Source: Candidatus Rhodoblastus alkanivorans (lineage in GTDB: Bacteria; Pseudomonadota; Alphaproteobacteria; Rhizobiales; Beijerinckiaceae). Taken from it: DNA of 64,000 bases. Where the stretch lies: the NCBI RefSeq assembly GCF_022760755.1, contig NZ_JAIVFP010000001.1:389501-453500 (forward strand), written 5' to 3'. A program made the position numbers and the translations under genes. Within the stretch, counting starts at the first letter, position 1. Each line of letters begins with the position of its first letter. Positions 1-64,000 of the stretch are shown here, piece by piece. The notes beneath the pieces were generated by a model, which did not search any database, was not told the origin of the DNA, and worked only from the letters and a program-made list of their open reading frames with translations.

Positions 1-128
1 ACACCGACGAACCGCAGGAGCGGATCGACGCGCTGGCAAAACTGACCGAGCGTTATTGCGTGGTCTTCCAAACCCTGAACCGGCCGCCGAAACTCGCGCT
101 CTCGGTGACAACAGAGGCCGCGAGCTGA
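1..128 (+). CDS. OsmC-family protein, C-terminal end only (partial)
   Basis: Reading from base 3 gives 41 residues and a TGA at 126-128; the start lies before the window. The residues around TERYCVVFQTL resemble the C-terminal segment of OsmC/Ohr-type proteins, where a conserved cysteine sits in a buried helix next to the peroxide-reducing site. The downstream ATG overlaps the stop (TGATG), so the two genes are probably translationally coupled. OsmC family members reduce organic hydroperoxides, but only the tail is visible, so subfamily and function are inferred. Confidence 0.6.
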   Translation, partial: TDEPQERIDALAKLTERYCVVFQTLNRPPKLALSVTTEAAS

Positions 129-553
129 TGGGAAGCGTCCGCCCGCCGCCGTGGGACTGGATTTCACGCATCGCGCCGTCGCTGGAGGATTTCGAAACGA
201 TCGCCGACGCCGCCTTCCGCCGCCTGCCCAAGCGCTTTCGTCAGGCCTGCGAAGGCCTGGTTATCCGGATCGAGGATTTTCCTGACGACGAGGTGTTGGA
301 GGAATTCGACGCGAATTCGGAATTCGAGCTCCTCGGCCTGTTTCGCGGCCGGGGCCTTGCGCAAAGCGAGGGCGCCCTTACCGGGCAATTCCCCAATATG
401 GTCTATCTCTACCGCCGCCCCATCCTCGACATTTGGGCCGAAGGCGAGGAAACCCTCGGCGACCTGATCCGTCACGTGCTGATTCATGAAATCGGCCATC
501 ATTTCGGCCTCTCCGACGCGGACATGGAGCGGATCGAGCGCGAAGCCGATTGA
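128..553 (+). CDS. Small zincin-like metallopeptidase family protein (DUF1025 type)
   Basis: A 141-residue soluble protein. Residues 120-124 are HEIGH, the HExxH zinc-binding/catalytic motif of zincins, followed by HFGLSD, matching the short metallopeptidase family often labelled DUF1025. No signal peptide or membrane segment is visible. The ATG at 128 overlaps the preceding OsmC-like stop by one base (TGATG), which favours it over the in-frame ATG at 56. Substrate and role of this family are not established; the assignment rests on the motif and size. Confidence 0.8.
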   Translation: MGSVRPPPWDWISRIAPSLEDFETIADAAFRRLPKRFRQACEGLVIRIEDFPDDEVLEEFDANSEFELLGLFRGRGLAQSEGALTGQFPNMVYLYRRPILDIWAEGEETLGDLIRHVLIHEIGHHFGLSDADMERIEREAD

Positions 554-630
554 TTTGCCCGCCGCCCCACCTTAGTTAAACCCAGGATCAAATCGCCGGT
601 TCTGTGTCAAATTCAGGCAAGAGACACGAT

Positions 631-1236
631 ATGGAAAAGTTCACCAAATTGACCGGCGTCGCCGCGCCGATGCCGATCACCAATATCGACACGGATATGA
701 TCATCCCGAAGCAATATCTGAAGACGATTCACCGCACCGGCCTCGGCAAGGGATTGTTTTCGGAATTGCGCTATCGCGAGGACGGCTCGGAAAACCCGGA
801 TTTCGTCCTGAACAAGCCCGCGTACCGCAAGGCGCAGATCCTGGTCGCCGAGGACAATTTCGGCTGCGGCTCCTCGCGCGAACACGCGCCCTGGGCTTTG
901 CTCGATTATGGCGTCCGCGCGATCATCTCGACCAGCTTCGCCGATATTTTCTATAATAATTGCTTCAAGAACGGCATTTTGCCGATCAAGGTGTCCAAGG
1001 AGGACCTCGCCAAGCTGATGGACGACGCCGAGCGCGGCGCCAACGCGACCCTGACGATCGATCTCGAAGCCCAGGAAATTCGCGGCCCGGACGGCGGCGT
1101 GGTGAAATTCGACATCGATCCTCATCGCAAGCACTGCCTGCTCGAAGGCCTCGACGACATCGCCCAGACCCTGGTCAAGGCGCCGAAGATCGCCGATTTT
1201 GAGACCCGGATGGCCAGTGCCCGCCCCTGGATCTGA
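631..1236 (+). CDS. leuD: 3-isopropylmalate dehydratase small subunit
   Basis: A 201-residue protein, the usual length for LeuD. It opens with [16 protein letters not shown] and carries [11 protein letters not shown] and the [15 protein letters not shown] block near residues 75-88, characteristic of the swivel-domain subunit. With LeuC it isomerises 2-isopropylmalate to 3-isopropylmalate in cytoplasmic leucine synthesis. An in-frame GTG at 604 would add nine residues; the ATG at 631 fits the family start better. leuC and leuB are not adjacent, as is common in this lineage. Confidence 0.96.
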
Positions 1237-1281
1237 CGCTTTTTGGTTCTTTACGGTCGAGAATCACGCTAGGCTCCGGCC

Positions 1282-2460
1282 ATGAAAATCGGGATTCTCG
1301 CTCTTTCGCTCGTTCTCGCGCTAGGCCAGGCGGCCCGCGCCGACTTTTCGTCTTGCAAAGCGCAGATCAAGGCGCAGGCGGCCGCTGAAGGCGTGTCGCA
1401 CGCAACCCTCGCCCGGGCGCTGGACGGGCTTCAGCCCAATGACGCGGTGAGCTTTCTTGGCGTCCAGCCCGAATTCACCACGCCGATCTGGGATTACATG
1501 GCGGGCCTCGTCGATGACGAGCGGGTGCGTGACGGGCGGGCCCGCTTCGCGGAATATCGCCACGCCGCGCTCGCGGCCCAGCGTCGTTTCGGCGTCGACG
1601 CCGCGGCGGTGGTCGCCGTCTGGGGCGTCGAATCCGATTTCGGCCGCAAGTTCGGCGGACGGCCGATCATCCAGTCCCTGACCACTTTGGCCTGCACGCC
1701 CAATCGGCGGTCCCATTATTTTCGCGGCGAGCTGATGGCGGCACTCAAAATCCTCAATCGCGGCGACGTCAAGCTTGAGGAGTTCAACGGCTCCTGGGCG
1801 GGCGCCTTTGGCAACACCCAGTTCATGCCTTCGACGTTCCTGCGGCTCGCTGTGGACATGGACGGCGACGGCAACAGGGACGTGATCAGTTCGGTTCCCG
1901 ACGCGCTCGGCTCGACCGCCAATTTCCTCCATCGCGCCGGCTGGGTTCCAGGCCTGCCCTGGGGCTTCGAGGTGAAGCTGCCCGCCGGCTATCACGGCCC
2001 CTCGAGCTGGCGTGCGAAAAGGCCTTTGTCGTTCTGGACAGCCCGCGGCTTGACCCATGTCAACGGCGCTCCGCTCGCGGGCGGCGGCTCCTATGGCCTG
2101 TTCCTGACATCGGGACCGCATGGCCCCGCCTTTCTGGTGTCGCGGAATTTCGACGCCTTCTATTCCTACAATGCCGCCGAATCCTATGCCTTGGCGATTG
2201 GCGTTTTGTCGGACCGGATCAAGGGCGGGCCGGGCATCAGGACGCCCTGGCCAACCGACGACCCCGGCATTCCGCGGGTCGAGCGCCGGGAGGTACAAGC
2301 GATGCTCGCCCAGCGCGGCTATGACATTGGCGGCAAGTTCGACGGCGTGATGGGAACGAAAACCCGCGAGGCGATCGCCGCCTATCAGCGCCGCATTGGA
2401 ATGAAGCCCGACGGCCGCGCCGGCGTGAAATTGCTCTCCGCCTTGCGCACCGGAAAATAA
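1282..2460 (+). CDS. Lytic murein transglycosylase, MltB/SLT_2 type with C-terminal peptidoglycan-binding domain
   Basis: 392 residues with an N-terminal signal peptide (about residues 1-20). The SLT_2 catalytic domain follows, with likely catalytic Glu117 in GVESDFG and the typical GAFGNTQFMPST substrate-site motif near residues 175-186. A C-terminal PG_binding_1 unit spans about 325-388 (VQAMLAQRGYDIGGKFDG). Such enzymes cleave the MurNAc-GlcNAc bond non-hydrolytically in the periplasm, giving 1,6-anhydromuropeptides. The gene is convergent with the TPM gene at 2463, only two bases away, with no visible terminator. Confidence 0.93.
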   Translation: MKIGILALSLVLALGQAARADFSSCKAQIKAQAAAEGVSHATLARALDGLQPNDAVSFLGVQPEFTTPIWDYMAGLVDDERVRDGRARFAEYRHAALAAQRRFGVDAAAVVAVWGVESDFGRKFGGRPIIQSLTTLACTPNRRSHYFRGELMAALKILNRGDVKLEEFNGSWAGAFGNTQFMPSTFLRLAVDMDGDGNRDVISSVPDALGSTANFLHRAGWVPGLPWGFEVKLPAGYHGPSSWRAKRPLSFWTARGLTHVNGAPLAGGGSYGLFLTSGPHGPAFLVSRNFDAFYSYNAAESYALAIGVLSDRIKGGPGIRTPWPTDDPGIPRVERREVQAMLAQRGYDIGGKFDGVMGTKTREAIAAYQRRIGMKPDGRAGVKLLSALRTGK

Positions 2461-2462
2461 GC

Positions 2463-3077
2463 TCAGTTCAGGCGAACGAGATTGTCGGGCAGTTCATTAC
2501 CGCCATCGCCACCGTCCGGCGGCGCTGCGCGCGCCAAAAGATCGGCGCTGCGGATAATTGCGCTGATAAAACCTTCGGTGACGCGGCCCTCGCGCAAATG
2601 CGCCGTCATTTCCTCGACGGCGGCGCGCCAATCCCGATCGGAAATTCTGTCGTCCAGGGCGTGGTCCGCGATGATCCGGGCATAATGTTCGGCGATGGAG
2701 ACGAAAATGAGCACGCCCGCCCGGCTTCGCGTTCTTCCCAAGCCGTGCGCGAAAAATTGTTCGAGGGCGACGCCGTAAGCCTGACGGCGCTTCACTACCC
2801 GCGGCGTGAGCGCGACGCCGAGAGGGGTCCATCCCAGAGCGGCGAGGACGAGAACGAAAACGCCGATCTGGGCGGCGAATACCAGTTGCGCCGACGCCTG
2901 GGTCCATTCGAGCAACGGCCAGGGCGCGATCAAAGCCAGCGCCGCGGCGTAGAGCATGACAAAAGCGGCGGGATCGCTGGATTGCCGCGCCAGGACACAA
3001 ACGATCTGCCCGCTGGTGCGTGATTCGGCCGCCCGCACCGCAGCGACCACCGCATTCTCGTCCACTCGCTGCGCCAT
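2463..3077 (-). CDS. TPM-domain membrane protein (second TPM gene of the LemA cluster)
   Basis: 204 residues. The N-terminal part (AVRAAESRTSGQIVCVLA) and the middle resemble a TPM (DUF477) domain split by two predicted membrane helices at about 38-58 and 63-82. The ATG at 3077 overlaps the stop of the upstream TPM gene (TGATG), so it is chosen over an ATG 63 bases upstream inside that gene. It forms a three-gene leftward cluster with a secreted TPM protein and LemA. Biochemical function in bacteria is unclear; TPM domains are linked to envelope stress and photosystem repair in other organisms. Confidence 0.8.
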   Translation of the reverse strand: MAQRVDENAVVAAVRAAESRTSGQIVCVLARQSSDPAAFVMLYAAALALIAPWPLLEWTQASAQLVFAAQIGVFVLVLAALGWTPLGVALTPRVVKRRQAYGVALEQFFAHGLGRTRSRAGVLIFVSIAEHYARIIADHALDDRISDRDWRAAVEEMTAHLREGRVTEGFISAIIRSADLLARAAPPDGGDGGNELPDNLVRLN

Positions 3078-3892
3078 CACCAGTCTCCCGAAGCACCGCC
3101 GCCGCCCGACGAGCCGCCGCCGCCGGAAAAGCCGCCCCAATCACCCCCGGACCCCGAAGAAAAGCCGCCGCCGCCAGACCAACCGGGCCCCGGCAGGATG
3201 ATGAACGGCCCGCCGTTCCCGCCGCCGCGACGTCCGCCGCCGCCGCGACTGCTGCGCCAGATCACGAGAATGACCAGCGCAACGATCAGGAAAGGAAGGA
3301 TCGCATCAAAATCGCTGTCGGAATTGTCGGGGCGAATTTGCGGCTTTTTCGTCCATTCGCTGGAATCAGTCGTCAGGATGGTGATGACGTCGTCCACGCC
3401 CCGGGTGATCCCGCCGGCGAAATCCCCCGCCTTGAACCGTGGCGCAATGGCGTTGATGATGACGATCTTCGACAGAGCGTCGGTCAGCGTGCCCTCGAGC
3501 CCGTAGCCGACCTCGATCCTGACCTTCCTTTCCTTCGGCGCGACCAGCAGCAACACGCCATTGTTCTTGGTCTTTTCCCCCAATTGCCAATGGCGGAACA
3601 GTTCATTGGCGTAAGATTCGATCTCCTCGCCCTGGAGGGAATCGACGGTGGCGACGACGAATTGGATGCCCGATTTCTCATCAAGATTCGCGAGCTTGGC
3701 TTCGAGCTTCTGCTTGACCTCGGCCGGCAGAAGATTGGCCTGATCGACCACGCGGCCTGTAAGCGCCGGAAAGGCCGGCGCATCGGCGCGCAACGCCGCC
3801 GGGACAAGCGCCAGGGCGAAAAACAGGACGGCGAACAGCCAAAGTCTCAAGCCGCCGTCGGCTTGAGCGTTTTGCGGTTTCGTCCCCGCCAT
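3077..3892 (-). CDS. Secreted/anchored TPM-domain protein with glycine-rich tail (YgcG-like)
   Basis: 271 residues from the ATG at 3892, ten bases after the lemA stop. The order is: signal peptide (about 14-36); TPM domain (about 43-175) containing GRVVDQANLLP and IEVGYGLEGTLTDA; one membrane helix (about 198-212); then a roughly 55-residue tail almost wholly Gly, Ser, Trp and Pro. This is the YgcG layout: a periplasmic TPM domain anchored by one helix. It is coupled to the following TPM gene by a one-base overlap and follows lemA, a widely conserved pairing. The molecular activity is unproven. Confidence 0.88.
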   Translation of the reverse strand: MAGTKPQNAQADGGLRLWLFAVLFFALALVPAALRADAPAFPALTGRVVDQANLLPAEVKQKLEAKLANLDEKSGIQFVVATVDSLQGEEIESYANELFRHWQLGEKTKNNGVLLLVAPKERKVRIEVGYGLEGTLTDALSKIVIINAIAPRFKAGDFAGGITRGVDDVITILTTDSSEWTKKPQIRPDNSDSDFDAILPFLIVALVILVIWRSSRGGGGRRGGGNGGPFIILPGPGWSGGGGFSSGSGGDWGGFSGGGGSSGGGGASGDW

Positions 3893-3902
3893 GAGCGCCC
3901 CG

Positions 3903-4499
3903 TCAGAATTTGACCTGCGGCGGCTTCTGCGCGTCATCGGCCGCGGTGAAGGTCGCCAACGGCTTTTTGCCGCGAAACACCGTCATCGCCCACAGCATGG
4001 TGGGGAAGGTTTCGAGCGTCAGATTATAATCGCGCACGGCGGCGATATAATCGCGCCGCGCCACCGCGATCCGGTTCTCGGTTCCTTCGAGCTGCGATTG
4101 CAGCGCCAGGAAATTCTGATTCGATTTCAGCTCGGGATAATTCTCGCTGACCGCGAGCAGGCGGCCCAAGGCGCCCGTCAGCTGGTTCTGGGCGGCCTGG
4201 AACTGCTTCAGCTTGTCCGGGTCGGTGAGTTGCGAGGCGTCGACATGGACCTGGGTCGCCTTGGCCCGCGCCTCGATGACGCTGGTCAGGACGTCCTTCT
4301 CCTGTTTGGCGTAGCCCTGAACGGTCGCGACCAGATTGGGGATCAGATCGGCGCGGCGCTGATAATTGTTCTGGACGTCGGCCCAACGCGCCTTGGCTGT
4401 TTCCTCGGCGGTTGGAATGGTGTTGTAGCCGCAGGCGGACAGGCTCAGGCCGACCAGGGCGACAGCCACAAGATTACGCAGGCGTGACGAAAAGGACAT
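3903..4499 (-). CDS. lemA: LemA family protein
   Basis: 198 residues. The N-terminus has a hydrophobic stretch ending in LSLSAC (Cys23), a lipobox-like site suggesting inner-membrane lipoprotein anchoring. NNYQRRADLIPNLVATVQGY and the long helical region (VTSVIEAR, LTGALGRLLAVSENYP) are typical of LemA. It is first in a leftward operon with two TPM proteins. LemA-type proteins form an anchored helical bundle; their role is poorly defined. Confidence 0.93.
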   Translation of the reverse strand: MSFSSRLRNLVAVALVGLSLSACGYNTIPTAEETAKARWADVQNNYQRRADLIPNLVATVQGYAKQEKDVLTSVIEARAKATQVHVDASQLTDPDKLKQFQAAQNQLTGALGRLLAVSENYPELKSNQNFLALQSQLEGTENRIAVARRDYIAAVRDYNLTLETFPTMLWAMTVFRGKKPLATFTAADDAQKPPQVKF

Positions 4500-4603
4500 G
4501 GCGGCTCTTCCTCAAAATCCAGGCGCCGGGTGCGGAGCTTGTGCTGCGAAACAGCGTCAATTTAGGCAGGCTTTGGCGACCAAGCCAACGCAAAACGGTT
4601 CGA

Positions 4604-5581
4604 TCAGGGAATCGAAAGCAGGATTTTTCCCTGGGCCTTGCGCTCCTTGAGTCGATTCAAGCCCTTCGCGATGTCATGGAGCGGCAGGACGTCGTCCACA
4701 TGAGCGGAAATTGCGCTCCGAGCGGCCCAATCGAAAATCCGCGCCATGTTGCGCCGATGCGCCTCGGGCTCGCGCCTGACGAATTCGCCCCAGAAGACGC
4801 CGAGAATGGCGCAGCCTTTCAGCAGCGTAAGATTGAGCGGAATTTTGGGGATCTTGCCCGAGGCGAAGCCCACGACCAGAAATCGTCCCTTCCAGGCCAT
4901 GGCGCGCAAGGCCGCCTCGCTGAAAGCGCCGCCGATGGCGTCGTAGATGCAGTCGACGCCCTTGCCGCCGGTCCGCCTTTTCAAACCTTCCTTGAGATCT
5001 TCGCTCGAATAGTTCAGGCCCTCATGGGCGCCGTGGCGTTGCGCGAAATCAAGCTTTTCCCGCGAGGAGGCGCAGGCGATGACCTGCGCGCCCATTGCGG
5101 CTCCGATCTCCACCGCCGCGAGGCCGACGCCGCCCGAGGCGCCCAGAACGGCAAGAGTTTCACCCTTCTGCAAATCAGCGCGCTGGACCAGTGCGTGCAT
5201 GGTCGTTCCATAAGTTATGAAGAGCCCCGCCGCCCGGTCGTCGCTCAGGGCGTCTGGAACCGGGGTCAGGAGGGAGGCCGGCAGGACGACGCGCGACCGC
5301 GCCGCGCCATAGGAGCAATAGCCAGCGACGCGCTGGCCGGCCGCCAAGCCTTCGACCCCCTCGCCCAACGCCATGACTTTTCCGCAAAATTCACCGCCCG
5401 GCGAGAAGGGAAGGTCCGGTTTGACTTGATATTTGTTCTCTATGATCAGGGTGTCGAAAAAATTCAGCGCCACGCGCGATGGCTCAACGAGAACTTCGCC
5501 GGGACCTGGCGCCGGATCGGGCAATTCGCGGAGCACCAGATTTTCCGGCGGACCATAATGCTCACAAAGTGCTGCGATCAT
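4604..5581 (-). CDS. NADPH:quinone oxidoreductase, zinc-independent MDR family
   Basis: 325 residues. A GroES-like N-terminal half (APGPGEVLVEPSRVALN, SPGGEFCGKV) is followed by a Rossmann fold with the nucleotide loop GASGGVGLAAVEIG at 147-160. The cysteines that bind catalytic zinc in alcohol dehydrogenases are missing, which fits the quinone oxidoreductase (QOR) branch. The ATG at 5581 is preceded by GGGAAGA at suitable spacing; a start 48 bases further up is possible. Substrate (quinone or another enone) cannot be read from sequence. Confidence 0.87.
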   Translation of the reverse strand: MIAALCEHYGPPENLVLRELPDPAPGPGEVLVEPSRVALNFFDTLIIENKYQVKPDLPFSPGGEFCGKVMALGEGVEGLAAGQRVAGYCSYGAARSRVVLPASLLTPVPDALSDDRAAGLFITYGTTMHALVQRADLQKGETLAVLGASGGVGLAAVEIGAAMGAQVIACASSREKLDFAQRHGAHEGLNYSSEDLKEGLKRRTGGKGVDCIYDAIGGAFSEAALRAMAWKGRFLVVGFASGKIPKIPLNLTLLKGCAILGVFWGEFVRREPEAHRRNMARIFDWAARSAISAHVDDVLPLHDIAKGLNRLKERKAQGKILLSIP

Positions 5582-5752
5582 TGAAATTCTTCCCAAATCG
5601 AGGCAGTTTGTCCGGCGTCCGCCGATCACGAGAGTCGGATTTTCGCCTGTTTGTCCGCATAATGCCAGCGCCGCCGTTTTTCTGCAGCGCAGGGATGGCG
5701 CTATGATCCGCTCGACTGATTCGTCCCTCCACCTTCAGCCAATGGTCGCTTC

Positions 5753-6382
5753 ATGATCGCCTCCGCTCATCAACGCGCGCGCATTTTGTTCGTCGGCGCC
5801 GCCATGGCCTTCGTTTTCGCGCTTGGCCCCGGTCACTCGGTCCAGGCCAGGGAGAAAACGAGCCACGCCAAGACTCAAAAGAAAGAAGACGGCAAAAAAG
5901 CCAAGGGCAAGGAAACGAGCGCCAAATCGGGCAAATCCGAACAAAGCAAGGCCGTACAACTGGGCACCTTCGGCGAATGGGGAGCCTATGCGACCCAGGG
6001 CAAATCCAAAACCTGTTACGCCCTCGCCCAGCCCAAGACCCGCGAGCCAGCGTCGGTTAAGCGCAATCCCGCCTATATCTTCATTTCGACCCGGCCGGCG
6101 GAAAATGTAAAAAGCGAGATCTCTTTCATCATGGGCTTCCCGATGAAGGACGGCGCCGAGGCGCGGGCGGAAGTCGGCTCATCGTCTTTCAGCCTGATCG
6201 CCAAGGGATCCGACGCCTGGGTCAAGAATCCGGCCGAGGAAGGCCGCCTGATCGAGGCGATGAAAAGACATTCCAGATTGACGGTGAAGGCGACCTCGAC
6301 CAAGGGCAAGACGACGACAGACACTTATGTGTTGTCCGGACTCGGCCAGGCGCTCGACAAGGTCCGCAAGGAATGCCGATAG
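5753..6382 (+). CDS. Invasion-associated locus B (IalB)-like periplasmic protein
   Basis: 209 residues. A signal peptide (about 1-32) is followed by a Lys/Ser-rich linker (about 33-66), then an IalB-type domain with FGEWGAYATQGKSKTCYALA near the start and a conserved terminal cysteine (RKECR). The family is abundant in Hyphomicrobiales, mostly in non-pathogens, and its function is not settled despite the Bartonella-derived name. It stands alone, divergent from the quinone oxidoreductase. Confidence 0.82.
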   Translation: MIASAHQRARILFVGAAMAFVFALGPGHSVQAREKTSHAKTQKKEDGKKAKGKETSAKSGKSEQSKAVQLGTFGEWGAYATQGKSKTCYALAQPKTREPASVKRNPAYIFISTRPAENVKSEISFIMGFPMKDGAEARAEVGSSSFSLIAKGSDAWVKNPAEEGRLIEAMKRHSRLTVKATSTKGKTTTDTYVLSGLGQALDKVRKECR

Positions 6383-6441
6383 CCGCCGGGCGCCGGTCCT
6401 TGCCCCCAAGGTCGCAGGACCAAAGTGTGACGCGCAAGCGC

Positions 6442-6471
6442 TTGTGGGATTTCAAACCGTTGGTCCATAAT
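6442..6471 (+). promoter_or_regulatory. Candidate sigma-70 promoter for acs
   Basis: TTGTGG at 6442-6447 and CATAAT at 6466-6471 are separated by 18 bases, in the 157-bp gap before acs. The -10 hexamer is one base off consensus; the -35 is weaker. Found by eye only; no operator for a carbon-source regulator was identified. Confidence 0.35.
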
Positions 6472-6539
6472 GCGGCGTGATCGAACGGCGCACGCCGCGG
6501 CAAACCGGCGGCGGCCGTATTTTGTTTGGGAGGACGTCA

Positions 6540-8477
6540 ATGTCGGAGAAAGTTTACGCCGTTCCGACGGATTGGGAGAGCCGAGCGTTTATCAACGACG
6601 CCAAGTACAAGGAGATGTATGCGCGCTCGGTTGCTGATCCCGAAGGCTTTTGGGCCGAACATGGCAAACGCATTGACTGGATCAAACCCTTTACCAAGGT
6701 GAAAAGCACCAGCTACGATCCGCACAATGTCTCGATCAAATGGTTCGAAGACGGCACGACCAACGTGTCGATGAACTGCATCGACCGCCACCTCGCCACC
6801 CGCGGCGACCAGGTCGCCATCATCTGGGAAGGCGACAATCCCGACGATTCCAAGAAAATCACCTATAAGCAGCTCCATGAAGAGGTCAGCCGCTTCGCCA
6901 ATGTGCTGAAGGCCAAGGGCGTCGGCAAGGGCGACACGGTTTCGATCTATATGCCGATGATCCCCGAAGCGGCCTACGCCATGCTGGCCTGCGCCCGCGT
7001 CGGAGCGATCCATTCGATCGTTTTCGGCGGCTTCTCGCCCGATTCGCTCGCTGGCCGCATCGAGGGCTGCAAGTCCAAGGTCATCATCACGGCCGATGAG
7101 GGTTTGCGCGGCGGCCGCAAAGTGCCGCTGAAGGCCAACGCCGATCTTGCCATCGAAAAAACCGGAGACATCGTCAAGACCCAGATCGTCGTGCAGCGCA
7201 CCGGCGGCAAGGTCGGCTGGAAGGAAGGCCGCGACTGTTGGCTGCACGAAGAGACCGCGAAGGTTTCGACCGATTGCCCCCCGACCGAGATGGACGCGGA
7301 AGACCCGCTGTTCATCCTGTACACTTCGGGTTCAACCGGCGCGCCCAAGGGCGTTGTGCATACGACGGGCGGCTATCTCGTCTATGCGGCGATGACCCAT
7401 CAATATGTCTTCGACTATCATGATGGCGACATCTATTGGTGCACCGCCGACGTCGGCTGGGTCACCGGCCATTCCTATATCGTCTATGGCCCTCTGGCCA
7501 ACGGCGCCACGACCCTGATGTTCGAGGGCATTCCAAACTACCCGTCGATCTCCCGTTTCTGGGACGTGGTGGACAAGCACGGCGTCAATATCTTCTATAC
7601 CGCCCCGACCGCGATTCGCTCACTGATGGGCGCCGGCGAAGATCCGGTGAAGAGGACCTCCCGCAAGACTTTGCGCCTGCTCGGCTCGGTCGGCGAGCCG
7701 ATCAACCCGGAAGCCTGGGAATGGTATTATCGCGTCGTCGGCGACGACCGCTGCCCGATCGTGGACACCTGGTGGCAGACCGAAACCGGCGGCATCCTCA
7801 TCACCCCTCTGCCGGGCGCGACCGCCTTGAAGCCGGGATCGGCAACCCGTCCCTTCTTCGGCGTTCAGCCCCAGGTGGTTGACCCTTCGGGCAATGTCAT
7901 CGAAGGTCCTTGCGAAGGCAATCTCGTGATCGCCGATTCCTGGCCTGGCCAGATGCGGACGGTCTATGGCGACCACGAGCGTTTCCAGCAGACCTATTTC
8001 TCGACCTATCCAGGCAAATATTTCACCGGCGACGGCTGCCGTCGCGACGCCGACGGCTATTACTGGATCACCGGTCGCGTCGACGACGTCATCAACGTTT
8101 CCGGCCACCGCATGGGCACCGCCGAGGTCGAAAGCGCGCTGGTCGCCCATCCGGCGGTCTCCGAGGCCGCCGTGGTCGGCTATCCGCATGATCTCAAGGG
8201 TCAGGGCATTTATGCCTATGTCACGGTCATGGAAGGCGTCGAGCCGACCGACGCTCTGCGCAAGGAGCTCGTCGCCTGGGTCCGCAAGGAGATCGGCCCG
8301 ATCGCGACCCCGGACATCATCCAGTTCGCGCCCGGCCTGCCCAAGACCCGCTCCGGCAAGATCATGCGCCGCATCCTGCGCAAGATCGCCGAAAACGAGT
8401 TCGGATCGCTCGGAGACACCTCGACCCTGGCCGATCCGACCGTGGTCGACGACCTGATCCAGAACCGCGGCGGCTAA
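6540..8477 (+). CDS. acs: Acetyl-coenzyme A synthetase
   Basis: 645 residues from the ATG at 6540, preceded by a strong GGGAGGA site; this removes 21 residues from a longer in-frame reading. The AMP-binding loop [15 protein letters not shown] starts near residue 261. [21 protein letters not shown] lies in the C-terminal domain and [10 protein letters not shown] near the end contains Lys607, the position regulated by reversible acetylation in Salmonella Acs. It converts acetate, ATP and CoA to acetyl-CoA in the cytoplasm. With the methylsuccinyl-CoA dehydrogenase and maeB in this window it fits C2 assimilation. Confidence 0.98.
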
Positions 8478-8506
8478 GCTTAGCTTGCCACATAGCCCTC
8501 GATATG

Positions 8507-8541
8507 GAGCCGGACGATTCTTCGTCCGGCTCGCACTTTTT
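8507..8541 (+). terminator. Rho-independent terminator of acs
   Basis: A perfect 11-bp stem (GAGCCGGACGA at 8507-8517 and its complement at 8522-8532) with a four-base loop TTCT is followed by GCAC and a T run. It lies 30 bases after the acs stop, in the direction of acs transcription. Confidence 0.9.
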
Positions 8542-8699
8542 GATCCCCGTAAAATTTAACGATTTTAAATCGCTGAAATTTTACCAAACCGGCAAGATTC
8601 CGGCAAAATGTGGCGGCGGGGCGCTTGTTTTAACGGCCATTTGACGGCAGGTCGCCAAGAATCGTCGGGTCGGACGAACTTCCCTGTCGGAGAATGAAT

Positions 8700-9230
8700 A
8701 TGTTTCATTTCAAGAGCATGCGGGCCGCGGCGTTGCTTGGCGCCGCGCTCTTCGGCCTGTCCATGCCCAGCGGCGCGGCGAATGCGCATACAAGGCTGGT
8801 TTCCTTCCATTCCTCTTACGAGGCCGGCACGATCGTAATCAGCATGAGCCAGCGAAGACTGTATTATGTGCTCGCTGACGGCCGCGCGATTCAATATCCG
8901 GTGGCTGTGGCCAAGCCCGGCAAGGAATGGCTCGGCGCCGCCTCGGTCGCCGGCAAATATACCGATCCCGCCTGGTCGCCGCCCGCGAGCGTCAAACACG
9001 ACCACCCGAATCTGCCGAATCTCATCCCCGGCGGGTCGCCGCGCAATCCGATGGGCGTCGCCGCCATAGTGCTCGACCGCGATCAGATCGCCATTCACGG
9101 CACCACCCGGCACATGCGCGCCTCGGTCGGGACCCGCGCCTCTTATGGCTGCATCCGCATGTACAATGAGGATGTCGCTGACCTTTACGATCGCGTCGAA
9201 GTCGGCACGCCGGTCGTGATGCAGCCCTGA
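8700..9230 (+). CDS. L,D-transpeptidase (YkuD domain)
   Basis: 176 residues. The ATG at 8700 is preferred over one at 8694 because GGAG at 8689-8692 sits seven bases before it. A signal peptide (about 1-29) precedes a YkuD domain containing IVISMSQRRLYYV and, at 133-153, His133 through SYGCIRM with catalytic Cys151. The family's usual SHGC is SYGC here, with Tyr149 replacing the histidine. Such enzymes make 3-3 peptidoglycan cross-links or attach proteins to peptidoglycan in the periplasm. The preceding 220-bp gap has the acs terminator and a small palindrome at 8560-8572. Confidence 0.9.
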   Translation: MFHFKSMRAAALLGAALFGLSMPSGAANAHTRLVSFHSSYEAGTIVISMSQRRLYYVLADGRAIQYPVAVAKPGKEWLGAASVAGKYTDPAWSPPASVKHDHPNLPNLIPGGSPRNPMGVAAIVLDRDQIAIHGTTRHMRASVGTRASYGCIRMYNEDVADLYDRVEVGTPVVMQP

Positions 9231-9252
9231 CCGACCGGTTTCTTCGGCGCGG

Positions 9253-10158
9253 TCAGAGCGCGATCTGCATCTGGCGCGACAATTCCTCGCGGATTTGCGC
9301 GGCCGAAACCCCGCGCGCGCGCAGGTCGCGCAAGCTTGGCGATGATTTGCTCTTGGACAATTTTCGTCCCTGGTCGTCGAGCACCAGACGATGATGATGA
9401 TATTGCGGCGTTCGCAGGCCGAGAAGCGCTTGCAACAGCCGATGCAATCCCGTCGCGGCGTCGAGATCGAGGCCGCGAACCACATCGGTAACGCCCTGGG
9501 CGTGATCGTCGAGGACGCAGGCAATGTGATAGGAGGCTGGGGCGTCGCGGCGCCCGATCAAGGCGTCGCCCCAGGCTGAAGGTTCGGCCGTGACCTTTAC
9601 GCCCGCGTCGCCTTCATGGAATTCCATGTAGGTCAGCGGCTTGCCGATCTCGATCAAAGCCTTTTCCATGTCGAGGCGAAACGACCATCGGGCTCCCGCC
9701 TCGATACGGGCGTTTCGTTCCCCAACCGACAAATCGCGGCACGCCCCCGGATAGAGAAAAACGCCGTCGGGATCCCGCGGCCAATTCGTCCTGGCGGCGC
9801 ATGCCCTCGCGATTTCGCCGCGGGAACAGAAACAGGGATAAGCAAGCCCCCTTCGCGCCAATCGATCCAATGCCGCGCGATAATCCGCCATATGTTCCGA
9901 TTGCCGGCGAGGGGCTCCGGTCCAGTTGAAGCCGAGCCAGCGAAGATCCTCGATCAAGGCGGCTTCGAACGAGCGGCGCGACCTCTCCGAATCGATGTCC
10001 TCGATGCGCAGGAGCATTTTTCCGCCGCAGGCTTGCGCCAATTTGACGTTGAAAAGGGCCGAATAGGCGTGGCCCAGATGAAGATAGCCGTTGGGCGAAG
10101 GCGCAAATCGGAAAACGGACCGGCATTCCGGGTCGGCGTCCTCGCTCCGCTCTTTCAT
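9253..10158 (-). CDS. gluQ: Glutamyl-Q tRNA(Asp) synthetase
   Basis: 301 residues, matching the anticodon-domain-less GluRS paralogue. The class I signature HLGH is at 27-30 and the KLSKS loop at 266-270. Zinc ligands are visible as Cys109, Cys111, Tyr136 and Cys140 (CxC...YPGAC). It transfers glutamate to the queuosine base of tRNA-Asp. It follows the DUF1674 gene by a few bases on the same strand and is convergent with the L,D-transpeptidase. Confidence 0.95.
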   Translation of the reverse strand: MKERSEDADPECRSVFRFAPSPNGYLHLGHAYSALFNVKLAQACGGKMLLRIEDIDSERSRRSFEAALIEDLRWLGFNWTGAPRRQSEHMADYRAALDRLARRGLAYPCFCSRGEIARACAARTNWPRDPDGVFLYPGACRDLSVGERNARIEAGARWSFRLDMEKALIEIGKPLTYMEFHEGDAGVKVTAEPSAWGDALIGRRDAPASYHIACVLDDHAQGVTDVVRGLDLDAATGLHRLLQALLGLRTPQYHHHRLVLDDQGRKLSKSKSSPSLRDLRARGVSAAQIREELSRQMQIAL

Positions 10159-10161
10159 CGA

Positions 10162-10374
10162 TCAGAAATCGCTGGCAATGCCCTTGCGCTCCCAATCGCC
10201 GTAGCGGACCGGCTCGGGGCCTTGCGGACCGTTGACCTCCTCCGGCAAGGCGACGGCCTCCGCGCGGCGACGCCGTTCTTCTGCTTCCACCAAGGCGCGT
10301 TGCGCTTCGGGCGAGAGCGTTTTCTTTCGTTCGGAGGACGCCATCCCGGCCGGGCGATTTTCCTGTTCAGCCAT
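10162..10374 (-). CDS. DUF1674 succinate dehydrogenase assembly factor 4 homologue
   Basis: 70 residues from the ATG at 10374, which has GGGGAG upstream; a longer reading from 10404 lacks such a site. The C-terminus GPEPVRYGDWERKGIASDF is the hallmark of DUF1674/SDHAF4. In eukaryotes the family binds flavinylated SdhA and protects it during complex II assembly; a similar bacterial role is inferred. It probably shares a transcript with gluQ, which starts three bases after its stop. Confidence 0.9.
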   Translation of the reverse strand: MAEQENRPAGMASSERKKTLSPEAQRALVEAEERRRRAEAVALPEEVNGPQGPEPVRYGDWERKGIASDF

Positions 10375-10498
10375 CGCTCGCTCCCCATGCGCGCCAACCT
10401 GCATTTCTAAGGGCGCGCCATTATGGTAAAAATTGTTTCAGGCCGATTCTTTTAGTTTAAACCCGCCTTCTTGCAACTCCGATCCGGTGACGGGGCGA

Positions 10499-11905
10499 AT
10501 GAACAATAATTTCGACAGAGCCTTCGGCCGCTCCGGGAAGCAGAAGTCGTCTGCAAAACGTCATCCGGATCAAACGCAGGCGGAAGCGCTGGCCCATCCC
10601 GGCCTCGCCGCGCGGGTCGCGGCCGCCGCGATCATCAGCGATATCATTCACGGCGGGCACACGCTCGACGAAAAATTCTCGCCTGACGCCGCGCCGAGCC
10701 GGCTTGGCGGTCTCAGCAGCCGCGACCGCGACCTCGCGCGCTCCATTGTGACCGTCGCCTTGCGCAGGCTCGGCACGATCCGGCTCGCACTGAGCCAACT
10801 GGTGGAGAAAGGCCTGCCGCGAAATTGCGGAACGCTGGAATGGATTCTGATCGCGGGCGGAGCCCAGCTTCTCTTTCTCGACACGCCGGACCACGCCGCG
10901 GTCGATCTCGCCGTCCGCGCCGCCCGACTCGATTCGAAAAGCGCCCCTTTCGCCAATCTCGTCAATGGCGTCCTGCGCAATCTGATCCGGCGGCGCGACG
11001 AGTTCTTGAGCCAGTCCGACCCGCTGGATGACGACACGCCGCATTGGATGGCCGCGCGATGGCGGCGCATTTACGGCGAAGACCGCGCCCATTCCATCGC
11101 CGCCGCCTTTCGCGACGAGCCGACGCTCGACTTGACCGTAAAGGCTGACGCCGCGAGCTGGGCCGAAAGATTGGGCGGGCGCCTGTTGCCGACGGGCTCG
11201 ATCCGCCTCGAAACGCATGCGCCGATCCCTGAATTGCCTGGCTACGGCGAGGGCGCCTGGTGGGTCCAGGACGCGGCGGCGGCGCTGCCCGCGCGCATTC
11301 TCGCGGTCAAGCCGGGACAGCGCGTGCTCGACCTATGCGCCGCGCCGGGCGGCAAGACCGCGCAATTGGCGGCCGCCGGCGCGCGCGTCACCGCGCTTGA
11401 CCGCTCCGCCGAACGGCTCAAGACTTTGTCCGCCAATCTCGCCCGTCTCCAACTCGAAGCCTCCATCGCGGTTGGCGACGCCGCCTCCTACAAAGCCGAA
11501 CCCTTCGACGCCATTCTCCTTGATGCGCCCTGTTCGGCGACCGGCACGATCAGGCGGAGCCCCGATGTGCTGTGGACCAAAAAGCCCGGCGACATCGCGG
11601 CCCTTACCGCCATCCAGACCAAAATCCTCGATCGTGCTTTCACCCTGCTCAAGCCCGGCGCGGCCCTGGTCTATTGCGTTTGCTCGCTCGAACCGGAAGA
11701 AGGCGAAGCGCAAATCGCAGCGCTGCTCCGGCGCAATCCCGACGCCGCGCGCGACCCCATCGATCCCTCATGCTTCGGCCTCCCGCCGGAGGCCGCAAAC
11801 GCCGACGGCGAACTGCGCCTGCTTCCCTATTTTTTCTTTCACGACCAGTCCCGACAGAGGGGCCTCGACGGATTCTTCATCGCACGTCTGAAACGCCTCG
11901 ATTAG
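10499..11905 (+). CDS. rsmB: 16S rRNA (cytosine-5) methyltransferase, RsmB-like
   Basis: 468 residues. An N-terminal NusB-like helical domain (about 35-170) is followed by a Rossmann methyltransferase with the SAM loop VLDLCAAPGGKTAQL near 275-290. The two family cysteines are Cys345 in DAPCSATG and the YCVCS pair at 393 and 395. It methylates a cytosine of 16S rRNA using SAM. The ATG at 10499 is used; a TTG 66 bases earlier is less likely. rsmB followed by a heparinase-like gene and purH is a common order in Hyphomicrobiales. Confidence 0.92.
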   Translation: MNNNFDRAFGRSGKQKSSAKRHPDQTQAEALAHPGLAARVAAAAIISDIIHGGHTLDEKFSPDAAPSRLGGLSSRDRDLARSIVTVALRRLGTIRLALSQLVEKGLPRNCGTLEWILIAGGAQLLFLDTPDHAAVDLAVRAARLDSKSAPFANLVNGVLRNLIRRRDEFLSQSDPLDDDTPHWMAARWRRIYGEDRAHSIAAAFRDEPTLDLTVKADAASWAERLGGRLLPTGSIRLETHAPIPELPGYGEGAWWVQDAAAALPARILAVKPGQRVLDLCAAPGGKTAQLAAAGARVTALDRSAERLKTLSANLARLQLEASIAVGDAASYKAEPFDAILLDAPCSATGTIRRSPDVLWTKKPGDIAALTAIQTKILDRAFTLLKPGAALVYCVCSLEPEEGEAQIAALLRRNPDAARDPIDPSCFGLPPEAANADGELRLLPYFFFHDQSRQRGLDGFFIARLKRLD

Positions 11906-11912
11906 CCAATCG

Positions 11913-11920
11913 TTAACCAT
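11913..11920 (+). promoter_or_regulatory. Exact TTAACCAT, CtrA half-site-like octamer
   Basis: The octamer TTAACCAT, described as a CtrA-associated 8-mer in Caulobacter, lies in the 47-bp gap between rsmB and the heparinase-like gene, 33 bases before the latter's start. Binding is inferred from the match only. Confidence 0.3.
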
Positions 11921-11952
11921 GTTCGGCCAAGGTCGGACGCGGGGTTGCGGCG

Positions 11953-13722
11953 ATGCCGCAGCGACCCTTGCGCCCCTGCCCTTGGGAGTGTGCACAGCCC
12001 TTGACGAGATCGCGCGCTTTGCCCTTCGCCGAACGTCTGCGACTCCTCGGTCTGCTCGCCGCCCGCGCCGCCGAAAAATTGCGCGCCGCGCTCAAATGGC
12101 CTGTCTTCGTCTTCAACGAATGGCGTTTCCGTCAGCCGGAGAGCCTGCTGATCGCGCCGCAGGACATTCGAACCGGCGATCCCACCATAGCCGAAGACAT
12201 TTATGGCGGTTATTTCGCCTTCGGCGGCAAGATCGTCAATGCGCATGGCCGATCGCCCTTCAATTTGCCGCCGCCTTCCTCGGAATGGGCGAAGGCCCTG
12301 CATGGTTTTGGCTGGCTTCGACACATGCGCGCGGCCGAATCCGCTCTGGCCCGCGCCAATGCGCGTTCGCTGGTGAAGGAATTCATATCCCGGATGGCGA
12401 CGCCCCGCCGGGGCCCGGCCTGGGACGTCGACGTCGTCGCGCGGCGGACGTCGTCCTGGCTCAGCCAGTCCCCCATGCTGCTCGAGGGAGTCGATCATGA
12501 ATTTTATCGCCGCTTTCTTCGCGTCCTGACCAAGGGCTATTGGCTGTTGCAGCGCCGCATCGACTCGGCGTGGCCCGGCGAGGCGCGCCTGAATGCGGCC
12601 ATCGCCATGACAACCTACGCTCTATGCGCGCAAGGCGGAGCGTCGCTGCTCAAAAAGACGATCAAGACCCTCAACGATCAGCTGAGCCGGCAGATTCTGC
12701 CGGACGGCGGCGCCACAGACAGAAATCCCCAGACCCTGGTTGACCTGCTTTTCGATCTTCTGCCTTTGCGGCAGGCCTTCGCCGCGCGCGGGCAGGCGCC
12801 GCCGCCGGAACTGCTCCGGGCGATCGACCGCATGATCCCCGCACTACGCATGTTTCGTCACGGCGACGGCTCGCTCGCCCTGTTCAATGGCATGGGCGTC
12901 ACCGCGCCCGACCGGGTCGCGATCGGCTTGTCTTACGAAGAAACGCGGGGGCAGCCGATCTTCAATGCGCGCTGCTCCGGCTACCAGAGGCTCGAAGGCG
13001 GCGAGGCCCTCATCCTGATCGACGCCGGGCCGCCGCCGCCGCCGCTCTATTCCCGCTCCGCCCACGCCGGCTGTCTTTCCTTCGAATTTTCGCTTGGGAC
13101 CGAGCGCATCGTCGTCAATTGTGGCAATCCGGGGCCGCGACGCAAGGATTTGCGGACGAGCGCGCGCACCACCGCCGCCCATTCGACGCTCTCGCTCGAC
13201 GACGCCTCCTCCTGCTTGTTCGGTTTCCAGACCCGCGCGCCGGGCTGGCTCAGCGACAAGCTTCTCTCCGGCCCGCGAAACGTTCCCGTCGCCCGCGAAG
13301 ATGATGCGCAAGGCTCGCAAGTGCTGGCGTCTCACGACGGCTATTTGCGCAGCTACGGGCTGTTCCATGAACGACGATGGCGCCTCGAAGCCGACGGCGC
13401 ACGGCTAACGGGACGCGATCGCCTGATCCGCGCAAACGAGGATTCGATCGCAAATGTCGATTATGTGATCCGCTTTCATATCCATCCATCGGTCACGCTC
13501 ACGCTCGTTTCGGACGGCGCCGCCATCCTTCTCGAAACGCCGAGCGGCGCAAATCTGGTCTTTGACGCCGGAGGGCTTCCGCTGGCTATCGAGGAAAGCA
13601 TTTTTTTCGCCGCGCCCGAAGGACCGCGCGCCTGCGAACAGATCGTCATCTATGGCGCATCCGCCGACATTGATGAGATCGATTGGTCCTTCTCGCTGCA
13701 GGCCGCCGCCGTTCCGGCTTGA
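11953..13722 (+). CDS. Heparinase II/III-like protein
   Basis: 589 residues. An alpha-helical toroid-like N-terminal half (FLRVLTKGYWLLQRRIDSA, ILPDGGATDRNPQT) is followed by a C-terminal heparinase II/III beta domain with SAHAGCLSFEFSLG and RTTAAHSTLSLDD. The family includes polysaccharide lyases, but the alphaproteobacterial homologues between rsmB and purH have no proven substrate. No clear signal peptide is seen from this start, which is one uncertainty about location. A GTG at 11989 is an alternative start. Confidence 0.87.
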   Translation: MPQRPLRPCPWECAQPLTRSRALPFAERLRLLGLLAARAAEKLRAALKWPVFVFNEWRFRQPESLLIAPQDIRTGDPTIAEDIYGGYFAFGGKIVNAHGRSPFNLPPPSSEWAKALHGFGWLRHMRAAESALARANARSLVKEFISRMATPRRGPAWDVDVVARRTSSWLSQSPMLLEGVDHEFYRRFLRVLTKGYWLLQRRIDSAWPGEARLNAAIAMTTYALCAQGGASLLKKTIKTLNDQLSRQILPDGGATDRNPQTLVDLLFDLLPLRQAFAARGQAPPPELLRAIDRMIPALRMFRHGDGSLALFNGMGVTAPDRVAIGLSYEETRGQPIFNARCSGYQRLEGGEALILIDAGPPPPPLYSRSAHAGCLSFEFSLGTERIVVNCGNPGPRRKDLRTSARTTAAHSTLSLDDASSCLFGFQTRAPGWLSDKLLSGPRNVPVAREDDAQGSQVLASHDGYLRSYGLFHERRWRLEADGARLTGRDRLIRANEDSIANVDYVIRFHIHPSVTLTLVSDGAAILLETPSGANLVFDAGGLPLAIEESIFFAAPEGPRACEQIVIYGASADIDEIDWSFSLQAAAVPA

Positions 13723-13920
13723 CGGTTTTCGACCATTTGCCTGTTTTCATGTCGCCCCGCGCATTTTCGTCGACGTAGAAACATGCTAATCCGCGCGGCG
13801 ACGAGGCTCCAACCGGCGCCTGTCCCGCTTCGAACGAATGTGACGCCCCAGCCCGACATCGAAAAATCGGCCGTTCGGCTTTGCCGCCGGGACCACGCCA
13901 ATCCGCAAACGAGTATGCTC

Positions 13921-15510
13921 ATGTCCGATATCCGCGCCATCAAACGTGCGCTGCTTTCCGTTTCCGACAAGACCGGCCTCATCGATTTCGCGCGCGCGCT
14001 CGAGCAACGCGGCGTCACCCTCATTTCGACCGGCGGCACACGCAAGGCCATCGCCGACGCCGGCGTCGGCGTCACGGACGTCTCGGACGTCACCGGCTTT
14101 CCCGAAATGATGGACGGCCGGGTCAAGACCCTGCACCCGAAAGTGCATGGCGGCCTGCTCGCGATCCGGGAAAATCCCGAACACGAGGCTGCGATGCTCG
14201 CCCATGGCATCGAGCCGATCGATCTGCTTGTCGTCAATCTTTACCCCTTCGAGGCGACCGTCGCCCGGCAGGCCGGCTGGGAGGAAACGATCGAGAATAT
14301 CGACATCGGCGGACCGGCGATGATCCGCGCCGCCGCCAAAAATCACGAGGACGTCGCAGTTGTGGTCGATGTCGCCGATTACCAGGAGATTCTCGACGCC
14401 ATGGACGCGTCCGGCGGCGGCGCCCCGCTCTCGCTGCGCAAAAAACTGGCGCAAAAGGCCTATGCCCGCACCGCCGCCTATGACGCCGCGATTTCCAACT
14501 GGCTCGCGAAGGAAATCGGGGTCGAGACGCCGGAATATCGGGCTGTCGGCGGCAGACTGTCCGAGCCGATGCGCTACGGTGAAAATCCGCACCAGCATGC
14601 GGGCTTCTATTCAACCGGCGAGAAGCGCATCGGCGTAGCCACGGCGCGCCAGGCGCAGGGGAAGCAACTCTCCTACAACAATGTCAACGACACCGACGCC
14701 GCTTTCGAACTGGTCGCCGAATTCGACCCAAACCGGACCGCGGCCGTCGCGATCATCAAGCACGCCAACCCTTGCGGCGTCGCGGAAGGCGGAAGTTTGA
14801 AGGAAGCCTATCTCCGGGCCCAGGCCTGCGATCCCATTTCCGCTTTCGGCGGCATCGTCGCCTTGAACCGCAGACTCGACGCCGAGGCGGCCGCCGAAAT
14901 CGTCAAGATTTTCACGGAAGTCATCATCGCGCCCGACGCCGACGAAGCAGCGATCGCTTTGGTCGCGTCGAAGAAGAACCTGCGACTGCTGCTGACCGGC
15001 GGACTTCCCGACCCGCGCGCAGCGGGTCTCGCCGTGCGTTCCGTCGCCGGCGGTCTGTTGTTCCAATCGCGCGACAATGCCGTGGTTGACGACATGCCGC
15101 TCAAGATCGTCACCCGGCGCGCGCCGACAGAGCAGGAACTTGCGGACCTCAAATTCGCCTTTCGTGTCGCCAAACATGTGAAATCCAACGCCATCGTCTA
15201 TGCCAAAGGGGGCGCGACGGTCGGCATCGGGGCCGGACAGATGAGCCGGGTCGATTCCTCGCGCATTGCCGCCTGGAAGGCGGCAGAGGCCGCCAAGGGG
15301 GCTGGCGCGGCCGAGAGCTGGGCTAAAGGTTCGGTCGTCGCCTCCGACGCCTTCTTTCCCTTCGCCGACGGTCTGCTGGCGGCCGCCGATGCCGGCGCGA
15401 CTGCAGTGATCCAGCCCGGCGGGTCCGTGCGCGACGACGAGGTGATCAAGGCCGCCGACGAAGCCGGCCTCGCGATGGTGATGACGGGCTTCCGTCACTT
15501 CCGGCATTGA
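13921..15510 (+). CDS. purH: Bifunctional AICAR transformylase / IMP cyclohydrolase
   Basis: 529 residues from the ATG at 13921, the family's normal length; longer in-frame readings add non-conserved sequence. The N-terminal IMP cyclohydrolase (MGS fold; [36 protein letters not shown]) is followed by AICAR transformylase with the catalytic KHANPCG motif (Lys280-His281). It performs the last two steps of de novo IMP synthesis in the cytosol. The 198 bp upstream hold no feature I recognise. Confidence 0.98.
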
Positions 15511-15552
15511 CGCTTGAGCCTTGACGCGGCGTCGGCGCGCCCGCCGCCGCCG

Positions 15553-16578
15553 TCAGGCGCGCTGCGGCGCTTCAGCCTCTCGCAAATAAAGGCTTTGTTC
15601 CGCAAGAAGCGAAAGCTCGACCTCCGGCCGGGCGCCGAAATGCTGGATGATTTCGCTCGCCGAAAGGGCTCCGAGCCGGGCGCAATAGTCCAAAGGCCGC
15701 CCACGGGTATAGGCCGCGAGAAAGCCCGCGGCGAATAGGTCGCCGGCGCCGGTCGTGTCGACGAGACTGTCGATCGGGGCTGCGGAAACTTCCCAGGTCC
15801 TCTCGCCCTGCACAATGATTGCGCCTTTTTCGGAGCGCGTGACCGCGGCGAGAATCTTTTCCTGGCGCAGCGCCGCGACCGCGGTTGCAAAATCCGAGGT
15901 CTGGTAGAGCGCGTGGAGTTCCGACTCGTTGGCGAACAGAATGTCGATCACGCCATCGCGCATCAGTCCCAGGAATTCCTGCTGGTGGCGATCGACGCAA
16001 AAGACGTCGGACAAAGTGAGCGCCACTTCGCGCCCCGCCCCGTGGGCAATGCGCGATGCGTCGATAAAGGCCTGTTTCGCGGCCGGCGGATCCCAGAGAT
16101 AGCCTTCGAGATATAAAATCCGCGCGGACGCGACCTCGACCGGGTCCAGATCGGCGCTGGTCAGATTCTGGCAGGCGCCGAGAAAAGTGTTCATCGTCCT
16201 TTGGCCGTCCGGCGTGACGAGGACGAGGCAGCGCGCCGTCGAAGGCCCATCGGCCGCAGGCGCGGTTGCGAAATGCACTCCGGTCGCGCGAATGTCATGG
16301 GCGAAGGCGTGGCCCGCTTCGTCGGCGGCGACCTTGCCGACGAAGGCGCCCTTGCCGCCGAGGCTCGCCAGCCCCGCAATGGTATTCGCCGCCGATCCGC
16401 CAGACATAATCGTGGTTGCGCCCATCGCGTCGTAAAGCCATTGGGCCCTCGCTTCGTCGACAAGCTGCATCGAGCCCTTGTGGAGGCCAGCCTTGACGAG
16501 AAACTCGTCATGCACCGGCGCGATCACATCCACGATCGCATTGCCAAGGCCAAGGACGTCAAATTGATGCGTGGACAT
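15553..16578 (-). CDS. PfkB-family sugar/nucleoside kinase, adenosine kinase-like
   Basis: 341 residues of the ribokinase fold. MSGGSAANTIAGLASLGG is the first PfkB signature region and DTTGAGDLFAAGFL at 274-287 the second, with catalytic base Asp280. The N-terminus LGLGNAIVDVIAPV and overall length match alphaproteobacterial proteins labelled adenosine kinase. It would phosphorylate adenosine or another sugar moiety using ATP; the substrate is not proved. It is convergent with purH 42 bases away, with no clear terminator between. Confidence 0.88.
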   Translation of the reverse strand: MSTHQFDVLGLGNAIVDVIAPVHDEFLVKAGLHKGSMQLVDEARAQWLYDAMGATTIMSGGSAANTIAGLASLGGKGAFVGKVAADEAGHAFAHDIRATGVHFATAPAADGPSTARCLVLVTPDGQRTMNTFLGACQNLTSADLDPVEVASARILYLEGYLWDPPAAKQAFIDASRIAHGAGREVALTLSDVFCVDRHQQEFLGLMRDGVIDILFANESELHALYQTSDFATAVAALRQEKILAAVTRSEKGAIIVQGERTWEVSAAPIDSLVDTTGAGDLFAAGFLAAYTRGRPLDYCARLGALSASEIIQHFGARPEVELSLLAEQSLYLREAEAPQRA

Positions 16579-16641
16579 GGGGTCCCTTTCCAGATGCGCC
16601 TTGGGTCTTGCCCGCCCATCGGAGAGCGGTCAAGTTCTTTA

Positions 16642-17232
16642 TCAGCTTGGAACCCGCCGCCGCAGCCGCACATAGAGCGCCCCGGCGCCGCCATGCGGCC
16701 GCGCCGCCTCTTCCACTGAAAGAACAATGGCGCGCATTTCGGGCGCCCGAAGCCAGTGCGGCGCATTGCGGCGTAAAACGCCACGCTCCGTCACGCCGGC
16801 CCCTTCGGCCGCAGACGACCCCTTGCCAGTGATGACGAGAATCAGCTTCGCTCCGTTCTCGGCGGAGCGCCAAAGGAAATTATTGAGCGCGCGATGCGCC
16901 TGCGCCTGGGTCATGCCATGTAGGTCGAGGACGTCATCAACCTGCGTCTTGCCCGATCCCAAGCGCCGTTTCAGGCGCTTTTCCAATGGCGCGAGCGGCG
17001 GCAAGGCGCTTGATCTTTTGGCCGTCTCGGCGGGCGGCGGCCCGGGAGGAAGCAAAACCGGCGCGGACGCTTTTCCGGGCGCCGAGGGGGCAAGCGCCGG
17101 GACGTCAGGAGCCGGGACACGCTTGGCGTCGTGCGGCTTCACGTCCGCCGTGGCATGCCGCCAGAGGGCCAACTCCTCGCGCGTGAGGAGCCGGGCGCGC
17201 GCTGCGCGTTTGGTCTCGCCGCCGCCTTTCAT
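16642..17232 (-). CDS. Smr/MutS2-type domain protein
   Basis: 196 residues. A basic start and a Pro/Ala-rich linker (about 35-75) precede the C-terminal Smr domain, marked by DVLDLHGMTQAQAH and VITGKGSS, with GVLRRNAPHWL after. Smr domains are nicking endonuclease or RNA-cleaving modules; the cellular role of stand-alone versions is unsettled. The ATG at 17232 has GGGGAG seven bases upstream; longer readings run into mltA. It is the last gene of tim44-mltA-smr, an arrangement conserved near alphaproteobacterial origins. Confidence 0.9.
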   Translation of the reverse strand: MKGGGETKRAARARLLTREELALWRHATADVKPHDAKRVPAPDVPALAPSAPGKASAPVLLPPGPPPAETAKRSSALPPLAPLEKRLKRRLGSGKTQVDDVLDLHGMTQAQAHRALNNFLWRSAENGAKLILVITGKGSSAAEGAGVTERGVLRRNAPHWLRAPEMRAIVLSVEEAARPHGGAGALYVRLRRRVPS

Positions 17233-17243
17233 TCCACGCTCCC

Positions 17244-18464
17244 CTAGGGCTCGATCCGATCCCGGTTCGGGATCGGCAGGAGAATGAAGAATTGACCGTG
17301 ATGCCGAATTTCGGCGGCGCGCGCGCCCACGAGGTCGCCGAGTCCAAAATAGATATCCGCCCTCGCCGGCCCGACGATCGCCGAGCCCGTATCCTGCGCA
17401 ACCACCACGCGGCGGAACGGCTCCGGCGCCGCACTTCGCCAAGGCATTGCGGAATCGATGAAAAAAGGCAGACCGTAAGGCCAGACGTGCTTATCGACGG
17501 CAATCGAGCGCAAGGGCGTCAAGGCCGATCCGCTGCCGCCGCGCGGCTGGGACTCCGGCCCTTTTTCGATGCGGGCGTTGAAAAACACGAAAGACCGGTT
17601 GAGCCGGAGCAGATCGTCGCCCGGCTGACCCCGGCCGACGCCATGCGCCCTGATCCATGCCGTAAGCCTGGTCATGGTCATTTCCGACGGCGTGGTGATT
17701 CCGCGCTGAACGAGAACGCGCGCCAGCGCCGTATAGGGTTGGCCGTTCCGACCCGCAAAAGTCAGCAGAAGCACGCGGCCATCCGTCAGGCGCACCCGGG
17801 CAGAACCCTGGACCTGAGCCAGGAAGAGATCGACATTGTCCCTCAGATAGACGAGCTTGCGGACGACCCGCGCCTGTTCCAACGCGCCATCCTCGATGGC
17901 GGCGCGATCGGGAAAAGGCGCCAAAGCGCCGTTGAGCTCCCGTCGAGCCGCCGTCAGACCCGCCAATGCGCCCGTGCGTTTCCCAGGCGGCAAAACGACC
18001 AGATCGGGCGGCACGCCGTAAACCGGCGTCGGAAAGGCTGCGCTTGGCGCAAGTGAGCCGGCGATTTCCGGCTGATAATAGCCCGTGAAAAAAGCGTCGC
18101 CGGATGCATTGGCGACGATACGAAAGGGTTGGAAGCGGCGTTGGAAAAAAGCCAGCGCGTTCGTCCGGCCCTCGCCGTTACGGACCGCCCCGCAGACTTC
18201 GGCCTGGGCTTTTCGGTCGAACTTTTCGACATGAACCGATGCGCGGAGCGGTCTGTCGCAAGTCTTTGCAAAGATTTTCAGCGCCTCTGCGAGCCGATCC
18301 TGGGCAAAGCCGGGAAGATCGGCAAAGGATGCCGGTTGAAGCCGATAGGCCGGCGTCTCGCATCGGAGCGCGCCGGGCGCGAGCGCCCCGCCAAGGAAAC
18401 AGGCGAGGGCAAGGGCGTGGCGGCGCACGCAAACAAAGAAATTCTGCGGCCGCGTCCCGCTCAT
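17244..18464 (-). CDS. mltA: Membrane-bound lytic murein transglycosylase A
   Basis: 406 residues with an N-terminal signal segment (about 16-36). The MltA domain contains FFTGYYQPEIAG, and the C-terminal 3D domain carries VVAQDTGSAIVGPARAD with the catalytic aspartate region. It cleaves peptidoglycan glycosidic bonds, forming 1,6-anhydromuramoyl products. No lipobox cysteine is evident, so membrane attachment may differ from E. coli MltA. Its ATG overlaps the tim44 stop (ATGA), indicating coupling. Confidence 0.94.
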   Translation of the reverse strand: MSGTRPQNFFVCVRRHALALACFLGGALAPGALRCETPAYRLQPASFADLPGFAQDRLAEALKIFAKTCDRPLRASVHVEKFDRKAQAEVCGAVRNGEGRTNALAFFQRRFQPFRIVANASGDAFFTGYYQPEIAGSLAPSAAFPTPVYGVPPDLVVLPPGKRTGALAGLTAARRELNGALAPFPDRAAIEDGALEQARVVRKLVYLRDNVDLFLAQVQGSARVRLTDGRVLLLTFAGRNGQPYTALARVLVQRGITTPSEMTMTRLTAWIRAHGVGRGQPGDDLLRLNRSFVFFNARIEKGPESQPRGGSGSALTPLRSIAVDKHVWPYGLPFFIDSAMPWRSAAPEPFRRVVVAQDTGSAIVGPARADIYFGLGDLVGARAAEIRHHGQFFILLPIPNRDRIEP

Positions 18465-19108
18465 TGGACAGGAGCGGTCGCCACCAGCAGCCAGTTGGGA
18501 CCGCTGGCGTCGTGTCGCCGGGCGAATGTCCAGACATCGACAATGTCGGAAGGCTTGTTCGGATCACCCTCGACAATCTCGCCGGCCTTGTCGCGCGTCG
18601 CCGTGATGAACTGAGCGTCAAAGCTGACCGCAATCCTGACTCCGACCGGGTCTGCGGCCGCGCTCACGATCTTGACCTCGTTGAAGGCGACGAAATTTGT
18701 CTCGAGCGTCTCGCCGCGTTCGGCTCGCTCCGTCAGAGCGCTCTTGAAGCTGCCATAGACTTCGTCGCTCGCCAGCGAGCGCAAAGTGGCGTCGTCGCCC
18801 GCGGAGAAGGCTTGCACCACCATTTTATAGGCCTCGCGGGCGCCATCCAGGAAGGCGCGAGCGTCAAAATCCGGCTGCGCCTTGGCGACCGCGTCAAGCC
18901 CCTGCCAAACGGGGCTTCCCCTTTCGGCGAAATCCTGCCAGCGCGCGTCCTCGACGATGCGGGCCTGCGGCGCGGCGGCGGAAGGCGAAACGGGGGAAAA
19001 GTCGCTTCTTTGTTCGTAGCCCGTACGCTCGCCCAGGACGGAACGCAGTTTCCATAGGACGAAAAGCGCCAACAGGGCGAAAATGATAATGGCCGGATCC
19101 AGTTGCAT
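18461..19108 (-). CDS. Tim44/TimA-like membrane-associated protein
   Basis: 215 residues from the ATG at 19108. One N-terminal helix (about 5-22, IIIFALLALFVLWKL) is followed by a Tim44-like domain (about 85-212; FLDGAREAYKMVVQAFSAGD, ADPVGVRIAVSFDAQFI). It resembles the bacterial relative of the mitochondrial import motor subunit Tim44; the bacterial function is not established. It heads the leftward tim44-mltA-smr operon and diverges from secB. Confidence 0.92.
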   Translation of the reverse strand: MQLDPAIIIFALLALFVLWKLRSVLGERTGYEQRSDFSPVSPSAAAPQARIVEDARWQDFAERGSPVWQGLDAVAKAQPDFDARAFLDGAREAYKMVVQAFSAGDDATLRSLASDEVYGSFKSALTERAERGETLETNFVAFNEVKIVSAAADPVGVRIAVSFDAQFITATRDKAGEIVEGDPNKPSDIVDVWTFARRHDASGPNWLLVATAPVQ

Positions 19109-19400
19109 CAATGGCCTCGCTTCAGCGGGAGAGCGATCCCGGGCTCGCGTCCAACAAAATCAGTCCGTCGCCGATGGGTAGCATCGCCGCCAGAGCCCGG
19201 CAAGGCGAAGCTTGGCGCGGCGTTTTCTCCAGATCATCCCGGAGCTTGTTTTCACCAGAGGTTTCATGCTACCGCCGACGCGTCTTGTCGAACGGTTTCG
19301 AAGGCGCCAAAGCCCCGATGCGAAAGCCTTCGTGCGCGACAAGACACAACGAGAAATGGCGGTCCTGCTCCGTCATTCCAAGCTTTCGCGGGAGTTTTTC

Positions 19401-19877
19401 ATGACGGATTCCAATGGTGGGCAAGCCAACGCCGCCCCGGCGCTGAACTGCCTCGTTCAATATTGCAAGGATCTTTCATTCGAAAATCCCAACGCCCCGC
19501 GCTCGCTCGGCCCCCAGGAAAAAAGCCCGAACATCAATGTTCAGGTCAATGTCAACGCGAAACCGCTCGCGGACCAGGATTTCGAGGTCGAGCTCCTCAT
19601 CGAGGGCTCCGCAGGCGAGGCCGCCAATCTGCTCTTCAAATTCGAACTGACCTATTCGGGCGTGTTCCGCTTGGTCAACATTCCCGAGGAACAGACGCAT
19701 CTCGTCGTGATGATTGAATGCCCGCGGCTGCTTTTTCCCTTCGCGCGGCAGATCATCGCGGATTCGATCCGCAACGGCGGCTTCCCGCCGCTCTATCTCG
19801 ATCCAATCGATTTCGCCACGCTTTATGCCCAGCGTCTGCAACAGACGCAGGGCGTGCAGCCGACCCAGTTCTCCTGA
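19401..19877 (+). CDS. secB: Protein-export chaperone SecB
   Basis: 158 residues from the ATG at 19401, with GGGAG seven bases before it. INVQVNVNAKPLADQDFEVEL, FKFELTYSGVFRL and IECPRLLFPFARQII are typical SecB strands and helix. The homotetramer holds precursors unfolded and passes them to SecA. It diverges from tim44-mltA-smr over a 292-bp gap in which I recognise no gene. FxsA, found between secB and tim44 in several relatives, is absent here. Confidence 0.97.
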   Translation: MTDSNGGQANAAPALNCLVQYCKDLSFENPNAPRSLGPQEKSPNINVQVNVNAKPLADQDFEVELLIEGSAGEAANLLFKFELTYSGVFRLVNIPEEQTHLVVMIECPRLLFPFARQIIADSIRNGGFPPLYLDPIDFATLYAQRLQQTQGVQPTQFS

Positions 19878-19942
19878 GGGGAACGCCCTTCTTGGGGCGC
19901 CGATCCGGCGCCCCAACCTCTTCCCGGGCAAGGCCGGAAACG

Positions 19943-19969
19943 AAAACCCCGCCGATGAGGCGGGGTTTT
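19943..19969. terminator. Bidirectional terminator between secB and carD
   Basis: An 11-bp perfect stem (AAAACCCCGCC at 19943-19953 with GGCGGGGTTTT at 19959-19969) and a five-base loop. The A/T ends make it a U-tailed hairpin on both strands, fitting the convergent secB and carD genes. Confidence 0.92.
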
Positions 19970-19989
19970 GAACTCTATCAGCAAGAGTC

Positions 19990-20763
19990 TCAGGCTGCTT
20001 CGTCGACGTCGCTTTCTTCGGCGACGGCGGGTTCCTCCGCCTTGCCGGACCGACGCGGGCTTTTCGCCAGCTGCGCCTCGATCAGCTTGAAGGAATCGAG
20101 ATCGCTGATTTTCTGCACGACGGCGAGTTCGCGCGCCATTCTGTCAAGCGCCGCTTCGTAAAGCTGACGCTCCGAATAGGATTGCTCCGGCTGAACATCG
20201 GAACGGTACAGATCGCGCACGACCTCCGCGATCGCGACAAGATCGCCTGAATTGATCTTGGCTTCATATTCCTGCGCCCGGCGCGACCACATCGTGCGCT
20301 TGACGCGCGCGCGCCCAGTCAGGGTGTCGAGCGCCTTTTTGACCACATCGGCGTCCGCCAGCTTGCGCATGCCGACGGCGGCGACCTTCGGGGTCGGCAC
20401 CTTGAGAGTCATCTTGTCCTTGACGAAGGAAATCACATAAAGCTCGAGTTTGAAGCCGGCGACTTCCTGCTCTTCGATCGCAACGATCTGGCCGACGCCG
20501 TGAGCGGGATAAACGATAAATTCGCTGGTCTTGAAGCCGATCTTCATGGCAGGCGTTTTGCTTGACGATTTTGACGAGGACACGGCAATCTTGCTCGGAT
20601 CAGAGGAACGAGGAGCGGGCGAAGCGGCAATGGCCGCCGAGGAAGATTTTTTCTGCGTCACCTTGGTCCAATCGCTGATGGTTCGAGGTTCAACGTTTTT
20701 GGTTGGTCCGACCGCTGCCGTAGCCAACCGACTTCGCGCCAAAACGAATGATCCATTCGCCAT
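19990..20763 (-). CDS. carD: CarD-family transcriptional regulator
   Basis: 257 residues from the ATG at 20763. About 70 residues rich in Ser, Ala and Lys precede the CarD RNA-polymerase-interacting domain (FIVYPAHGVGQIVAIEEQEV), then a helical DNA-binding region with TGRARVKRTMWSRRAQEYEAK. An acidic C-terminus ends EESDVDEAA. CarD proteins bind the RNAP beta subunit and stabilise open complexes at rRNA and other promoters. The start is uncertain: GTG at 20661 or ATG at 20547 would trim the extension, and no start has a strong ribosome site. Confidence 0.9.
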   Translation of the reverse strand: MANGSFVLARSRLATAAVGPTKNVEPRTISDWTKVTQKKSSSAAIAASPAPRSSDPSKIAVSSSKSSSKTPAMKIGFKTSEFIVYPAHGVGQIVAIEEQEVAGFKLELYVISFVKDKMTLKVPTPKVAAVGMRKLADADVVKKALDTLTGRARVKRTMWSRRAQEYEAKINSGDLVAIAEVVRDLYRSDVQPEQSYSERQLYEAALDRMARELAVVQKISDLDSFKLIEAQLAKSPRRSGKAEEPAVAEESDVDEAA

Positions 20764-21163
20764 GGCCGGCGTTTTGGGGGACCGCCAAACCCTGTGCCTA
20801 TGTCTGGAGCTATTGCAGAGACGTCCCCACCCTATGGTGATTTCTCGCCGGAACGAGAATGAAAACGCAACCGATCCCTGCGCGTCGATTCAGGCCGGCC
20901 ATCGGATCGTCACGCGTCTGGGGACGTCAAAGGCCGGCGTTCGAAGCCAGCATTCGAACATTGTCCATTTAGGTAAAAACAGGCTCCACGCCAGAGCGGG
21001 AGCCGTTGATCTCATCCAGAAGCGATTGATCGATTGCCGATTGATGTAGGATTCGGATAGCACAAATTAACGCGCGAATCAAAGAATTATTGATTCGCGG
21101 CGAAATCGCGCCCGGCAAATGGTTAAATGGGCCGCCTGACGCTGACCGCGTCTAATCTGGCGA
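20764..21163 (-). other. 400-bp gene-free region between fdxA and carD with three hairpin-forming repeats
   Basis: No convincing coding sequence. It holds perfect inverted repeats at 20842-20859 (TTCTCG, 6-base loop), 20939-20959 (GTTCGAA, 7-base loop) and 21073-21099 (CGCGAATCA, 9-base loop). TTAACCAT also occurs on the minus strand at 21118-21125. The first two repeats would lie in the carD leader if transcription starts upstream of them; the third lies just after fdxA. Confidence 0.5.
21073..21099 (-). terminator. Possible terminator hairpin after fdxA
   Basis: CGCGAATCA at 21073-21081 pairs with TGATTCGCG at 21091-21099, extendable by one A-T pair. It lies 65-90 bases beyond the fdxA stop. 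On the minus strand it is followed by CGTTAATTTG rather than a clean T run, so it is only a candidate. Confidence 0.4.
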
Positions 21164-21499
21164 TCAATCGCCCTGCCCGGGATTCTTGCTGAAAAGATCC
21201 GATTTGCCGGAGCGTCCGTCGAACTCCTTGGCTTCGGGCAAGGCGTCGCGCTTGATTGTGATATTCGGCCAAAGCTGAGCATATTCAGCGTTCAGCGCCA
21301 ACCATTTCTCCAGATCAGGTTCGGTGTCCGGCTTGATTGCCTCGGCCGGGCATTCCGGTTCGCAAACGCCGCAATCGATGCATTCATCGGGATGAATGAC
21401 GAGCATGTTCTCGCCTTCGTAAAAGCAATCGACCGGACAGACCTCGACGCAATCCGTATATTTGCACTTGATGCAGTTCTCGACGACGACGTAGGTCAT
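21164..21499 (-). CDS. fdxA: Seven-iron ferredoxin FdxA ([3Fe-4S][4Fe-4S])
   Basis: 111 residues. Cysteines lie at 9, 12, 17, 21 and 25 in [19 protein letters not shown] and at 40, 43, 46 and 50 in [11 protein letters not shown]. This is the Azotobacter-type 7Fe pattern with a C-terminal extension beyond the bacterial 2[4Fe-4S] core. It is a soluble low-potential electron carrier. It stands alone upstream of carD, an order frequent in Hyphomicrobiales. Confidence 0.96.
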
Positions 21500-21620
21500 T
21501 TTCTTCCCCGGGCGCGGCCCCGAAACCGTAGGATGAAACCGATGCGGTCGCTAGCTAGCGCTTTTAACGCGGGCTTGCAAGTCGTTACGTCCAGCGCGGG
21601 CCAGCGACCGAGCCATTCCG

Positions 21621-23480
21621 TCACGCCGTCTCGCTGAACAATTCCGCAAGCTTCTCGGTCATCACGCCGCCGAGCTCTTCGGCGTCGGTGATCGTGACCG
21701 CGCGCCGGTAATAGCGGGTCACATCATGGCCAATGCCGATCGCGATGAGTTGAACCGGCGAAGCCGTCTCGATTTCACTGATCTTCTGCCGCAAATGGCG
21801 TTCGAGATAATGGCCCGGATTGATCGACAAGGTGGAATCGTCCACGGGCGCGCCGTCCGAAATCATCATCAGGATTTTGCGCTGCTCTGGACGCCCTAGG
21901 AGCCGCCGATGGGCCCAGTCGAGCGCCTCGCCGTCGATATTCTCCTTCAACAGGCCCTCACGCATCATCAGACCCAGATTTTTGCGCGTCCTCCGCCAGG
22001 GAGCGTCGGCCGCCTTGTAGATAATATGCCGCAGGTCGTTTAGACGCCCGGGATTGACCGGCTTACCGGCCTGGAGCCAAGCCTCGCGCGACTGGCCACC
22101 CTTCCATGCCCGCGTCGTGAAACCCAGGATCTCGACCTTGACGCCGCAACGCTCCAGGGTCCGGGCGAGAATATCGGCGCAGGTCGCGGCGATGGTAATG
22201 GGCCGACCCCGCATCGACCCGGAATTGTCGATCAACAGGGTCACCACCGTATCGCGGAAATTGGAATCCTTTTCGCGCTTGAACGACAGCGGCGACTGCG
22301 GATCGACGATCGCCCGCGACAGCCGGGCCGGATCGAGGACGCCTTCTTCGAGATCGAACTCCCAGGCGCGATTTTGTTGAGCCATCAACAACCGCTGCAG
22401 GCGATTGGCCAGGCGCGCAACCACCGCGGAAAGGTTTTGCAACTGCTTGTCGAGATAGGCCCGCAAGCGCTGAAGCTCTTCGGGGTCGCAAAGATCCTCG
22501 GCGCGGACGATCTCGTCGAACTGGGTCGAAAAGGCGCGATATTCGCCGTTCGCGAGATTCGAGCCGGAGACCGGCGGCCGCAAAGCTGTCGCGGCTTCGT
22601 CGCCGTCGCCGAGATCGAGATCGTCAGCCTCGTCGCCCGGGGCGCCTTCGACGGATTGTTCCTGTCCTTCCAGGCTCTCCTCGGCCGTTTCCTCGACGCG
22701 CTCGGTTCGGTCCTCTTCAGGGCTTTCATCCCGCTCGCCGCCGCCTGTCTCGTCGCTGTCCTCCGCTGACGGAGCCTCTTCGCTATTGTCTTCGTCCTGA
22801 TCGTCGGCTTCGCCCTCCTCCGCAAAGTCGAGGTCCGACAATATCTTGCGCGACAATTTGGCGAAGGCCTTTTGATCCTCGATCGTTTCGAGCAACTGGG
22901 ACAGGCGCCCCCCGGCGCGGGTTTCCAAAGTTTCGCGCCATGAATCGACGAGCGCTTCAGCGGCGCGCGGCGGCGGCGCGCCTGTCAGCTTCTCGCGAAC
23001 CAGAAGCGCCAGCGCGTCCTCGACCGGCGCGTCCGCGCGCTGACGAATTTCGGCATAGGGGCCGCGCTCATAGCGATTCTCCAGCGCCGCGGCCAGATTT
23101 TTCGAAACGCCGAGCATGCGCCGCGACCCGATGGCCTCGACGCGAGCCTGCTCCATGGCGTCGAAAATCGCACGCCCCAATTTCGCCTGCGGCGCCCAGC
23201 GCCGATGGGTTTCCACGTCGTGGCAGGCGAGCTTCAACGCCAAAGCGTCCGCCTGCCCGCGGAGAATCGCGGCGTCACGCTCGGTTATATGCCGCGGCGG
23301 CTCGGCAAGACGGATCCTTCCGCCTTCAGCCTGGCCACCCGCCCCGGCCTTCTCGGGCGTGAAGGATATTTCGAGATCGGGCGTCCGCGCCATGGCGCGC
23401 AGACATCCTATGACTGCGCGCTTGAAGGGTTCGTGCGGCGCGTCGCGCGGCGAAGGCGGCTTGGCGTTGGACGGAGACAC
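21621..23480 (-). CDS. cobT: Cobaltochelatase subunit CobT
   Basis: 619 residues from a GTG at 23480. The N-terminal CobT domain ([32 protein letters not shown]) is followed by a very acidic linker of about 80 residues (around 225-305). A C-terminal von Willebrand A domain has the metal-site motif DNSGS near 418-422. CobN with the CobS-CobT chaperone complex inserts cobalt into hydrogenobyrinate a,c-diamide using ATP. It lies directly after cobS; cobN is not in this window. Confidence 0.97.
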
Positions 23481-23526
23481 CCTGCGAATCCAATCCTGGG
23501 AAGGAAGAGTGAGGACGGCGCAGCCT

Positions 23527-24522
23527 TCAGCTCAAAGCGACATTGATCGCGCTTTCCGGCAATTCCTTGCCGAAAGAGCGCTGATAGAATTCGGCCACCA
23601 GCGGCCGTTCGAGCTCGTCGCATTTGTTGAGGAAGGTCAGGCGGAAGGCAAAACCGATATCGCCGAAAATTTCCGCATTTTCGGCCCAGGTGATGACGGT
23701 GCGCGGACTCATGACCGTCGAGAGATCGCCGCCCATGAAGGCGTTGCGGGTCAGGTCCGCGACGCGCACCATTTTCCCGATGGTTTCGACGCCTTCCTTG
23801 TCCTTTTGGAAGCGCTTGACCTTGGCCAGGACGATGTCGACCTCCTTGTCGTGGGGGAGATAGTTCAAGGTGGTGACAATCGACCAGCGATCCATCTGGC
23901 CCTGATTGATCTGCTGGGTGCCATGGTAAAGGCCGGATGTGTCGCCGAGGCCGATCGTATTGGCGGTCGCGAAAAGCCGGAACGCCGGATGAGGACTGAT
24001 CACCCGATTCTGGTCGAGCAGAGTGAGCCGGCCGGAAACCTCGAGCACGCGCTGGATGACGAACATGACGTCGGGACGACCGGCGTCATATTCATCGAAA
24101 CAGAGCGCGATATTGTGCTGTAGGGCCCAGGGCAGAATGCCGTCCCGGAATTCCGTCACCTGCTTGCCCTCGTGCAAGACGATCGCATCCTTGCCGACGA
24201 GATCGATGCGGGAAACATGGCTGTCGAGGTTCACGCGCACGCAGGGCCAATTCAGGCGCGCCGCCGCCTGTTCGATGTGAGTCGACTTGCCCGTGCCATG
24301 ATAGCCCGAGACCATGACTCGGCGATTATAAGCGAAGCCGGCGAGAATGGCCAAAGTGGTTGTTCGATCGAACAGATAGTCCGGATCGATCTCGGGCACA
24401 TGTTCATCCGGTTCGGAGAACGCGGGGACCTTCATGTCGGAATCGATCCCGAAGACTTCTCGCACCGAAATGGTCTTGTCCGGCAGGCGAGAGATGGATC
24501 CCGTGGAAAGCACAGCTTGCAT
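23527..24522 (-). CDS. cobS: Cobaltochelatase subunit CobS (AAA+ ATPase)
   Basis: 331 residues. Walker A is GYHGTGKST at 73-81 and Walker B is ALCFDEYDA near 139-147; [14 protein letters not shown] contains the sensor region. With CobT it forms the hexameric two-tiered ATPase that drives CobN cobalt insertion in the aerobic B12 pathway. It is followed by cobT with 46 bases between. The 205 bp upstream contain no recognised riboswitch. Confidence 0.97.
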
Positions 24523-24727
24523 CGAACCTCCGTTTCCGCGCCGGCCGCACCGATGCGCGGCGGCGGCGGATTTAAGTCAAATTGTCAGGGCCGAATCGTC
24601 ACCCGCAGTCTCAAATCGATCGCCGCGCGCGCCTCGAATTCTCTACGTCCAACGATAAACCCGCGATGCGGAAGGCCACAAGGGCAGGAACAGGCGACTT
24701 TCCCCGCGCGCCCCGCCCCTCGCCGGC

Positions 24728-25297
24728 TCATACCGCGCGAAATGATCTCAATACATTGTAGGCATTTATGATTTCCCGCAGGCGGCCTTCATTGGAGCGA
24801 TCGCCCCCATTGGCGTCCGGATGCAATCTCTTGACCAGTTCCTTGTAGCGCGCCTTGATCTCGTCCCGCCGCGCATCGTCGTCGAGCCCCAAAACATGCA
24901 AAGCCTTGAGCACGACGACACCATGGCGCGGCGCCGTAGCCGTCGCGCGCCTGGCCTTGGCGCCATACGCGTTGGGAGACCGCCGGTCCGTCGAATCGGC
25001 GTGATTCGATCCCATTTTCCACGTCGGACGATGCCCGGTCAGCGCCTCCTTCTGGTAGAGAAGCACGGCATCATCGCTCATGCCGTTAAAATAATTATAG
25101 GTCGCGTTATATTCCCGGACATGGTCGAGGCAGAAGCAGAAATACTGACCTTCCCGCAAACGGCCCATCGGCGCGCGAAATTCTCCCGCCGCCTGGCATC
25201 CCGGATGCTGACATCGCTGGCCGACGGAATTGGGCTGCGCCGCAGCGGTGTTGCGTCGCGTCCTGATCCGGTCAAAAATGGGGGAATTCAAATCCAT
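24728..25297 (-). CDS. DnaJ-domain protein with N-terminal cysteine motif
   Basis: 189 residues. Cys29 and Cys34 (CQHPGC) with Cys54 and Cys56 (CFC) suggest a small zinc site. A C-terminal J domain (about 128-186) follows, with the HPD triad at 159-161. The J domain should stimulate an Hsp70 ATPase; placing it at the C-terminus is the reverse of classical DnaJ. It sits between cobS and bolA, a conserved neighbourhood in Hyphomicrobiales. Client proteins are unknown. Confidence 0.87.
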   Translation of the reverse strand: MDLNSPIFDRIRTRRNTAAAQPNSVGQRCQHPGCQAAGEFRAPMGRLREGQYFCFCLDHVREYNATYNYFNGMSDDAVLLYQKEALTGHRPTWKMGSNHADSTDRRSPNAYGAKARRATATAPRHGVVVLKALHVLGLDDDARRDEIKARYKELVKRLHPDANGGDRSNEGRLREIINAYNVLRSFRAV

Positions 25298-25401
25298 GAC
25301 ATTCAGAATAGGGTTGAAGGGGGCCTGTGAGCAAGAACGAGCGCAAGATTAAATATCTTGACAAGCCCTGATCGCGCCCAACCGCCGAAGGAGAATTCTC
25401 G

Positions 25402-25698
25402 ATGGAGCCCTTGAACAAACCGACCGTCCGCGAACGCATGGAAACGAAGCTTTCCGCCGCCTTCGCGCCCGAATTCCTGAAAGTGGTCGACGAATCGCAC
25501 CAACACGCCGGCCATGCCGGTCACGCGGGCGGCGCCGGACATGGCGGAGAAACCCATTTCCGCATCCGCATGATCTCCTCGCAATTCGCCGGCAGAAGCC
25601 GAATCGATCGTCACCGGGCAGTCAACGATCTCCTCGCCGAAGAAATCGCGGGAGGCGTTCATGCGCTGGCGCTCGACGTCAAGGCGCCGGGCGAATGA
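25402..25698 (+). CDS. bolA: BolA family protein
   Basis: 98 residues starting at an ATG with AGGAG upstream. The fold shows KLSAAFAPEFLKVVDESHQH, then a His/Gly/Ala-rich insertion at about 36-48 (HAGHAGHAGGAGHGG), and the core THFRIRMISSQFAGRSRIDRH with the conserved helix. BolA proteins bind monothiol glutaredoxins through shared [2Fe-2S] clusters and influence morphology and iron handling. It diverges from the J-domain gene. Confidence 0.95.
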   Translation: MEPLNKPTVRERMETKLSAAFAPEFLKVVDESHQHAGHAGHAGGAGHGGETHFRIRMISSQFAGRSRIDRHRAVNDLLAEEIAGGVHALALDVKAPGE

Positions 25699-25751
25699 AT
25701 CGCCCGCCCCGGACATAAAAGCGTCTCAAAGCCATGTTGTGGGGTTAACGT

Positions 25752-25783
25752 GCTGAATGGCGCGCTCAAGTCCGTCATTCAGC
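25752..25783. repeat. Inverted repeat before the DD-carboxypeptidase gene
   Basis: GCTGAATGGCG at 25752-25762 pairs with CGTCATTCAGC at 25773-25783 apart from one mismatch, with a 10-base loop. It lies in the 233-bp gap between bolA and the carboxypeptidase gene, preceded by GTTAAC. No T run follows, so it may be an operator or leader structure rather than a terminator. Confidence 0.45.
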
Positions 25784-25931
25784 AATTCCTGAACCTCGTA
25801 ACTCCAAGAAGAAGGTCGATCCCCTCACTTATGTTCGCCAGGCGAGAAGGATCGATTTCAAAAGCATTCGCTTGCCTTCCACGACCGCAACCCGGGCTGG
25901 GCGCACCTAGCCTTTTGGCGCAGAGACGACG

Positions 25932-27404
25932 ATGTTTTCAAATTCTCATCGATTCCGGCTGACGATAGGCCTTTGCGCCGCGGCCTTATTCCTTCTGGAC
26001 GGCGGCTCCATCGCGAGCGCCAGGCAGGGCCACAGACATGCGAAAGGTCACGCGCACGTCGCCTCGGCTCCCGTCCATTACACGCCGCCGCCGTTCATCT
26101 CGATCGACGTCGCGACCGGACGCGTCATCGAATCGCGCGACGCCACTCATCGCTGGTTTCCGGCTTCGGTCACCAAGCTGATGACGGTCTATGTCGCCCT
26201 CCAGGCGGTTCAGCAGGGACGTCTTTCGCTTGACACGCCGCTGATCGTATCCGCGCGGGCGGCCAGCATGAGGCCTTCAAAAATGGCCTTCGCCCCCGGC
26301 TCGCTCGTCACCCTGGATAATGCGCTGAAAATGCTGATGGTGAAATCGGCGAACGACGTCGCCGTCACCGTCGCCGAGGGCGTCTCCGGCTCCGTCGAGG
26401 CTTTCGCCGATGAAATGAACCAAACCGCAGCCAAGCTCGGCATGCGCGATTCGCATTTCGCAAATCCCAACGGCCTCCCCGATCCCAACCATTACACTTC
26501 CCCGCGCGACATGGCGATTCTGGGCCGCGCGCTGCTGGTGAACTTCCCGCAATACGCCGGGCTTTTCGACATCGGGGCGATGAAACTCGGTGATCGGGTG
26601 ATTCCCAACCACAACGGTCTGATCGGGCGCTATTCGGGCGCCGACGGCATGAAGACCGGCTTCACCTGCGCCGCTGGCTTCAATCTGGTCGCGAGCGCGA
26701 CGCGCGGCGGGCGAAAAGTCATCGTCGTGATCCTGGGCGACCTCACCGCCAGGATTCGCACCGGCCATGCGGCCGATCTCCTCGATCGCGCCTTTGCATC
26801 GAACCAGCTTGGCGAGCCCGCAGCCGACCTGCCCTCGGTCGGCGGGGGGCCGCCCGATATGCACGCCGAAATCTGCGGCGGGCGCAGCCCCAAGGCCGTT
26901 CTTGAGGCCGAAAGCGAGGATTTCAACAGCCCGATCCAAACCGCGCCCGGCGCGACGCCGCCCGTGCCCGGCGCGGGCGCGATGATAGCGGCGCTCCCGC
27001 GTCCCGTCTTCGATCCCACGCCTGTTTACGTCGGCGAGGCCCCCGGCTACCAGGGTCCGATCGCCGGACCGCGCCCCGCCAATACGCCGATCGGAGCGAT
27101 CGCCTATACGACGCCAGCGCCGGAACATGCCGCGGCCCCGACGCCGATTCAGCCGGACCCGAAGGCGCTCTCCATGCATCGCGGCGCCAAGGTCAAGCAC
27201 GCCGCAAAACATGCGGGCGCAGGCAAGAAAAAGGCGGAAGCCAGGAAACCGACAACCACGAAGGCGCAAGCCAAGAAAACGGAAACCAAAAAAGCCGCCG
27301 GCTCCCACCCGCACGCCAAATCCGAGACCCATACCAAGGCGAAAAAACAGAACAAGGACGCCCACAGCTCCGCCGCCGCGGACAAGCAGGCGAAAAAGAA
27401 TTGA
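25932..27404 (+). CDS. D-alanyl-D-alanine carboxypeptidase (PBP5/6-like, S11 family)
   Basis: 490 residues. After a signal segment (about 8-30) comes a His-rich stretch, then the penicillin-binding domain with SxxK at Ser79-Lys82 (SVTK), SxN at 139-141 (SAN) and KTG at 241-243. It trims the terminal D-Ala from peptidoglycan pentapeptides in the periplasm. The C-terminal 200 residues are not the usual PBP5 beta domain but low-complexity Pro/Ala sequence ending in a strongly Lys/Ala/Thr/His-rich tail. The stop overlaps the next gene's TTG start. Confidence 0.93.
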   Translation: MFSNSHRFRLTIGLCAAALFLLDGGSIASARQGHRHAKGHAHVASAPVHYTPPPFISIDVATGRVIESRDATHRWFPASVTKLMTVYVALQAVQQGRLSLDTPLIVSARAASMRPSKMAFAPGSLVTLDNALKMLMVKSANDVAVTVAEGVSGSVEAFADEMNQTAAKLGMRDSHFANPNGLPDPNHYTSPRDMAILGRALLVNFPQYAGLFDIGAMKLGDRVIPNHNGLIGRYSGADGMKTGFTCAAGFNLVASATRGGRKVIVVILGDLTARIRTGHAADLLDRAFASNQLGEPAADLPSVGGGPPDMHAEICGGRSPKAVLEAESEDFNSPIQTAPGATPPVPGAGAMIAALPRPVFDPTPVYVGEAPGYQGPIAGPRPANTPIGAIAYTTPAPEHAAAPTPIQPDPKALSMHRGAKVKHAAKHAGAGKKKAEARKPTTTKAQAKKTETKKAAGSHPHAKSETHTKAKKQNKDAHSSAAADKQAKKN

Positions 27405-28555
27405 GCGCCTCGCCGTCCGATCGCCGGCCGCCGCCGCCAATTCCGGCAACCATTCTCACGGGTTTCCTTGGCGCCGGCAAAACCACCCTGTTGAACCGCC
27501 TTCTGCGCGATCCCGCGCTGGCGCGCGCCGTGGTTCTCATCAACGAATTCGGCGAGATCGGCCTCGACCATTTGTTCGTCGAAAGGATCGACGGCGACAT
27601 GGTCATGATGACGTCAGGCTGCCTTTGCTGCACCCTGCGCGGCGATCTCATCGACGCGCTCGAGGGTCTGCTCCGGCGACTCGACAATGAAAGGATACCA
27701 CCCTTCGACCGGCTCCTGATCGAAACGACGGGCCTGGCCGATCCGGCGCCGATTCTGCACACTTTGATGAGCCATCCCTATCTGCTGCTGCGCTTCCGTC
27801 TCGACGGCGTCGTGACCGTTCTCGACGCGATCAACGGCGCGGCGACCTTGGAGGATCATCCGGAATCCTTGCGCCAGGCGGCCATGGCGGATCGTCTCGT
27901 GCTGTCGAAAATCGATCTGGTCCAATCTGGCGAGGATAGACGCGCCTTTGAGCGCCTCCTCGAAAAGCTCGATCGGATCAACCCCGGAGCCCGACGGCTC
28001 GACGATCCGAAGGATTTCAACGCCAGTCAGCTTCTCGGCCTTGGCCTCTACAACCCGGAAACCAAAGCTCCGGACGTCGCGCGTTGGCTCAACGCCGAAG
28101 CCCTGGCCGACGCCGCCCATGCGCATGAAGATCATTTGTCGCATGAAGGTAACGCGCACGACGTCAACCGGCACGGCGAATCGATTCGCGCCTTCGTCCT
28201 GGTCGGCGAAAGGCCTCTTTCACCCTCGTCCTGCAATCTTTTCCTGGAAATTCTGCGCAACGCCCACGGACCAAATCTGCTCCGCGTGAAAGGAATCATC
28301 GCATTGGCCGATGACCGGGACCGGCCCTTGGTCATTCATGGGGTGCAGCACGTCTTTCATCCGCCGGTGCGTCTCGACGCCTGGCCCGACGACGATCACC
28401 GGACGAGAATCGTGTTCATCGTCGACAAGATGAGCCCGCAATTCGTTCAGGGTCTTTACGAGGCCTTCGCAGGCGACCTGCGCATCGATCGCCCCGATGG
28501 CCAGGCGCTGGCCGAGAGCCCGCTGACGCCTTCGCGGGGCGGATTGCTCGCCTGA
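27401..28555 (+). CDS. COG0523 GTPase, CobW/ZNG1-type metallochaperone
   Basis: 384 residues. Walker A is GFLGAGKT at 21-28, the metal-binding CxCC motif is Cys74/76/77 (GCLCC), and ETTGLADPAPI is the switch region. A His/Asp/Glu-rich stretch (HAHEDHLSHEGNAHD) precedes the CobW C-terminal domain. These GTPases deliver zinc or cobalt to target enzymes; CobW itself acts in B12 synthesis, but the member's identity is uncertain. It starts with TTG overlapping the carboxypeptidase stop, so expression is probably coupled. Confidence 0.88.
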   Translation: MSASPSDRRPPPPIPATILTGFLGAGKTTLLNRLLRDPALARAVVLINEFGEIGLDHLFVERIDGDMVMMTSGCLCCTLRGDLIDALEGLLRRLDNERIPPFDRLLIETTGLADPAPILHTLMSHPYLLLRFRLDGVVTVLDAINGAATLEDHPESLRQAAMADRLVLSKIDLVQSGEDRRAFERLLEKLDRINPGARRLDDPKDFNASQLLGLGLYNPETKAPDVARWLNAEALADAAHAHEDHLSHEGNAHDVNRHGESIRAFVLVGERPLSPSSCNLFLEILRNAHGPNLLRVKGIIALADDRDRPLVIHGVQHVFHPPVRLDAWPDDDHRTRIVFIVDKMSPQFVQGLYEAFAGDLRIDRPDGQALAESPLTPSRGGLLA

Positions 28556-28698
28556 TCCCTGTGCAGGTCGAGAATGTCGCGCTTTTGGCGCGGAGGTTGA
28601 TTCATAGAGCTCATTAGGTCGCGTCAAAGGCGAATCGTGCCGAAACGAGCCAAAGAGCTTCGTTTTGAGACGCCTCCACGACCGGGAGCAAAACAGGT

Positions 28699-29982
28699 GT
28701 GACACATTTTCTCGGACTAGAGCCAGCCTGGCGCGACCCGCAGCTACGAAGCCCGGGTAAATATCCGACCGGGACCAATAGGGACGGCTTGGCTTCCCAA
28801 GCCGATCGGTCCGACGCGATAAGTCCGCTACTGATCGAGAATGTCGATTTCGACCAATTGCGCCGGCATGAAGCCGAATGGAGGGACCTTGCGGCGCGCG
28901 GGCTTGAGCGCAATGTCTTTCTCGAACCGGGCTTCGCCCTGCCCTTTCTGCAACATTTGAGGCGCCCAAAAAATCTGCGCTTCCTGTTGGCTTGGCGAAA
29001 ATCGGCGGCGGGCGCGTCGGGGCGCCTGATGGCGCTTTGGCCGATCGTCGCGCCCGGAGCGCCCGGAGCGCCATACGAAACCTGGCGCCACGATTATTCC
29101 TGTCTCGGCGCGCCCCTGCTCGACCGGGCCAACGCCGCAAGCTGTCTCAATGCGATCGTGGGTCATTTGCGGGCCGAGGGCGGCCATGCTCCCATTCTGG
29201 CGCTCAGACAGTTAAGGCGACGTGGCCCGCTGTATTCCCTCATCGCCGATTATGCTGGACGGCAAGGCCTCGCCGTCGAATATGCGGCGGAATATCAGCG
29301 CGCCGCGCTCGACGCGACCGCGGCCGAGGGAGAAGCCGCCTGGCCCATTCCCGCGAAAAAAAGGAAGGAACTGCGACGCCAGTTGCGACGCCTCGACGAG
29401 AGCGGAAGCGTTTCGTTCGGCGTCGCAGATGGCGGCGAGGCATTCAACCGGCAACTGGAATTGTTTCTGGCGCTGGAGGCCAAGGGCTGGAAAGGCCGCC
29501 ATGGCGGCGCTTTTCTTGCCCGCCCCGAACTTGCCGCCTTCGCGCGGACGATGACGCGAACATTGGCGCGCGAAGGGAAATGCAGGATTTATTGGCTCGC
29601 CTGCGGCGAACGGATCGTCGCCAGCAATATTCTGCTGCTTGACGCCGACCAGACCTTTTTCTGGAAAACAGCTTACGATGAAGACTTTGCCACCCTCTCG
29701 CCGGGCGTGCTGCTGGCGATGCAAATGACGGACGCCCTTTTGCGCGATCCGCGGCTGCGGCGTGTCGATTCCTGCGCCATTCCGAACCATCCGATGATCG
29801 ATCATATTTGGCGCGAGCGTGAGCCTTTCGCCGATATCCTGATCTCATGCTGTCCAGGCGGAGAGCTGGCCTTGCGTCGCGCGGCAGTCCGCGAGCGGTT
29901 CCGCCGCTGGCTCCGTGACCGCGCCAAATCGCTCCGGACGAAAGCCCAGAAAATCATAGGCTCGAGGAACCAAAGACGGTGA
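28699..29982 (+). CDS. GNAT-fold acetyltransferase, BioF2/CelD-like (Acetyltransf_6)
   Basis: 427 residues from a GTG at 28699 with GGGAG ten bases upstream. The C-terminal half carries the PF13480-type pattern: KKRKELRRQLRRLDESG, LFLALEAKGWKGRHGGAF and YDEDFATLSPGVLLAMQM. Relatives are annotated as cellulose-biosynthesis CelD-like or polysaccharide-linked acyltransferases; no substrate can be named. The stop overlaps the start of the S4-domain gene (GTGA). Confidence 0.8.
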   Translation: MTHFLGLEPAWRDPQLRSPGKYPTGTNRDGLASQADRSDAISPLLIENVDFDQLRRHEAEWRDLAARGLERNVFLEPGFALPFLQHLRRPKNLRFLLAWRKSAAGASGRLMALWPIVAPGAPGAPYETWRHDYSCLGAPLLDRANAASCLNAIVGHLRAEGGHAPILALRQLRRRGPLYSLIADYAGRQGLAVEYAAEYQRAALDATAAEGEAAWPIPAKKRKELRRQLRRLDESGSVSFGVADGGEAFNRQLELFLALEAKGWKGRHGGAFLARPELAAFARTMTRTLAREGKCRIYWLACGERIVASNILLLDADQTFFWKTAYDEDFATLSPGVLLAMQMTDALLRDPRLRRVDSCAIPNHPMIDHIWREREPFADILISCCPGGELALRRAAVRERFRRWLRDRAKSLRTKAQKIIGSRNQRR

Positions 29983-30266
29983 CCGATCCACGCCAGCGCC
30001 TCGACAAATGGCTTTGGCATGCGCGCGTCGCGAAAACCCGCACGGCGGCGGCGGAGCTTGTGACCAGCGGCTATGTGCGAATCAACGGCAATCGCGCCCA
30101 ACAGGCGGCAAAACTCGTCGCATTGGGCGATATCGTCACGATCGCCCTGTCCCGTCGCGTCCTCGTACTGGAGGTTCTCGGCTTTTCCGAACGCCGGGGA
30201 CCCTTTGCCGAAGCGTCGAAACTCTATCGCGCCATCGACCCGGACGGCGTGACGCCGGATGGCTGA
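29979..30266 (+). CDS. S4-domain RNA-binding protein, HslR-like
   Basis: 95 residues with a GTG start overlapping the upstream stop. The S4 fold covers most of the protein: RLDKWLWHARVAKTRTAA, VTSGYVRINGNRA and LVALGDIVTIA. Hsp15/HslR binds the 50S subunit carrying nascent peptidyl-tRNA and frees stalled ribosomes; that role is inferred. It is convergent with the acyl-CoA dehydrogenase gene, with 22 bases between stops. Confidence 0.9.
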   Translation: MTDPRQRLDKWLWHARVAKTRTAAAELVTSGYVRINGNRAQQAAKLVALGDIVTIALSRRVLVLEVLGFSERRGPFAEASKLYRAIDPDGVTPDG

Positions 30267-30288
30267 AGCGACGCGGCGCCGTTGGCAA

Positions 30289-31959
30289 TCAGCTCTCCAA
30301 CAGCCGCCGCGCGATGACCTGCGCTTGAATTTCCGCCGCGCCCTCGAAAATATTGAGGATGCGCGCGTCGCAGAGCACGCGCGAGACCGGATATTCCAGG
30401 GCGAAGCCATTGCCGCCATGGATCTGCAGGGCGTTGTCGGCGGCCGCCCAGGCGACGCGCGCGCCCAGAAGCTTGGCCTGACCCGCCTCCAGATCGCAGC
30501 GCTTGCCTTCATCCTTCGCCCTAGCCGCGAAATAGGTGATCTGCCGCGCGATATGGACCTCGACCGCCATCATCGCGACCTTGTCGGCGACGCGGGGGAA
30601 GTGAATCAGGGCCTTGCCAAACTGGATGCGCTCCTTGGCGTAGCGAAGCGCCAATTCCATGGCGCATTGCGCGACGCCCACGGCGCGCGCCGCGGTCTGG
30701 ATGCGCGCGCCTTCAAAAGTCTGCATCAGCTGTTTGAACCCCTGTCCCTCGACGCCGCCAAGCAGATTTTCCGCCGGAACCTCAAAACCGTCGAAGGCGA
30801 TTTCATATTCCTTCATGCCGCGATAGCCGAGCACTTCGATTTCGCCGCCGGACATGCCTTTCGCTGGGAAAGGATTGGCGTCGTCGCCGCGCGGCTTTTC
30901 CGCGAGAAGCATCGAAAGGCCCTTATAGCCCGGCTCACTGGGATTGGTGCGGGTTAGAACCGTCATCAGATCGGCGCGCACCGGATGGGTGATCCAGGTC
31001 TTGTTGCCGTTGACGACATATTTGTCGCCTTCGCGAACCGCGCGGGTTCGCAACGAAGCGAGGTCGGAGCCGGTGTTCGGTTCGGTGAAAACCGCAGTCG
31101 GAAGGATTTCGCCCGACGCGATCTTGGGCAGATATTTTTCCTTTTGTTCCGCCGTGCCGCCGCCCAGGATCAGTTCGCCCGCGATTTCCGAACGCGTGCC
31201 GAGCGAGCCGACGCCGATATAGGCGCGCGAAAGCTCCTCCGTGACCACGCACATTGCGACCTTGCCAAGGCCCATGCCGCCATATTCTTCGGGAATGGTC
31301 AGACCGAAAACGCCGAGATCGGCGAGCCCCTGAATGATCTCCAGCGGAATATAGGCGTTCTTCAAATGCCATTCATGCGCGTGGGGAACGACCTCGGCCT
31401 CGGCATATTTACGAATTTCCTCGCGTATCGCTTCCAAGGTCTCGTCCAACCCCGGCGAGCCGACTGTCGCCGAGGCCTCCGCGTGGTCCACGAGATCGAC
31501 CAGCCGGGCGCGATTTGGCGCAATATTGCCGGCGGCGATCAGCTTCTCGGTCGCCGTCGTGCGGGCGAGAGCGATGGTCTCGGCGCTCAAGCCGAAATCG
31601 CCCAGCCGGACAAACTCGCCCTGGCTCATCGGAATGCCGCCGAAAACCTGGGCGAGATATTCGCCGACGCCGATCCGGGTCAACAGATCCTCGGTTTCCC
31701 CGTAACGCCCCTCGGCCTGCATCCTTTCGCCATAAGCAAGCATTTCGCGAAGGGATTCGACGTAAGTGGCGAACCAGGCAAGGCCATGCGCGGCATGCTG
31801 CTCGCGCTCGATCGCTGCGTTCGACAGTTTTCCGTTCTCGGTAACCTGGGCGCGAACGCTCGCGACAGCCTTTTCATACAGCCCTTCGACAGCCTCGATA
31901 ACCTCACGGCCGAGCTCAAAAAATTCCTCTGTGGCGATCGCTTGGGCGGCCTGCGTCAT
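30289..31959 (-). CDS. mcd: Acyl-CoA dehydrogenase, probable (2S)-methylsuccinyl-CoA dehydrogenase
   Basis: 556 residues from the ATG at 31959, which has AGGAG upstream; 27 upstream residues of a longer reading are non-conserved. The acyl-CoA dehydrogenase core contains FTEPNTGSDLASLRTRA and ends with IHGGNGFALEYPVSRVLCDARI. An extra N-terminal helical region of about 150 residues (EREQHAAHGLAWFATYVES) and the size match methylsuccinyl-CoA dehydrogenase of the ethylmalonyl-CoA pathway. It oxidises (2S)-methylsuccinyl-CoA to mesaconyl-CoA with FAD. The subfamily call comes from remembered resemblance, not a computed alignment. Confidence 0.82.
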   Translation of the reverse strand: MTQAAQAIATEEFFELGREVIEAVEGLYEKAVASVRAQVTENGKLSNAAIEREQHAAHGLAWFATYVESLREMLAYGERMQAEGRYGETEDLLTRIGVGEYLAQVFGGIPMSQGEFVRLGDFGLSAETIALARTTATEKLIAAGNIAPNRARLVDLVDHAEASATVGSPGLDETLEAIREEIRKYAEAEVVPHAHEWHLKNAYIPLEIIQGLADLGVFGLTIPEEYGGMGLGKVAMCVVTEELSRAYIGVGSLGTRSEIAGELILGGGTAEQKEKYLPKIASGEILPTAVFTEPNTGSDLASLRTRAVREGDKYVVNGNKTWITHPVRADLMTVLTRTNPSEPGYKGLSMLLAEKPRGDDANPFPAKGMSGGEIEVLGYRGMKEYEIAFDGFEVPAENLLGGVEGQGFKQLMQTFEGARIQTAARAVGVAQCAMELALRYAKERIQFGKALIHFPRVADKVAMMAVEVHIARQITYFAARAKDEGKRCDLEAGQAKLLGARVAWAAADNALQIHGGNGFALEYPVSRVLCDARILNIFEGAAEIQAQVIARRLLES

Positions 31960-32046
31960 GCATGTCTCCTGATCCGGTTGAACCGGCGAGATGAAATTCG
32001 CTGAAGGGCCTTTTTTGCCAGCCTCGATGACGCAGTGCAATAAGTC

Positions 32047-34098
32047 TTAAGCTTCGGTCAGGCCTTTCTTTAGCAGGAGCGCGCCGAATTCCGGCTTGCG
32101 GCCTCTGAACAGGCGATAGGCTTCGTTCGGATCGCGCTGATTCCCCGCCGCATAGACATAATCCCGCAAGCGACCGGCAGTCGCGGGATCGAAAATATCG
32201 CCGGCCTCTTCGAACGCCGCGAAGGCGTCGGCGTCGAGCGCTTCCGACCATAAATAGCTGTAATAGCCCGCCGCATAGCCGTCGCCCGCGAAAATATGAG
32301 AAAAATGCGGTGTTCGGTGACGCATGACGATTTCCGATGGCATGTCGACGCCGCGCAGAATTTCCTTTTCGGCGCCGACGACATCCTCAGGCGCATCGGC
32401 GCGAGAGTGCAGCAGGAAATCGACATAGGCCGAAGCACAATATTCGACGGTCGCGAATCCCTGATTGAAATGACGCGCTGCAATAATGCGATCGATCATG
32501 TCTTGCGGGATGGGCGCCCCCGTTTCGTGATGAAGGGCGAATTTCTGCAGGATTTCCGGACGAAGGGCCCAGTGCTCAAAGAGCTGCGAGGGCAATTCCA
32601 CGAAATCCGTGGGCGTCGCCGTCCCGCTCATCGAGGGATAGACGACGTTCGACAGCATCCCATGCAAGGCATGCCCGAATTCGTGAAAGAGGGTGGTTGC
32701 TTCCGTGAGGGACAGCAGGGTCGCGGTTCCCGGAAGCGGCTTGGAAAAATTCATGACATTGACGATGACAGGACGGATGTCGCCCCCCAATTTTCGCTGA
32801 TTGCGAAAATTCGACATCCAGGCGCCGGAACGTTTGCCGGCCCGGGCGTAATAATCTCCAAAAAAGATCGCCAGATGCTGTCCGTCCCGATCGAGAACTT
32901 CGAACGCCCGGACGTCAGGATGATAGGTCGGCAAATCCGTCCGCGAAACGAAACGCAATCCAAACAAGCGCTCCGCGCAATAAAACGCCGCCTCGATCAT
33001 CTTTTCGAGCTGGAAATAGGCGGAAAGGGCGCTTTGATCGATGTCATATTTCCGCAACCGCAGCTTTTCCGCGTAATAACGCCAGTCATGGGCGGCTATT
33101 GTGAAATTTGCGCCTTCGGCGTCGGCGACTTTCTGAAGGGCGGCGGCTTCCGCCCCGGCCCTGGCGCGCGCCGGCGCCCAAACCTTGTCGAGCAGGTCGA
33201 GCGCCGCCGCCGGAGCGCCGGCCATGGTCGGCTCCAGCTTGTAATCGGCAAAAGTCTTATAGCCGAGCATTTGCGCGCGTTCGCGCCGAAGATCGAGGAT
33301 CTCGGAAATGATGCGTCGGTTGTCGGTCGCGCCATCATGCTCCCCGCGCGCGATCCAGGCGTTGAACAAATCCTCGCGAAGGTCCCGCCTGTCGCCATAG
33401 CTCAGGAAAGGCTCGACGCTCGATCGCGACAATGTCAAAGCGAAGGGATGGGCGGCATGGCGATCCGTCGCGGCCTGCGCGGCCTGCGCGGCCACCGCCT
33501 TCGCCTCGTTGGGCAAACCGGAAAGATCGTCCTTTTCCAACTCCATGATGTAATTTGCTTCGTCGGCAAGGACGTTCTGCGCGAAATTCATTTCGAGACT
33601 TGCGAGGCGTTCCGCCGTTTCCGCGAATCGCTCCCGGTCCGCGCCCGAGAGTTGCGCTCCGGCGCGCACGAAACTCTTGTAGGTCAGTTCGAGCAAACGC
33701 GCCTGTTCGCCGCTCAGCGGCAGGTCGTCTCGATTTTGATAAAGGGCCGCAACCCGCGAGAACAATCGTTCATTAAGCGAAATGTCGGCATAATGTCGCG
33801 CAAGCATGGGCGACACTTCCCGTTCGATCGCCCGCAATTCTTCGGTCGAGTCGGTTCCGGAGAGATTCCAGAACACGCCGCCGACGCGATTGAGCGTCTT
33901 GCCGGCAAGTTCCAACGCATCGATCACGTTCTCGAAGGTCGGCGTCGCGGGATTGTCCGCGATTGCGGCGATTTCCCTCTCATGTTCGCGCAAGGCGACG
34001 TCGAAAGCCTGACGATAATGGCCGGCTTCTATCGCCTCGAAGGGCGGAAGGGTGAAAGGCGTGCGCCATTCGACAAGCAGTGGATTGGGCGCGTGCAT
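32047..34098 (-). CDS. M3-family oligopeptidase / peptidyl-dipeptidase
   Basis: 683 residues, cytoplasmic (no signal peptide). The zinc site TLFHEFGHALHGMLS lies near residue 470, with the family's downstream His/Tyr-rich segment. N-terminal NPLLVEWRTPFTLPPFEAI is typical of the M3A group that includes Dcp and oligopeptidase A. It degrades short peptides. Whether it is an endo- or dipeptidyl-enzyme cannot be told from motifs alone. It is upstream of mcd on the same strand with an 87-bp gap. Confidence 0.92.
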   Translation of the reverse strand: MHAPNPLLVEWRTPFTLPPFEAIEAGHYRQAFDVALREHEREIAAIADNPATPTFENVIDALELAGKTLNRVGGVFWNLSGTDSTEELRAIEREVSPMLARHYADISLNERLFSRVAALYQNRDDLPLSGEQARLLELTYKSFVRAGAQLSGADRERFAETAERLASLEMNFAQNVLADEANYIMELEKDDLSGLPNEAKAVAAQAAQAATDRHAAHPFALTLSRSSVEPFLSYGDRRDLREDLFNAWIARGEHDGATDNRRIISEILDLRRERAQMLGYKTFADYKLEPTMAGAPAAALDLLDKVWAPARARAGAEAAALQKVADAEGANFTIAAHDWRYYAEKLRLRKYDIDQSALSAYFQLEKMIEAAFYCAERLFGLRFVSRTDLPTYHPDVRAFEVLDRDGQHLAIFFGDYYARAGKRSGAWMSNFRNQRKLGGDIRPVIVNVMNFSKPLPGTATLLSLTEATTLFHEFGHALHGMLSNVVYPSMSGTATPTDFVELPSQLFEHWALRPEILQKFALHHETGAPIPQDMIDRIIAARHFNQGFATVEYCASAYVDFLLHSRADAPEDVVGAEKEILRGVDMPSEIVMRHRTPHFSHIFAGDGYAAGYYSYLWSEALDADAFAAFEEAGDIFDPATAGRLRDYVYAAGNQRDPNEAYRLFRGRKPEFGALLLKKGLTEA

Positions 34099-34158
34099 GG
34101 CGTTCTCCTTTGGGTGAGCAAGGATAGGACGAGCCGCGCAGCGACACCAGCTTACTTG

Positions 34159-34581
34159 CTAAAATGGTTTGACGACGACCAAAACCACGATGAAAATCAT
34201 CAAGATCGTTGGAACTTCATTGAACACGCGAAAAAATTTGGTGGAGTGCTTGTTGCGGTCCAACTTGAAGTCGTGTTGATATTTTCCGAGCGCAAAATGG
34301 GTCAAGGTCATCAATAATACAAAAATCAGCTTTGCATGAAACCAAGGAGAATGAAAAAATCCACTTTGGATCGCCAGAAACAATCCTGTCACCCAGGCCA
34401 CGATCATGGCTGGCGTCATGATCATGTAGAGAAGTTTTCTCTCCATGATCTTGAATGTTTCCGAACAGCCCGATCCCTGTGCTGCGTCTGCGTGATAGAC
34501 GAAAAGCCGCGGAAGATAAAGCAGCCCGGCCATCCAGGATATGATGGCGATGACATGAAGCGCCTTGACCCACAAATACAT
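34159..34581 (-). CDS. hemJ: Protoporphyrinogen IX oxidase HemJ
   Basis: 140 residues with four predicted membrane helices. The conserved N-terminal histidine (YLWVKALHVIAIISWMAGLLYLPRL would span it) is in KALHVIAI and further markers are RLFVYH and a C-terminal FNEVPTILM. HemJ oxidises protoporphyrinogen IX to protoporphyrin IX in the inner membrane. It follows hemE with one base between, so both haem enzymes share a transcript. GC content of this gene looks lower than in neighbouring genes. Confidence 0.94.
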   Translation of the reverse strand: MYLWVKALHVIAIISWMAGLLYLPRLFVYHADAAQGSGCSETFKIMERKLLYMIMTPAMIVAWVTGLFLAIQSGFFHSPWFHAKLIFVLLMTLTHFALGKYQHDFKLDRNKHSTKFFRVFNEVPTILMIFIVVLVVVKPF

Positions 34582-34582
34582 T

Positions 34583-35647
34583 TCAGGCCTCGAAGGATCG
34601 CACTTGCTTGACCAATGCCGCGACGTGGTCGATCGGGGTTTCCGGCAGTATGCCGTGCCCGAGGTTGAAAATATGGGCTCGCGTACGGTAAGCCTCTAGA
34701 ATCCCAGCGACCGCGGTGGTTTGCCCCGTCCCGCCCGCCAACAAAGCCAGCGGGTCGAGATGACCTTGGACGACGACATTCTCAGGAACATTCGCCGCGA
34801 TCCAGGCAGGATCGACGGCAGTGTCAAGTCCGAGAGCGTTCGCGCCGGCGCGTCGGCAGAAATCGCGATAATGACTCGCCGCGCCGCGCGGAAAGGCGAT
34901 TATCCGGGCATAAGGAACTCTTTTCCGAACGCCCTGTATGATTTTCGTGATCGGAGTGAGTGACCAGCGTTCAAATTCCGCCGCCGGCAAGATTCCGGCC
35001 CAGGAATCGAATATTTGGACGGCGTCGACTCCGGCGTGAAATTGCGCGCAAAGATATTCGATGGAGGCGTCGACCAGCTTGTCAATGAGAATCTGGAAAC
35101 CGTCCGGATCGCGATAGGCGAAAAGGCGCGCCGCGGCCTGATCGGCCGAGCCGCGACCCGCGACCATATAGCTTGCGACTGTCCATGGCGCCCCGCAAAA
35201 GCCAAGAAATGTGGTTTCTGCGGGCAGTTGCGCGCGAACGCGATCGATCGTTTCAAACACCGGCGCCAAACGCTCCAGGGACAAGGGCGGCAAATTCCGG
35301 ATGGCGGCTGTATCGGTGAGGGGATCGAGACGTGGGCCTTCGCCAGTTTCGAAAACGACTTTTTGTCCAAGGGCGTCGGGGACGACGAGGATGTCGCTGA
35401 AAAGGATTGCGGCATCGAATCCAAACCGGCGAATGGGCTGCAGCGTGGCCTCGGCGGCAAAAGCGGGCGAATAGCAGAAGTCGAGAAAGCTCGGAGCCTT
35501 GGCGCGTATCTCGCGATATTCGGGCAGATAGCGGCCAGCCTGCCGCATGAGCCAAATTGGTGGCGATGTCGTCCGACTTCCGTCGAGAACGGCAAGCAGC
35601 GGCTTTTTGCTAACGAGGGGAGGAAGGTGGTCGCTTTGAGGGTTCAC
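34583..35647 (-). CDS. hemE: Uroporphyrinogen decarboxylase
   Basis: 354 residues from a GTG at 35647 with AGGA eight bases upstream. A reading from the ATG at 35803 would add 52 residues of basic, non-conserved sequence and extend into the putative origin. LMRQAGRYLPEYREIR is the family signature near the N-terminus, with GFCGAPWTVASYM and GHGILPETP further on. It decarboxylates uroporphyrinogen III to coproporphyrinogen III. In Caulobacter and many relatives hemE flanks the replication origin. Confidence 0.96.
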   Translation of the reverse strand: MNPQSDHLPPLVSKKPLLAVLDGSRTTSPPIWLMRQAGRYLPEYREIRAKAPSFLDFCYSPAFAAEATLQPIRRFGFDAAILFSDILVVPDALGQKVVFETGEGPRLDPLTDTAAIRNLPPLSLERLAPVFETIDRVRAQLPAETTFLGFCGAPWTVASYMVAGRGSADQAAARLFAYRDPDGFQILIDKLVDASIEYLCAQFHAGVDAVQIFDSWAGILPAAEFERWSLTPITKIIQGVRKRVPYARIIAFPRGAASHYRDFCRRAGANALGLDTAVDPAWIAANVPENVVVQGHLDPLALLAGGTGQTTAVAGILEAYRTRAHIFNLGHGILPETPIDHVAALVKQVRSFEA

Positions 35648-36059
35648 CAATGAAATCCTAAAGAGCTTTTGAATCTTGTTTTTGTTTTTAGACAGGGGAA
35701 TAGCCTTATTCCAGAGGGCGCACAACGCATACCGAATCGCCGGGCGGATTTGGGACAGGCGACGGGAAAAAAGTTGATGGGGCGTTAACAATTTTTTTAC
35801 CAATATCCTTAGGACTTTGCGCCGCTCCGATTCACCATTCGATCGGGCTTATTCCCGTAATTCCCAATCTCAACAATTGGCTTGTTTCAAGGGATAGGAT
35901 TGCGGCGGCTGTTGAGAATTTTCGTGGAATCTCGCAAACTTGGCCGCCCGCTCGGACTTATCCGCCTTCTGCCGACATTTACACAGTCATGGAGCCAGAG
36001 GGACGAAATCAGGGGAAAAGACGAAAAGGCGCTCGCCAGGAAAGAGGATTTGAGCCTCA
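35648..36059. other. Candidate chromosomal replication origin (oriC) between hemE and ppsR
   Basis: A 412-bp gene-free gap between divergent hemE and ppsR, the junction holding Cori in Caulobacter crescentus. It has four GANTC (CcrM methylation) sites at 35671, 35734, 35829 and 35927. A near-consensus CtrA box TTAA-N7-TTTA lies at 35785-35799, overlapping an A/T-rich tract. DnaA-box matches are weak: TTATCCGCC at 35958-35966 (7 of 9 to TTATCCACA) and ATTTACACA at 35977-35985 (6 of 9). The call rests mainly on synteny. Confidence 0.62.
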
Positions 36060-36893
36060 GTGACGCGAAATTATTTTCACCTTCACCTTGTGTCCGATTC
36101 GACCGGGGAAACGCTGATCACCGTCAGCAGGGCCGCCGCCGCGCAATATCAAGGCGTGGCGTCGATCGAGCATATCTATCCGCTCATTCGAAATCACGAC
36201 CAGTTGGATCGGGTCATCGCCGGCATCCGGTCGTCGCCGGGCATCGTTCTCTACACGCTCGTGGATTCAGAGCTCGGCGAGAAACTTGAGCATGCTTGCG
36301 CCGAGGTCGGCGCGCCCGCAATCTCGGTGCTGGCGCCGGTCTTGGGAATTTTTCAGTCCTATTTGGGACCGGCTTCGACGCCGCGACCCGGCGCCCAGCA
36401 TGTGTTGAATTCAGATTATTTCAAACGTATCGACGCCTTGAATTTCACTATGATGCATGACGATGGACAGAGCTCCGGCGATCTCGAAAGCGCCGATGTC
36501 GTTCTTCTCGGCGTCAGTCGAACCTCCAAGACGCCGACAAGCATTTATCTCGCCAATAAGGGAATAAAAACAGCCAATGTTCCAATCGTTCCGGGCGTTC
36601 CGATTCCGGGAGATATTGAAAGGTTGAAAAATCCTTTGGTGATCGGCTTGTTCGCGACGCCCGATCGCATCGTGCAGATTCGGCAGAACCGGCTGTTGGC
36701 GTTGAATGCGACGCAGGAATCGTCTTACGTTGACCGTTCGGCGGTCGCCGACGAAATCAACCAGTCGCGTCGGCTTTTCGCACAAAGGGGCTGGGCGACG
36801 ATCGACGTTTCCCGACGTTCCATCGAGGAAACGGCCGCGGCCATCATGGATCTTTACCGTGACCATCGCTTGCAATTCATCACCCAGGGTTGA
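36060..36893 (+). CDS. ppsR: Pyruvate, phosphate/water dikinase regulatory protein (DUF299 kinase-phosphorylase)
   Basis: 277 residues from a GTG at 36060. HLHLVSDSTGETL at the N-terminus and the P-loop GVSRTSKTPTS at 151-161 define the DUF299/PSRP family. The protein uses ADP to phosphorylate, and phosphate to reactivate, PPDK or PEP synthase, controlling pyruvate-PEP interconversion. It is first of the rightward ppsR-aroE-coaE-dnaQ run beside the candidate origin. A maf gene, which sits between ppsR and aroE in several relatives, is missing. Confidence 0.95.
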   Translation: MTRNYFHLHLVSDSTGETLITVSRAAAAQYQGVASIEHIYPLIRNHDQLDRVIAGIRSSPGIVLYTLVDSELGEKLEHACAEVGAPAISVLAPVLGIFQSYLGPASTPRPGAQHVLNSDYFKRIDALNFTMMHDDGQSSGDLESADVVLLGVSRTSKTPTSIYLANKGIKTANVPIVPGVPIPGDIERLKNPLVIGLFATPDRIVQIRQNRLLALNATQESSYVDRSAVADEINQSRRLFAQRGWATIDVSRRSIEETAAAIMDLYRDHRLQFITQG

Positions 36894-36924
36894 TTCGATC
36901 CATCCAACCGGAAATACGTGAAAA

Positions 36925-37773
36925 ATGAAGCGCGCCTTCGTCGTCGGCTTTCCGATCAGCCACAGCCGGTCCCCTTTGATTCATAATTTCTGGCTGAAGA
37001 AATATGGAATTGCTGCAGAATACGTATCAAAAGCGGTTGAAGCAGACCGGATCAAGACCTTTCTTGCAGGTTTCGAGGCTGAAGGCTTTTGCGGCGGCAA
37101 TGTGACCTTGCCCTATAAGGAGATCGCCTTTGAGCAATGTCAGCAGGTGACGGAATCGGGCAGAAAAACAAAAGCGGTGAATACAATTTGGATGGAGGGC
37201 GGAAAACGTTTCGGCGACAATACGGATATTGAAGGCTTTCTGGCCAACCTCGACGCCGAAGTTCCGGGCTGGTCCCAAGATTGCCAACGGGCGGCGGTCA
37301 TTGGCGCCGGCGGCGCGGCGCGGGCGGTGATCGCAGGCCTGGCGAAGCGGCGGACGCCGGAACTCACGATCGTCAACCGTTCGCGCGAACGGATGTCGCA
37401 ATTGGCCGACGAAATCGCCGATTGGGGGTTTCGGACCATCCAGCAACGCCCATTGGAGGTTCGCCACAGACATTTCGATCAGGCGAATCTCCTGATCAAT
37501 ACGACATCGCTCGGCATGGTTGGAAAGCCTCCGTTGGAGGTCTCATTGGATGATTTGGCGGACGACGCCGTCGTCAATGACATCGTCTATGCGCCGATGG
37601 AAACCGAGCTGTTGCGCGAGGCGAAGCGCAGACGGTTTCGTGTCGCTGGGGGCCTGGGAATGTTGCTTCATCAGGCGGCGCCCGCATTCGAAAGATGGTT
37701 TGGACTGCGGCCAGAGGTGACGTCGGAGCTTCGGGATTTGGTCGAACAGGACTTGCAACGGCCTCGATCATGA
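36925..37773 (+). CDS. aroE: Shikimate dehydrogenase
   Basis: 282 residues. Shikimate-binding N-terminus GFPISHSRSPLIHNFWL, catalytic lysine in GGNVTLPYKE, and Rossmann loop VIGAGGAARAVIAGL near 130. NRSRER is the adenine-phosphate contact of NADP-specific AroE. It reduces 3-dehydroshikimate to shikimate. Its stop overlaps the coaE start (ATGA), and it follows ppsR by 31 bases. Confidence 0.97.
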   Translation: MKRAFVVGFPISHSRSPLIHNFWLKKYGIAAEYVSKAVEADRIKTFLAGFEAEGFCGGNVTLPYKEIAFEQCQQVTESGRKTKAVNTIWMEGGKRFGDNTDIEGFLANLDAEVPGWSQDCQRAAVIGAGGAARAVIAGLAKRRTPELTIVNRSRERMSQLADEIADWGFRTIQQRPLEVRHRHFDQANLLINTTSLGMVGKPPLEVSLDDLADDAVVNDIVYAPMETELLREAKRRRFRVAGGLGMLLHQAAPAFERWFGLRPEVTSELRDLVEQDLQRPRS

Positions 37774-38360
37774 TTGTTTTGGGATTGACCGGCTCTATCG
37801 GAATGGGAAAATCGACGACGGCGAACTTATTCCGAAGGTTCGGAATTCCCGTTTTCGACGCCGATCAAAGCGTTCACCGGATTTATGCGGGCGAACCGCC
37901 GGAGGGCTTGGCGGAGCGGTTTCCAGACGCCATCGTCGATGGCCGTATTGACCGCAAACGCCTCGCGGCTTTGGTGCTGCATGATTCGGGCGCCGTGGCG
38001 ACATTGGAAAAAATCGTCCATCCTATGGTCGCCCACGCGCGAGACCAGTTTATTCTCGACAACAGAAGGGAAGGCGCGAAGGTCGCTGTGATCGACGCGC
38101 CTTTGTTGTTCGAGACGGAGACCTGGCGGCTTGCGGATGCGGTTGTTGTGGTGTCGGCGCCGGAAAAAATTCAACGGGAGCGAGTCTTGTCGAGGGACTC
38201 TACGACTGAAATAAAGTTGAACCAGATATTGAGCCGCCAGATGCCTGACGCGGAAAAAAAAAGACGCGCGCAATTCATTGTCCATACTCAATTCGGGATC
38301 GAACAGGCGCGACGGCAAATCCGAACAATCGTCGCAACTCTTGCCCAAATTGACAAATGA
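37770..38360 (+). CDS. coaE: Dephospho-CoA kinase
   Basis: 196 residues from the ATG at 37770 overlapping the aroE stop by four bases. The P-loop GLTGSIGMGKS occupies 5-15; VFDADQSVHRIYAG and DAPLLFET are CoaE motifs. It phosphorylates the ribose 3'-OH of dephospho-CoA, the last step of CoA synthesis. It sits in the origin-proximal aroE-coaE-dnaQ cluster typical of Alphaproteobacteria. Confidence 0.97.
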   Translation: MIVLGLTGSIGMGKSTTANLFRRFGIPVFDADQSVHRIYAGEPPEGLAERFPDAIVDGRIDRKRLAALVLHDSGAVATLEKIVHPMVAHARDQFILDNRREGAKVAVIDAPLLFETETWRLADAVVVVSAPEKIQRERVLSRDSTTEIKLNQILSRQMPDAEKKRRAQFIVHTQFGIEQARRQIRTIVATLAQIDK

Positions 38361-38393
38361 ATCATAATAAATGGTATTGGATCAGGCATCGTC

Positions 38394-39101
38394 ATGGAAC
38401 GTGAAATTGTCATCGATACAGAGACCACCGGCCTAGAGGCGAATGCGGGCGATAGAATCATTGAAATCGCCGCTATAGAGCTTTTAAATGGAATTCCGTC
38501 TCAAAATATATTTCATACTTATGTAAATCCTGAACGCGATATTCCAGATTCTGCCTTTAAAGTTCATGGCATATCCTATGAAATGGTCGCCGATAAGCCG
38601 AAATTTTGTGACATTGTCGATCAATTTCTTGAATTCATCGTCGGCGATCCAATCGTCGCGCATAATGCCGAATTCGATTTGGGGTTCATCAATGCGGAGT
38701 TGCGTCGAGTCGGCCGCGCCGCTCTGAACGGAAATCCCGTGGTCGATACATTGGCCATGGCGCGAAAAAAGTTTCCCGCGCAGTCCAATTCGCTCGACGC
38801 GCTCTGTAACAGGTTTGGCATCGACCGAAGCCGCCGCGTGAAGCATGGCGCCTTGGTCGACGCGGAAATTCTCGCCGAGGTCTATACGGAACTCAGGGGA
38901 GGCCGGCAGACGACATTGACCTTGCAGGTCAGGCGGGAAATTTCCAAGGGCGCGGCCAACTTCTCTCTCTTGCGGCAACGTCCGCGGGATTTGCCTTTGG
39001 CGTTGGCGGACGCCGAGAGCGCGGCTCATGCTTTGCTCGTACAAGAACTTGGCGCGCCCGCGCTTTGGGCGCGTTATACGGAGGTATCAGAATCGAAGTG
39101 A
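38394..39101 (+). CDS. dnaQ: DNA polymerase III epsilon subunit (3'-5' proofreading exonuclease)
   Basis: 235 residues. DEDDh motifs are visible: DTETTG (8-13) with the first acidic pair, HNAEFDLGF for Exo II, and HGALVDAEILAEVY for Exo III with its histidine and aspartate. The C-terminal tail would bind the alpha subunit. The first half is notably AT-rich: one sampled line (38521-38580) has 23 G+C in 60 bases, far below the surroundings. It is convergent with regA across a 32-bp AT-rich gap. Confidence 0.97.
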   Translation: MEREIVIDTETTGLEANAGDRIIEIAAIELLNGIPSQNIFHTYVNPERDIPDSAFKVHGISYEMVADKPKFCDIVDQFLEFIVGDPIVAHNAEFDLGFINAELRRVGRAALNGNPVVDTLAMARKKFPAQSNSLDALCNRFGIDRSRRVKHGALVDAEILAEVYTELRGGRQTTLTLQVRREISKGAANFSLLRQRPRDLPLALADAESAAHALLVQELGAPALWARYTEVSESK

Positions 39102-39133
39102 TATAAATATAAAAATTTTTGTAATAGATTTTG

Positions 39134-39721
39134 CTAACGTGGCGCACGTTTAGCAAGAATGCGCTGTAATGTTCGCCGATGCATATTAAGGCGTCGCGCC
39201 GTTTCAGATACGTTTCTTTCGCAAAGCTCGTAAATTCTTTGGATATGTTCCCATCGCACGCGTTCAGCCGACATGGGATTCTGCGGAATCGTCCCGACGG
39301 CTGCGGCATCGCCATTCATGAGAGCAAAAAAGACCTCGTCGGCATCGGCCGGCTTCGCCAGATAATCGAAAGCGCCAAGCTTGATCGCAAGCACGGCGGA
39401 AGAAATATTGCCATATCCGGTCAAAATGACCCCTCTGGCTTCGGGTCGCCGTGATTTGAGTTCGGTGATCACGTCAAGACCGTTTCCATCCCCCAGGCGC
39501 ATATCGATGACCGCGAAAGCCGGCGGTTGGGTGCGGAGGGCGGAAAGGGCGTCGGCGACGGATTCAGCCATAGTCACGGTGAAGCCCCGCGAAGCCATCG
39601 CCTTGGCCAATCGGTTCAGGAAGGGCCGGTCATCATCCGCAATAAGGAGGTGAGGGTCCTTTTCGAACAAGAGCCGGGCTTCGTTGGTTTCCTCGCCTTT
39701 GGTTTCGTCTCCAGTCTGCAC
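39134..39721 (-). CDS. regA: Redox response regulator RegA/ActR/PrrA
   Basis: 195 residues from a GTG at 39721 with GAGGGA five bases upstream; longer readings run into regB. The receiver domain has the acidic pair in LLIADDDRPF, phospho-acceptor Asp73 in VIDMRLGDGNG, and AKPADADE with the conserved lysine. A Fis-type helix-turn-helix closes the protein (NVSETARRLNMHRRTLQRIL). RegA controls photosynthesis, respiration, nitrogen and carbon fixation genes according to redox state. It is downstream of its sensor regB. Confidence 0.96.
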   Translation of the reverse strand: MQTGDETKGEETNEARLLFEKDPHLLIADDDRPFLNRLAKAMASRGFTVTMAESVADALSALRTQPPAFAVIDMRLGDGNGLDVITELKSRRPEARGVILTGYGNISSAVLAIKLGAFDYLAKPADADEVFFALMNGDAAAVGTIPQNPMSAERVRWEHIQRIYELCERNVSETARRLNMHRRTLQRILAKRAPR

Positions 39722-39782
39722 GATTTCCCTCTCGTCGCGATTGGTCCGGCGCGTAGGCTCGTCGCCAGCTGGTTCAATCTGT

Positions 39783-41126
39783 CTATGAACGATCCTCAGG
39801 GAAAGATGACAAGTGTGAAAGCGAATTTTTGAAGCCCGTTTCCAGCTGTTGACGGTTCCATGCGATCTCGACGACCGCTCCGGATCCCTCGTGGTTTGAG
39901 AAATGGAGAGTGGCTCCCGTACGTTCCAGAAGAGTTTTGGAAATAAAAATTCCGAGGCCCAAGCCAGCCTCGTCACCGGCCTTCAGGCGACGATCCATTC
40001 TTGTCTTCAAATAGGGCTCCCCGATCTGAGCCAGGATTTCATTAGGAAAACCGGGGCCATCGTCCGAAATTGCAATCGTCACGCGTTCGCTTGTCCAGGT
40101 TGCGATGAGAGAGACTTTGGTTTCTGCGAAGTCAAGCGCGTTCTCGATGAAGTTGCCTATGCCATAGGTTAAAGCAGGATTGCTTGTAACGACTGGTTCG
40201 CTTCCATCGCCAGATATGTCGATTTCAATCGTGACGGGATGTGACCGAAACGGTGAAATTACGTTCTCGATCCAGTAACGCAACTTTATATTTTCGAGCT
40301 GCGGATGTTCCTCTGTCGCAAGAGAAGAAATGCGACTGAGAATATCTCGGCATCTTTGCGACTGTTGATTCAATAAGTCGATATCTTCCGAAAATTCTTT
40401 GGGTATATTCGATCGGCTGAGCTCTCGGCTGACGACGGCAATCGTGGCGAGCGGCGTTCCCAATTCATGCGCGGCGGCGGCGGCCAGTCCATCAAGGCGC
40501 GACAGGTGATTCTGGCGTTCCAGGACCAATTCCGTAGCCGTGAGGGCGAGGCTGAGGTTTCTCGCTTCACGCGCGACTTGAGCCGCATAGGTGCAGATGA
40601 AGGCAGTCGCGACAAGCAAGGCGATCCAGAGCCCAAGCCGGTAGAGCAACGGCAATTCGAGCGCCTGCTCCCGGTACCAGGGCAGGGGCCAGTGACAAAT
40701 GCTCAAGAAACTGGCGCACAGTAGGACCAGCGCGACAATGGCGACGATCTGGCGGGGCCGAAGGGAAACGGCCGCAATTGTGACGGGGGCCAGCAGCAAA
40801 ATTGAAAATGGATTGTCGAGGCCGCCGACGAGAAACAGCAAGGTCGAGAGTTGAAGAACGTCGAAAGCGAGCAAGGCCATCGCCGGGCGTTCTTCGAGAC
40901 GAAGCGATCTTGGAAAATAAAGTTCGACAACAACATTTAGGACGGCCGATGCGCCAATGACGGCGAGACACCAACGCAGCGGGACGTCGAATTTGAGTCC
41001 GAAGGCGACCGCAAGGACCGTGAAGAGCTGCCCAAAAAGCGCCAGCCAGCGCAATTGGGTCAGCGTTTCGATGCGCAAGTTTCGGCCTTCGATGCCGAAC
41101 ATGAGCGAAATAGGCCTTTTTTCCAC
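39783..41126 (-). CDS. regB: Redox sensor histidine kinase RegB/ActS/PrrB
   Basis: 447 residues with about six N-terminal membrane helices. GGLDNPF at 101-107 is the quinone-sensing heptapeptide of the RegB family. The H-box is AAAAHELGTPLATI with His220, and Cys259 in QSQRCRDIL matches the redox-active cysteine box. ISDDGPGFPNEI and GLGLGIFISKTL form the ATP-binding domain. It phosphorylates RegA when the quinone pool is reduced. The GTG at 41126 is used; an ATG at 41102 is possible. typA lies 32 bases upstream on the same strand. Confidence 0.95.
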   Translation of the reverse strand: MEKRPISLMFGIEGRNLRIETLTQLRWLALFGQLFTVLAVAFGLKFDVPLRWCLAVIGASAVLNVVVELYFPRSLRLEERPAMALLAFDVLQLSTLLFLVGGLDNPFSILLLAPVTIAAVSLRPRQIVAIVALVLLCASFLSICHWPLPWYREQALELPLLYRLGLWIALLVATAFICTYAAQVAREARNLSLALTATELVLERQNHLSRLDGLAAAAAHELGTPLATIAVVSRELSRSNIPKEFSEDIDLLNQQSQRCRDILSRISSLATEEHPQLENIKLRYWIENVISPFRSHPVTIEIDISGDGSEPVVTSNPALTYGIGNFIENALDFAETKVSLIATWTSERVTIAISDDGPGFPNEILAQIGEPYLKTRMDRRLKAGDEAGLGLGIFISKTLLERTGATLHFSNHEGSGAVVEIAWNRQQLETGFKNSLSHLSSFPEDRS

Positions 41127-41158
41127 GGTCGTTCCGGCTTCGGGGCGGTTAGGAAATC

Positions 41159-42970
41159 CTATTCTTTCGCGCGTTCGGCGCGTTTGCGGTCGTTGGGATC
41201 GAGAATGGCCTTGCGAAGCCGGATCGACTTCGGCGTGACCTCCACCAGTTCGTCATCCTCGATATAGGCGAGCGCTTTTTCGAGCGTCATCCGGATCGGA
41301 GGCGTCAGCTTCACCGCCTCGTCCTTGCCCGCGGCACGGATATTGGTCAGCTTTTTCCCCTTGAGGACATTCACCTCAAGGTCGTTCTCACGCGTATGCT
41401 GTCCGACGATCATGCCGCGATAAACTTTCCAGGCGGGCTCGATCATCATGGGCCCGCGGTCTTCCAGGTTCCACATCGCATAGGCCACCGCTTCGCCGGC
41501 GTCGTTCGAAATCAGCACGCCATTTCGACGCCCAAGGATGTCGCCCTTATAGGGAGCGTAATCGTGAAACAGGCGATTCATGATCGCGGTGCCGCGAGTG
41601 TCTGTCAATAATTCGCCCTGATAGCCGATCAGGCCGCGTGTTGGCGCGTGAAACACCAGCCGCTGGCGATTGCCGCCGGAGGGGCGCATTTCGATCATTT
41701 CGGCCTTTCGTTCCGACATCTTTTGGACGACGACGCCGGAAAATTCCTCGTCGACGTCGATGACGACTTCTTCAATCGGCTCAAGACGAGTTCCATCGTC
41801 TGTTTTTTGGAAGACAACGCGCGGACGGGAAATGCCAAGCTCGAAGCCTTCGCGCCGCATCGTTTCTATCAGGATCGCCAACTGCAATTCGCCGCGTCCC
41901 GACACGATATAGGAATCCGAGCCCGGGGAATCCTCGATCTTGAGCGCGACATTGCCTTCGGCTTCCTTATAGAGGCGGTCGCGGATGACCCGGCTGGTGA
42001 CTTTGTCGCCTTCCGTTCCCGCGAGGGGCGAATCATTGACGAGAAAGGTCATGGACAATGTCGGGGGGTCGATCGGCTGGGCTTGCAGCGGCTCGGTGAT
42101 CTCCGGCGCGCTCAGCGTATCGGCGACGTTGAATTTCTCAAGCCCCGCGATGGCGACGATGTCGCCCGCTTCCGCTTCCTCGATCGGCTGACGTTCAATG
42201 CCACGGAACGCGAGGATTTTGGAAACGCGGCCCTGTTCGACGACATTTCCCAACCGATCCAGAACCTTGACCGCCTGGTTCGGCTTGATCGAACCCGCGA
42301 AGATGCGGCCGGTGATGATCCGGCCCAGATAAGGGTTCGATTCGAGCAATGTGCCGAGCATTCGGAAGCCGCCGGCCTCGACCTTCGGTTCCGGAACATG
42401 GTCGAGAACCATATCGAACAAGGGGGAAAGATCGGAGGTCGGCTTGTCCGGGCTGTCCGACATCCACCCCTGCTTCGACGAGCCATAAAGGATGGGAAAG
42501 TCGAGTTGTTCGTCGTCGGCGTCGAGCGCCGCGAACAGGTCGAAAACTTCGTTGATCACTTCGGTGGGGCGGGCGTCCGGCTTATCCACCTTGTTGATGG
42601 CGACGATGGGTTTGAGACCGATCTTCAGCGCCTTGCCGACGACGAATTTGGTTTGCGGCATGGGGCCTTCGGCGGCGTCGACGAGAACGATCGCGCCATC
42701 GACCATTGAGAGAATGCGCTCGACCTCGCCGCCGAAATCGGCGTGGCCGGGCGTATCGACAATGTTGATCCGTGTGTCCTTCCATACCACGGACGTCGCC
42801 TTGGCGAGGATCGTGATGCCACGTTCGCGTTCGAGATCGTTCGAGTCCATCACGCGCTCGGCTACGCGCTGATTTTCTCGGAATGCCCCGGATTGGCGGA
42901 GAAGTTGATCGACCAGGGTCGTTTTGCCGTGGTCGACGTGGGCGATGATGGCGATGTTGCGCAGTTTCAT
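41159..42970 (-). CDS. typA: Ribosome-associated GTPase TypA/BipA
   Basis: 603 residues from the ATG at 42970. The G1 loop AHVDHGKTT is at 10-18, [15 protein letters not shown] is G3 and [11 protein letters not shown]4. The EF-G-like domains III and V and the BipA-specific C-terminal domain ([19 protein letters not shown]) are complete. It assists ribosome assembly and stress adaptation. It lies just upstream of regB-regA, possibly in one transcript. The 215 bp upstream of it hold no recognised gene. Confidence 0.97.
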
Positions 42971-43185
42971 GGGCGTCCGAAAGATTGGCCTGCCAATTGG
43001 GGGCAAGCGACGTGAACCTGTTGGTTATGCGTCATGCGGGTGGGACGGCGTCCAGGTGCGGACCCGGGCAGACAGGCGAGGCGGCGCCAGGATCCCTGAG
43101 AGGCTCGTCAATTGGCGCCTGATCTAGCGGAAAATTGCAAAGATGGAAACCTGTGAAGCGTGGTCGCCTTCGAAGAAGCGCCTTG

Positions 43186-44511
43186 CTATCGGTCGTGTGG
43201 CCGGACCGAAGGAAGCCGGCCGCCAAGTTCGCTTCGCCGATCCGCGATCGCAAGGCGCGCCTGCTGAACGGCCAAGGTCAACGCCGCCAGCTGATGATTG
43301 TCGAGTTTGGGCATTTCCGCCGCCGCGAGAGACCGGGTGAGGATTTCGTCGATCTGAATCTCGAGCTTCGCCAGAGTCTCCAAACTGTCAGCCTTGCGAC
43401 CCGATTTAAGAATGGTCAGCGCCTTTTCCATCAATTGATCGAAACGGGCAAATCCGGAAACGGTCAATCGGCTCGCCAGAGTGGCGAGACCGGAAATGAG
43501 GACGCTCGCAACCATCGCTCCGATATAGATCATATCGCTGTATTTGTCGAAAAAGGTCTCTTCTTCTCCGTCCAGAAAGGCGGCGGCGCCCGGATGCGTG
43601 GGAAGAACTTCTCCCTTATCGGTGCTCGGAGCCTCGATATGGTTGGCGATGGGAACGGTCGCCGCCGCGAGGGCGCGATCCGCCAGAATCAGCCGTGTCG
43701 TCTCTCCGACAGTGGAATTATCCAGATCGTTGCGGGCGACGAGCCTTACTGTCGCTCCGATGGTCGAGATATTCTCGGGCGGTCGCGACGGCGAACCGCC
43801 GAACGCGCCGCGAAGGATTTGCGTCGCATCGAGACCAGGAAATCTTTCCGCGAGCGCGGAGGCTTCGAGAATCGGGACGAAGACAGGCGCGCCCGATGCG
43901 GCGCCGCTTTCCGAAACGATTTTGACGGGGCCTGAAACCTGCGGCGAATCAAAGGGACCGAAGACGAACAAGGCGTCGATTTGCCGACCGCGGAGGAATT
44001 TGGCCAGATTGTTTGGCGCGACGCCGATTGCTTTGATTTCCCCGGGCCCGATGGAATATTGCGATTCGATCGTCTGAAGCAGGCGCCGGTTTGCCTCGCC
44101 GGACATTTCCGTCTCGACGACGCCGATCGTCCGTCCCTTGAGTTCGGAGAAATTCGCAAATGTCTTACCGGGCGGGGCGACGATGACGACCGAATAATGG
44201 GCAAGAATCAAAGCCGTCGCGGCATTGGTCGGCATCGGAATGTCAGAACGGACGACCGCGAGATCAGCGTGGTCTTCGCTGATCGTCTTGGATGCGGCCG
44301 TTTCGTCGGTTGTCGGGACGATCCGGAGTCTTATGTCCTCGTGGCTTCGGACGAATTCTTGGTTCAAAATGACGAGCAGTTTCTGATATTCGCTGCCGTG
44401 GGGAACGGCGACCCTCAGCGTCGTCGGTCGTTCGTAGAAATAAAACCCGATCGTCGCAACGGCGACCAGACCGGCCGCGGCCGCCAATATCAATAGGGAA
44501 AGACGCCACAT
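43186..44511 (-). CDS. TAXI-family TRAP solute receptor with two membrane anchors
   Basis: 441 residues. One N-terminal helix (about 4-26) is followed by a TAXI-type binding domain (about 30-315: LRVAVPHGSEYQKLL, TEMSGEANRRLL, LPTHPGAAAFLDG). A second helix spans about 326-347, then a cytoplasmic-looking helical tail of about 90 residues. TAXI receptors are normally soluble periplasmic proteins feeding a TRAP permease (DctQM), and no permease gene is nearby. The ligand is unknown; the anchored layout suggests a sensory or scaffold role. Confidence 0.83.
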   Translation of the reverse strand: MWRLSLLILAAAAGLVAVATIGFYFYERPTTLRVAVPHGSEYQKLLVILNQEFVRSHEDIRLRIVPTTDETAASKTISEDHADLAVVRSDIPMPTNAATALILAHYSVVIVAPPGKTFANFSELKGRTIGVVETEMSGEANRRLLQTIESQYSIGPGEIKAIGVAPNNLAKFLRGRQIDALFVFGPFDSPQVSGPVKIVSESGAASGAPVFVPILEASALAERFPGLDATQILRGAFGGSPSRPPENISTIGATVRLVARNDLDNSTVGETTRLILADRALAAATVPIANHIEAPSTDKGEVLPTHPGAAAFLDGEEETFFDKYSDMIYIGAMVASVLISGLATLASRLTVSGFARFDQLMEKALTILKSGRKADSLETLAKLEIQIDEILTRSLAAAEMPKLDNHQLAALTLAVQQARLAIADRRSELGGRLPSVRPHDR

Positions 44512-44571
44512 CAGTCCTGAACCCGGGTCGCGATCAGCGAAAGATCAGATAGTCGCGTCAAATTTGCGGCG

Positions 44572-44596
44572 TCGCCAGACCGAATCGGTCAGGCGA
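44572..44596 (-). terminator. Hairpin after argG
   Basis: TCGCC-A-GACCG at 44572-44582 pairs with CGGTC-A-GGCGA at 44586-44596 apart from one internal A-A mismatch, with an AAT loop. It lies 12-37 bases beyond the argG stop on its strand. No clear T run follows, so it may be a weak terminator or an RNA-stabilising structure. Confidence 0.45.
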
Positions 44597-44608
44597 GGTC
44601 GCTGGCGC

Positions 44609-45850
44609 TCAACTTTTGGCGATTTTTTGCCGGCGTTTGGCCAGTGTGCGCAGGCGCAAGGCGTTCAGTTTGATGAAGCCCGCCGCGTCGCGATGGTCAT
44701 AGGCGACAGCCCCCTCTTCGAAAGTGACTAGTTCCTGATCATAGAGCGAATAGGGACTTTCGCGGCCGACGACGGCGGCATTGCCCTTGTAGAGCTTCAT
44801 CCGGACGCGGCCGGTCACGTTTTCCTGGCTCTTGTCGATGAGAGTCTGGAGAAGCTCGCGCTCGGGCGAGAACCAGAAGCCGTTGTAAATAAGTTCGGCA
44901 TATTTCGGCATCAATTCGTCTTTGAGATGTGCGGCGCCGCGGTCGAGCGTGATCGATTCGATCCCCCGGTGCGCGAAATGAAGGATCGTACCCCCGGGCG
45001 TCTCGTACATTCCGCGCGATTTCATGCCGACGAAGCGGTTTTCGACCAGGTCGAGCCGACCGATGCCGTTGGCGCGGCCATAATCGTTCAGCTTGGCGAG
45101 AAGGGCGGCCGGGGAAAGGCTTTCTCCGTCGATTGCGACCGGATCGCCCTTTTCGAAATCGATCTCGATATAGGTCGGCTTGTCAGGGGCGTTTTCCGGG
45201 TCGATCGTCCGCGAATAGACGTAATCGGGCGTTTCCTGAGCCGGGTCTTCGAGGACTTTGCCTTCCGAGGACGTGTGGAGAAGGTTGGCGTCGGTGGAAA
45301 ACGGCGATTCGCCGCGCTTGTCCTTCGCGATCGGGATCTGGTGTTTCTCAGCGAATTCAATCAGCGCCGTGCGCGAGGACAGGTCCCACTCGCGCCACGG
45401 GGCGATGACCTTGATGTCCGGTTCAAGCGCATAATAGGACAGTTCGAAGCGGACCTGATCATTGCCTTTGCCTGTCGCGCCGTGGCAGACGGCGTCGGCG
45501 CCGACCTTGCGCGCGATCTCGATCTGCTTTTTCGAGATCAGCGGCCGGGCGATGGAGGTGCCGAGCAGGTAAAGACCTTCATATTCTGCATTGGCGCGGA
45601 ACATCGGAAAAACATAATCGCGAACGAATTCCTCGCGGAGATCCTCAATAAAAATGTTTTCCGGCTTGATGCCGAGCAGCTCGGCCTTTTTCCGGGCCGG
45701 CTCCAGTTCCTCGCCCTGTCCCAGATCCGCCGTGAAGGTCACGACCTCGCAGCCATAGGTCGTTTGCAGCCATTTGAGGATGATGGAGGTGTCGAGGCCG
45801 CCCGAATAGGCGAGGACGACCTTTTTGGCGTCGTTCAAGGGCTTGGACAT
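44609..45850 (-). CDS. argG: Argininosuccinate synthase
   Basis: 413 residues. The ATP loop [16 protein letters not shown] is near 12-28; [17 protein letters not shown] and [18 protein letters not shown] are family signatures. It joins citrulline and aspartate with ATP to form argininosuccinate. It stands alone between the TAXI receptor and maeB, all leftward. argH is not in the window. Confidence 0.98.
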
Positions 45851-45934
45851 TGGGTTTCGATCCGGTGAAAAATCGGCGGGACTATAGGCGCGCCGAGGCT
45901 TGACGCAACCCCGAAGACTCGCGGGGGCGAATGA

Positions 45935-48220
45935 TCATTGTTCCGCGTTGAAGGCGGCCAAAGCGGCCATATTGACGATGTCGGAATCCTTGCCGCCGAG
46001 TTGAACGATCTGAACCGACTTGTCCAGGCCGACGAGCATTGGCCCGATCACCGTGGCGCCGCCAAGTTCGAGCAGCATTTTCGTCGAGATCGACGCCGCG
46101 TGGAAGGCCGGCATGATCAGGACATTGGCGGTGTCGGTCAGCCGGCAGAAGGGATAAAGCGCCATCGCCTCCTTGTTGAGGGCGACGTCCGCCGCCATTT
46201 CGCCATCATATTCGAAATCGACGCGGCGTTGGTCGAGCAGCCAGACCGCCTCCTTGACCCGGGCCGAGCGTTCGCCGGCTGGATGGCCGAAGTTGGAGAA
46301 GGCGAGCAGCGCGACCCGAGGCTCATAGCCGAGACGGCGGGCGAATCCCGCCGCTTCGGTCGCGATATCGGCGAGATCTTCCGCGTCCGGCAATTCCGTG
46401 ATCGCCGTGTCCGCGACGATCACGGGACGGCCGCGCGCCAGAACGATCGAGACGCCGATGAGTTTATGTCCAGGCTTGGGATCGATGGCGCGCTGAACTT
46501 CCTCCAGCGCGATTGAGAAATTGCGGGTTACGCCGGTCACCATCGCGTCGGCGTCGCCGGAGGCGACCATCGCAGCCGCATAATGGTTGCGGTCATTGTT
46601 GATGACGCGCTGGCAGTCGCGCATCAGAAAGCCTTTGCGCTGCAAACGATCGTAGAGCATCTGCGCGTAAGCGGCGTTCTTCTGGGAAATGCGGGCGTTA
46701 TGAATCTCGACCAGCTTGTCGTCGAGTTCGATGCCATTTCTCCTGGTGACTTCGGCGATTCTTTCCTCGCGTCCGACGAGAATGGCCGAGCCGAGGCCTT
46801 GGTTGACGAAGGCGACGGCGGCGCGGATGACTTGTTCCTCTTCGCCTTCGGCGAATACGACCCTTTTGGGCTGCCGTTTGACCCGGTCCATGATCGTTTG
46901 CATCAAACCGGCCACGGGATCGCGCCGCGCCGAAAGCTCGGCGCGATAGGCGCCCATGTCGATGATCGGCTTGCGGGCGACTCCCGTGTCCATTGCGGCT
47001 TGCGCCACCGCCGGCGGCACGATGGAAATCAGACGCGGATCGAACGGAACGGGTATCAGATAGTCGCGGCCGAATCGCGGGCGTTCGCCCTGATAGGCGA
47101 GGGCGACGTCGTCGGGCACGTCCTCACGCGCCAGTTGCGCCAGCGCGTGAACGGCGGCGATCTTCATTTCCATATTGATGGTCTTGGCGCGCACGTCGAG
47201 CGCGCCGCGGAAAATATAGGGGAAACCGAGAACGTTGTTGACCTGGTTGGGATAGTCGGATCGGCCGGTCGCGACAATGGCGTCGGGCCGCGCGGCGAGC
47301 GCGTCCTCGGGCGTGATTTCGGGATCGGGATTGGCCATGGCGAAGATGATCGGATTGGGCGCCATGGATTTGACCATGTCGGGCGTGAGCGCGCCCTTTG
47401 CCGAGAGACCGAAAAAGATGTCCGCGCCCGCCATTGCGTCCTCGAGCGTGCGCTTGTCGGTCGCCACCGCATGCGCGGACTTCCACTGGTTCATGCCGGC
47501 GGCGCGGCCCCGATAAACGACGCCTTTGGTGTCGCAAAGGGTGACATTTTCCGGGGCGAAGCCGATCGCCTTGATCAGGTCGAGGCAGGCGATTCCGGCA
47601 GCGCCCGCGCCGTTGCAGACAAGCTTCGTCTTCTTGATGTCTCGGCCCGTGAGATGGATGGCGTTGATCATTCCCGCGGTGGCGATGATGGCGGTTCCAT
47701 GCTGGTCGTCATGAAAAACGGGAATGTCCATCAATTCCCGCAACCGTTCCTCGATAATGAAACACTCGGGGGCCTTGATGTCCTCGAGATTGATGCCGCC
47801 GAACGTCGGCCCGAGAAAGCGCACGGCGTTGATGAATTCGTCGGGATCTTCGGTCGCGACCTCGAGATCGATCGAATCGACATCGGCGAAGCGCTTGAAA
47901 AGAACGGATTTGCCTTCCATCACCGGCTTCGAGGCCAGGGCGCCGAGATTGCCCAGACCCAGAATCGCAGTTCCGTTGGTGATCACCGCGACCAGGTTTC
48001 CCTTGGTCGTGTAGTCATAGGCCTTGGAGGGATCCTCGGCGATCGCATGCACCGGAACAGCGACGCCCGGCGAATAGGCGAGCGAGAGATCGCGCTGCGT
48101 CGCCATCGGCTTGGTCGGGGCGATCTGGAATTTGCCGGGCCTCCCACGGGAGTGGAATTGCAGCGCTTCCTGTTCGGTGAAGGTCGGTCGCTTGCCCCGG
48201 CTCGGCTTTTTTTCGGACAT
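45935..48220 (-). CDS. maeB: NADP-dependent malic enzyme with C-terminal phosphotransacetylase domain
   Basis: 761 residues, the MaeB multidomain size. The N-terminal malic enzyme (about 15-430) contains QRDLSLAYSPGVAVPV, FHDDQHGTAIIATAGMINA and VCNGAGAAGIACLDL. The C-terminal part (about 435-755) resembles phosphate acetyltransferase (RVVFAEGEEEQVIRAAV); in related enzymes it is catalytically inactive and acts as an acetyl-CoA-sensing domain. It decarboxylates malate to pyruvate with NADP. It diverges from mutS over 228 bp. Confidence 0.96.
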   Translation of the reverse strand: MSEKKPSRGKRPTFTEQEALQFHSRGRPGKFQIAPTKPMATQRDLSLAYSPGVAVPVHAIAEDPSKAYDYTTKGNLVAVITNGTAILGLGNLGALASKPVMEGKSVLFKRFADVDSIDLEVATEDPDEFINAVRFLGPTFGGINLEDIKAPECFIIEERLRELMDIPVFHDDQHGTAIIATAGMINAIHLTGRDIKKTKLVCNGAGAAGIACLDLIKAIGFAPENVTLCDTKGVVYRGRAAGMNQWKSAHAVATDKRTLEDAMAGADIFFGLSAKGALTPDMVKSMAPNPIIFAMANPDPEITPEDALAARPDAIVATGRSDYPNQVNNVLGFPYIFRGALDVRAKTINMEMKIAAVHALAQLAREDVPDDVALAYQGERPRFGRDYLIPVPFDPRLISIVPPAVAQAAMDTGVARKPIIDMGAYRAELSARRDPVAGLMQTIMDRVKRQPKRVVFAEGEEEQVIRAAVAFVNQGLGSAILVGREERIAEVTRRNGIELDDKLVEIHNARISQKNAAYAQMLYDRLQRKGFLMRDCQRVINNDRNHYAAAMVASGDADAMVTGVTRNFSIALEEVQRAIDPKPGHKLIGVSIVLARGRPVIVADTAITELPDAEDLADIATEAAGFARRLGYEPRVALLAFSNFGHPAGERSARVKEAVWLLDQRRVDFEYDGEMAADVALNKEAMALYPFCRLTDTANVLIMPAFHAASISTKMLLELGGATVIGPMLVGLDKSVQIVQLGGKDSDIVNMAALAAFNAEQ

Positions 48221-48448
48221 CGATTTGCTCTTGGAATTCGTCTTGGCTGTTCTCAGCGAGCGGCGAACTTAGCCGCGCCATATCGTCGGCGCCAAGCATT
48301 GCTTTCGAACAAGACGGATTTTTTGGCGATGGCGCGCCTGTCGGCCTGCAGAGATTTGTTCAAAATCACGATTAAAGGTCCGATCCGGCGTGCGGGAGGA
48401 CGATGCTTTTGTTAACTTCCGGGAATTCACGACAGTTTTGAGGGCGCC

Positions 48449-51223
48449 ATGAACGTTGAAGATGTGCGGGAGCGGGAATGCGCGGGCGCCGAAGCAATCG
48501 GGCGCGGACGGACTCCTGGCCGCAGTAACGGCAAGGAGGCTGGCGAAGCGGTTGAACGAGTGACGCCGATGATGGCGCAATATATGGAGATCAAGTCCGC
48601 ACATCAGGATTGCCTTTTATTTTACCGAATGGGCGATTTTTATGAGTTGTTTTTTACTGACGCCGAAATCGCATCCAAATGTCTGGGGATCGTTTTAACC
48701 AAGCGCGGCAAACACCTTGGCGACGACATTCCGATGTGCGGCGTGCCGATCGAACGAGCAGAAGAATATTTGCAGCGCTTGATCCGCTCCGGACATCGGG
48801 TCGCGGTCTGCGAACAGACCGAGGATCCCGCCGAAGCGCGAAAGCGTGGTGCAAAATCGGTTGTCCGGCGGGAAGTCGTGCGCATCGTCACCCCGGGAAC
48901 GCTCACCGAGGACCAATTATTGGAGCCTGGGCGGGCCAATCTCTTCGTCGCGCTCGTCCGGCAGCGCGACAATTCGTCCAATTGGCGGTTTGGCGTTGCG
49001 GCGGTCGAAATCTCCACCGGCGATTTCGACGTTTTCGAGACGGATCTTGACGGATTGCCGGCGCTTCTGGCGCGGCTGGATCCCAGAGAAATCGTCGCCG
49101 CAGACGCAATTCTCGGCGACGAGGATCTGAGCCGCATGTTGAGCGATTTCGGCGCGCCCGTGGCGCCGCTGGGCCGCTCGCCGGGCGAGGGCGATGTCGC
49201 GCGGCGAGGTCTGACGGAATATTTTGGCGTCGCGACCCTGGACGGCTTTGGCTCACTGACGCGCGCGGAGATCAATGCGGCGGCGGCGGCTCTGTCCTAT
49301 ATCGAACGGACGCAGAAATCGTCACGGCCGCGCCTTTCCTTTCCCCGCCATGGCGACATCGGCAAAAGTCTCCAGATCGACGCCTCGACGCGCGCAAGTC
49401 TCGAATTGCATCGCACCATGGCCGGCGCCAGGGCGCGCGCGCTGATTTCGGTCCTGGATCGCACGATGACCTCGGCCGGCGCGCGTATGCTCTCGTCCTG
49501 GCTCGCCACGCCATTGCGCGATCTCGACAAGATCGTGGCCCGGCACGACGCCGTCGCCTTTTTCGTCACCGATGCGAATTTGCGCCAGGATATTCGGGAA
49601 CGGCTGAAAGGCGTTCCTGACCTGACCCGTGCGCTGGCGCGCATAGCGATCGATCGCGGCGGCCCGCGCGACCTCGCGGCGCTGCGCGAGGGCTTGTTCG
49701 CCGCGCAGGATTGCGGGCGGATTCTGCTCGGCGCCGGGCCGCCAGCCCTTCTCTCCACGACGGCGGCTTTTTTGTCCGGCGTCGATCTCGATCTGGCCGA
49801 GGAATTGGCGGTGGCGCTCGAGCCGAGTCCGCCACTCGATCGCAGAGCCGGCGGCTTCATTCAATCGGGTTTCAACCCCTCGCTCGACGAAGCGCGAAGC
49901 TTGCGCGACGAAAGCCGACGCGTGGTCGCGGCCTTGCAAGGCCGCTATTGCGATCTGGCGGAGACCAGGCAGCTCAAGATCAAGCAGAACAACTTTCTCG
50001 GGTTTTTCATCGAGGCGCCTCAGGCGCAGGGAGAAAGACTGCTGCGGCCGCCGCTCAACGAGACCTTCATCCACCGCCAGACCATGGCGGGCGCAATGCG
50101 GTTTTCGACCAACGAGCTCGCGGAGCTGGAAGGCCGCATCGCCAGTTCCGCCGATGAGGCCGTTACGATCGAAAAGAAATTGTTCGACGATTTCGCGGCA
50201 AGGGCGCAAGGCGCCTCGGCCCAGATCGAGGCGGCGGCGAAAGGACTGGCTGCCGTGGACGTCCTCGCCGCGCTTGCCGAAATTGCGGTTCAGGCGGATT
50301 GGGTTCGCCCCAGGGTCGACGATGGTCTCGATTTCGAGATCGTCGGCGGCAGGCACCCCGTCGTCGAAGCGGCGCTGCGGTCGCGAGGCGAGGCTTTCGT
50401 GCCGAACGACTGCGATCTCGGCGCGCCAGTCAAAAAGGCCTCCTCCGCCCCGGGCGGAAAGATCGCCGTCGTCACCGGCCCGAATATGGCGGGCAAATCC
50501 ACCTTCCTCCGGCAGAACGCCCTGATCGTGATCCTGGCGCAGATGGGGTCTTTCGTCCCGGCGAAGGCGGCGAAGATCGGCCTCATTGATCGATTGTTTT
50601 CGCGCGTCGGCGCATCGGACGATCTCGCGCGCGGGCGATCGACCTTCATGGTGGAAATGGTCGAAACCGCCGCGATCCTCAATCAGGCGACCCAGAAGTC
50701 TCTGATCATCCTCGATGAAATCGGCCGCGGAACGGCGACCTATGATGGCCTTTCCATCGCCTGGGCGGTCATGGAGCATCTCCACGAGGTCAATCGGTCG
50801 CGCGCGCTCTTTGCGACCCATTTCCATGAATTGACTCATTTGGGTCAAAGGCTGACCCGCCTCGTGAACCTGTGCATGCGCGTCACGGATTGGAACGGCG
50901 ACGTTGTCTTCCTGCATGAGGTCGCCCGCGGCGCGGCGGACCGTTCTTACGGGGTGCAGGTCGCCAAGCTCGCCGGCCTGCCGAGGGCCGTGATCGCGCG
51001 GGCGAAAGAAATCCTGGCCGAGCTTGAGCGGACCGACCGCAACGTACCGGTGGAACGGCTGGTTTCCGACCTTCCTCTCTTCGCGCGCAGCGAAACCGCC
51101 TCGACGAATCCGACGGAAACGGCTGCGGTCCTTCAGGCGCTCGCAATGCTGAAGCCGGACGAAATGACCCCGAGGGAAGCGCTCGAAGCGCTTTACGCTT
51201 TGAAGGCAGCCGCGAATGATTGA
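48449..51223 (+). CDS. mutS: DNA mismatch repair protein MutS
   Basis: 924 residues. The mismatch-binding motif FYRMGDFYE is at 58-66, with the Phe-x-Glu wedge at Phe64 and Glu66. The Walker A TGPNMAGKST starts at 676, and DEIGRGTATYDGLSIAW is the signature after Walker B. The first 40 residues form a variable lead. It recognises mismatches and recruits MutL. It is convergent with the ABC ATPase gene, 11 bases between stops. Confidence 0.98.
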   Translation: MNVEDVRERECAGAEAIGRGRTPGRSNGKEAGEAVERVTPMMAQYMEIKSAHQDCLLFYRMGDFYELFFTDAEIASKCLGIVLTKRGKHLGDDIPMCGVPIERAEEYLQRLIRSGHRVAVCEQTEDPAEARKRGAKSVVRREVVRIVTPGTLTEDQLLEPGRANLFVALVRQRDNSSNWRFGVAAVEISTGDFDVFETDLDGLPALLARLDPREIVAADAILGDEDLSRMLSDFGAPVAPLGRSPGEGDVARRGLTEYFGVATLDGFGSLTRAEINAAAAALSYIERTQKSSRPRLSFPRHGDIGKSLQIDASTRASLELHRTMAGARARALISVLDRTMTSAGARMLSSWLATPLRDLDKIVARHDAVAFFVTDANLRQDIRERLKGVPDLTRALARIAIDRGGPRDLAALREGLFAAQDCGRILLGAGPPALLSTTAAFLSGVDLDLAEELAVALEPSPPLDRRAGGFIQSGFNPSLDEARSLRDESRRVVAALQGRYCDLAETRQLKIKQNNFLGFFIEAPQAQGERLLRPPLNETFIHRQTMAGAMRFSTNELAELEGRIASSADEAVTIEKKLFDDFAARAQGASAQIEAAAKGLAAVDVLAALAEIAVQADWVRPRVDDGLDFEIVGGRHPVVEAALRSRGEAFVPNDCDLGAPVKKASSAPGGKIAVVTGPNMAGKSTFLRQNALIVILAQMGSFVPAKAAKIGLIDRLFSRVGASDDLARGRSTFMVEMVETAAILNQATQKSLIILDEIGRGTATYDGLSIAWAVMEHLHEVNRSRALFATHFHELTHLGQRLTRLVNLCMRVTDWNGDVVFLHEVARGAADRSYGVQVAKLAGLPRAVIARAKEILAELERTDRNVPVERLVSDLPLFARSETASTNPTETAAVLQALAMLKPDEMTPREALEALYALKAAAND

Positions 51224-51234
51224 ACGTTCGCGGC

Positions 51235-52551
51235 TCAATTCGGGTTTTCGAGACTGAACATCTCCGCCATTTCGTCATAAGCGAAAAGTTCGGCGTAGCG
51301 CGCCCAGGATACGACGGTGTTCAGGGTCTGCTCGGCATAGCCCTCGGACATATAGTCCTCGAGTTCGTTGCGGAATCTCGCCGCCGGAGCCGAATGGCTT
51401 GGGCGTTCGTCGAGAACCCGCCGGATCAGGCTGATGATCGGCACATAATTCAGGAGATGTTGCGAGAACAACCTCTTGCGCGCGTCGGTGTCGAGGTCGG
51501 CAAAGGCGCGGCCGGCGTCGGACAGGAGGAAGTCGCCTTCGCTGAGCGCGCCGAAACGCAAAAGCTGAAGCGCTTCGGCAATGTGGAAGAGTTCGTCGGC
51601 CTCCATCTGGAGCTTGTCGGCGAGCACCGGCAAGTCGGCGCGGCCGTTGAACGGCGCGGCGGCGAGCGCCTCGATCAGGCCGGCGAGAACATTGGTCGAA
51701 ATCGGATGGAGAACCATGCCGACGCCGGTTCCCGCTATGCCTTCGACCAAAGGACGCGCCGCGGAACGCTGAGTCATCCGGGCGTAGATGCTATCCACGA
51801 GCTGACGGAATTGCGGGTCCAGACGATTGCGGGGATGGGGAAGCTCGACCTTGATTTCCGAGGCGATCCGGCCGGGATTGGACGAGAACACGAGGATGCG
51901 GTCGCACATCAGCACGGCCTCCTCGATATTATGGGTGACCATGAGCACGGACTTCATCGGCAGCCGGCCCTCGATCCAGAGATCGATAATGTCCGTGCGC
52001 AGGGTTTCGGCGGTCAGGACGTCGAGGGCCGAAAAGGGCTCGTCCATCAGCAGAAGATCTGGGTGCACGACCAGGGCGCGCGCGAAGCCGACGCGCTGGC
52101 GCATGCCGCCCGACAATTCCTTGGGGTAAGCCGATTCGAAACCGTCGAGGCCGATCAGGTCGATCGCCGCGAGAGCGCGCTTGCGTTGTTCAGCCTTGGC
52201 GACGCCGAGCGCGTCGAGGCCAAGCTCAACATTTTCCAGCACGGTCAGCCAAGGAAACAGCGCGAAGGACTGGAAGACCATGGCCACGCCGCGTGGCGGA
52301 CCGTCGATCGGCTTTCCGCGGCACATGGCTGTGCCTGCAGACGGTTTAACGAGACCTGCGATAATGCGCAGCATGGTGGACTTGCCGGAACCGGATCGGC
52401 CAAGCAGCCCGACGATTTCTCGCGGCTTGATCGTGAGATCGACGTTTTCCAGAACAACTAGCTTGTCGCCATTCGCCTTGGCGAAGTTGCGACTGATGTC
52501 CTTGAGATCGATCAGCGCGGATTCGGATCCGGCTTCGGCGACATCTGCCAT
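51235..52551 (-). CDS. ABC transporter ATPase, nitrate/sulfonate type, with C-terminal AAA-associated domain
   Basis: 438 residues. Walker A is GRSGSGKST at 51-59, the signature LSGGMRQRVGFARAL lies near 146-160, and LLMDEPFSALD is Walker B. After the ATPase core (about 13-260) comes an extra domain of about 150 residues (NVLAGLIEALA, DLDTDARKRLFSQHLLNYVP) of the AAA-associated C-terminal type. It energises the paired permease, whose gene ends 21 bases upstream of its start. Substrate is unknown. Confidence 0.93.
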   Translation of the reverse strand: MADVAEAGSESALIDLKDISRNFAKANGDKLVVLENVDLTIKPREIVGLLGRSGSGKSTMLRIIAGLVKPSAGTAMCRGKPIDGPPRGVAMVFQSFALFPWLTVLENVELGLDALGVAKAEQRKRALAAIDLIGLDGFESAYPKELSGGMRQRVGFARALVVHPDLLLMDEPFSALDVLTAETLRTDIIDLWIEGRLPMKSVLMVTHNIEEAVLMCDRILVFSSNPGRIASEIKVELPHPRNRLDPQFRQLVDSIYARMTQRSAARPLVEGIAGTGVGMVLHPISTNVLAGLIEALAAAPFNGRADLPVLADKLQMEADELFHIAEALQLLRFGALSEGDFLLSDAGRAFADLDTDARKRLFSQHLLNYVPIISLIRRVLDERPSHSAPAARFRNELEDYMSEGYAEQTLNTVVSWARYAELFAYDEMAEMFSLENPN

Positions 52552-52572
52552 AAAGATCTCCGATATCCCAGG

Positions 52573-54387
52573 TTAATCCAAGCTAAGCCGGCTTTCGGCA
52601 AAGGCATAAAGCGGGCGCCAGAACAGTCGATTGAACAGGGTGACAAAGATGCTCATCACCGCGATGCCGAGAACGACCCGGTGAAAGTCGCCCGCATCGG
52701 TCGCGTTGGCGATATAGGAGCCGAGGCCCACGGCGGTCAATTTCTTGTCGCCCCAACTCGCCACTTCCGCGACGATGGCCGCGTTCCACGATCCGCCCGA
52801 GGCGGTGATCGCGCCCGTAATATAATAAGGAAACACGCCGGGCAGGATCACGTAGCGCCACCATTTCCAGCCCGTAATATGAAAGGCGCGCGCGGCTTCC
52901 TTCAGATCGCTGGGGAAGGCGGTCGCGCCCGCGATGACATTGAACAGGATGTACCATTGCGTTCCCAGGATCATCAGCGGGCTGAGCCAGATATTGGGAT
53001 TCACCTTGAAATGAATGATCAGGACGACGGCGGCGGGAAAGAGAATATTGGCGGGAAACGCCGCCAGGAACTGGGCGAGCGGTTGAACCTTTTCCGCGAT
53101 CGAGGGGCGAAGCCCGATCCAGACGCCGATAGGCACCCAAATCACGGTGGCGAGGGCGATCAGGACAATCACGCGAATAAGGGTATAGGATCCGTCGACG
53201 ACCGCCGTGAGAACATCGGACCAATGCAGGGTGGCGAAGATATAGGCGACGACATGCCATCCAGCCCAGGCGGCGCCGACAACGACAATGGTCATCCACA
53301 TGGCGTCGACCAATTTCGACGGCAGGTTCAGGTTCAATTTCAGCTGCGGGAGCTTCGGGATCGGGAGGCGGGCGCGCGTCGTCGATTCAGCGGCTATTGA
53401 AAAGGCGTCGGCCAGGGCGCGCAAAAAGCGGGTTTGGCGAAACAGGTCGAGCAGCCAGGACGTCGGCGCCTCCGCCGAAGCGGTTTGCTCGAAGCGAAAT
53501 TTGTCCGCCCATGCGACAATCGGGCGGAACAGAAGCTGGTCATAAATAATGATGACCGCGAGCATCGTCAGCACGGCATAACCGACGGCTGCGAGATTTT
53601 GCTGCTTGATCGCCAGGGCGACATAGGAGCCGACGCCCGGCAGGGTCACCGTCGTATCGCCCACGGTGATCGCTTCGGAGGCGACGACGAAGAACCAGCC
53701 CCCGGACATCGACATCATCATGTTCCAGACGAGCCCTGGCATGGCGAAGGGAACGTCGAGACGCCAGAAGCGCCGCCACCAGGACAAATGAAAGCTCTTG
53801 GCGGCTTCGTCGAGATCCTTGGGGACGGTGCGCAGAGATTGATACATGCTGAAGGCCATGTTCCACGCTTGGCTGGTGAAAATGGCGAAAACCGAGGCCA
53901 ATTCCGCTCCGAGGACGCGGCCAGGGAATAGATTCATGAAAAAAATGACCGTGAAGGTCAAAAAGCCGAGGATCGGAACCGATTGAAGAATGTCGAGAAT
54001 CGGGATCAGGACCATTTCCGCGCGACGGCTTTTCGCGGCGACGGTCGCATAAATGAAGGTGAAGACCAGCGATGCGGCCATCGCGGCCAGCATGCGGATC
54101 GTCGTCCGCAGTGCATATCCTGGGAGATTGGCGGGGTCGAGGCTGATCGGCGCGGTGTCGAGAACCGTCAATGGGGCGTTGGTTTGGTTGACCCCAAAGA
54201 CAATGGCGACCAGGGCCCCGATGACCAGCGCGAGCGCCGCCAAATCAAAAAGATTCGGGGCATAGGCGCGGTCCATGGCTGTCGACGGCGAAGCGTTTGG
54301 CAACGGCGCTGATCCCGGGCGATTTTTACGGAAAGGGGACCGGGGCGGCTCCGGATCACCACTCCAGTTGATTAGCGTATCGCGCAT
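52573..54387 (-). CDS. ABC transporter permease with two fused permease units (SsuC/NrtB-like)
   Basis: About 604 residues from the ATG at 54387; a TTG at 54450 or ATG at 54276 are alternatives and no start has a strong ribosome site. Two BPD_transp_1 units of about five or six helices each appear in tandem. The first EAA-type loop is near DEAAKSFHLSWWRRFWRLDVP and the second near KEAARAFHITGWKWWRYVILP, linked by a soluble stretch. One chain therefore supplies both permease halves. No substrate-binding protein gene is adjacent; the substrate (oxyanion, sulfonate or other) is not known. Confidence 0.9.
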   Translation of the reverse strand: MRDTLINWSGDPEPPRSPFRKNRPGSAPLPNASPSTAMDRAYAPNLFDLAALALVIGALVAIVFGVNQTNAPLTVLDTAPISLDPANLPGYALRTTIRMLAAMAASLVFTFIYATVAAKSRRAEMVLIPILDILQSVPILGFLTFTVIFFMNLFPGRVLGAELASVFAIFTSQAWNMAFSMYQSLRTVPKDLDEAAKSFHLSWWRRFWRLDVPFAMPGLVWNMMMSMSGGWFFVVASEAITVGDTTVTLPGVGSYVALAIKQQNLAAVGYAVLTMLAVIIIYDQLLFRPIVAWADKFRFEQTASAEAPTSWLLDLFRQTRFLRALADAFSIAAESTTRARLPIPKLPQLKLNLNLPSKLVDAMWMTIVVVGAAWAGWHVVAYIFATLHWSDVLTAVVDGSYTLIRVIVLIALATVIWVPIGVWIGLRPSIAEKVQPLAQFLAAFPANILFPAAVVLIIHFKVNPNIWLSPLMILGTQWYILFNVIAGATAFPSDLKEAARAFHITGWKWWRYVILPGVFPYYITGAITASGGSWNAAIVAEVASWGDKKLTAVGLGSYIANATDAGDFHRVVLGIAVMSIFVTLFNRLFWRPLYAFAESRLSLD

Positions 54388-54584
54388 GACAAAGCTGTGA
54401 CATTTTTGCAGTTCGACCAATGTCTTCGATTTCGGCGCGCGATGCGCCAATTGTTACGGACGCAACGGAAGATCGTTGGCCTTGCGGGTAATATCGCGCC
54501 CTTATAGGGCGAGACCGAGAGGGCCGGATGACAAGGGTCCGCGGGAGATCGCGGACGAACAAGTTCGAGTTTGGGCCTAACGAA

Positions 54585-56123
54585 ATGGTTGTTCGGGTGT
54601 CGACCGTGGCGTTTCAGGGGATCGAGGCGCATCCCGTGGACGTCCAGGTTCAGCTCTCCAACGGGAGCGTGGTCTTCAATGTCGTCGGACTCGGCGACAA
54701 GGCGGTGGCCGAATCGCGGGAGCGCGTCAGATCGGCGCTGGTGGCCTCCGGCCTGTCACTGCCGGCAAAGAGAATAACGGTGAATCTGGCTCCGGCCGAT
54801 ATGCCGAAGGAAGGAAGCCATTACGATCTTCCCATCGCTTTGGGCGTCATGGCGGCGATCGGCGCGATCCCCTTCGACGCGCTCGACGGCTATACGGTCT
54901 TGGGCGAATTGGCGCTCGACGGCTCCATCAGTTCCGTTTCCGGCGTCCTTCCCGCGGCTGTCGCCGCGAGCGCGCGCGGGCGCGGCCTGATCTGTCCCGC
55001 CGACTGCGGGCCGGAAGCGGCCTGGGCCTCGGCCGATATTTCGATCGTAGCGCCCCGATCGCTCGTGCAACTGGCGAACCATTTCAAGGGAACGCAGGTC
55101 GTTTCCCGGCCGACGCCGGCGATCCGCGAATCCGGTGGGCTTTTGCCGGACCTGCGCGAGATCAAGGGCCAGGAAAGCGCCAAGCGCGCCTTGGAAATCG
55201 CCGCCGCCGGCGGGCACAATATCTTGTTCAATGGGCCGCCCGGAGCGGGCAAGAGCATGTTGGCGGCAAGATTGCCGTCCATTCTGCCGCCTTTGACGCC
55301 GCGTGAACTGCTTGAAGTGTCGATGATTCATTCGGTCGCGGGGGCGCTTGCGGGCGGACTGCTCACCGACCGCCGACCGTTTCGCGCGCCGCACCATTCG
55401 GCGTCCATGCCGGCGCTCGTCGGCGGCGGGCCCTATGCGAGGCCCGGCGAAATTTCTCTCGCGCACAACGGGGTTCTCTTCCTCGACGAGCTCCCCGAAT
55501 TTCAGCCACAGGCGCTCGATGCGCTGCGTCAGCCGCTCGAAACCGGCGAAGTCGCGATTTCGCGGGCAAATCATCGCTGCGTCTATCCGGCCCGATTCCA
55601 ATTGGTGGCGGCGATGAATCCATGTCGATGCGGCTATGCGCTGGAGCCGGGCTATTCCTGTCGTCGCGGCGAGCCGAAACGATGCGCTCAAGCCTATCAG
55701 GCGCGTTTGTCCGGACCGTTGCTGGACCGGATCGATCTCCATCTTGAAGTCGCCGCGATCCGCGCGTCGGATCTCATTCTGCCGCCGCCCTCGGAGGGAT
55801 CGGCGGAAGTCGCGGCGAGGGTCGCCGCCGCGCGCGAATTGCAGCGGGAGCGCTACGAACGGATCGGGCGCCCGGACGTTTCCTGCAATGCGGCGGCGCC
55901 CGCCGCGCTTGTCGAAACCATCATTCGACTGGACGGGAAAGGCATTGATTTGATCCGCGCCGCGTCGGAAAAACTGCGTCTATCGGCGCGCGGATTTCAT
56001 CGCATTTTGAAACTTGCGCGAACGATCGCGGATCTTCAAGGCGCGGCCGAAGTGTCGCGCGCCCATCTTGCGGAAGCTTTATCCTACCGGCTGGCCTCCG
56101 ATCGCCGCGAGGCGGCGGAATAA
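54585..56123 (+). CDS. comM: ComM/YifB-family Mg-chelatase-like AAA+ ATPase
   Basis: 512 residues from the ATG at 54585, the family length; an in-frame ATG at 54528 has a better ribosome site (GAGAGG) but adds 19 atypical residues. The N-terminal Lon-like ChlI domain (STVAFQGIEAHPVDVQV) is followed by the AAA+ core with Walker A GPPGAGKSM near 216-224, FLDELPEF as Walker B, and the C-terminal Mg-chelatase helical region. ComM is a helicase promoting branch migration in natural transformation. Confidence 0.94.
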   Translation: MVVRVSTVAFQGIEAHPVDVQVQLSNGSVVFNVVGLGDKAVAESRERVRSALVASGLSLPAKRITVNLAPADMPKEGSHYDLPIALGVMAAIGAIPFDALDGYTVLGELALDGSISSVSGVLPAAVAASARGRGLICPADCGPEAAWASADISIVAPRSLVQLANHFKGTQVVSRPTPAIRESGGLLPDLREIKGQESAKRALEIAAAGGHNILFNGPPGAGKSMLAARLPSILPPLTPRELLEVSMIHSVAGALAGGLLTDRRPFRAPHHSASMPALVGGGPYARPGEISLAHNGVLFLDELPEFQPQALDALRQPLETGEVAISRANHRCVYPARFQLVAAMNPCRCGYALEPGYSCRRGEPKRCAQAYQARLSGPLLDRIDLHLEVAAIRASDLILPPPSEGSAEVAARVAAARELQRERYERIGRPDVSCNAAAPAALVETIIRLDGKGIDLIRAASEKLRLSARGFHRILKLARTIADLQGAAEVSRAHLAEALSYRLASDRREAAE

Positions 56124-56211
56124 AGAAACGAAACATTCAGCGGCATAGCTTAGATTGCGCGAAGGCTGTCCTCGCTCGATTGAGGCAAGGCGGCGTCAAG
56201 CGTTTGTCGGG

Positions 56212-57906
56212 ATGTTTTCTATAGCGACGAGCCTCCATCTTGCCGCCGTCGTCGGCAGCGTCGCGGCTCTATTGGCCGCGGGCTTCTGCCTGGCGCCGTG
56301 GCGCGAGCGCGACCGGGCGCGGCGAGAGAAGGAAGAACTCCTCGATCAATTGTGGGAGCTCAGGGCGGCGGCTTCAGCGCTCAACAAGGCTGAAGCGGCA
56401 AACGAGGCGAAATCGCGCTTCCTGGCGACGGTCAGCCATGAGGTCCGGACCCCCTTGACCGGCATCCTTGGCATGGCCGAGCTCCTGACAGCCACCGAGT
56501 TGACCGCCGAACAAATGTCTTATGTCGACGCCGTACGTCGTTCCGCGGAGTCGCTGTCGTCCTTGATCGATGAAATTCTGGATTTTTCTAAAATCGAGGC
56601 CGGCAAGCTCGATTTGAACCTGATTGCTTTCGATCTGACCGCTCTGGTCGAGGGCGCGGCGGAGCTTCTGGCGCCTCGCGCGCAGGGCAAAGGAATTGAG
56701 ATCGCGACGTCAATCGATCGTAACGTGCCTCGGCGCGTGATTGGCGATCCCGATCGCCTGCGCCAGGTTCTCATGAATCTGGCGGGAAATGCGATCAAGT
56801 TCACCGAGCGCGGCGGGGTAGGGGTCGTTCTCAAAACGTCATCCGCGGATCGCATCAGTTTTTCTGTCTGCGACTCGGGTCCAGGCGTGCCGGCGGAACG
56901 CCGAGAAGCCATCTTCAAGGAATTCGAGCAAGCCGATGGGTCGTTCTCGCGAAAGCATGGCGGCACCGGTCTTGGGCTCTCGATCTCGAAAGCTCTTGTC
57001 GAATTGATGGGCGGCCAACTGCAGTTGGCACGGTCCGGGCCGGAAGGCTCGACCTTCACCTTCGAAATCGATCTGCCCCCGGCCGAGCCATCGACGACAG
57101 TTGCGCGCCCTGCTTCCGACCTTGGCGGCAAAACGGCTCTTCTCGTGTCCGATTCGCCTTTTGGCGGCCCATTTCTTGGGCGGCGCCTGGCGGAACTGGG
57201 CGCGCGGGTCGAATGCGTCCAAGGAGAATCCGCGGCGCTGGAACATTTCAAGAAAAATGCGGTGGATCTGGTCATCATAGACTGCGCATTGGGCGAGCGC
57301 GCAACCCAACAGCTTGTGACGGCCGCGCGGGCGAGCGGCGCGAAGCAGAATCTCGTTCTTTTTTCTCCTTTCGAAAGGCGCGCCTTTGGCGAAGCGCTGA
57401 TTAAAGATTTCGACGGTTGGCTGGTCAAACCGGTGCGGCTCAGTTCGCTTTATTCCCGCTTGGAGGGCGGGCGCGGCGCAAACGACAGGCGTGAGACCGG
57501 AGCGGAAAGCGCTTTCGTCGGCAAGCCTCTGGAAGGCCGTTCCATCCTCCTGGCGGAAGACAACGACGTCAATGCGCTCCTTGTCGACCGGCGGTTGACG
57601 CGGTTGGGCGCCCAAATGACGCGGGTTTGCGACGGGGCGGAAGCCGTGACTGTCGTTTGCGCGAATGTCGGGAAATTCGATGCGATCCTCATGGATATGT
57701 GCATGCCGGGCGTCGATGGCCTTGCCGCAACCCGGCAAATTCGCGCCGCGGAGCAAAAGGCGGGCGCCGAACCCGTGCGGATCATCGCCCTCACCGCCAA
57801 TGTCTCGGAGGAAGACCGCGCGGCTGCGCTCGGAGCGGGAATGAATGGCTTTTTGGCCAAACCCATCGACAGCGCGGAACTGGTCAGGGCCGTCGCGCAG
57901 AAATGA
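56212..57906 (+). CDS. Hybrid histidine kinase with two receiver domains, the first degenerate
   Basis: 564 residues from the ATG at 56212 (a TTG at 56155 is less likely). One N-terminal helix (about 3-28) and a short coiled coil precede HisKA with His76 in SHEVRTPL. The HATPase has NLAGNAIKF and GGTGLGLSIS. A receiver-like domain (about 320-430) keeps Asp357 and KPVR but has SDSP in place of the acidic pair. A complete receiver follows, with AEDND and Asp495 in LMDMCMPG. There is no HPt domain and no adjacent regulator; the signal and output are unknown. Confidence 0.9.
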   Translation: MFSIATSLHLAAVVGSVAALLAAGFCLAPWRERDRARREKEELLDQLWELRAAASALNKAEAANEAKSRFLATVSHEVRTPLTGILGMAELLTATELTAEQMSYVDAVRRSAESLSSLIDEILDFSKIEAGKLDLNLIAFDLTALVEGAAELLAPRAQGKGIEIATSIDRNVPRRVIGDPDRLRQVLMNLAGNAIKFTERGGVGVVLKTSSADRISFSVCDSGPGVPAERREAIFKEFEQADGSFSRKHGGTGLGLSISKALVELMGGQLQLARSGPEGSTFTFEIDLPPAEPSTTVARPASDLGGKTALLVSDSPFGGPFLGRRLAELGARVECVQGESAALEHFKKNAVDLVIIDCALGERATQQLVTAARASGAKQNLVLFSPFERRAFGEALIKDFDGWLVKPVRLSSLYSRLEGGRGANDRRETGAESAFVGKPLEGRSILLAEDNDVNALLVDRRLTRLGAQMTRVCDGAEAVTVVCANVGKFDAILMDMCMPGVDGLAATRQIRAAEQKAGAEPVRIIALTANVSEEDRAAALGAGMNGFLAKPIDSAELVRAVAQK

Positions 57907-58070
57907 CGCCCGTCGTTCCAGGATTTCTCCAACCGCCGCTGTCATATTTTCGTATCGAGGTTCGACTATTGCTCCACGACCCTATATCCAAGTGGTCGTA
58001 TTCTCCGCATATCGCCGTCGCGCGGGGCGCGCGACAACCGAGCCGGTCTGCAATTCCGGGAAACGCATTC

Positions 58071-59018
58071 ATGAACGGATTGGCCGTGATCGCGGGTTTT
58101 TCGTCGAGGTTTCCGTTCCTTCCGAAAAAGCCCCCAAACCGGACCGCCCGGAAATTCCATTCATTTCCGGGATTGCGGCCTCGATCTTGCCATTCCGGCC
58201 TTGGTCCGAGCCTCGGCTGGTCAGGCTCTCTGGAATTGCGCCTCGCCACCAGGAAATCCGAAATACGAAAAGCTCAACGCTTGCGATATCGGGTTTTTTT
58301 TCAGGAAGGTGGAGCGACCGCCGACGCAACCGCGGCTTTGGTGCGCCGTGACCTTTGCCGCTTCGACAAGGTTTGCGACCATCTTCTGGTAATTGACCAT
58401 GCCACCCGCAATCGTTTCGGCAAGGCCAAACCAAAGGTTGTCGGCGCATACCGTCTTTTGAGACAGGAAGTCGCCCAGAAGCATTTCGGTTTTTATAGCG
58501 CCCAGGAATTCGATATCGGCCCTCTGCTGGCGCGCCATCCGAATTCACGCTTTCTCGAGCTTGGAAGATCCTGTGTTCTAGCGGAATATCGCGGAAAGAA
58601 AACAATCGAAATGCTTTGGCGAGGCATCTGGGCCTATGTCAAACACCATCGGATCGATGCGATGATCGGTTGTGCGAGCCTCGAAGGATCCGATCCGTCA
58701 CGACTCGCTTCGCAACTGGGCTTTCTCCACCACTTCGCCAAGGCGAGGCCGGAGTGGATCGTGCGGCCGCTGCCGGAACGTTTCATTGCGATGGACAGCC
58801 TTCCGCGGGCGGCGGTTGATCCAAAGCGCGCGTTGGCGGCTCTGCCGCCGCTGATAAAAGGCTATATGCGTGTCGGGGCGAAATTTGGCGACGGCGCGGT
58901 TGTCGATCGGCAGTTTGGCGTGACCGATGTTTTTGTCGTCATGCCCATCGCCGAGATCGAGGGCCGATATATCGAATATTTCGGCGGCCCCGAAGATTTC
59001 ACCCGTGGCGCGTCATAG
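58071..59018 (+). CDS. GNAT-family acyltransferase, L-ornithine N-acyltransferase (OlsB)-like
   Basis: 315 residues. LELRLATRKSEIRKAQRLRYRVFF is the expected OlsB-type N-terminal region, followed by FDKVCDHLLVID, VVGAYRLLRQ and FLELGRSCVLAEYRGKKTIEM. The family makes lyso-ornithine lipid from ornithine and 3-hydroxyacyl-ACP. The partner OlsA is not adjacent, so the OlsB assignment is by family resemblance. The 164 bp upstream include a GTCGCGCG hairpin at 58017-58035. Confidence 0.83.
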   Translation: MNGLAVIAGFSSRFPFLPKKPPNRTARKFHSFPGLRPRSCHSGLGPSLGWSGSLELRLATRKSEIRKAQRLRYRVFFQEGGATADATAALVRRDLCRFDKVCDHLLVIDHATRNRFGKAKPKVVGAYRLLRQEVAQKHFGFYSAQEFDIGPLLARHPNSRFLELGRSCVLAEYRGKKTIEMLWRGIWAYVKHHRIDAMIGCASLEGSDPSRLASQLGFLHHFAKARPEWIVRPLPERFIAMDSLPRAAVDPKRALAALPPLIKGYMRVGAKFGDGAVVDRQFGVTDVFVVMPIAEIEGRYIEYFGGPEDFTRGAS

Positions 59019-59672
59019 GACGGTTTTCTCCGAGCCGCGCACCATTGGCCAACCGGCATGTACGGGACTTGAGCCCCACCGGATGACGGAGCTGATCCGC
59101 CCGAGCGCGCCGCCTGTGTGCCGCGGCGGCGTCGGAGGCGCCTTCGACCACTCGCGTCGACGTGACGGGTCGTGGCATGGCGTCTATCTGGTAATCGCGC
59201 TCGTTTAACCTTCTCATGGCCGGAAGCCGTTAACCAAGCAATTTAACGATTGACAATCATTGTCTCGTCCCTGGCGGTCGCGAACAACAAAATTTTATGA
59301 CGGGAGAGAGACGCGCGCACCTAAAGCCAAAAAAAACCAATTAGTTATAGGCAAAGCTGACGCGACCGCCTCCTGCTTAAGGACTTGACAATGTTCCTCG
59401 GGGGGCGCGAATCGAGGGTCCGAGAACGGCGCAAGGCGGCAGGCGCTGGACCGGTTTTCTACTTCGTTTCGGTTTTTCGGGGCTCTCCGATGATTCACGC
59501 CATCGGCGCGCCGAGCGTTGACGCCGCAATTGGGGACCGGGCGGCAGCGCCGGAATTGAAGCGTTGCGTGGCCGGGGGAGCCTGTGTATGGTTTCAAGAC
59601 AAAAGATAATGAAGGGGGACGCGATTTAAATATCTATTTGATATACCAACGAATATGTGCTTTCCGTTGAAA

Positions 59673-59700
59673 TTGTTTGGTAAACACTTGAACGTATAAT
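59673..59700 (+). promoter_or_regulatory. Candidate dnaA promoter
   Basis: TTGTTT at 59673-59678 and a perfect TATAAT at 59695-59700 are 16 bases apart in the most AT-rich part of the gap. Transcription from here would give a leader of about 330 bases before dnaA. Inferred from sequence only. Confidence 0.45.
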
Positions 59701-59801
59701 GTGTTATCTGTTGAAGTAAGGTTACGTATTACTAGGCATAACGTCGCGGCAGGGGGTGTGGTTTAGCCGGTCGCAAATGCCAATGGTCTGAGGTGATGGA
59801 C

Positions 59802-59918
59802 ATGAATAGAGAAAAAACAGCGTTCGTCGCGCGATCGTTCGGTATTTGTGCGTCTTGTTGTGTCGGAGGCGGGCTGAGATCTCGGCCGGCAGGCGGTTTG
59901 GAGAGTAATAAAAAATAG
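59802..59918 (+). CDS. Possible short cysteine-containing leader peptide upstream of dnaA
   Basis: A 38-codon reading frame with GAGG eight bases before its ATG. It encodes MNREKTAFVARSFGICASCC, then a Gly/Arg-rich tail ending ESNKK. It lies inside the predicted dnaA leader, 122 bases before the dnaA ATG. I recognise no family. The cysteine cluster and position suggest a regulatory upstream reading frame, but chance occurrence is possible. Confidence 0.3.
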   Translation: MNREKTAFVARSFGICASCCVGGGLRSRPAGGLESNKK

Positions 59919-60040
59919 ATTGAACGAAATTCTCCAATCAGAAACGTCGTAAAGTGTCCGATGATATCGGGTGCTTGTTGCTTCATTTATTCGGTTCGAT
60001 AGCCCCGCAGAGGGCGAGTCACTGACTGAAGAAGAGAAAA

Positions 60041-61507
60041 ATGTCGAAAGCACAACTCGGAATGGTAAACAAAGACGATCGCAACGGTGACGGCGATGCT
60101 GCTCTATGGGCAAGGTTCTGCGAGCGGTTTCGTCGCGAGGTCGGCGACGCGATTTACGTTTCGTGGTTCAAGTCTTTGGAGTTGGAGACCATCGTTGATG
60201 GTGTCGCTTATTTAAGCGTCCCGACCAAATTCTTGAGGAGCTGGATCCAGGCGCATTATCTGGATAAATTGCGTAATACCATTGCGGCCGAAATCCCAGG
60301 CGTGCGCGACATTGCTCTTGAGTTGAGAGCGGCAATGCGGCTTCCTGGAACGGGACTGGCGGAGCGGCGCGGCTTGGACGCCGCAAGGGACCCGGGCGCG
60401 GTGGAGGCAAAGCGCGCCGCGACTACAGGGAAAGATCAGCTGAAAGCCGATTCCGCCGGGAGCTTCGGTGGGTCGTCGCTTGACGGACGTTTTAGATTTT
60501 CAACCTTTCTGGTCGGACCGTCGAACCAGCTTGCCATTGCCGCGGCGCGGCAGGTCGGAGAGGGGTCGTCCGGAGCGGGAACTACTTTTAACCCGTTGTA
60601 TTTTTTCTCAAATGTTGGTCTTGGAAAGACGCATTTGATCCAGGCCATCGCGCATGCGGGTATGGAGGCCGGGCGGCGCGTGATTTATCTCACGGCCGAG
60701 AAGTTCATGTATGGATTTGTGGCGGCGCTCAAGCGTCAAAACTCCATGGCTTTCAAGGATAGCCTTCGTTCGATCGATTTGCTGGTCATCGACGACGTGC
60801 AGTTTTTGCAGGGCAAAACGATTCAGCACGAGTTTTGTCATACCCTGAACGCGCTGATCGATTCCGGCCGGCAGGTCGTGATTGCCGGCGACCGGTCGCC
60901 GAACGAGTTGGAAAATCTGGACGAGCGCGTCAAATCGCGTTTCGCGGGCGGTTTGTGCGTGGAGATTCAGTCTCTGGATGAAGGTCTTCGCAGAGGCATT
61001 CTCGATGCGCGAATTCAAAGCATAAGAACAGCGCATCCGGCATTCGATGTGACCGCGAATGTCGTATCGATGGTCACGAAATTGATCGACACGAATGGGC
61101 GCGACTTGGACGGCGCGGTGAACCGGCTGTTGGCGCATACGATTCTGGCTGGCGCGCCGCTCACGCTTGAGGCGGCCGAAGCCGCAATTCGCGATCTGAT
61201 CCGTGTCAAAGAACCAAAAAAGGTCAAGATCGAAGATATTCAAAAGTTGGTGGCGACCCATTTCAACGTAAGCCGCGCAGATATTCTATCATCTCGGCGC
61301 ACGGCAAATGTGGTGCGGCCGCGGCAGATCGCGATGTATCTGGCCAAAACGATGACTTTGCGGTCGTTGCCCGAGATTGGCCGCCGGTTTGGCGGCCGAG
61401 ACCACACGACGGTTTTGCATGCGGTCAGAAAAATCGAGGAAATGGCCTCAAAGGATATGGGGCTGAGTCAGGAACTCGACCTTTTGAAGCGGCTGCTCGG
61501 CGACTGA
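60041..61507 (+). CDS. dnaA: Chromosomal replication initiator DnaA
   Basis: 488 residues. Domain I spans about 20-90, followed by a variable linker to about 150. The AAA+ domain carries SNVGLGKT at 190-197 as Walker A and IDDVQFLQGK as Walker B. The DNA-binding domain IV contains the DnaA signature GGRDHTTVLHAV near 451-462. It binds DnaA boxes and melts the origin. It lies about 24 kb from the candidate oriC, as expected for Alphaproteobacteria where dnaA is not at the origin itself. Confidence 0.98.
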   Translation: MSKAQLGMVNKDDRNGDGDAALWARFCERFRREVGDAIYVSWFKSLELETIVDGVAYLSVPTKFLRSWIQAHYLDKLRNTIAAEIPGVRDIALELRAAMRLPGTGLAERRGLDAARDPGAVEAKRAATTGKDQLKADSAGSFGGSSLDGRFRFSTFLVGPSNQLAIAAARQVGEGSSGAGTTFNPLYFFSNVGLGKTHLIQAIAHAGMEAGRRVIYLTAEKFMYGFVAALKRQNSMAFKDSLRSIDLLVIDDVQFLQGKTIQHEFCHTLNALIDSGRQVVIAGDRSPNELENLDERVKSRFAGGLCVEIQSLDEGLRRGILDARIQSIRTAHPAFDVTANVVSMVTKLIDTNGRDLDGAVNRLLAHTILAGAPLTLEAAEAAIRDLIRVKEPKKVKIEDIQKLVATHFNVSRADILSSRRTANVVRPRQIAMYLAKTMTLRSLPEIGRRFGGRDHTTVLHAVRKIEEMASKDMGLSQELDLLKRLLGD

Positions 61508-61654
61508 AGCCTGAAAAGGCGTCGCCAAGAATTTGGCAAAAGAATGCCGGGTCATTCAGGGCGCCGCCGAATCGCAAACAGCCTTGGCCGCGTGTGGGAC
61601 AGACTATGTTCTTTTCCGATGTCTGGGGCTGAAAATGTCGAGGATCGCGGGTGA

Positions 61655-62182
61655 ATGAACCAGGCGCATGAAAAATGTTTGGTTCATCTCGTCTTAGGCG
61701 GAGCCCGATCGGGAAAGACAGCCTTCGGCATGCGGTTAGCCGAAGAAGCCGCGCGCGAAAAGTGGATGATCGCCACGGCGGAGCCGTTTGACGATGAGAT
61801 GAAAGCGCGCATCGAACAGCATCGTCAAGAACGCGATCACTCCTGGCGGATCGTCGAGGAGCCGGTGGACTTGGTCGAGGCCTTGCAGTCTTACGCGACC
61901 GATGAGCGGGTTTTAGTGGTAGATTGTCTCACCATTTGGCTGAACAATTTAGTTATTCATAATATCGAGGCGAAAGCGCGTATTGCGCAACTATGCGAAT
62001 TCATAAAACGTTCTACGAATAAGATCATTCTGATTTCCAATGAACTGGGCATGGGTCTGGCCCCCGAGACGCCTTTGGGCCGGTCATTCCGTGACCTTCA
62101 CGGGAAAATGAACCAGGACATCGCTCACGCCTGTGGGAAGGTGACTTTTGTCGCGGCAGGTCTTCCGATCGCCTTGAAATAA
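61655..62182 (+). CDS. cobU: Adenosylcobinamide kinase / guanylyltransferase
   Basis: 175 residues (also called cobP). The P-loop GGARSGKT is at 15-22, HRQER with probable guanylylated His56 follows, and ISNELGMGLAPETPLGR is the C-terminal family block. It phosphorylates adenosylcobinamide and adds GMP in the late B12 pathway. It follows dnaA by 147 bp on the same strand and is separate from the cobST pair at 21-24 kb. No cobalamin riboswitch is visible upstream. Confidence 0.96.
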   Translation: MNQAHEKCLVHLVLGGARSGKTAFGMRLAEEAAREKWMIATAEPFDDEMKARIEQHRQERDHSWRIVEEPVDLVEALQSYATDERVLVVDCLTIWLNNLVIHNIEAKARIAQLCEFIKRSTNKIILISNELGMGLAPETPLGRSFRDLHGKMNQDIAHACGKVTFVAAGLPIALK

Positions 62183-62290
62183 GGATTTCGACGGAAACTT
62201 GGCTTTATTTGCCAACCAGACGTTGGGCGGCGGCGCGGGTAGGAAAGGATTTGGCTTGTCAGCTATCTGTCGAGGCCAGATAAAGGAAAG

Positions 62291-62366
62291 TGGTGCCGCA
62301 AGAGAGATTCGAACTCCCGACCCCATCATTACGAATGACGTGCTCTACCAGCTGAGCTATTGCGGC
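62291..62366 (-). tRNA. tRNA-Thr (anticodon CGU)
   Basis: On the minus strand a 76-nt cloverleaf with the CCA end encoded. The acceptor GCCGCAA pairs with TTGCGGC, the D arm is AGCTCAGCTGGTAGAGC, and the T arm contains GTTCGAATC. The anticodon loop TTCGTAA places CGT at the anticodon, reading ACG. The stem CGTCA/TGATG has one G-U pair. It lies between cobU and trmD. Confidence 0.97.
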
Positions 62367-62404
62367 GAAAGGGTTCGGTCCTCTTACCAGATTGCGAGGC
62401 GCGA

Positions 62405-63097
62405 TCAAGCCTCTTCGGTCTTGTTCAATAGGTCGGGGCGCCGCGCGCGCGTGAGATTTTCCGCCTGTCCGCGCCGCCAGCGCGCAATTTTGGCGTGATC
62501 GCCCGACAAGAGCACGTTCGGAATTGTCCGGCCCTCCCATTCGCGCGGGCGGGTGTAGTGCGGATATTCGAGCAGGCCCCGCTCGAAACTTTCCTCCGCG
62601 CCCGATTCGTCTTTGCCCATCACGCCCGGCAGCAGCCGCACGCAAGCGTCGAGCAGGGTCAAGGCCGCGATCTCGCCACCCGAGAGGATATAATCGCCGA
62701 CGGAGACTTCCCTGAGGCCTCGGCCTTCGATTACGCGCTCGTCAACGCCTTCGAAACGCCCGCACACGATCACCAGTCCCGGGCCGTTGGAAAAGCCCCG
62801 GACCATTTGCTGGGTCAGGGGCGTTCCACGCGGGCTCATCAGCAGACGAGGTCTGGGGTCGTCCGTGGCAACCCCGGCGTCGAGGCTCGCGGCGAGAACG
62901 TCGGCGCGCAATACCATCCCGGGGCCGCCGCCCGCCGGCGTGTCATCCACAGCGCGATGCCGCCCGAGGCCATGGTCGCGAATGTTCTCCGCCTCCAACG
63001 CCCAAAGTCCTTTTTCCAACGCGGTCCCAGCCATTGACTGGCCGAGCGGGCCTGGGAACATTTCGGGATAAAGGGTGAAAACACTCGCCGCCCACAT
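62405..63097 (-). CDS. trmD: tRNA (guanine-37-N1) methyltransferase
   Basis: 230 residues from the ATG at 63097, one base after the rimM stop; a longer reading adds 62 non-conserved residues inside rim[16 protein letters not shown] at the start, [12 protein letters not shown] and [11 protein letters not shown] of the SAM-binding trefoil knot, and the C-terminal Asp/Arg helices are present. It methylates G37 of tRNAs reading CNN codons, preventing +1 frameshifts. It belongs to the rpsP-rimM-trmD operon. Confidence 0.97.
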
Positions 63098-63098
63098 G

Positions 63099-63614
63099 TC
63101 ATTCGACCGGCGCAGCGTCGTCCTCGGCGGGGGGGACGATGACCACCCTGCCGCCGGCGATGTCAACCACGGGGACGACGGAGCGGGTGAAGGGAAAGAG
63201 CAGAGTGTCCCCGGCGGGCGGAGCGATTTCCAATATGTCGCCCGCGCCATAATTAGGCGTTGCGACCACGACGCCCAAAGCAACGCCCTCAGGGGTCTCG
63301 GCGCGCAGGCCGATCAGATCGTTGCAGTAAAATTCGTCCTCTTCGGGAGGCGGCAGGTTCTTGCGCGCGAGAAACAGTTTTTGATTGGTAAGCTTTTGGG
63401 CCGTGTCGCGGTCGACGACGCCTTTGACGCGCACCACCAGCATGTCGTCCTTGAGGGGACGGGCGGCGAGAAGTCGGTAAGTCTCGCCAGAGGCGCCCGT
63501 GAGCATATCGTGTTCGGTGATGCTCAGCGGAATCTGCATGTAGGATTTCAGCCGGATTTCACCGCGCACGCCATGGGGCGCGCCAAAAACGCCGACCAGA
63601 ATTTTGTCGTCCAT
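63099..63614 (-). CDS. rimM: 16S rRNA processing protein RimM
   Basis: 171 residues. The N-terminal RimM barrel ([19 protein letters not shown]) and the C-terminal PRC-barrel half ([33 protein letters not shown]) are both complete. It binds S19 and assists maturation of the 30S head domain. Gene order rpsP-rimM-trmD is conserved across bacteria. Confidence 0.96.
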
Positions 63615-63633
63615 ACCGGCGCCCTTGAGGAAA

Positions 63634-63657
63634 GGGCGCCGCCTTCTGGCGGCGCCC
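63634..63657 (-). terminator. Strong hairpin between rpsP and rimM
   Basis: A perfect 10-bp GC stem (GGGCGCCGCC at 63634-63643 and its complement at 63648-63657) with a four-base loop, just after the rpsP stop. On the minus strand TTTCC follows, a weak U-tail. It may partly terminate transcription, giving more S16 than RimM and TrmD, or protect the rpsP mRNA end. Confidence 0.6.
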
Positions 63658-63663
63658 GAAAAA

Positions 63664-64000
63664 TCATTCCGAAGCCGCGGCGGCCTTTTCCGCGGCGGCG
63701 GCGGCCGTAGCGGCGCGTTCCTGCGCCTTCTTCTTCGGTTGAGCCTTTTGCGGATTGTTGCGGGGCTCGCGCTTGAGGGCGCCGACGCTATCGAGCAGAC
63801 GGGCGACGCGGTCGGTCGCCTGCGCGCCCTTGCCCAGCCATTCCTTGGCCTTTTCGACGTCGAGCACCAGGCGGGTTTCCGAGTCCTTCGGCGCCAGCGG
63901 GTCGAAAGTGCCGAGTCTCTCGATGAAGCGGCCGTCGCGCGGCGAACGGGCGTCGGCGACGACGACGCGATAGAAGGGACGCTTCTTGGCGCCGCCGCGC
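63664..64000 (-). CDS. rpsP: 30S ribosomal protein S16 (partial, start beyond window)
   Basis: The window holds the C-terminal part; the start lies beyond base 64000. The visible part begins with [20 protein letters not shown], a diagnostic S16 segment, and continues through [14 protein letters not shown]. The C-terminus is extended by an Ala/Lys/Glu-rich tail typical of alphaproteobacterial S16. It is the first visible gene of the leftward rpsP-rimM-trmD operon. Confidence 0.96.

Follow-up and report, generated by a model that had tools for sequence, protein, structure and literature searches.

The divergent junction between hemE and ppsR in Candidatus Rhodoblastus alkanivorans raises the question of whether the chromosome of this organism is replicated from the gap between the two genes. 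An origin between hemE and the COG1806 gene is established for Caulobacter and has been proposed for Rickettsia (PMC1914354). The locus was analyzed in a window of 64 kb (C1:389501-453500) from a 4.35-Mb genome assembled in five contigs, of which C1 comprises 4.13 Mb; the nearest relatives are two metagenome-assembled genomes (BP9.bin80 and WY3.bin95). Open reading frames and family profile matches delimit a gap of 412 bp and confirm the divergent arrangement reported in the initial annotation. The genes concerned and the proposed origin are:

34159-34581, minus strand: hemJ, origin-proximal cluster (TIGR00701, E 2.2e-52)
34583-35647, minus strand: hemE, uroporphyrinogen decarboxylase, left border (TIGR01464, E 3.4e-114)
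35648-36059, no strand: hemE/ppsR intergenic gap, at 425.15-425.56 kb of C1, proposed chromosomal origin (oriC), based on skew, conserved junction and A+T content
36060-36893, plus strand: ppsR/DUF299 (COG1806), PEP synthase regulator, right border (NF003742, E 9.3e-100)
36925-39101, plus strand: aroE, coaE and dnaQ, remainder of the conserved origin-side cluster (NCBIfam matches above cut-off)
60041-61507, plus strand: dnaA, encoding the initiator, at a distance of about 24 kb from the proposed origin (PF00308, E 8e-57)

In this cluster hemJ and hemE lead leftward from the gap, and ppsR, aroE, coaE and dnaQ rightward. On the minus strand hemE ends at 35647, and ppsR begins with a GTG codon at 36060. 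The start codon of hemE is uncertain, as the first ~12 residues are unconserved; thus the true gap may extend somewhat on the hemE side. The gap contains 51% A+T compared with ~37% in sampled stretches of the genome, which places it in the top 0.7% of 412-bp windows. An Rfam search of these 412 bp gave no match. The order hemJ-hemE/ppsR-aroE-coaE-dnaQ is the same in five congeners, and hemE lies divergently upstream of ppsR in 59 of 80 relatives' loci that encode a ppsR relative, with gaps of 297-637 bp (mostly 300-480).

The initial annotation had named a skew minimum elsewhere as evidence against an origin at this junction. GC skew calculated per 2 kb is negative in all bins of the window up to 34 kb and positive in all bins afterwards. 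A two-mean fit over 103 contiguous kb set the change point at 34.0 kb of the window, with a bootstrap 95% interval (31.9-36.8 kb) that spans the gap; the raw minimum is at 32.3 kb, 3.3 kb left of the gap. Over the whole of C1, for which skew was determined from sampled stretches rather than the complete sequence, the left arm is negative in 23 of 29 samples and the right arm positive in 25 of 26. A second switch occurs at 2.47-2.55 Mb of C1, which is 2.05-2.13 Mb from the gap and corresponds to half of the ~4.13-Mb contig. The resolution of the skew is about +/-2.5 kb; gene context and sites narrow the origin to the gap, the only sizeable intergenic stretch in the skew-defined interval.

The gaps of the relatives are also enriched in origin-type motifs compared with their flanks. 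Matches to TTATCCACA with at most one mismatch occur at 2.59/kb in gaps versus 0.17/kb in flanks (~15 times), TCCACA at 4.61/kb versus 0.38/kb and TCCCCA at 2.55/kb versus 0.21/kb, and perfect TTAA-N7-TTAA boxes are almost confined to the gaps. Skew, flanking genes, the conserved gap, aligned motifs and the regulator genes described below support the proposal of an origin at the hemE/ppsR junction. We consider it highly probable (about 0.93) that the chromosome has its single origin in this gap, an origin of the hemE-DUF299 (Caulobacter/Rickettsia) type. The location is standard for alphaproteobacterial origins and the kind of object is already known. What is gained is the location of a likely replication origin in one genome of a phototroph genus, together with an alignment-based list of the relevant sites; no origin paper for this genus was found in a literature search that left most subscription journals outside its range.

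It is very unlikely that the gap contains only the divergent promoters of hemE and ppsR, with the origin located within a few kb, e.g. at 32-34.5 kb, or beside dnaA at 60 kb. Both the skew minimum and the change point lie left of the gap, and the conserved blocks on the hemE side could be promoter or leader elements. However, the 95% skew interval includes the gap, and dcp-hemJ-hemE, between 32.0 and 35.6 kb, has no comparable gap. The excess of DnaA and CtrA motifs in the relatives is found in this gap and is absent from the 4-kb flanks, and no sigma-70-like promoter was matched within the 412 bp. The dnaA locus itself was ruled out as the origin, as the skew remains positive from 34 kb to beyond this gene.

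Still less credible is a skew switch caused by a recent inversion or an assembly join rather than an origin. The five contigs of the assembly and the sampled skew leave some room for this reading, but the local skew also flips, in the same direction and at the same gap, in the separately assembled congeners G004, G008 and G009 (L194, L195 and L201), and the second switch is antipodal. About five of ten family genomes show a clear local flip; in the rest it is weak, missing or reversed (reversed at the junction in two), so that skew by itself would fail to locate the origin in some of the ten.

Within the gap, sites were identified by motif scans and by an alignment of six congeneric gaps, whose pairwise identity to the window is 45-63%:

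35671-35675, no strand: GANTC (CcrM) site beside a T-tract, the only GANTC kept in all six congeneric gaps
35695-35712, no strand: near-palindromic block GGGGAATAGCCTTATTCC, with 13 of its 18 columns identical across six congeners
35717-35725, no strand: element with a CACAA core that is invariant in six congeners, perhaps a degenerate DnaA half-box
35785-35799, no strand: CtrA-type box TTAA-N7-TTTA with one mismatch, then CCAAT; overlaps a site at 35774-35788
35849-35857, plus strand: tandem weak DnaA-box-like site 1, TTATTCCCG, 7 of 9 columns invariant
35858-35866, plus strand: tandem weak DnaA-box-like site 2, TAATTCCCA, 7 of 9 columns invariant
35910-35918, minus strand: weak DnaA-box-like site TTCTCAACA, two mismatches (motif scan, alignment)
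35958-35966, plus strand: DnaA-like site TTATCCGCC, TTATCC-type sites aligned in the wider family
35977-35985, plus strand: DnaA-like site ATTTACACA, aligned with ATATTCACA/TAATCCACA in congeners and TGTCCCCA/TATCCACA in the family

Several weak DnaA-box-like sites are thus present, some of them conserved in congeners. Strong boxes are missing, as had been noted: TTATCCACA does not occur in the 412-bp gap even if one mismatch is allowed. By comparison with Caulobacter, whose origin is likewise built on weak boxes, this is not anomalous. The initial annotation was right in expecting DnaA to rely on weak sites, but its choice of sites matches the conserved ones only in part. Both DnaA-like sites that it listed are present; the one at 35977-35985 is kept through the genus, the one at 35958-35966 is not, and the best-conserved blocks, 35849-35866 and 35695-35712, had both been overlooked. 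The former is the best 18-column block of the six congeneric gaps (permutation P 0.0005); in the closest relatives the tandem pair reads TTATCCCCG GAATTCCCA, site 1 being TTATCCCCG. As to the weak site at 35910-35918, sites of the form TTNTCAACA are also present in the gaps of L073, L074, L080, L116 and L127. Block 35695-35712 may be an unwinding region, a protein site or an element of hemE control. Only two-mismatch matches to the IHF consensus WATCAANNNNTTR were found within the gap, and these were not counted. A weight matrix for DnaA, when iterated, drifted to 375 loose sites and served only to list sites.

DnaA of this organism carries the canonical domain IV signature GGRDHTTVLHA, and exact TTATCCACA boxes exist elsewhere in the genome, eight in total. 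The preference of the initiator is thus probably unchanged; the origin is probably made of low-affinity sites. Three of the eight exact boxes are located within 160 bp directly upstream of dnaE (C1:1959080-1959239; L204 9080-9240), which encodes the DNA polymerase III alpha subunit. Their arrangement suggests control of dnaE by DnaA or a DnaA-titrating (datA-like) site. As an origin this 1.959-Mb cluster was ruled out, since it lies upstream of dnaE inside a uniformly positive-skew arm.

All four GANTC sites counted in the initial annotation are present, at 35671, 35734, 35829 and 35927, but the excess it saw in them is weak, with 2.0 sites expected in dinucleotide shuffles (P 0.12) and four reached in 3.7% of all 412-bp windows. 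With this P value, GANTC enrichment was rejected as evidence for this gap alone. Three of the four sites are not kept through the genus; the site at 35671 reads GAATC in five of the six congeneric gaps and GACTC in one, so that the site is conserved and not its exact bases. Pooled over all gaps, GANTC is enriched (186 sites versus 114 expected; the maximum of 20 shuffle rounds was 137).

The near CtrA box at 35785-35799 was found as described and reads TTAACAATTTTTTTA; the site overlapping it at 35774-35788 is likewise CtrA-like with one mismatch. Shuffled sequences contain at least one CtrA-like site (at most one mismatch) in 20% of cases and two in 3%. A single one-mismatch box, one base short of the consensus, is therefore not significant alone. 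At least two CtrA-like sites combined with at least four GANTC sites occurred only in windows overlapping the gap, among 106,168 windows of 412 bp from 1.08 Mb of the genome, a combined statistic that was chosen after the fact. In the congeners G004, G008 and G009, as in many members of the family, a perfect TTAA-N7-TTAA box stands at the corresponding place. Such boxes were found in 21 of 63 gaps (59 relatives, the window and three congeners) versus 0.3 expected from dinucleotide shuffles, and A+T-matched controls yielded them in none of 838 flank windows and in two of 211 windows of this genome. In a further ten family genomes, well assembled and picked for contiguity and not for sites, seven of nine gaps harbor a perfect box 139-221 bp from hemE. 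CtrA boxes also occur in loci of Stappia, Nitratireductor and Salaquimonas.

The similar placement of perfect CtrA boxes in many predicted origins of the same family is somewhat new, and no paper on CtrA boxes in Beijerinckiaceae origins was found, most subscription journals being outside the search. For specialists the point is a CtrA box that is conserved in the family and slightly degenerate in the window's own copy.

The genome encodes DnaA, CtrA, GcrA and a protein with a RAMA domain that is presumably CcrM; the encoded CtrA is 85% identical to the Caulobacter sequence. From these genes and the conserved sites we infer how DnaA binding, unwinding, repression by CtrA and methylation might be combined at this origin. 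DnaA would assemble cooperatively on low-affinity boxes, namely the tandem pair at 35849-35866, the opposite-strand site at 35910-35918 and the site at 35977-35985, perhaps with additional sites at 35717-35725 and 35958-35966. It would open A/T-rich DNA, for which the T-rich stretch toward hemE (35660-35715) is the probable place. The box at 35785-35799 lies centrally in the array; a CtrA dimer bound to it would sterically exclude DnaA and hold off replication at certain stages of the cell cycle. Methylation of the 35671 site by CcrM may tag origins that have just been replicated.

We give direct control of the origin by CtrA in this species slightly better than even odds. It is also possible, though we would not favor it, that the gap is the origin but that CtrA is inactive there, TTAA-N7-TTTA being a decaying remnant or an A/T-rich unwinding tract. 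The box has one mismatch in the window and in G005 and G007 and is perfect in three congeners. Moreover, the S. meliloti origin was reported to be without a CtrA motif and unbound by CtrA (PMC4433202), and CtrA was reported not to bind the origin of B. abortus (PMC2877005). Against inactivity, all three close members have kept the position, the GTTAA first half-site and the terminal TTTTTA, and in the window the second one-mismatch site overlaps the first. A wider proposal, to which we give a little under an even chance, is that CtrA commonly controls the origin directly in Beijerinckiaceae and in some other Hyphomicrobiales, through a box whose position inside the hemE/ppsR gap is conserved. 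Gating by CtrA would in that case be ancient, with losses in Sinorhizobium and Brucella, and in the lineage of the window CtrA and DnaA boxes would have been weakened together. If true, CtrA gating would not be a Caulobacter speciality.

The surroundings of the junction vary within the genus. In G004, G008 and G009 the regA-orf39783-orf41159 block is found on the hemE side and not on that of dnaQ, which would fit an inversion around the origin; in these congeners dnaA is only about 4 kb away from the gap. In the R. acidophilus-type congeners G001, G002, G003 and G010, hemE, ppsR, aroE, coaE and dnaQ are dispersed over different contigs (L196-L203, L233-L241). This shows that the hemE/ppsR location is not obligatory, and the dispersal in part of the genus offers a natural comparison for how origins move. 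R. acidophilus-type genomes also contain an intergenic 111-bp tandem array about 2.2 kb downstream of hemE (L203 4164-4811, 5.8 copies; L200 about 8243-8590). Most units harbor two TTAA-N7-TTA(A/C) CtrA-like sites and one GAATC, and the array might be an element for replication or segregation that has moved. No hemE lies within the 2-4 kb upstream of ppsR in loci of Bradyrhizobium, of the Pseudolabrys type and of some Beijerinckiaceae (L067, L075, L076, L082, L084, L094, L106-L108, L111, L115, L118, L124 and L125). The junction was thus broken more than once.

The proposed origin resembles Cori of Caulobacter crescentus (hemE/CC0001) in its position between hemE and the DUF299/COG1806 gene (PMC1914354). 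The G- and W-boxes of the Caulobacter origin are weak, and this origin is occluded by CtrA (PMC4468827); here, too, weak DnaA-box-like sites instead of TTATCCACA are found with CtrA-like sites nearby. However, CtrA sites number five in Cori, which also contains two G-boxes and a site for IHF. In this gap there is one CtrA site with a single mismatch, or two that overlap; its box-like sites are of the TTCCC type, and none of the IHF matches found is convincing. The origin of Rickettsia prowazekii (hemE/RP001) has the same border genes and a gap of about 384 bp (PMC1914354). Its A+T content is 82%, in contrast to 51% here. In the same order of bacteria as the organism studied here, Sibley and colleagues reportedly placed the chromosomal origin of Sinorhizobium meliloti next to hemE in 2006. 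The hemE neighborhood is thus shared with S. meliloti, but CtrA boxes, in contrast to its origin, are seen in the putative origins of Beijerinckiaceae. A link between CtrA and the origin of the kind proposed here is seen in Hyphomonas neptunium, which belongs to a different order; by ChIP-seq, CtrA binds there next to the chromosomal origin (PMC7200025).
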